Origin: Actinomycetota bacterium
Lineage (GTDB): Bacteria; Actinomycetota; Acidimicrobiia; Acidimicrobiales; AC-14
Direction of reading: 5' to 3'
DNA length: 20,705 nucleotides
Assembly: GCA_020200615.1 (NCBI GenBank)
Contig: JAIVIH010000012.1
Location: forward strand, 1 to 20,705
The notes under the pieces are model-generated. The model ran no database searches. It saw only the letters and a program-made list of their open reading frames with translations, and had not been told where the DNA came from. The stretch's first letter is position 1; every line of letters starts with the position of its first letter. This document shows, piece by piece, positions 1 through 20,705 of this stretch. A program made the position numbers and the translations under genes.

Positions 1-1
1 C

Positions 2-1360
2 ATCGGCTTGGACAACGTCGACGTCGAGGCGGCCACCCGTCGCGGGATCATGGTCGTCAACGCCCCCCACTCCAATGTGATCTCCGCCGCCGAGCAAGCC
101 ATGGCCCTTCTGCTGGCCCAGGCCCGCAACATCCCTCAGGCCCATGCCGACCTGAAGGCGGGTCGGTGGAACCGATCCCGGTGGAAGGGGGTGGAGCTCC
201 ACGGAAAGGTCTTGGGTGTCGTCGGCCTCGGCCGGGTGGGCGCCCTTGTGGCCCAGCGGGCGTCGGCCTTCGGCATGCGCCTCATCGCCTACGACCCCTA
301 CGTGTCAGCCGATCGGGCCCGCCAGATGGGCGTCGAGTTGATGCGGCTCGAGGACGTGATCGAGGTGGCGGACTTCCTGACCGTCCATCTTCCCCGCACG
401 CCCGAGACCATGGGGTTGATCGACGAGAAGTTGCTCCGGCAGGCGAAGCCCGACCTCCGGATCATCAACACCGCCCGGGGTGGAATCGTCGACGAGGAAG
501 CCGTCCACCGGCTCATTTCCGAAGGTGCCCTGGGAGGCGCCGGTCTCGATGTCTTCGCCAAGGAGCCGTGCACGTCGTCCCCGTTGTTCGAGTTGGACGA
601 GGTCGTCGTCACACCCCACCTGGGCGCCAGCACGAGTGAAGCGCAGGACAAGGCGGGAGACACCATCGCCGAACAGGTGATCCTGGCCCTGGCCGGCGAG
701 TTCGTGCCCTACGCGGTCAACGTCGACGCCTCCGAAGCCTCCGAGACCGTCCGCCCTTTCCTGCCCCTCGCCGAGCGCCTGGGCCGGATCTTCGCCGCCC
801 TCACGGAAGAGCCTCCGCAGCGGGTGGAGGTCGGTTACCAGGGCCAGCTGGCCGACTACGACACGCGCATCCTCACCCTGGCCGTGCTGAAGGGGCTTCT
901 GGGAGAGCTGTCCGACGACCCCGTCTCCTACGTGAACGCTCCGCAGGTTGCCGTCGAGCACGGCGTGGAGGTGCACGAGTCTCGCCGTTCCGAGGGGCAC
1001 GACTACGTCAATCTGGTCACCGTGCGGGGTGACGACCACGCCCTCGCGGGCACGCTCTTCGGCCTGCGGGATGAAGCGCGGCTGGTCATGGTCGACGACC
1101 ACATGGTCGACATTCCGCCCGCCCGGCACATGGTCGTCGTCCGCAATGACGACCGGCCCGGGATGATCGGGCTCGTCGGAGGCCGACTCGGTCAGGCCGG
1201 CATCAACATCTCGGACATGGATGTCGGCCGGTCGCCGTCAGGAGAGGCGGCCCTGATGGTGCTTTCCACCGACCAGGCGGTTCCCGACGAGGTCCTGGCT
1301 GACCTCCGAGCCCAGGCTGGCATCCTGCGCGTCCACCGGGTCTCGCCGACCGTCGACTGA
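2..1360 (+). CDS. serA: D-3-phosphoglycerate dehydrogenase, 5'-truncated by the window edge
   Basis: This enzyme oxidises 3-phosphoglycerate to 3-phosphohydroxypyruvate with NAD+, the first step of serine synthesis in the cytoplasm. The reading frame is open from base 2, so the start lies outside the window; about 75 N-terminal residues of a roughly 525-residue actinobacterial SerA are missing, and the ATG at base 8 is internal. Numbering from that ATG, the Rossmann motif GLGRVG is at 73-78, the NTARGG segment at 154-159 and the catalytic histidine in HLGAST at 204-209. An allosteric substrate-binding-like region follows, then a C-terminal ACT domain from about 372 (VVVRNDDRPGMIGLVGGRL), the usual serine-sensing site. 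This long three-domain form is typical of actinobacteria. In many actinobacteria serA follows ilvBNC, so this edge may continue into an ilv operon; that part is inference. Confidence 0.97.
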   Translation: MGLDNVDVEAATRRGIMVVNAPHSNVISAAEQAMALLLAQARNIPQAHADLKAGRWNRSRWKGVELHGKVLGVVGLGRVGALVAQRASAFGMRLIAYDPYVSADRARQMGVELMRLEDVIEVADFLTVHLPRTPETMGLIDEKLLRQAKPDLRIINTARGGIVDEEAVHRLISEGALGGAGLDVFAKEPCTSSPLFELDEVVVTPHLGASTSEAQDKAGDTIAEQVILALAGEFVPYAVNVDASEASETVRPFLPLAERLGRIFAALTEEPPQRVEVGYQGQLADYDTRILTLAVLKGLLGELSDDPVSYVNAPQVAVEHGVEVHESRRSEGHDYVNLVTVRGDDHALAGTLFGLRDEARLVMVDDHMVDIPPARHMVVVRNDDRPGMIGLVGGRLGQAGINISDMDVGRSPSGEAALMVLSTDQAVPDEVLADLRAQAGILRVHRVSPTVD

Positions 1361-1681
1361 GCGCCTACGGCCGGCGGCCTGCGGTTTCTGCGCGGCGCGA
1401 GCCGCCGCGGTTACGTCGAAGGGGGCCGTCCGGAGTCGAAAGCCCGAAGGTACCGGCTGGTGGCGCCGTCGCCGGCTCCCGCGGTCGGGGGCAGAGGGCG
1501 CGTCGGCGGGCCACTCATCGGGCGGCGGCCTCCCCTGGAGGATCCGAGATTCCAGCTCGACCTGAGCCTCGCGCTGCAGAGCCTCGCTCAGGAGGGGATC
1601 CCGGCGTCCGCGCTTCCCCAGGAGGAAGGGCGCCAGCCGGTCCATGACAAAGGTTGTGAATGCCGCATCGAAATCAGCCAA
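1238..1681 (-). CDS. Possible small hypothetical protein in the gap after serA
   Basis: The stretch 1361-1830 has no well-supported gene. The best candidate is this minus-strand frame of 147 codons, opening with TTG at 1681 about 5 nt after a GGGGTGA ribosome-binding-like stretch. Its first half reads like real protein (MADFDAAFTTFVMDRLAPFL, then an acidic helical segment with QREAQVELESRIL). The second half is low-complexity Arg/Pro/Ala and overlaps the serA 3' end by 123 nt, which is unusual and argues either for a shorter true protein or for a spurious frame. I recognise no family. The plus-strand frame across the same gap (1460-1885) has no ribosome-binding site and looks like a shadow. 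Nothing else is visible between 1682 and 1830. Confidence 0.35.
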   Translation of the reverse strand: MADFDAAFTTFVMDRLAPFLLGKRGRRDPLLSEALQREAQVELESRILQGRPPPDEWPADAPSAPDRGSRRRRHQPVPSGFRLRTAPFDVTAAARAAQKPQAAGRRRSVDGRRDPVDAQDASLGSEVSQDLVGNRLVGGKHHQGRLS

Positions 1682-1830
1682 GTTTCACCCCGCGCGCGCA
1701 CAGACCCGAAAAGAAAGACGAGCCCGCGCTTCCTTGTCAGCAGTATCGGTGACTGGGAACGGCCGCGCAATCGCTGTTCCAAACATCTAGGTTCTCGACA
1801 TGAAGGCCCGCCGACGGTTCGGAGAACTGT

Positions 1831-2436
1831 CTACCGCTTGGCTTTGCGCAGCCCGTCGGCCGCGGCGCTGCCCTCGTCGCGGTAGCAACGGTCGGGCGTC
1901 GTCCTCTCGTAGGCGGCCATGCCCCGCAGGTGGAAGATGCCGCTCGAGAGCTTGCCCTTCACCGGGTGGCTCGACGGGCAGATCGCCCCTTTGGGGTCGA
2001 CCCAGGCCTTCGCCACCGACTTCCGTACCGCTTTGGACGCTTTCTTGACCGACCTTGCGGAGGACTTCACCGCTCTCGCCGCGGCCTTGACCGCTGGCTT
2101 GGGCTCGGCTGACGCCGGGGGAGGGCTGGCCTCAGGCGCCTCAGGAGCGGCTGAAACCAATCCGGTGTCTCGGGACGGTCCATCGGACACTGTGGTGGGA
2201 GGCGGCGCGCTCGCGGGCGGGGCCTCGGGCCTCTTGAGGCTGACGCCCTGGAGCATGTGGGGGTCGACCAGGGGGGTTTCGCCGGAACGGCCGTTCCGCT
2301 TGGGCGGAGCCGCCCACTCCGTCCCACTGCTCAAGGGTGAGGTCGAACGCCGGCTCTGTACCAGCTTGAAGAGGGCGAACGCGATACCGGCGAGGACACC
2401 GATCCTGAAGCCCGTGCGGATGGAGCGGCGGATCAC
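1831..2436 (-). CDS. Membrane-anchored protein with Lys/Ala-rich linker and C-terminal cysteine-pair domain (sunset-domain-like)
   Basis: The 201-residue protein starts at GTG 2436 behind AGGGTGG. Residues 10-27 form one hydrophobic segment after a basic N-terminus, so it is probably an N-terminal anchor. Residues 70-115 are a Pro/Ala-rich linker, and 116-144 are a Lys/Ala/Ser-rich, histone-H1-like helix (AVKSSARSVKKASKAV). The C-terminus, about 150-201, carries CPSSHPVKGKLSSGIFHLRG, then YERTTPDRCYRDE and a final GLRKAKR. That pattern resembles the small domain found at the ends of actinobacterial secreted nucleases and membrane proteins (consensus near KGNxSxxxIYHxPGxxxYxxTxPExCFxxExEAxxAGxRxSKR), named a sunset domain in some annotations. 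Its role is unknown; a metal or cell-wall interaction is a guess. It is divergent from leuA, with their control regions in 2437-2620. Confidence 0.8.
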   Translation of the reverse strand: MIRRSIRTGFRIGVLAGIAFALFKLVQSRRSTSPLSSGTEWAAPPKRNGRSGETPLVDPHMLQGVSLKRPEAPPASAPPPTTVSDGPSRDTGLVSAAPEAPEASPPPASAEPKPAVKAAARAVKSSARSVKKASKAVRKSVAKAWVDPKGAICPSSHPVKGKLSSGIFHLRGMAAYERTTPDRCYRDEGSAAADGLRKAKR

Positions 2437-2451
2437 GACGAGCCACCCTAC

Positions 2452-2480
2452 TTGACGAGTCGCCTGACAACTGCCACCAT
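2452..2480 (+). promoter_or_regulatory. Putative promoter of the leuA leader
   Basis: TTGACG at 2452-2457 is a good -35 box. A 17-nt spacer leads to CACCAT at 2475-2480, a weak -10 that keeps the important A2, A5 and T6. The expected transcription start falls at 2487-2489, on the ATG of the leader ORF, so the leader peptide would be read from a leaderless transcript. Inference only. Confidence 0.4.
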
Positions 2481-2488
2481 GCGACCAG

Positions 2489-2527
2489 ATGTCTGCAAAC
2501 GCTTTCTCCGTTCTGCTCCTTACCTAG
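2489..2527 (+). CDS. leuL: leuA leader peptide, MSANAFSVLLLT
   Basis: A 12-codon ORF, ATG to TAG, encodes MSANAFSVLLLT, with a run of one valine and three consecutive leucine codons (GTT CTG CTC CTT) three to six codons before the stop. It lies about 95 nt upstream of leuA and directly before a hairpin and a terminator, the standard layout of ribosome-mediated transcription attenuation in amino acid operons. When leucyl-tRNA is scarce the ribosome should stall on the Leu codons and prevent terminator formation. No Shine-Dalgarno sequence is visible, but the predicted transcription start coincides with the ATG. The ORF is short, so chance is possible. The Leu run in the right place upstream of leuA is what makes it convincing. 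Confidence 0.72.
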   Translation: MSANAFSVLLLT

Positions 2528-2528
2528 C

Positions 2529-2551
2529 GGCGAGCGCCTCCGGTGCTCGCC
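2529..2551 (+). promoter_or_regulatory. Attenuator hairpin 1 of the leuA leader
   Basis: GGCGAGC at 2529-2535 pairs perfectly with GCTCGCC at 2545-2551 around a 9-nt loop. The stem begins 2 nt after the leader stop codon, so a ribosome on the leader would mask its 5' arm. The loop contains GCCTCCGG, an exact copy of the sequence at 2564-2571 that forms the 5' arm of the terminator, so the two copies can compete for the same GGAGG strand. Confidence 0.65.
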
Positions 2552-2564
2552 TCCACCTCTCGTG

Positions 2565-2586
2565 CCTCCGGGCCGGGAGGTTTTTT
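2565..2586 (+). terminator. Intrinsic terminator in the leuA leader (attenuator)
   Basis: CCTCC (2565-2569) pairs with GGAGG (2576-2580) across a 6-nt GC-rich loop and is followed at once by six T residues. No plus-strand gene except the leader peptide lies upstream, so the terminator can only act on the leuA leader transcript. It ends 34 nt before the leuA start codon. Confidence 0.75.
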
Positions 2587-2620
2587 CTTTCCCGCACACA
2601 ACTGAAGTACGGAGGGCCTC

Positions 2621-4234
2621 ATGAGCGAGAACTCCAGCGACGGGTGGTCGGACCCCGGCGCCCCTACGTGGTCGAAGGCCGAGCCGGGCCAGCCGAGCCG
2701 GCTGATCATCTTCGACACGACCCTGCGGGACGGCGAACAGTCACCGGGCATCTCCCTCGACGCGGCGGAGAAGCTGGAGATCGCGGAGCAGCTCGCCAGG
2801 GTCGGGGTCGACGTCATCGAGGCCGGGTTCCCAGTGGCCAGTGAGGGTGACTTCGAAGCCGTCCAGGGCATCGCCCGCAAGGTGGAGGGCCCCGTCATCG
2901 CCGGTCTGTCGCGCACCCACATGACCGATGTGGACCGCTGCTGGGACGCCCTGCGCGATGCGGCGCGGGCGCGGATCCACGTCTTCATCTCGACCAGCCC
3001 GAATCACATGGAGCACATGCTGAAGATGAGCCCGGCCCAGGTCGTCGAGGCCACCCGCACGGGCGTGGCCCGGGCTCGCGAGCACACAGACGACGTGGAG
3101 TTCAGTCCTCAGGACGCGACCCGCACCCCGCTGGACTTCATGCTCGAGGTCCTGCGGGCTGCGGTAGACGCCGGGGCGACCACGCTGAACATCCCCGACA
3201 CCGTCGGCTACGGCATTCCGTGGGACTTCGGCGCCCTCATCCAGTACATCCGCCGGGAGGTCCCGGGGAACTACGTGACGTCGACCCACTGCCACAACGA
3301 CCTGGGACTTGCGGTGGCGAACTCCCTGGCGGGGGTGCGGGCCGGCGCCCGTCAGGTGGAGGTGTGCGTGAACGGCATCGGGGAGCGGGCCGGCAATGCC
3401 GCGCTGGAGGAAGTGGTCATGGCCATCAAGATCCGCCCCGACCAGTTCCCGGGCATCGAGGTCGGCGTGAACACGGAGGAGCTGGCCCGTACCAGCCGGA
3501 TGGTCAGTCGCCTGACGGGCTACCCGATCCAGTACAACAAGGCGGTCGTGGGGAGGAACGCCTTCGCCCACGAGTCGGGCATCCACCAGCACGGCGTCCT
3601 GGCCGAGCGCACGACCTACGAGATCATCGACGCCGGTGCCGTCGGTCAGGTGGGCAGCCAGATCGTGCTCGGCAAGCACTCCGGCCGTCACGCCTTCAAG
3701 GACACCCTCACCAAGATGGGCATGTCGGTCCCGGACGACACCCTGAACGCCGCCTTTGCCCGGTTCAAGGAGCTCGCCGATCGCAAGGTGCAGATCACCG
3801 ACGCCGATCTGGAGGCGATCGTCGCCGAGGAGATGGGTACCACCGTCGGACAGGCCTACACCCTGGAGGAGCTGGAGGTCAGCGGGGGCACGGTCGGGAC
3901 GCCCTGCGCCCGGGTCGTGATCTCCCAGGACGGGAGCGTTCTGGAGGCCTCGTCCGAGGGCGACGGGATGATCGACGCGGCATGCAAGGCCATCCGCGCC
4001 GCGACCGGCATCGACGGTCGCCTCACCGACTTCAACGTCTCGTCGGTGACGGGTGGTGTCGACGCTCTCGGCGACGTGATCATCCAGCTCGAGGCCGAAG
4101 GGGTGAAGGTCTCAGGACGCGGGGTCTCCACTGACGTGGTCGAAGCGTCGGCCCGGGCCTACCTCAACGCTGTCAACAAGGTGCGGCGGATCCGGGGCCG
4201 CGCCGAAGTCCGTCAGGCGGTCGTCGGGCCCTAG
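2621..4234 (+). CDS. leuA: 2-isopropylmalate synthase
   Basis: This enzyme condenses acetyl-CoA with 2-oxoisovalerate to give 2-isopropylmalate, the committed step of leucine synthesis. The 537-residue product starts at ATG 2621, 4 nt after GGAGGG. It has the HMGL-like TIM barrel with DTTLRDGEQSPG at 32-43, the divalent-metal histidines in HCHND at 223-227 and NGIGERAGN at 251-259. A C-terminal leucine-sensing regulatory domain runs from about 430 (GTPCARVVISQDG to AYLNAVNKVRR). The FSPQD segment at 161-165 has Gln where most relatives have Glu. The complete regulatory domain and the leucine-coding leader point to leucine synthesis rather than the citramalate or homocitrate branches; cimA is a separate gene at 12742. 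Its TAG stop overlaps the stop of the convergent ATPase gene in the palindrome CTAG. Confidence 0.97.
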   Translation: MSENSSDGWSDPGAPTWSKAEPGQPSRLIIFDTTLRDGEQSPGISLDAAEKLEIAEQLARVGVDVIEAGFPVASEGDFEAVQGIARKVEGPVIAGLSRTHMTDVDRCWDALRDAARARIHVFISTSPNHMEHMLKMSPAQVVEATRTGVARAREHTDDVEFSPQDATRTPLDFMLEVLRAAVDAGATTLNIPDTVGYGIPWDFGALIQYIRREVPGNYVTSTHCHNDLGLAVANSLAGVRAGARQVEVCVNGIGERAGNAALEEVVMAIKIRPDQFPGIEVGVNTEELARTSRMVSRLTGYPIQYNKAVVGRNAFAHESGIHQHGVLAERTTYEIIDAGAVGQVGSQIVLGKHSGRHAFKDTLTKMGMSVPDDTLNAAFARFKELADRKVQITDADLEAIVAEEMGTTVGQAYTLEELEVSGGTVGTPCARVVISQDGSVLEASSEGDGMIDAACKAIRAATGIDGRLTDFNVSSVTGGVDALGDVIIQLEAEGVKVSGRGVSTDVVEASARAYLNAVNKVRRIRGRAEVRQAVVGP

Positions 4235-5019
4235 CCCCCGGCCGGGACGGCGAGCAGGAACCTGTTTTCCAGGGTCTCGGCCAGTCGCGCGATCTCGGCG
4301 ACGAGGGGGGCCTCGGGGGACACATCGAGGATGCACGCCGACCGCATGTCGGCCCGGCGAACAGATCCGTCCTCGGGGATGGCGATCAGCAGCTCGCCGG
4401 CGTGAGCGCGGGCAAACGCTTCCAGCTGCTCGGCGTCACCAGGCCGGCGGATGCGATTGCCGACGTAGGCGACCTGCTGGATGCCGAGCTCAAGGGCCAG
4501 CTTGTGGGCCCGGTCGGCGGTCATCAAGACCTTGGCCGTCGGCTCGATCACCAGGAGCAGGATGTCGAGGTGCTCCAGCGTCCCGATGGAGAGATGCTCG
4601 AGGCCGGCTTCCATGTCAGCCACCACGACGGTGCCCGGGATCTCGGCTTCGATCTGGTCGAGGAAGTCACGGACCGTGACATGGGAGCTCCACGTTCAGC
4701 CCGAGCCCGCCCTCTCGGCCCGGGCTGCGAGCATGAGCGTGACGCCGTCGGGCCCTTCGTGGCCATACTCCGCCAGCAGAGTGGTGGGGGAGAGGTTCTT
4801 CGGAAGGAAGCGGACGGGCCCGGACTGGTCCAGGAACGGCCGAAGGCGGCCCGCTGCTTCTTCACCCAATCCGGTATTGGCGGCCAGGTTCGGGTCTGAA
4901 TCACAGTCGATGGCGATGACACGGTGCCCACGGCGGGCGAGGGTGCGGGCCAGCACGGCCGAGATGGTGGTCTTGCCCACGCCGCCCTTACCCGAGATCG
5001 ACACCCGCACGGGCGCCAT
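4231..5019 (-). CDS. CooC/MinD-like P-loop ATPase interrupted by an in-frame TGA at the family CxC site
   Basis: The family is the SIMIBI ATPase group that includes CooC (nickel insertion into CO dehydrogenase). The frame starts at ATG 5019 with GKGGVGKTT at residues 10-18 and a deviant Walker motif IAIDCDSDPN near 36-44. It runs well until codon 108, which is TGA (4698-4696). The same frame then continues for 154 codons with clear homology: SHVTVRDFLDQIE, then TVVVADMEAGLEHLSIGT (the conserved D-MEAG-EHL segment), a LLLVIEPT strand and an AYVGNRIR segment. Relatives usually have a Cys-x-Cys at exactly this point (G-x-G-C-x-C-x-SH); here the codons are TGA-ACG-TGG, so both cysteines are absent. 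Options are a natural pseudogene, two sequence errors, or recoding of TGA. It is the last gene of an operon after 5840-5058, with a 38-nt gap. Confidence 0.8.
4666..4698 (-). other. In-frame TGA with a downstream SECIS-like hairpin
   Basis: On the minus strand the TGA at 4698-4696 is followed by 15 nt and then GTCACGGTCCGTGAC (4680-4666), a perfect 7-bp inverted repeat best drawn as a GTCAC/GTGAC stem with a GGTCC loop. The loop starts 20 nt after the TGA. Bacterial SECIS elements have a small hairpin with a G-led loop roughly 16-37 nt after UGA, and E. coli fdhF also presents GGUC. GGA (from 4691) and TCC further down could add a lower stem. The sequence also encodes the family's conserved V-T-V-R-D, so the hairpin may be incidental. 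Confidence 0.35.
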
Positions 5020-5057
5020 TCTTGCTGGCCACGGTTACTGCCGCCAGGGCCCGGCGA

Positions 5058-5840
5058 TCAGGGCAGCAGGGTGCGGATGGGCTGGATCCAGGCGTGGGGG
5101 TCCTGCCCCGACGAAACGGCCATGTCGGCGCCCAGCGGCGGCACGGCGTCGGGGGTGACCGCAAGCACGGGGATGAAGCGACCACAGGCGGCTGCTCGGA
5201 ACTGCATGCAGAAGTCCTTGCCCTGCTGTTCGCTGGCATCGATGAGGACCAGGGTGGGGATGAGCGACCCGCAACCGTCGGGCGTGATCTCGCCGAAGGC
5301 CCGGCTCTCGAACCGGCAGTCGGCGAGCGTCTCTTCGAGGGGGGCCACGGTGGTCTGGTCGAGCCCGACGGTCAGCACCACCGATGGCGGCAGCCCGGCG
5401 TTGCGACGGGCTCCGCCCAGCTCGGCCGTGTTGTAGTCCGCTTCTCGGGCCGGCTCGAAATAGGTCCTGTTCTCGAGGAAGCTCTCGGCGGTGGCTTTGG
5501 CGGCAAGGGCGGCCTCACCCTGGGGCAGGTCGACGGACCAGAGGTTCCACGACACGAACCCCAGCGTGATCGTGGTGTAGGTGATGACGGTGATGGCGGG
5601 CAGGTCGGTGCCCACGTTGGTGAGGCCCTTCGCCGCGAGAGCGGCGCCGACGTCCCGAAGGGCCGTCGTCTCCCGCGGGGGCTCCTCGTTCCTGACGATG
5701 AAGGCGTCGTCCGAGATCCGGACGCACACGTGCCACCAGCCGTCGAGCATGAGCACATCGGCTTCGACATGGAGCCCGGTCCCGAACGCCCGCCGGGAAC
5801 TGCCGTTGACGAAGGCGTCGATAACCTCGAGATCTTCCAC
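5058..5840 (-). CDS. Uncharacterised protein with a degenerate receiver-like C-terminus
   Basis: About 260 residues from GTG 5840 (VEDLEVIDAFVNGSSRRAFG). Upstream frame extension as far as 6017 overlaps the acetyltransferase gene and looks non-coding. I do not recognise the N-terminal two thirds. It has alternating strands and helices, including HVEADVLMLDGWWHVCVRIS and a hydrophobic AITVITYTTITLGFVSWNLW segment that is too broken by polar residues to call a membrane helix. The last 90 residues resemble a response-regulator receiver fold: PTLVLIDASEQQGKDF, then FIPVLAVTP, then GADMAVSSGQDPHAWIQPIRTLL. The Lys usual near the SSGQDP position is missing, suggesting a pseudo-receiver. It sits between the acetyltransferase (11-nt gap) and the CooC-like ATPase, so the three are probably co-transcribed. 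No function is assigned. Confidence 0.8.
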   Translation of the reverse strand: MEDLEVIDAFVNGSSRRAFGTGLHVEADVLMLDGWWHVCVRISDDAFIVRNEEPPRETTALRDVGAALAAKGLTNVGTDLPAITVITYTTITLGFVSWNLWSVDLPQGEAALAAKATAESFLENRTYFEPAREADYNTAELGGARRNAGLPPSVVLTVGLDQTTVAPLEETLADCRFESRAFGEITPDGCGSLIPTLVLIDASEQQGKDFCMQFRAAACGRFIPVLAVTPDAVPPLGADMAVSSGQDPHAWIQPIRTLLP

Positions 5841-5851
5841 GACAGAGCAGG

Positions 5852-6340
5852 CTACCGGCCGGGATGACCGAGGACTGAGCGGCCCCTTCTGTTCCCCCTC
5901 ACCATCCGGCGCATCACCACGTGGGGGCCGATGTCCGGGATGTCGAACTGCTCGCTCACCACCTCGAAGCCCGATGTCGCGTAGAAAGGGACTGCCGGCA
6001 TCCGGGCGTTGCACCACAGCTCACCTCCGCCACGTCGTGCAACGTGCTCGACGCACGCGTGGAGCAGGGCGCGACCCACACCCCGGCCGCGGACCTCGGG
6101 GGAGGAGGCCATGCCTCGAAGCCGCCAGCCCGGCCCTTCGGCCTTGCCTGTTCCCCGTCGCTCGGCGTACAGCGAAGCGATCCCCACCAGCTGGTCTTCG
6201 AGGAACGCCCCGAGGTGCACGGTCGACGGGTGATCGTCGCCGGGATAGACCGAGGACTCGGCGGGCCGGAGATCGACAGGAAGCGGTTCTCGGTGTCGCG
6301 CCGGGGTTACGACAAGACGGAAGTGGAGGAGTTCCTCCAC
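5852..6340 (-). CDS. GNAT-family N-acetyltransferase
   Basis: This is predicted to transfer an acetyl group from acetyl-CoA to an amine; the substrate is unknown. The conserved part runs PAESSVYPGDD, then VHLGAFLEDQLVGIASLY, then motif A (LRGMASSPEVRGRGVGRALL) with the RGRGVG acetyl-CoA loop, then LWCNARMPAVPFYATSGFEV, and it ends near MRRMVRG. The last blocks are characteristic of the small GNAT group that keeps FYxxxGFE and a final VMRR. The start is uncertain: GTG 6340 gives 162 residues and keeps the RHRE-PxxxxPAESS segment usual near the N-terminus. That start overlaps the divergent DivIVA-like gene by up to 111 nt on the opposite strand. It is probably the first gene of the minus-strand operon that continues at 5840. 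Confidence 0.85.
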   Translation of the reverse strand: MEELLHFRLVVTPARHREPLPVDLRPAESSVYPGDDHPSTVHLGAFLEDQLVGIASLYAERRGTGKAEGPGWRLRGMASSPEVRGRGVGRALLHACVEHVARRGGGELWCNARMPAVPFYATSGFEVVSEQFDIPDIGPHVVMRRMVRGNRRGRSVLGHPGR

Positions 6341-7654
6341 GGGTTGGCCGCCGAGATCGAGTCGCTGAAGCAGCGTCTGGCCGCGGAGCAGGTCGCCCGT
6401 CGGTCGCCGCCCCCGAGAGAAGCGCCCCGCCCCGGCCCAAGCGTGCCGGCCCCACCGGAGCAGGTGCCGGGCGGCAGCCCGGCGAAGGAGGCGGCTGAAC
6501 GGGAGGCGGCCACCCAGCGCGCCGCCCTGGAATCGGCGGAGAGGATGCGCCGCCAAGTCACGGAGGAGCTCGCTGCCGCTCGGTCAGTGCGGACGGCCGC
6601 GGAAGAGGCGGTCGAGCGCCTGCGGACGACGGTCGACGAAGAGCTGCTCTTCGTGCGCGAGGAGGTGGCCCGGCTCATCGACTTGGCCGCGGCCATCCGA
6701 GGGGAGGTCGGCCGGGAGACGGCAGAACTGAGAGACGCGGCCGCCCAAGAGCTCGAGGTCGCCCGCTCGGTCCGGTCAGCAGCCGACGCCGACACGTCCA
6801 GGCGCTATGAGGCGGCGGACCGTCAGTTGGCTGCGACACAGGACGCACTGGCTCAGTCCGACCGGCAAGCAGCCGAGATGCTGGCGGTGTCCGAGCGGGA
6901 GACAGCCAAGACGGCGGAAGCGATGCGCCAGACCCTGGAGGCGGCTCGTGAGCTGCGCGCCCAGGCGGTAAAGGCGCTGGCGCGGGCGCAGGAGGCCGCT
7001 CAACAGGAGGTCCGGGCCGCTCAGGATCTGCGTCAGGTGGCGCAGGCCGAGGTCACGCAGCTGCGAGCCGCGGGAAAACGGGAGTTCGATGCGGTGAGGG
7101 AGCTCCGGGCGGCTGCGGCCCAGGAGGCGGAGCGGGTGCGGGAGGCGGTCGACCAGGAGCTAGCGGCGGCGCGCGCCCTACGAGCGGCGGCGAGCCGGGA
7201 TGCCGAGGACCTGATTCTGGCCGCCCAGAGGCAGGCGGCCGAGATCCACGCCGGGACCCGAGAGGCGATCGGTGCCGCGGCCGACGTCGAGGAGGTTGCC
7301 CGGCAAGCCGAGACCGACGCGGCTGCTGTCGTGCAGCGGGCGCGCGCTGAAGCGGAGCGCTTGCGGGCTGCGGCGGCCGAGGATCTGGAGGCTGCCCGCG
7401 AGGTGCTGACGAGGGCCCGCTTGGAGGCGGAGAGCATCAGGATGGCACGCGCTGAGAGCGACCAAGCTGAGGTCGGGTCCTATTCAGCCGCCCCGGACGA
7501 GGAGTCCGAGCGTCCGGCCACCATGCCGGCCAAGTCGAGTCTCGCCATCGAGTGGGGTCCCCCCGACGATGCCCTCGGGAGGATCGAGGTCGACGATCCA
7601 GCCGCCGCCCCGGAGTCCGACCCGGAACCCGAGGCACCGCCCGAGTCCACCTGA
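6230..7654 (+). CDS. DivIVA/Scy-like coiled-coil protein with 25-residue repeats
   Basis: About 474 residues if started at GTG 6230; GTG 6215 and 6293 are alternatives, the last with AGGAAG upstream but clipping the conserved block. The N-terminus, RKRFSVSRRGYDKTEVEEFL, matches the DivIVA lipid-binding crossed-loop signature (F-x-V-xx-RGYD-xx-EV-xx-FL). A Pro-rich hinge (RRSPPPREAPRPGPSVPAPP) follows, then nearly 300 residues of uninterrupted Ala/Glu/Arg coiled coil, then an acidic Pro-rich tail (DDPAAAPESDPEPEAPPEST). Such proteins in actinobacteria organise cell poles, septa or apical growth; Scy of Streptomyces is the closest architectural parallel I know. That role is inferred. The N-terminus overlaps the divergent acetyltransferase gene, and its stop lies 1 nt from the leuD stop, inside the palindrome CTGACTCAG. 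Confidence 0.82.
   Translation: MIVAGIDRGLGGPEIDRKRFSVSRRGYDKTEVEEFLHGLAAEIESLKQRLAAEQVARRSPPPREAPRPGPSVPAPPEQVPGGSPAKEAAEREAATQRAALESAERMRRQVTEELAAARSVRTAAEEAVERLRTTVDEELLFVREEVARLIDLAAAIRGEVGRETAELRDAAAQELEVARSVRSAADADTSRRYEAADRQLAATQDALAQSDRQAAEMLAVSERETAKTAEAMRQTLEAARELRAQAVKALARAQEAAQQEVRAAQDLRQVAQAEVTQLRAAGKREFDAVRELRAAAAQEAERVREAVDQELAAARALRAAASRDAEDLILAAQRQAAEIHAGTREAIGAAADVEEVARQAETDAAAVVQRARAEAERLRAAAAEDLEAAREVLTRARLEAESIRMARAESDQAEVGSYSAAPDEESERPATMPAKSSLAIEWGPPDDALGRIEVDDPAAAPESDPEPEAPPEST
6563..7453 (+). repeat. Coding array of eleven 25-residue and two 11-residue coiled-coil units
   Basis: From EELAAARSV to SIRMARA the 297 residues divide exactly into units of 25, 25, 11, 25, 25, 11, then seven of 25, with no leftover residue. 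Units start with Q/E/R at position 1 and have a pattern near xELxAARxLRxAA, for example QTLEAARELR, QEVRAAQDLR, REFDAVRELR and QELAAARALR. Both 25 (7+7+11) and 11 fit a coiled coil built of heptads and hendecads. The repeat is at protein level; DNA identity between units is only moderate. Confidence 0.75.
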
Positions 7655-7655
7655 C

Positions 7656-8248
7656 TCAGCCGGTGGTCACCGGAAGCCAATTCTGGCGCGTCGACTCGTA
7701 GCGCGAGATGGCGTCCTCGTGGCGCAGGGTGAGGGCGACCTCGTCGAGCCCTTGAAGGAACCGGTCGCGCGTGTGAAGGTCCAGGGGGAACTCGACGGCT
7801 ACGCCGGCTGCCGCGGCCGACAGGGTGGCGGTCTCGACATCGATGGTGATCGTCTGGGACGGATCGGTCTCGACGGCGCGCATGAGCCGGTCGGCCACGG
7901 CACCGTCGACCTGGACGGGAAGGAGCCCGGCCTTGGTGCAGTTGGTGCGGAAGATGTCCGCGAACCGGACGGAGACTACGGCCTGGAAGCCGTAGTCCAT
8001 CAGCGCCCAAACCGCATGCTCGCGGGACGAGCCCGTTCCGAAGTTCGGTCCGGCGATGAGGATGCTGGCTCCCACGTACTGCGGCTGGTTGATGACGAAC
8101 TCAGGATCGCTGCGCCACGCGGAGAAGAGGCCCTCACCGAAGCCCGTCCGCTCCACCCGCTTGAGCCACTCGCTCGGGATGATCTGGTCGGTGTCGACGT
8201 CGGAGCGGTCCAGGGGCAGGGCCGTGCCGGTGATGGTGCGCAGAGGCT

Positions 8249-8252
<4 letters not shown>
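7656..8252 (-). CDS. leuD: 3-isopropylmalate dehydratase small subunit
   Basis: LeuD is the swivel-domain subunit of isopropylmalate isomerase, which converts 2- to 3-isopropylmalate together with LeuC. The 198-residue product starts at ATG 8252 and overlaps the leuC stop by 4 nt (ATGA), so translation is probably coupled. Signatures are [17 protein letters not shown] at 10-26, [17 protein letters not shown] at 68-84 and [20 protein letters not shown] at 93-112. The length is normal for the bacterial type. The stop lies 1 nt from that of the convergent coiled-coil gene, leaving no room for a conventional terminator. Confidence 0.97.
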
Positions 8253-9652
<1,400 letters not shown>

Positions 9653-9690
9653 GACTGGAATCTCATATATTGGGATGATAGTCTCGACAT
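9653..9690. promoter_or_regulatory. Divergent leuC / iclR promoter-operator
   Basis: The 38-nt gap carries ATCTCA-TATAT-TGGGAT (9660-9676), a near-palindrome with one mismatched pair between 6-bp arms. On the minus strand TATCAT (9680-9675) is a good -10 for leuC. On the plus strand TAGTCT (9679-9684) is a TANNNT -10 ending 6 nt before the GTG at 9691, so the regulator mRNA is probably leaderless. The palindrome covers the predicted leuC start-site region, consistent with repression by the adjacent regulator (inference from the LtbR/NdgR family). Confidence 0.6.
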
Positions 9691-10329
9691 GTGGAGATTG
9701 TAAGCGGAGTGGGCGTTCTGGACAAGGCCATTTCCATACTCGACGCCTTGGAGGCAGGTCCCCTGTCGCTCACCGAGCTGATCGCCGAGACCCCACTTTC
9801 CCGGGCCACCGCCCATCGCCTGGCCGTAGCCCTCGAAACCCACCGCCTGGTTGCGCGCGACGAGGACGGCCGGTTCCTGCTGGGTCCCCGGCTGGCCCGG
9901 CCCGATATCTCGGTGATCGCTGGGCCCGCCCTCGAACGGCTGCGCGAAGCCACGGGGGAGAGCGTCCAGCTGTATGTGCGTCGGGGGGAGCAGCGAGTGT
10001 GCGTGGCCGCGTTGGAATCGCCCCATGGCCTCCGCACCATTGTTCCGGTCGGCGCCGTGCTTCCGCTGGAACTGGGCTCAGCCGGAAAGGTCCTCAGCTT
10101 GGATGCCGGCGCCATCGGGCGGGGCTGGGCCCAGAGCGTCGAGGAGCGCCAGCGCGGAGTGGCGTCGGTCAGCGCCCCCGTACGCGAGCCGGGAGGTCAG
10201 GTCGTCGCTGCGGTGTCGGTCTCAGGTCCCATCGAGCGCACGACCCGTGCCCCCGGCCGACGCTACGCCTCGGATGTGCTCGCTGCCGCGGCCGAGCTGG
10301 AGGAGGCGCTGGTCACTCACCGATCGTGA
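9691..10329 (+). CDS. IclR-family regulator, LtbR/NdgR type, possibly internally shortened
   Basis: This is a likely regulator of leucine genes, because actinobacterial LtbR/NdgR proteins are encoded divergently from leuCD. Residues 8-65 form the winged helix ([13 protein letters not shown], then [20 protein letters not shown]). The effector domain contains [53 protein letters not shown] and [14 protein letters not shown]. At 212 residues it is about 25 shorter than typical members near 238. The missing part seems to lie between AGKVL (about 132-136) and RGWAQS (about 144-149), where relatives as I recall them have some 30 residues. Its reading frame is intact. No ribosome-binding site is visible at GTG 9691 and a leaderless start is likely. 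The 3' end overlaps convergent greA by 17 nt. Confidence 0.9.
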
Positions 10330-10792
10330 CGATCTCCACCCGAAGGGTTCCGCTCGGCGCCTCGTAGGCGACTGTCTCACCGGGCCGGCGCCCGAGGACG
10401 GCCTGGCCCAGGGGCGATGCCGGCGATATCACGGCCAGATCGGCCCGCCGCTCCTCGATCGACCCGATCAGGTAGTGCTCGGTATCCTCCTCGCCCTCGT
10501 ACCGGAGCGTGACGACCGTGCCGCTGGCGACGGTGGTTGCCCCGGCTGCGGCTTCGTCGTCGATGATCTCGGCCGCCTCGAGGATGGACTGGAGCTGCCG
10601 GATCCGGGCTTCCATTCGTCCCTGGTCATCCTTGGCCGCGTGGTAGTCGGCGTTCTCCTTGAGGTCTCCGAGCTCCCGGGCCGTCTCGATGACCCGGGCG
10701 ATGTCCACCCGGCCCCGGCTCTCGAGGTCCTCGAGCTCCTCGCGGAGCCGATCATGGGCCGTTCGTGACAGGCGCGTTCCGTTGCTGGCCAT
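10313..10792 (-). CDS. greA: Transcription elongation factor GreA
   Basis: GreA binds the RNA polymerase secondary channel and stimulates cleavage of backtracked RNA. The 159-residue product from ATG 10792 has the N-terminal antiparallel coiled coil with the acidic tip segment GDLKENADYHAAKDDQ, followed by the FKBP-like C-terminal domain (GTVVTLRYEGEEDTEHYLIG, then ISPASPLGQAVLGRRPGETV). An in-frame GTG at 10804 sits directly on the GGAGAGG stretch and has no spacer, so the ATG about 11 nt after that stretch is preferred. The gene is monocistronic here, between the regulator and the leuB leader. Confidence 0.95.
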   Translation of the reverse strand: MASNGTRLSRTAHDRLREELEDLESRGRVDIARVIETARELGDLKENADYHAAKDDQGRMEARIRQLQSILEAAEIIDDEAAAGATTVASGTVVTLRYEGEEDTEHYLIGSIEERRADLAVISPASPLGQAVLGRRPGETVAYEAPSGTLRVEIVTIGE

Positions 10793-10830
10793 TGTGGGAT
10801 GCACCTCTCCGGGTTCGACGGGTAACCAGG

Positions 10831-10860
10831 TTGACGACCATGGGGCCGGTCACGGACACT
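10831..10860 (+). promoter_or_regulatory. Putative promoter of the leuB leader
   Basis: TTGACG at 10831-10836, the same -35 hexamer as in the leuA leader, is followed after 18 nt by GACACT at 10855-10860, which keeps A2, A4 and T6 of the -10 consensus. The leader GTG is 10 nt downstream of the -10. Weak evidence alone, but it matches the leuA layout. Confidence 0.35.
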
Positions 10861-10870
10861 AGAGGTCTCT

Positions 10871-10903
10871 GTGAAGCCCTACGACACCATCGTAATTCCG
10901 TAG
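10871..10903 (+). CDS. leuB-ilvE-cimA leader peptide, MKPYDTIVIP
   Basis: A 10-codon ORF, GTG to TAG, encodes MKPYDTIVIP, with consecutive Ile-Val-Ile codons (ATC GTA ATT). AGAGG lies 5 nt before the GTG, a usable ribosome-binding site if the transcript begins upstream of it. The stop codon touches the base of a strong hairpin, and an intrinsic terminator follows. The downstream operon makes isoleucine, valine and leucine (leuB, ilvE, cimA), so Ile/Val codons are the expected sensor for ribosome-mediated attenuation. A longer overlapping frame from 10765 runs through the terminator and is probably a shadow. Confidence 0.65.
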   Translation: MKPYDTIVIP

Positions 10904-10936
10904 CGCACGCGCTGGCACCAGCTCGCGTGTGTGCGC
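10903..10936 (+). promoter_or_regulatory. Attenuator hairpin 1 of the leuB leader
   Basis: The arms GCGCACGCG and CGCGTGTGTGCGC, with inner CTGG/CCAG, form a long GC-rich hairpin with a small bulge. Its 5' arm begins at the last base of the leader stop codon. A ribosome stalled on the Ile-Val-Ile codons would cover that arm and free the 3' arm. CGCC (10934-10937) could then pair with GGCG (10955-10958) inside the terminator stem, although that alternative is only 4 bp. Confidence 0.6.
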
Positions 10937-10939
10937 CTG

Positions 10940-10970
10940 ACCGTCCACTTTGTGGGCGGTTTCGTTTTTT
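10940..10970 (+). terminator. Intrinsic terminator in the leuB leader (attenuator)
   Basis: ACCGTCCAC pairs with GTGGGCGGT (one G-T pair) across a 3-nt TTT loop, followed by TTCGTTTTTT. It lies 20 nt before the leuB start and downstream of only the leader ORF on this strand. It could not serve greA, which runs the other way. Confidence 0.85.
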
Positions 10971-10990
10971 CCGGCGAGGATGAGGAGCGA

Positions 10991-11783
10991 GTGGGATACA
11001 GGATCGGGATCATCGGTGGTGACGGCATCGGGCCTGAGGTCTTGGCCGAGGCCCTGAAGGTCGTGCGCGCCGCTGGTGTCGACCTCGACACCGTCGACTA
11101 CGAGCTGGGCGGCAGCCGCTACCTGCGCACCGGTGAAGTTCTGCCCGACGCCGTGCTCGACGAGCTCCGAGGCGTGGATGCCATCCTGCTGGGAGCCGTC
11201 GGCACTCCAGAGGTGCCGCCGGGCGTGCTCGAGCGCGGCCTCCTCCTGCGCCTCCGGTTCGAGCTCGACCTATACGTCAACCTCCGGCCCTTCGTCGGGC
11301 GGGGGCTCGACTTCGCCGTGGTGCGTGAGAACACTGAGGGCGTCTACGCGGGGGAGGGCGGGTTCCTGCGGAAGGGAACTTCTCAGGAGATCGCGACCCA
11401 AGGCTCGGTCAACACCCGTATGGGGGTGGAGCGCTGCGTGCGCTTCGCCTTCGAGCTCGCTCGAGCTCGACCGGGGCGGCACCTGACGCTGGTTCACAAG
11501 ACGAACGTGCTCACCTTCTCCGGAGACCTGTGGCAGCGGACGTTCACGGAAGTCGGGACTGAGTATCCGGAGGTCGGAACCGACTACAACCACATCGATG
11601 CCGCCTGCATCCACCTGGTGGAGTCCCCGGAGCGCTATGACGCCATAGTGACCGACAATCTTGATGCTCGAGTTCCTCGGTGAGGCCGACGCCGCCGAAC
11701 GGATCTTCCGGGCTTGCGCGGAATCGGCCCCCGAGGGCGCGTCCACGGACGAGATCGGCGACTCGGTAGCCGGACGGGTTTGA
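10991..11783 (+). pseudogene. leuB: 3-isopropylmalate dehydrogenase with an internal deletion and frameshift
   Basis: The start is GTG 10991 behind GAGGAG ([16 protein letters not shown]). The N-terminal 220 or so residues are intact: [41 protein letters not shown] and [11 protein letters not shown]. After YDAIVTDNL (about 11660) the frame goes to an unrelated DARVPR and stops at 11683. From ATG 11664 another frame gives [20 protein letters not shown] to TGA 11783, which is the normal LeuB C-terminus. The block between them is absent, roughly 60-75 residues: FGDILTD with the metal-binding aspartates and the NAD-binding loop around EPVHGSAPD. The encoded protein could not work. This matters because the rest of the leucine pathway is intact: either a second leuB exists or the gap is an assembly error. 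Confidence 0.88.
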
Positions 11784-11834
11784 GAGATGAGCAGTTGTTT
11801 CCACGGCGACACGACCATGAAGAAGGGGTGAAGG

Positions 11835-12752
11835 ATGCCGATCCAAGAGGTCGACAAGATCTGGATGGATGGGGAACTGGTTCCCTGGGGCGAGGCGCGA
11901 GTGCACATCCTCACCCACTCCCTTCACTACGGCAGCGGCGTGTTCGAGGGAATTCGGGCCTACTCCACCAGCCAGGGGCCGGCCGTGTTCCGCCTGACCG
12001 AACACATCCACCGCCTGTTCAACAGCGCCAAGGTCTATTTGATCGACATCCCGTACACACCCGACGAGCTGATCGAGGCGGTCAAGGAGACGGTCCGGGT
12101 CAACGGGCTGGAAGCGTGCTACATCCGCCCGATCGTCTACCTGGGCTACGGCGAGATGGGCCTCAACCCGCTGCCCTGTCCTGTCAACGTGTCCATCGCC
12201 GTCTGGCCGTGGGGCACGTACCTGGGGGACGAGGGGTTGAAGCGGGGCGTGCGCATGAAGATCTCCACCTGGACCCGCCACGATCCCAACGCCGTGCCCG
12301 TGGCGGCCAAGGGCGTCGGCATGTACTCCAACTCTTCCCTGGCCAAGGTCGAGGCCCTCAACGCGGGTTACGACGAGGCCATCCTGCTGTCCCCCCAGGG
12401 ATACGTCAGCGAGTGCACAGGGGAGAACCTCTTCGTCGTCAAGCACGGGCGGCTGCTCACTCCGCCGGTCTCGGCCGGCGCCCTCGAAGGCATCACCCAG
12501 CACTCGGTGGTCACGATCGCCCGGGATCTAGGCCACGAAGTGGCGGAGGCCAACCTGCTCCGGACTGACCTCTACCTGGCCGAGGAGGCGTTCCTGACTG
12601 GGACGGCGGCCGAGGTGGTCCCCATCCGTTCGGTGGACGATCGCGAAATCGGCGATCCTGGACCCATCACCCGCTCGATCCAAGAGACCTACTTCGCCAC
12701 CGTGCGGGGTGAGGTCGACCGCTATAAGGACTGGTTGGAATATGTCCGCTGA
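11835..12752 (+). CDS. ilvE: Branched-chain amino acid aminotransferase
   Basis: IlvE is a PLP enzyme that transfers the amino group between glutamate and the keto acids of leucine, isoleucine and valine. The 305-residue product starts at ATG 11835 behind GGGGTGAAGG. Fold-type IV features are SLHYGSGVFEGIRAY at 29-43, the PLP-binding lysine Lys159 in AAKGVGMYSNSSLAKVEA and Glu193 in VSECTGENLF. LEGITQHSV follows near 218-226 and FLTGTAAEVVPI near the C-terminus, the usual substrate-loop region. It lies 51 nt after the leuB remnant and its last 11 nt overlap the start of cimA. Confidence 0.97.
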   Translation: MPIQEVDKIWMDGELVPWGEARVHILTHSLHYGSGVFEGIRAYSTSQGPAVFRLTEHIHRLFNSAKVYLIDIPYTPDELIEAVKETVRVNGLEACYIRPIVYLGYGEMGLNPLPCPVNVSIAVWPWGTYLGDEGLKRGVRMKISTWTRHDPNAVPVAAKGVGMYSNSSLAKVEALNAGYDEAILLSPQGYVSECTGENLFVVKHGRLLTPPVSAGALEGITQHSVVTIARDLGHEVAEANLLRTDLYLAEEAFLTGTAAEVVPIRSVDDREIGDPGPITRSIQETYFATVRGEVDRYKDWLEYVR

Positions 12753-14370
12753 AGCTCCCTCTCCCAGGCCACTATCCGAGGCGGTCGACGTATTCGACAC
12801 GACCCTGCGGGACGGCAGCCAGAAGGAGGGGATGTCCCTCACCGTCGACGACAAGCTCCGCGTGGCCGCCCAGCTCGACCTCCTCGGGGTCGCCTACATC
12901 GAGGGCGGCTGGCCGGGCGCCAACCCCAAGGACGACGAGTTCTTCCAGCGGGCACCGTCCGAGCTGAAGCTGGATACGTCCACCCTCGTCGCCTTCGGCT
13001 CCACCCGGCGGGCCAAGGGCAAGGCCGACGACGACGAGACCCTGCGCAACCTCGTCAAAGCGAACACGTCCGTCGTCTGCATCGTCGCCAAGGCCTGGGA
13101 CCGTCACGTGGTGGAGGCCTTGCGCACCGATCTCGACGAGGCGGTGGCCATGGCCTTCGACTCCGTGGAGTTCCTGCGCCACGCCGGCCTACGCGTGTTC
13201 TTCGACGCCGAGCACTTCTTCGACGGGTACAAGTCCGACCCGGAGTTCAGCCTGGGCGTCCTGCTGGCTGCGGAGGAGGCGGGCGCGGAGTGCCTGGTGC
13301 TGTGCGACACCAACGGCGGCACCTTGCCCCAGGAAGTGGAGAGGATCGTCGATGACGTCCGGGGGCGGGTATCGGGGCAGCTAGGCGTCCACTTCCACAA
13401 CGACGGAGGCTGCGCTGTGGCCAACACGCTGACGGCCGTGCGGGGTGGGGCCACCCACGTGCAGGGCTGCATCAACGGCTACGGCGAACGCACGGGCAAC
13501 GCCGATCTCTGCGCCGTCATCGCCAACCTGTCGCTGAAGATGGGCGTGCGGACGATCCCGGCCGACAGGCTCGACCGACTCACCCAGGTCTCCCACCACA
13601 TCGCCGAACTGGTGAACATCGCCCCCAACCCTCAGCAGCCTTACGTAGGCCAGTCGGCGTTCACCCACAAGGCCGGTCTCCACACGTCGGCCATCGCCCG
13701 GCGCAAGGACCTGTACGAGCACGTCGCGCCCGAAGGCGTCGGTAACACCAGCCGGGTCACCGTGAGCGAGCTCTCGGGGCGGTCGACGGTGCAGATGAAG
13801 GCCGAGGAGCTCGGGCTCGATCTCGACGCCGTGGCCCTGGTCGACATTCTCGAGAAGCTCAAGGCTCTGGAGTACCAGGGCTACCACTTCGAGGTCGCCG
13901 ACGGTTCTCTCGAGCTACTGATGCGGGAGTCGGGCGGCTGGCGACAGGCCTTCTTCCGCCTGGAGTCCTTCCGGGTGATCACCGAGCAACGGGAAGACGG
14001 GAAGTTCGTGGCCGAGGCCACCATCAAGGTCCACATCGGAGACGAGCGGGTCGTGGCCACTGCGGAGGGCAACGGCCCGGTCAACGCCCTGGACGCCGCC
14101 CTCCGCCAAGCCCTCGGGAAGCGGTTCCCGTCGGTCAACGACGTGCACCTCACCGACTACAAGGTCCGCGTGCTGGACACGTCGAAAGGCACGGGCGCCG
14201 TGACCCGGGTGCTCCTGGACTCCACCGACGGCGACCGCACGTGGGCGACCATCGGGGTGTCGAGCAACATCATCGAGGCATCTTGGGAGGCCCTGTCCGA
14301 CTCCTTCGTGTACGGCCTGCTGCACAGCGACGACCGTGCGGCCCAGCGTCCGGGCGAGCGGGAGAGCTGA
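12742..14370 (+). CDS. cimA: (R)-citramalate synthase
   Basis: CimA condenses pyruvate and acetyl-CoA to citramalate, opening the threonine-independent route to 2-oxobutyrate and isoleucine; LeuCD and LeuB carry the later steps. The 542-residue product starts at ATG 12742 inside the ilvE 3' end. Signatures are FDTTLRDGSQKEGMSL at 18-33, metal histidines in HFHND at 217-221 and NGYGERTGN at 245-253. SAFTHKAGLHTSAI lies near the barrel end, and a C-terminal regulatory domain ends in TWATIGVSSNIIEASWEALS. The GSQKEG variant and YIEGGWPGANPKDDEFF are typical of CimA rather than LeuA. It is separated from the next ORF by 2 nt. Confidence 0.95.
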   Translation: MSAEAPSPRPLSEAVDVFDTTLRDGSQKEGMSLTVDDKLRVAAQLDLLGVAYIEGGWPGANPKDDEFFQRAPSELKLDTSTLVAFGSTRRAKGKADDDETLRNLVKANTSVVCIVAKAWDRHVVEALRTDLDEAVAMAFDSVEFLRHAGLRVFFDAEHFFDGYKSDPEFSLGVLLAAEEAGAECLVLCDTNGGTLPQEVERIVDDVRGRVSGQLGVHFHNDGGCAVANTLTAVRGGATHVQGCINGYGERTGNADLCAVIANLSLKMGVRTIPADRLDRLTQVSHHIAELVNIAPNPQQPYVGQSAFTHKAGLHTSAIARRKDLYEHVAPEGVGNTSRVTVSELSGRSTVQMKAEELGLDLDAVALVDILEKLKALEYQGYHFEVADGSLELLMRESGGWRQAFFRLESFRVITEQREDGKFVAEATIKVHIGDERVVATAEGNGPVNALDAALRQALGKRFPSVNDVHLTDYKVRVLDTSKGTGAVTRVLLDSTDGDRTWATIGVSSNIIEASWEALSDSFVYGLLHSDDRAAQRPGERES

Positions 14371-14372
14371 TC

Positions 14373-14882
14373 ATGGCTGCGCCCGACTACGTGCCTCTCG
14401 CCCATGTCGATCAGCCCCGGCGGTCACTGCCGATCCCCCCTGGCCGCCGCTGGATGGCTGACCGACCGGCCGACCTGCAGCGCGGCCAGCCCCTGGGACC
14501 GCATCTCGGTCGCCCGGGGCCCGACCAGGGCTACGCCCTCAGCCTGGTGCGCCACTTCACCGACCGGCTCCGGCTGGAGGAGGGAGAGCACGAGACCGAT
14601 GTCGTGGCCGGCGCGGTCGCCCTGGCCATGCGGCGGGCGTCGATGTTCGGTCGGGCGCCCATCATCCACGACCTCGAACTGGCCTTCGGGCTGTTCGGCT
14701 TCCTCGACGACGCCCCCACCGGCCTCGTCGAGTGGCGCCGCCGCCACTTCGCCGGGGCGAGCCACCACTACTGGGACCAGAGAAGGATCGTCGATCTCGT
14801 GCCCGAGACGACGCTGCGCATGCAACCCGCCGAGGTGCGGGGCCGGCTCGCCGAGTGGCGAGCCCTCACTGGCGCTGGCTGA
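14373..14882 (+). CDS. Conserved actinobacterial hypothetical protein
   Basis: 169 residues from ATG 14373, 2 nt after the cimA stop. I do not recognise a named domain. It begins MAAPDYVPLAHVDQPRRSLP and continues with a helical region (DQGYALSLVRHFTDRLRL, then GAVALAMRRASMFGRAPIIH). The second half contains DLELAFGLFGFLDDAPTGLV and FAGASHHYWDQRRIVDLVPE. The His/Trp/Tyr-rich ASHHYWDQ segment is distinctive and may be a functional site, but that is a guess. It is soluble, with no signal peptide. Its last 8 nt may overlap the start of the hydrolase gene, suggesting coupled translation. Its tight spacing to cimA places it in the leuB operon. Confidence 0.82.
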   Translation: MAAPDYVPLAHVDQPRRSLPIPPGRRWMADRPADLQRGQPLGPHLGRPGPDQGYALSLVRHFTDRLRLEEGEHETDVVAGAVALAMRRASMFGRAPIIHDLELAFGLFGFLDDAPTGLVEWRRRHFAGASHHYWDQRRIVDLVPETTLRMQPAEVRGRLAEWRALTGAG

Positions 14883-15780
14883 GTCGGAGGTAGAGCGGGT
14901 CGAGATCCCGGCCGGCGAGTTCGTCTTCGACGCCCTCGCCTCAGGGCCCCCCGGTGGGTCCCTCGTCCTCCTGCTGCACGGCTTTCCGCAGTCCTCGTAC
15001 CAGTGGCGGCACCAGCTTCCCGCCCTGGCTCGTGCCGGATACCGGGCGGTGGCGCCCGATCAGCGCGGTTACTCGTCCCGGGCGCGGCCCGAAGCCGTCG
15101 ACGCCTATCACGTCGACCGGCTGGTAGCCGATGTCCTGGCCATGGCCGACGGGCTGGGTGGCCATCAGGTCCACCTGGTCGGCCACGACTGGGGCGCGAT
15201 GGTCGCCTGGGCGGTGGCGGGAAGATGTCCCCAGCGTCTCCGGAGCCTGACCGCGGTGTCCACCCCGCATCCTCTCGCCCTGGCCCAGGCGCTGGCCGCA
15301 CCCAGCGGCGACCAGGCCTCCCGCTCCCGGTACGTCCGGTTCTTCCAGCAGGCCCGGCTCCCCGAATGGGTTCTCCTGGCCGCCGGCGGAGCGGGCCTCC
15401 GCATGCTCTTCGCCAAGACCGGTTACACCGACGAGACGGGCATTCGGGAGTATGGCGCCGTTCTCGGTGAGCCCGGAGCGCTCACCGCCGCCCTCAACTG
15501 GTACCGGGCCCTGGATCTGGCATCGCTCGGCGGAGTGGGGCCCGTCAACGTTCCCACCCTGTATGTCTGGAGCTCGGACGACCCCGCCTTGGGGCGGGAA
15601 GCGGCTGACGGCACCGCCTCCTACGTGGACGGCCCGTACCGGTTCGAGGTGCTCGACGGGGTGAGCCACTGGATACCCGAAGAGGCCCCGGAGCTCCTCG
15701 GCCGACTTCTGATCGACCACTTCAAGAACGCCGAGGCAGGTCCTGCGTCAGCCTCGGCCCTCCCGCCCGCTGATCAGTAG
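14875..15780 (+). CDS. Alpha/beta hydrolase of the epoxide-hydrolase type, no canonical start codon
   Basis: It probably opens epoxides or a related substrate by an aspartyl-ester mechanism. The fold is clear: LLLHGFPQSSYQWRHQLPAL (oxyanion HGFP), VAPDQRGYSSRARP, the nucleophile elbow VGHDWGAMVAW with Asp, a C-terminal acid near WSSDDPALG and the catalytic His in VSHWIPEEAPELL. The frame has no ATG, GTG or TTG near the expected N-terminus. CTG at 14875 or 14869 is the nearest candidate. A perfect GGAGG at 14886-14890 is followed, 8 nt later, by GTC in frame, where a GTG would have been natural. I have used CTG 14875 as a provisional start. The 3' end overlaps convergent proS by 7 nt. Confidence 0.8.
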   Translation: MAESEVERVEIPAGEFVFDALASGPPGGSLVLLLHGFPQSSYQWRHQLPALARAGYRAVAPDQRGYSSRARPEAVDAYHVDRLVADVLAMADGLGGHQVHLVGHDWGAMVAWAVAGRCPQRLRSLTAVSTPHPLALAQALAAPSGDQASRSRYVRFFQQARLPEWVLLAAGGAGLRMLFAKTGYTDETGIREYGAVLGEPGALTAALNWYRALDLASLGGVGPVNVPTLYVWSSDDPALGREAADGTASYVDGPYRFEVLDGVSHWIPEEAPELLGRLLIDHFKNAEAGPASASALPPADQ

Positions 15781-17180
15781 GCCTTGGCCACGGTGGCTAC
15801 CAAGTCGGCCTCCGATGACGACTCGGGAAGGCCGCCGTCGGAGCGCTGGAGGCACCGGACCGACAGGCCGGACTGGTTGAGGGTCGTTTCGTCGTCCCGG
15901 ACGGCGTCCCACGGAACCCGCGCAAAGCCGGTCTGGGCCGCCTCGGTCGCTTCGGAGAGCGACGTGACGTCCGAGGTGAGGCTCTCCCGCCGCTCGAGGG
16001 CCTGTCGGTGAAGGACGGTCTGCACCTCGGCCAGGGCCGCCTCGACCTTCGCCGGCAGCCCGTTCAGGGCGACCTGCTCCTTGGGTGAGCCGTCGCGACG
16101 GACCAGGCCCGCGGTGCGCGCGGCCACGTCGCGCGGCCCGAGCTCCACGCGTACGGGAACGCCCTTCAGCTCCCAGTCGACCACCCGGCGGCCGAAGGAG
16201 ACGTCGACCCGGTCGTCCAGTTCCACGCGCAGGCCAGCCCGCCGGAGCTCTTCGGCTACGGACACGCCACATTCGGCGGCGCCCCCCTCGCCCTTGACCA
16301 CGAGCACCACGACCTGGATCGGAGCCAGGCGCGGTGGAACCCGGAGCCCGGCGTCGTCGCCGTGGGCCATGATCAGGGCACCCACGAGGCGGGTGGAAAC
16401 CCCCCACGACGTCTGCCAGACGTGCTCCGAGCTGCCCTCCCCGTTCTGGAACTCGATGCCGAAGGCGCGGGCGAAGTTCTGCCCCAATTCGTGGCTCGTC
16501 CCCATCTGCAGGGCCTTGCCGTCACCCATCATCCCCTCGATGGTGTAGGTGGCATCGGCCCCCGCGAAGCGCTCGCGCTCCGTCTTGCGCCCGACGACGA
16601 CGGGAATGCCCAGCACGTTGAGGGCGAAGTCCTCGTACACGTCGGTCAGTATCCGCAGGGCGTAGGCCCGTGCGTCTTCCCGCGTGGCGTGGGCCGTGTG
16701 TCCCTCCTGCCATAGGAACTCCGTCGTACGCAGGAAAATCCGAGGCCGGAGCTCCCACCGCACCACGTTCGCCCACTGGTTGATGAGCAGGGGCAGGTCG
16801 CGGTGGCTCTGCACCCACTTGGCGAAGAACACGTTGATGATGGTCTCGCTCGTGGGCCGCACCACCACCGGTTCCTCCAGCTCGTGCCCCCCTCCGTGGG
16901 TCACCACCGCCAGCTCGGGGCTGAACCCCTCGACGTGCTGTGCTTCCTTGCGTAGGTAGGACTGGGGGATGAAGAGCGGGAAGTACGCGTTCCTCGCACC
17001 GGCGGACTTGATCCGCGCGTCGAGCTCCTGCTGCATGCGCTCCCAGATGGCGTACCCGTAGGGGCGGACGACCATGGTGCCCCGAACGGGGCCGTTCTCG
17101 GCCATCTCCGCCTTGGCCACCACGTCCTGGTACCACTGCGGGAAGTTTTCGGCGCGGGGGGTCAACACGGTCTTCGCCAT
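15774..17180 (-). CDS. proS: Prolyl-tRNA synthetase, short archaeal/eukaryotic-type form
   Basis: This enzyme charges tRNA-Pro with proline. The 468-residue class II synthetase starts at ATG 17180. Class II signatures include MVVRPYGYAIWERMQ, VVVRPTSETII at about 105-115 and RWELRPRIFLRTTEFLWQEG (motif 2). The anticodon-binding domain follows (QVVVLVVKGEG, then VDVSFGRRVVDWELKGVPVRVELGPRD), and the protein ends in a C-terminal KAY, the usual last residues of this type. The bacterial-type INS editing domain is absent, as expected for this form. TAGCCT ends 7 nt before the ATG, suggesting a leaderless transcript. Confidence 0.97.
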   Translation of the reverse strand: MAKTVLTPRAENFPQWYQDVVAKAEMAENGPVRGTMVVRPYGYAIWERMQQELDARIKSAGARNAYFPLFIPQSYLRKEAQHVEGFSPELAVVTHGGGHELEEPVVVRPTSETIINVFFAKWVQSHRDLPLLINQWANVVRWELRPRIFLRTTEFLWQEGHTAHATREDARAYALRILTDVYEDFALNVLGIPVVVGRKTERERFAGADATYTIEGMMGDGKALQMGTSHELGQNFARAFGIEFQNGEGSSEHVWQTSWGVSTRLVGALIMAHGDDAGLRVPPRLAPIQVVVLVVKGEGGAAECGVSVAEELRRAGLRVELDDRVDVSFGRRVVDWELKGVPVRVELGPRDVAARTAGLVRRDGSPKEQVALNGLPAKVEAALAEVQTVLHRQALERRESLTSDVTSLSEATEAAQTGFARVPWDAVRDDETTLNQSGLSVRCLQRSDGGLPESSSEADLVATVAKAY

Positions 17181-17224
17181 CGAATGGAGGCTACCGGCCA
17201 GCCCACCCCGGTAGTTTGTGATTG
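17181..17224. promoter_or_regulatory. Divergent proS / gltX promoter gap, both sides apparently leaderless
   Basis: On the minus strand TAGCCT is separated by 7 nt from the proS ATG. On the plus strand TAGTTT (17212-17217) is separated by 7 nt from the gltX GTG at 17225. Both match TANNNT with the transcription start on the start codon. Neither gene has a Shine-Dalgarno sequence. No convincing -35 box is visible. Confidence 0.55.
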
Positions 17225-18631
17225 GTGAGCGCCCCCCGCGTCCGCTTCGCTCCGTCGCCCACCGGCTACCTCCATGTCGGCGGAGCGCGGACCGCCCTGT
17301 TCAACTGGCTGTTCGCGCGGGGGAGCGGAGGAACGTTCATCCTCAGGATCGAGGACACCGATCCCGAACGGTCCCGCGACGAGCTCGTCCAGGGGATCCA
17401 GCGTTCTTTGCACTGGCTGCGTCTCGACTGGGACGAGGGGCCCATCCGCCAGTCGCAGCGCCTGGACCTGTACCACGGCGCGGCCCAGACCCTTCGCCAG
17501 GCGGGCGTCGCCTATTACTGCGATTGCACCGCTGACGACGTCAAGGCTCGAGCCCAGGCGCTGCCGGCGTCAGGCTACGACGGCCATTGCCGGGAGCGGG
17601 ATCTCACTGCGGGGCCGGGACGCGCCCTGCGGTTCCGCACGCCCGACGACGGGGAGACGGTGATCCCCGACCTCATCCGGGGGGAGGTGCGCTTCGCCCA
17701 CGACACCTTGGAGGACTTCGTCATCGTCCGGAGCGACGGATCGCCCGGGTTCTACCTGCCTAATGCGGTGGACGACCTCGATCTCGGGATCACCCACGTC
17801 ATCCGCGGGGAGGACCTCCTGTCGTCCACTCCTCGTGTCCTCCTCATCCGCCGGGCGCTGGGGTCGACGGACGAGCCCGTCTTCGCCCATATGCCGATGA
17901 TCGTGGACGAGCAGCGCCGGCGGCTGTCCAAGCGGCGGCACGCGGTGGCGGTGGAGGAGTACCGGGCCATCGGCTACCTCCCCGAAGCCCTCCGCAACTA
18001 CCTGGCTCTGTTGGGGTGGTCCCCCCCCGCCGGGCAGGAGATCATCCCCATCGACGAGATGATCCGCGAGTTCCGTCCCGAGGCCGTCAACCGCTCTCCC
18101 GCCTTCTTCGACCTCCAGAAGCTCGGCCACATCAACGCCGAGTACATCCGCGCCCTGCCCGTCGCCACCTTCGTCCGGGAATCCCTTCCGTGGGTCGAGC
18201 TCGACAGCCCCTGGCCGCCCGAGTGCTTCGATCTGGCCACCTTCGAGGCCATGGCCCCGTTCGTGCAGGAACGGGTCCGGAATCTGGCCGAAGTTCCCCA
18301 CGTCGTCGACTTCCTCTTTCTCGACGAGCCGGCGATCGACGAGCCGGCGTGGGCCAAGGCGACCCGCGACCCCGCCGCCGTCGCGGTCCTGGAGGACGCG
18401 ACCATCGAGTACGCCACGTGCCCTTGGGCGACCGAGGCCCTTCACGCCGTGACCCTCGCTATCGGCGAGCGCCAGGGCCTGAAGCTGAGCAAGGCCCAGG
18501 CGCCGATCCGGGTGGCAGTGACGGGCAGGGCGGTGGGGCCGCCGCTGTTCGAGTCGCTGCACGTGCTCGGACGGGAGAAGGTGCTGGCCCGGCTACGCGC
18601 AGCCCGGGATCGCCTTCCGTCGACTTCATGA
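17225..18631 (+). CDS. gltX: Glutamyl-tRNA synthetase
   Basis: GltX is a class I synthetase that attaches glutamate to tRNA-Glu. It may also mischarge tRNA-Gln where an amidotransferase route exists; a glutaminyl-tRNA synthetase is not visible here. The 468-residue product starts at GTG 17225, with TTG 17222 as an alternative. Signatures are RFAPSPTGYLHVGGARTAL (HIGH motif), Cys99, Cys101 and Cys122 around YYCDC and YDGHC, which fit the zinc-binding loop, FYLPNAVDDLDLGITHVIRG, and LSKRR at 234-238 (KMSKS motif). The C-terminal anticodon-binding part ends LSKAQAPIRVAVTGRAVGPP followed by an LGREKVLARL helix. The stop overlaps the ATG of the next gene (ATGA). Confidence 0.97.
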   Translation: MSAPRVRFAPSPTGYLHVGGARTALFNWLFARGSGGTFILRIEDTDPERSRDELVQGIQRSLHWLRLDWDEGPIRQSQRLDLYHGAAQTLRQAGVAYYCDCTADDVKARAQALPASGYDGHCRERDLTAGPGRALRFRTPDDGETVIPDLIRGEVRFAHDTLEDFVIVRSDGSPGFYLPNAVDDLDLGITHVIRGEDLLSSTPRVLLIRRALGSTDEPVFAHMPMIVDEQRRRLSKRRHAVAVEEYRAIGYLPEALRNYLALLGWSPPAGQEIIPIDEMIREFRPEAVNRSPAFFDLQKLGHINAEYIRALPVATFVRESLPWVELDSPWPPECFDLATFEAMAPFVQERVRNLAEVPHVVDFLFLDEPAIDEPAWAKATRDPAAVAVLEDATIEYATCPWATEALHAVTLAIGERQGLKLSKAQAPIRVAVTGRAVGPPLFESLHVLGREKVLARLRAARDRLPSTS

Positions 18632-19027
18632 TGCGCCTGATCAAGCTCGCCGTCCTCCTGGGAACCGTCCTCGTCGCCTATGTGGCCTTCACCTTCGCCC
18701 AGGTGTGGCTTGCGGCCCGGCGGGACGACGCCCGGACGGCCGAGGCGATCGTCGTCCTGGGCGCGGCGCAGTTCAACGGTCCTCAAGGAGCGATCCATCA
18801 GACGGGTGCTGCTCGTTTCCGACCCGTTCCACTCGTTCCGCATCGACGCCATCGCCGACGAGCTCGGATTGGAGGGCCATCCGTCGCCCACCAGAGGCAG
18901 TCCAATCACGGGGATGAGCGCCACCCGTCACCTACTCCGGGAGACGGCGGCAGTCGCCGTCGGGCGCGTCATCGGCTACCGCCGCGAGGCCGGCATCCAC
19001 AAGGTGGTGCAGACGGAACTGGGTTGA
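18628..19027 (+). pseudogene. YdcF/DUF218-like membrane protein with an internal deletion
   Basis: ATG 18628 overlaps the gltX stop. An N-terminal membrane helix (IKLAVLLGTVLVAYVAFTFA) is followed by AEAIVVLGAAQFNG, the first conserved strand of the DUF218 (YdcF) fold. At about 18781 the frame changes, and the second frame reads LKERSIRRVLLVSDPFHSFR, then HPSPTRGSPITG and the C-terminal LLRETAAVAVGRVIGYRR to TGA 19027. The middle of the domain is missing, roughly 75-85 residues by comparison with complete members, including the GG-xxxxE-A region. The protein cannot be made as one chain. Both ends are well conserved, so the lesion is recent or artificial. The stop is 3 nt from the nuoF-like stop. 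Confidence 0.8.
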
Positions 19028-19030
19028 CGC

Positions 19031-20518
19031 TCAGCCCTCCTCCAGGGACCCGGGCGACCGGTGCTCCCCGAACCGGTCTGCCGGTGACTGGCCGGAGTAC
19101 TCCTCGTTGTAGGTCCAGTCCGGCTGCTTGTCGCGGAACCGCTCCTCGACCACGGCTCCGGCGTCGCTGATGTTGACCAGCTCGGCCACCAGCACGGGCT
19201 CGACGGCCGGGGAATCGCCGTTCAGGTGAGCCCGGATACTCTCCGGAAATCGCTCCAGGAGGCTCCCGAGCACGGCTTGGTGCTGGAGCGCCAGGTAGCA
19301 GCGGGCCTCGGTGCTCACCGTCTGCACCCGATCGGCGATGGCCTCGAGGTCGTGCTCCTCGACTTCGGAGCGGCAGACCTTGGCCATCAGGTCGGAGAGA
19401 GCCAGTCCATCCTGCTTGCATGGCGTGCACTGACCGCACGACTCCACGGCCAGGAAGCGGGAGACGCCCGCCCCCACGGCGGCGATGTCCACGGTGTCGT
19501 CGAAGACCATGAAGCCGGCGGACCCCAGGCCGCTTCCGGCGTCCCTCATGGCTTCGTAGGTCAGGGGCGTGTCCAGCTGATCGGGGCCGATGAATCCCGT
19601 GGCCACGCCGGGAAGGACGGCCTGGATCCGCTGGCCGGGAAGGGCTCCGCCCCCGACGACCTCGATGACTTCGCGCAGAGGCGTACCCATCGGCACCTCG
19701 CCCACGCCTGGATGCCGCACCGAGCCCGTCACCGTGCAGACGACGGTGCCCGGCGACTCCTCGGTCCCCTCGGTCCGGAACCAGGCGGCCCCCCGGGAGA
19801 TGATGCGGGGTACGTTGGCCAGGGTCTCCACGTTGTCCACGAGGGTCGGGGGAGCGGATCCGTCCTCCTCGGTGCCGGCCATCTCGATGGGCCCGGCGAG
19901 GCCGCTTCCGCTGCTCGCCTGGGTCTCGGTCTGCACCACTTCCAGCAGTCCACGGCGGTACGGCGGAGCGATTCGCGGGAACGGGTAACGACCGCCGAGC
20001 ACCTCCAGAAGCGCCGTCTCCTCGCCGTAGAGGTACTCGCCGGGGCCCTCGAAGATGGTGATCTCGAGTTCGTCGGCGTTGGCCCACCCTGCCTCGTAGG
20101 CCTCCTTGATCGCCCGCCGGATGCGATCCATCTCGGTCACGAACGTCTTCTTCATCCCGAAGACCACGTTGCGGGCGCCGATGGCGTGGGCGGCGATGAG
20201 GGCCCCTTCCAGCACGTGGTAGGGGTTGTTGCGCAGGATGGTGCGGTCCTTGAAGGTCCCCGGCTCACCTTCGGCGGCATTGACCACCACTGTCGCCTGC
20301 ACGGCGTCGGACCGGTGCTCGCTCACCGTCCGCCATTTCGTCCCGGTGGGGAACCCCGCACCCCCCCGGCCCCTGAGGCCCGATGCCTCCAGCTCGGCGA
20401 TGACTACTTCGGGCTTGACCTTGCGGGCCGCTTCGAGGCCCTGGCCGCCACGCCGGGTGAGGTACTCGGCGAGGTCACGGATGGGGTCGGGAAAGAGGAC
20501 TCGGTGGACGGTGGTCAT
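19031..20518 (-). CDS. NuoF-like NADH-binding flavoprotein with an insertion and a C-terminal extension
   Basis: This is a member of the 51-kDa subunit family: FMN and NADH binding plus one [4Fe-4S] cluster, found in complex I, NAD-linked formate dehydrogenases and hydrogenases. The 495-residue product starts at ATG 20518. Signatures are GRGGAGFPTGTKW at 50-62, VVNAAEGEPGTFKDRTIL at 78-95, GEETALLEVLGG at 165-176 and the cluster cysteines 361, 364 and 367 (SCGQCTPCKQDG) plus Cys407. Two features are unusual. About 30 extra residues at 192-224 (VVQTETQASSGSGLAGPIEM and following) lie where NuoF has a short loop, and an extension of about 55 residues follows position 440. No nuoE, nuoG or other complex I gene is adjacent, so a standalone soluble dehydrogenase partner is likelier than complex I. 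The specific complex is unknown. Confidence 0.9.
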   Translation of the reverse strand: MTTVHRVLFPDPIRDLAEYLTRRGGQGLEAARKVKPEVVIAELEASGLRGRGGAGFPTGTKWRTVSEHRSDAVQATVVVNAAEGEPGTFKDRTILRNNPYHVLEGALIAAHAIGARNVVFGMKKTFVTEMDRIRRAIKEAYEAGWANADELEITIFEGPGEYLYGEETALLEVLGGRYPFPRIAPPYRRGLLEVVQTETQASSGSGLAGPIEMAGTEEDGSAPPTLVDNVETLANVPRIISRGAAWFRTEGTEESPGTVVCTVTGSVRHPGVGEVPMGTPLREVIEVVGGGALPGQRIQAVLPGVATGFIGPDQLDTPLTYEAMRDAGSGLGSAGFMVFDDTVDIAAVGAGVSRFLAVESCGQCTPCKQDGLALSDLMAKVCRSEVEEHDLEAIADRVQTVSTEARCYLALQHQAVLGSLLERFPESIRAHLNGDSPAVEPVLVAELVNISDAGAVVEERFRDKQPDWTYNEEYSGQSPADRFGEHRSPGSLEEG

Positions 20519-20520
20519 CC

Positions 20521-20554
20521 TGCAAGTCTTCCCGCGGCGCGGGGTTCGCTTGCA
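20521..20554. repeat. Nested inverted repeat just upstream of the nuoF-like start
   Basis: TGCAAG (20521-20526) and CTTGCA (20549-20554) flank CCCGC-GGC-GCGGG (20531-20543), giving a two-tier inverted repeat centred at about 20537. The outer arm ends 2 nt before the ATG at 20518. It could be an operator, or an mRNA hairpin that hides the weak GCAGG ribosome-binding site. There is no T-tract, so it is not an obvious terminator. Confidence 0.55.
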
Positions 20555-20609
20555 ACATGGCCGGCGTGGCTGCCGGGAAACGGGCCGCTGCTAGTCTGAG
20601 AGGGCCCGA

Positions 20610-20681
20610 TCGGGGGTGGTGTAATCGGCAACACGACAGGTTCTGGCCCTGTTATTGGGGGTTCGAGTCCTCCCCCCCGAG
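20610..20681 (+). tRNA. tRNA-Gln (anticodon CUG)
   Basis: A 72-nt cloverleaf. The acceptor TCGGGGG (20610-20616) pairs with CCCCCGA (20674-20680), and the discriminator is G20681. The D arm is GTGTAATCGGCAACAC. The anticodon stem ACAGG/CCTGT (20636-20640, 20648-20652) holds the loop TTCTGGC with anticodon CTG at 20643-20645. The T arm has GGGGG, loop TTCGAGT and CCTCC. CCA is not encoded. The body resembles actinobacterial tRNA-Gln (GGTGTAATCGGCA). TAGTCT at 20592-20597 is a possible -10. Confidence 0.95.
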
Positions 20682-20705
20682 CGAACCGGTGCTGCCGTCT
20701 GACGG

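Follow-up and report, generated by a model that had tools for sequence, protein, structure and literature searches.

The window, that is, the whole analysed stretch of 20,705 nt, carries on its minus strand a gene for a CooC-like, MinD/ParA-type (SIMIBI) ATPase (positions 4231..5019; ATG at 5019-5017, TAG at 4233-4231), in which one in-frame UGA is very probably read through. Inspection of the reading frame gave 262 codons with a sole interruption, the TGA of codon 108 (nt 4698-4696). The original prediction had described this 262-codon frame, broken by that TGA alone, and no second stop was found; its coordinates (5019/4231) also hold, and to them we add the strand (minus), which had been left unstated. 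The residues around the TGA (GSG-TGA-T-W-S-S-H-V-T-V-R-D) had likewise been read correctly. In the phmmer alignment with CooC1 (3KJE; E 8.3e-22), codon 108 (4696..4698, minus strand), the proposed selenocysteine (Sec), falls on Cys112, and the TGG (Trp) codon 110 (4690..4692, minus strand) on Cys114.

Upstream of the UGA, residues 10-18 (4966..4992, minus strand) form the deviant Walker A motif GKGGVGKTT, which is identical in CooC (PMC6006190). On its 3' side lies a conserved DMEAGLEH motif (4594..4617, minus strand), in which D, M, A, G, L, the second E, and H are invariant among 30 homologues, while the first E is kept in at least 90%. The protein matches Pfam CbiA (PF01656, 4.9e-17) and falls short of the cut-off for each of the 25 NCBIfam models shown (of 27). 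Its structure was predicted with a pLDDT of 91.4, and in the Foldseek search CooC1 (3KJE) was third among the matches listed, amid nitrogenase Fe proteins (E 1.7e-14, TM 0.75). Judged by sequence and structure model, two hallmarks of CooC, the deviant Walker A motif and the SIMIBI fold, are thus present.

The in-frame UGA among relatives

All 120 matches listed for the N-terminal half of the protein (one of them the window's own) end just before the TGA site with a GxG tail; this search admitted only proteins of 0.55-1.75 times the query length, and full-length relatives could therefore not appear in it. Among the 120 matches listed for the full query, 88 are C-terminal halves with the start M/V-RDFI. 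The same signal seems to be present in more than 100 database relatives, including some from distant phyla, and this accounts for many half-protein database entries of this family.

Within the aligned ranges of 167 CooC-like genes (220 places merged, with those below 180 aa or of the same segment left out, and some fetched twice), we found 41 in-frame stops in 35 genes (33 distinct), all of them TGA and all located at the two CxC positions. A TAG was also listed once each in G029:C21 and G025:C66; in the former (L094) it is where the gene naturally ends. The family variants of the metal-site motif are UxG, UxC, UxU, CxUC, and UxUC, so that two UGA codons can lie two codons apart (UxU and UxUC). 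Genes with the UGA come from records of Actinomycetota, Chloroflexota, Gemmatimonadota, SAR324, and Verrucomicrobiota; in records titled as the culture-collection strains Pseudonocardia kunmingensis DSM 45301 and P. nigra DSM 104088, the UGA is found in the CxUC paralogue. The distribution is patchy, with 3 of the 148 genomes in the class of genome G001 (at 1e-20), 6 of 247 in the class of G022 (1e-30), and, for the CxUC paralogue, 2 of 62 in the genus of G014 (1e-40).

Computation shows not only conservation of the UGA but also its exchange with Cys: as in selenoproteins, it stands in frame where homologues carry Cys. On a tree of 157 of the 167 genes (those below 200 aa or with the same central segment dropped; 32 Sec rows, one gene being present twice, as L141/L130), 14 changes between TGA and non-TGA were counted, at least nine of them on starred branches. 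The window itself reads UxW and its subclade UxG or CxG, so the CxC motif of CooC is absent from the window. The original prediction had placed the TGA at the first position of an expected Cys-x-Cys; the position stands (Cys112 of CooC1), but the closest Cys-bearing relatives have C-x-G, not C-x-C. It had also correctly noted TGG at codon 110 and taken it for a replaced second Cys. Since U-T-G stands in the eight other UGA genes of the subclade and C-x-G in the closest Cys-bearing ones, Trp110 rather stands for Gly, the second Cys having already been lost. The worry that a Sec-x-Trp pair has no obvious chemistry is thereby largely removed, because the subclade otherwise has Sec-x-Gly.

The downstream hairpin and the selenocysteine machinery

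In bacterial selenoproteins, e.g., FdhF, the SECIS element lies inside the coding region. In the window, GTCACGGTCCGTGAC (4680-4666) starts 15 nt past the UGA, as originally predicted, and folds into a hairpin (4666..4680, minus strand) of GUCAC and GUGAC around the 5-nt loop GGUCC (GGTCC in the DNA, nt 21-25 after the TGA). Covariation and a codon-usage null both bear on it, and the hairpin is a bacterial SECIS-like stem.

The stem was found in fixed register in 21 of 24 TGA genes vs none of 103 non-TGA homologues, the latter including paralogues without Cys at the site. This set was defined by tblastn E ≤ 1e-8 and no indel from the UGA site to 11 codons on, which leaves the CxUC group outside it. 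With codon usage as the null, 0.99 stems would be expected, and the count observed, with the window, is 22 of 25 TGA genes; the window's own stem arises in 9% of draws with peptide and codon usage fixed, and alone it therefore proves little. Conservation as RNA, a further selenoprotein trait, was seen in the covariation analysis: 94.4% of cells were paired (18-41% in slid controls), and 19 double-changed cells stood against a shuffled mean of 5.8 (0/500 shuffles). Two of the five covariation measures were no better than shuffles, namely both-side-changed pairs (4 vs 2.8; 83/500) and further pair types (7 vs 6.8; 332/500).

A covariance model of the hairpin placed the window site at the top with 57.1 bits, a match left uncounted because the training set included the window. 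Scanning the window with Rfam and ARAGORN yielded only tRNA-Gln; no SECIS match was obtained with Rfam, which gave a weak, unrelated chance match to a miRNA at the site. Hairpin energy was tried as a separator in the CxUC group and failed, the energies of Sec members (mean -15.5; 10 rows, 2 genes twice) overlapping with those of Cys members (-8.7 to -14.7; 5 rows).

The selenocysteine machinery co-occurs with the gene. SelA and SelB, looked for in the genomes of the relatives, are present in most: SelB scored above cut-off in 22 of the 25 TGA genomes vs 5 of 11 others (Fisher p 0.012), and SelA was found in 20 of the 25 vs 5 of the 11. In 14 control genomes, SelB above cut-off was recorded in two and SelA in one. 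The gathering score for tRNA-Sec was passed by 24 of 30 genomes, some without a SelA match or SelB above cut-off, and also by 5 of the 14 controls, and is of little use as a discriminator here; with at least 57 bits required, G001-G030 gave a tRNA-Sec in 16 of the 21 genomes with a UGA gene and in 3 of the remaining 9. When the link between SelB and UGA was tested alone, by independent pairs on the tree (n=9; genome G014 entered as SelB-positive although under the cut-off), a mean of 3.4 pairs were concordant, none opposite, and 5.6 without difference (p 0.06-0.25), i.e., a weak signal in the right direction, short of pairs. One genome, G138, has a UGA gene and yet neither SelA, nor SelB above cut-off, nor a hydrogenase match.

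Decoding of codon 108

These observations make it highly probable that codon 108 of the CooC-like ATPase encodes selenocysteine and that the protein is a selenoprotein, in line with the original suggestion of an undescribed selenoprotein ATPase: the relatives keep both the TGA and the hairpin, and no other in-frame stop occurs in their aligned ranges. Insertion of Sec, which we infer from the sequences, would be directed by the hairpin just 3' of the UGA, acting as a SECIS bound by SelB. Despite the apparent stop, the gene is very probably intact. Like FdhF-type selenoproteins, it has an in-frame UGA at a Cys position, a hairpin shortly 3' of it with GU in the loop, and SelA and SelB in most carriers; unlike them, it encodes a P-loop ATPase whose Sec would lie in a presumed metal site at the dimer interface and not in a redox motif.

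Gene callers give the two halves separately, as seen in the clusters listed (120 for the N-half, 88 for the C-half), and the UGA might then be a true stop in a conserved split gene, with the C-terminal half as a separate polypeptide. This is very improbable, given that neither TAA nor TAG ever takes the place of the TGA, that two stops may sit two codons apart, that TGA and non-TGA were exchanged 14 times on the tree, and that none of the 103 non-TGA homologues has the stem in register. Moreover, the window lacks a usual start codon at VRDF (GTC CGT GAC), its next listed in-frame start being the GTG at 4626. Still less credit can be given to decoding of the UGA as Trp, Gly, or Cys, through a suppressor or a changed code: one homologue (P0010) does have Trp at the site, but UGA terminates nine other gene-like frames in the window, the selenocysteine machinery is common among carriers, and the fixed-register stem tracks the UGA.

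Both sides of the TGA have dN < dS, the ratio being 0.46-0.65 in the C-terminal half (dS near saturation) vs 0.24-0.30 in the N-terminal half, so that the former is less constrained. That the gene is a pseudogene, or that codon 108 was misread in sequencing or assembly, was rated at least as likely in the original prediction but has a negligible probability: other genes of the contig do look damaged (a truncated LeuB continues in a different frame for its C-terminal part, and a DUF218 gene seems to shift frame), but this TGA recurs across independent assemblies from several phyla, never as TAA or TAG and only at the CxC positions, and the CooC-like gene shows no pattern of scattered stops, frameshifts, and relaxed constraint.

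Nickel, hydrogenases, and the proposed role of the family

The gene also co-occurs with hydrogenase. A [NiFe] hydrogenase large subunit was found in 23 of the 25 TGA genomes, and no UGA in the [NiFe] large subunits of these genomes. HypB was detected in 4 of the 25 (7 of 36 genomes overall), an absence that may partly reflect incompleteness, as most genomes are MAGs; HypA and HypB are among the maturation genes of the Mycobacterium smegmatis hydrogenases Huc and Hhy (PMC12976888). A TGA gene lies within 15 kb of the [NiFe] large subunit in 13 of the 25 genomes, and the 24 of 36 obtained in this proximity analysis is a lower bound, since 39 UGA places and 48 of 70 other places were included. 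At two loci, the UGA gene ends a HypF-SIS-SIS-HypD-AIRS run.

Sec would occupy either or both positions of the metal motif at the dimer interface, and ATP-driven dimerisation may build and break the metal site from these residues. A selenolate would suit a soft metal, probably Ni2+, as suggested by the position of the motif and by the gene neighbours. The likeliest client of the family would be [NiFe] hydrogenase, served in place of the GTPase HypB; we find this rather probable for the family as a whole and slightly doubtful for the window's own subclade. For the wider proposal, that a SelB-dependent family of nickel-insertion ATPases, with up to three UGA paralogues per genome and Sec at either or both ligands, took over from HypB in bacteria whose [NiFe] hydrogenases are of the actinobacterial (high-affinity) type, the arguments seem evenly balanced.

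Another role, that of a redox ATPase, of an ATPase for Fe-S or another metal, or of a Ni-CODH maturase, is possible, if on the whole somewhat improbable, for a selenoprotein of this kind. Foldseek ranks NifH Fe proteins as near as CooC1, a UxG motif would give only one chalcogen ligand per subunit, and the window's gene adjoins leuA and not hydrogenase genes, with relative L002 also near leucine genes. On the other hand, further paralogue groups adjoin [NiFe] hydrogenase or hyp genes, and Sec takes the position of the Zn ligand Cys112 of CooC1, where Ni competes (PMC6006190). As for a Ni-CODH maturase, Ni-CODH (CooS) was found in just 2 of the 25 UGA genomes (4 of 36 overall). A point against a hydrogenase client is that Rhodospirillum rubrum CooC was reported not to mature the CO-induced [NiFe] hydrogenase of that bacterium (PMC6006190).

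A nickel-inserting role would make the family a candidate for this function in bacteria whose [NiFe] hydrogenase comes without a recognisable HypB. It would also link selenium to the maturation of enzymes that have no UGA in their own large subunits. A UxU motif would then bring up to four selenolates to one dimer site. The likeness to HypB, the nickel insertion GTPase of [NiFe] hydrogenases, lies in this proposed role only; HypB is a separate protein, a G3E GTPase whose model, TIGR00073, does not figure in the 25 NCBIfam families shown (of 27) for the protein of the window. The ParA/CbiA-type P-loop NTPases counted as [NiFe] hydrogenase neighbours in PMC12727194 belong to the same broad class and can be likened to the present family by class alone, the relevant passages of that paper making no mention of UGA, Sec, or CxC. 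CooC1, the Ni-CODH maturation ATPase, shares with the window's protein the Walker A motif, the fold, and the position of the metal motif; it differs in having both Cys residues, for the first of which the window has UGA, and in its client, Ni-CODH being rare among carriers.

A 2026 inventory of 119 prokaryotic selenoprotein families does not include the CooC-like family, which would thus be an addition, with a probably non-redox role in metal binding at a moving ATPase interface, and, if the proposed function is right, the first selenoprotein metallochaperone NTPase of the MinD/ParA class. CobW is an NTPase of the G3E GTPase family. Table 1 of PMC13188914 has no MinD/ParA/CooC-type ATPase; it lists as selenoproteins a CobW-related family (NF041053) and CopZ-like proteins, which are metal-handling proteins with Sec, as is proposed for the present family, the former differing in its NTPase family and in its UxxC motif.

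The in-frame TGA codon and its conservation

The frame of the CooC-like ATPase is located on the minus strand, from an ATG at 5019 to a TAG at 4231, and its sole in-frame stop is the TGA of codon 108 (4698-4696), while codon 110 is TGG; the original prediction of a frame unbroken save for this TGA, with TGG two codons later, was thus confirmed. A profile match placed the read-through protein in the CbiA/MinD/NifH class of P-loop ATPases. Among solved structures, the best match to its sequence is CooC1 (PDB 3KJE), on whose Cys112 and Cys114 codons 108 and 110 align, respectively, in agreement with the earlier claim that the TGA replaces the first Cys of the CxC motif and TGG the second. According to the available part of PMC6006190, these two cysteines are zinc ligands at the dimer interface, and nickel competes for the site. 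The AlphaFold2 model of the read-through protein had a mean pLDDT of 91.4, and a Foldseek search with this model gave CooC1 as the third among the matches listed, amid nitrogenase Fe proteins with similar scores.

A protein search with the read-through sequence resulted in 533 matches, and 88 of the best 120 were C-terminal halves (144-148 aa) starting with M/V-RDFI, i.e., the residues directly after the UGA site. The search with the N-terminal half gave 263 matches, of which all 120 listed (including the window's own protein, the next one being 88% identical) stop with a GxG tail at the UGA position, mostly KAGSG or RAGSG; both lists consist of predicted proteins, and length limits bar full-length relatives from the N-half search and N-terminal halves from the read-through search. 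Independently of these lists, 80 + 61 loci were fetched as DNA, which yielded 167 CooC-like genes (some fetched twice). Within the aligned ranges, 35 of them (33 distinct, window included) carry in-frame stops, and all 41 such stops are TGA and fall on one or the other of the two Cys positions of CxC.

The motifs (with U for UGA) are UTG and UTW in the window subclade; UTC, UNC, UMC, UAC, and ULC where the second Cys is present; UTU and UNU in Chloroflexi; CPUC and CAUC in Pseudonocardia and other Actinomycetota; and, furthermore, ULUC and UPUC. By record title, the first 80 loci include Actinomycetota, Thermomicrobiales and other Chloroflexi, Gemmatimonadales, SAR324, and Verrucomicrobia. A metagenomic homolog known as a protein sequence (P0010) has Trp at the Sec position (AGAGWTGTSH). 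Moreover, the loci L013, L014, L020, and L023 contain runs of four closely spaced CooC-like paralogs with differing metal motifs.

The hairpin downstream of the UGA codon

In the register of the window hairpin, nt 16-20 after the UGA are paired with nt 26-30, and all five pairs were found in 21 of 24 TGA genes vs none of 103 non-TGA homologs; in the three exceptions (L009, L021, and L022) the stems, judged by eye, are apparently shifted. Across 25 TGA genes, 94.4% of cells were paired (18-41% in slid controls), the mid-loop GU was invariant, and there were 19 double-changed cells against a shuffled mean of 5.8, with none of 500 shuffles reaching 19. Four of the five stem pairs showed changes on both sides; neither this count nor that of pair types exceeded the shuffles. 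As this stretch is also protein-coding, a null was applied in which the peptide was fixed and codons were redrawn by each gene's own usage. The stem was present in 22 of the 25 TGA genes vs 0.99 expected, and in none of 15 comparable Cys genes (0.08 expected). The hairpin is a SECIS-like element.

In three loci (L012, L019, and L119), a second UGA follows the first after one intervening codon (U-x-U), and the single hairpin keeps its normal spacing from the first UGA. The CxUC paralogs have a different hairpin, whose energy does not separate their Sec and Cys members. Within this group, the Cys gene L132 retains a stem, possibly a fossil SECIS, that resembles the one in L092, a relative with UGA; the genome of L132 (G028) has no SelA match and no SelB over the cut-off.

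Selenocysteine machinery and Cys/Sec exchange

At least one UGA gene of the CooC-like family was present in 25 of the 36 genomes compared (39 UGA genes altogether). SelB over the curated cut-off was found in 22 of these 25 vs 5 of the 11 genomes without UGA genes (p 0.012), and SelA in 20/25 and 5/11, respectively. Concerning the SelB misses, G014 has a match slightly under the cut-off (236.1 vs 242.25 bits) directly after selA, G235 has two part-length matches, one directly after selA, and G138 has no SelB over the cut-off despite its UGA gene. When independent pairs were taken from the tree, the association with SelB ran in one direction, the pairs being too sparse for significance. Rfam and ARAGORN scans found no tRNA-Sec in the window's 20.7 kb. 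UGA is the terminator of nine further gene-like frames in the window, hence the code appears standard.

A rapid IQ-TREE phylogeny, computed from 157 CooC-like proteins, showed 14 changes between TGA and non-TGA (shuffled mean 29.6), at least nine of them forced by starred branches; the window's fully supported set comprises nine rows with UGA and one without (L115). We conclude with high confidence that the window gene is a real selenoprotein gene, and we infer Sec insertion at its UGA.

CooC, MinD, or ParA-type ATPases are absent from the 119 families/subfamilies in the available part of the May 2026 inventory (PMC13188914, Table 1), whose text contains neither "CooC" nor "carbon monoxide", and no selenoprotein of this type was found in the accessible parts of PMC12013277, PMC9312934, and PMC2398784. 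No title or abstract opening on such a selenoprotein was found in literature covered without bioRxiv preprints and most subscription papers. No NCBIfam model matched eight read-through members at 1e-25.

Gene neighborhoods and the putative role of the ATPases

In locus L009 the UGA gene comes after HypF, two SIS-domain genes, HypD, and an AIR-synthase-type gene (read as HypE from its position rather than a model); it is followed by a solute-binding protein of family 5 and two permeases. This order recurs in L012, where a DoxX-like gene and a CooC paralog with Cys are interposed. The SIS-domain pair between HypF and HypD occupies L009:2334-3706 and L012:841-2606 of these maturation clusters. 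In L005 the UGA gene adjoins a [NiFe] hydrogenase small subunit, and the nearby large subunit, the sole one typed so, has HofG (5AA5, 1.2e-161) as its best PDB relative. HofG belongs to the actinobacterial-type hydrogenase of Ralstonia.

The [NiFe] large subunit (PF00374) was identified in 23/25 UGA genomes and 8/11 others, HypB in 4/25 and 3/11, and Ni-CODH in 2/25 and 2/11. Over all 36 genomes, the large subunit was matched in 31 and HypB in just 7. In 13 of the 25 UGA genomes, the distance between a UGA gene and a PF00374 gene is at most 15 kb; when all CooC-like genes are counted, such proximity occurs in at least 24 of the 36 genomes. The available part of a neighborhood study (PMC12727194) counts a ParA/CbiA-type NTPase among [NiFe] hydrogenase neighbors.

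The simplest reading is that the CooC-like ATPase, in its Cys or Sec form, would take over the work of HypB. This reading is weakened by reports, in the accessible parts of the sources, that maturation of M. smegmatis Huc and Hhy uses HypA and HypB among others (PMC12976888) and that R. rubrum CooC does not serve the CO-induced [NiFe] hydrogenase (PMC6006190). A nickel ATPase for hydrogenase is the likeliest role of the family, and, less surely, of the window's own copy. The window subclade is the weakest point of the hydrogenase role, since the window gene shares 4 nt with the end of leuA and its relative L002 lies near aconitase-type, isopropylmalate-dehydrogenase-type, and LeuA-type genes.

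Two other window genes look damaged. LeuB (10931-11683, plus strand) is short, its frame stopping at approximately two-thirds of the Iso_dh profile, with a C-terminal-looking part in another frame, as though an inner piece were missing. The DUF218 (YdcF-like) gene (18627-19050, plus strand), whose match is below the Pfam cut-off, apparently continues in another frame.
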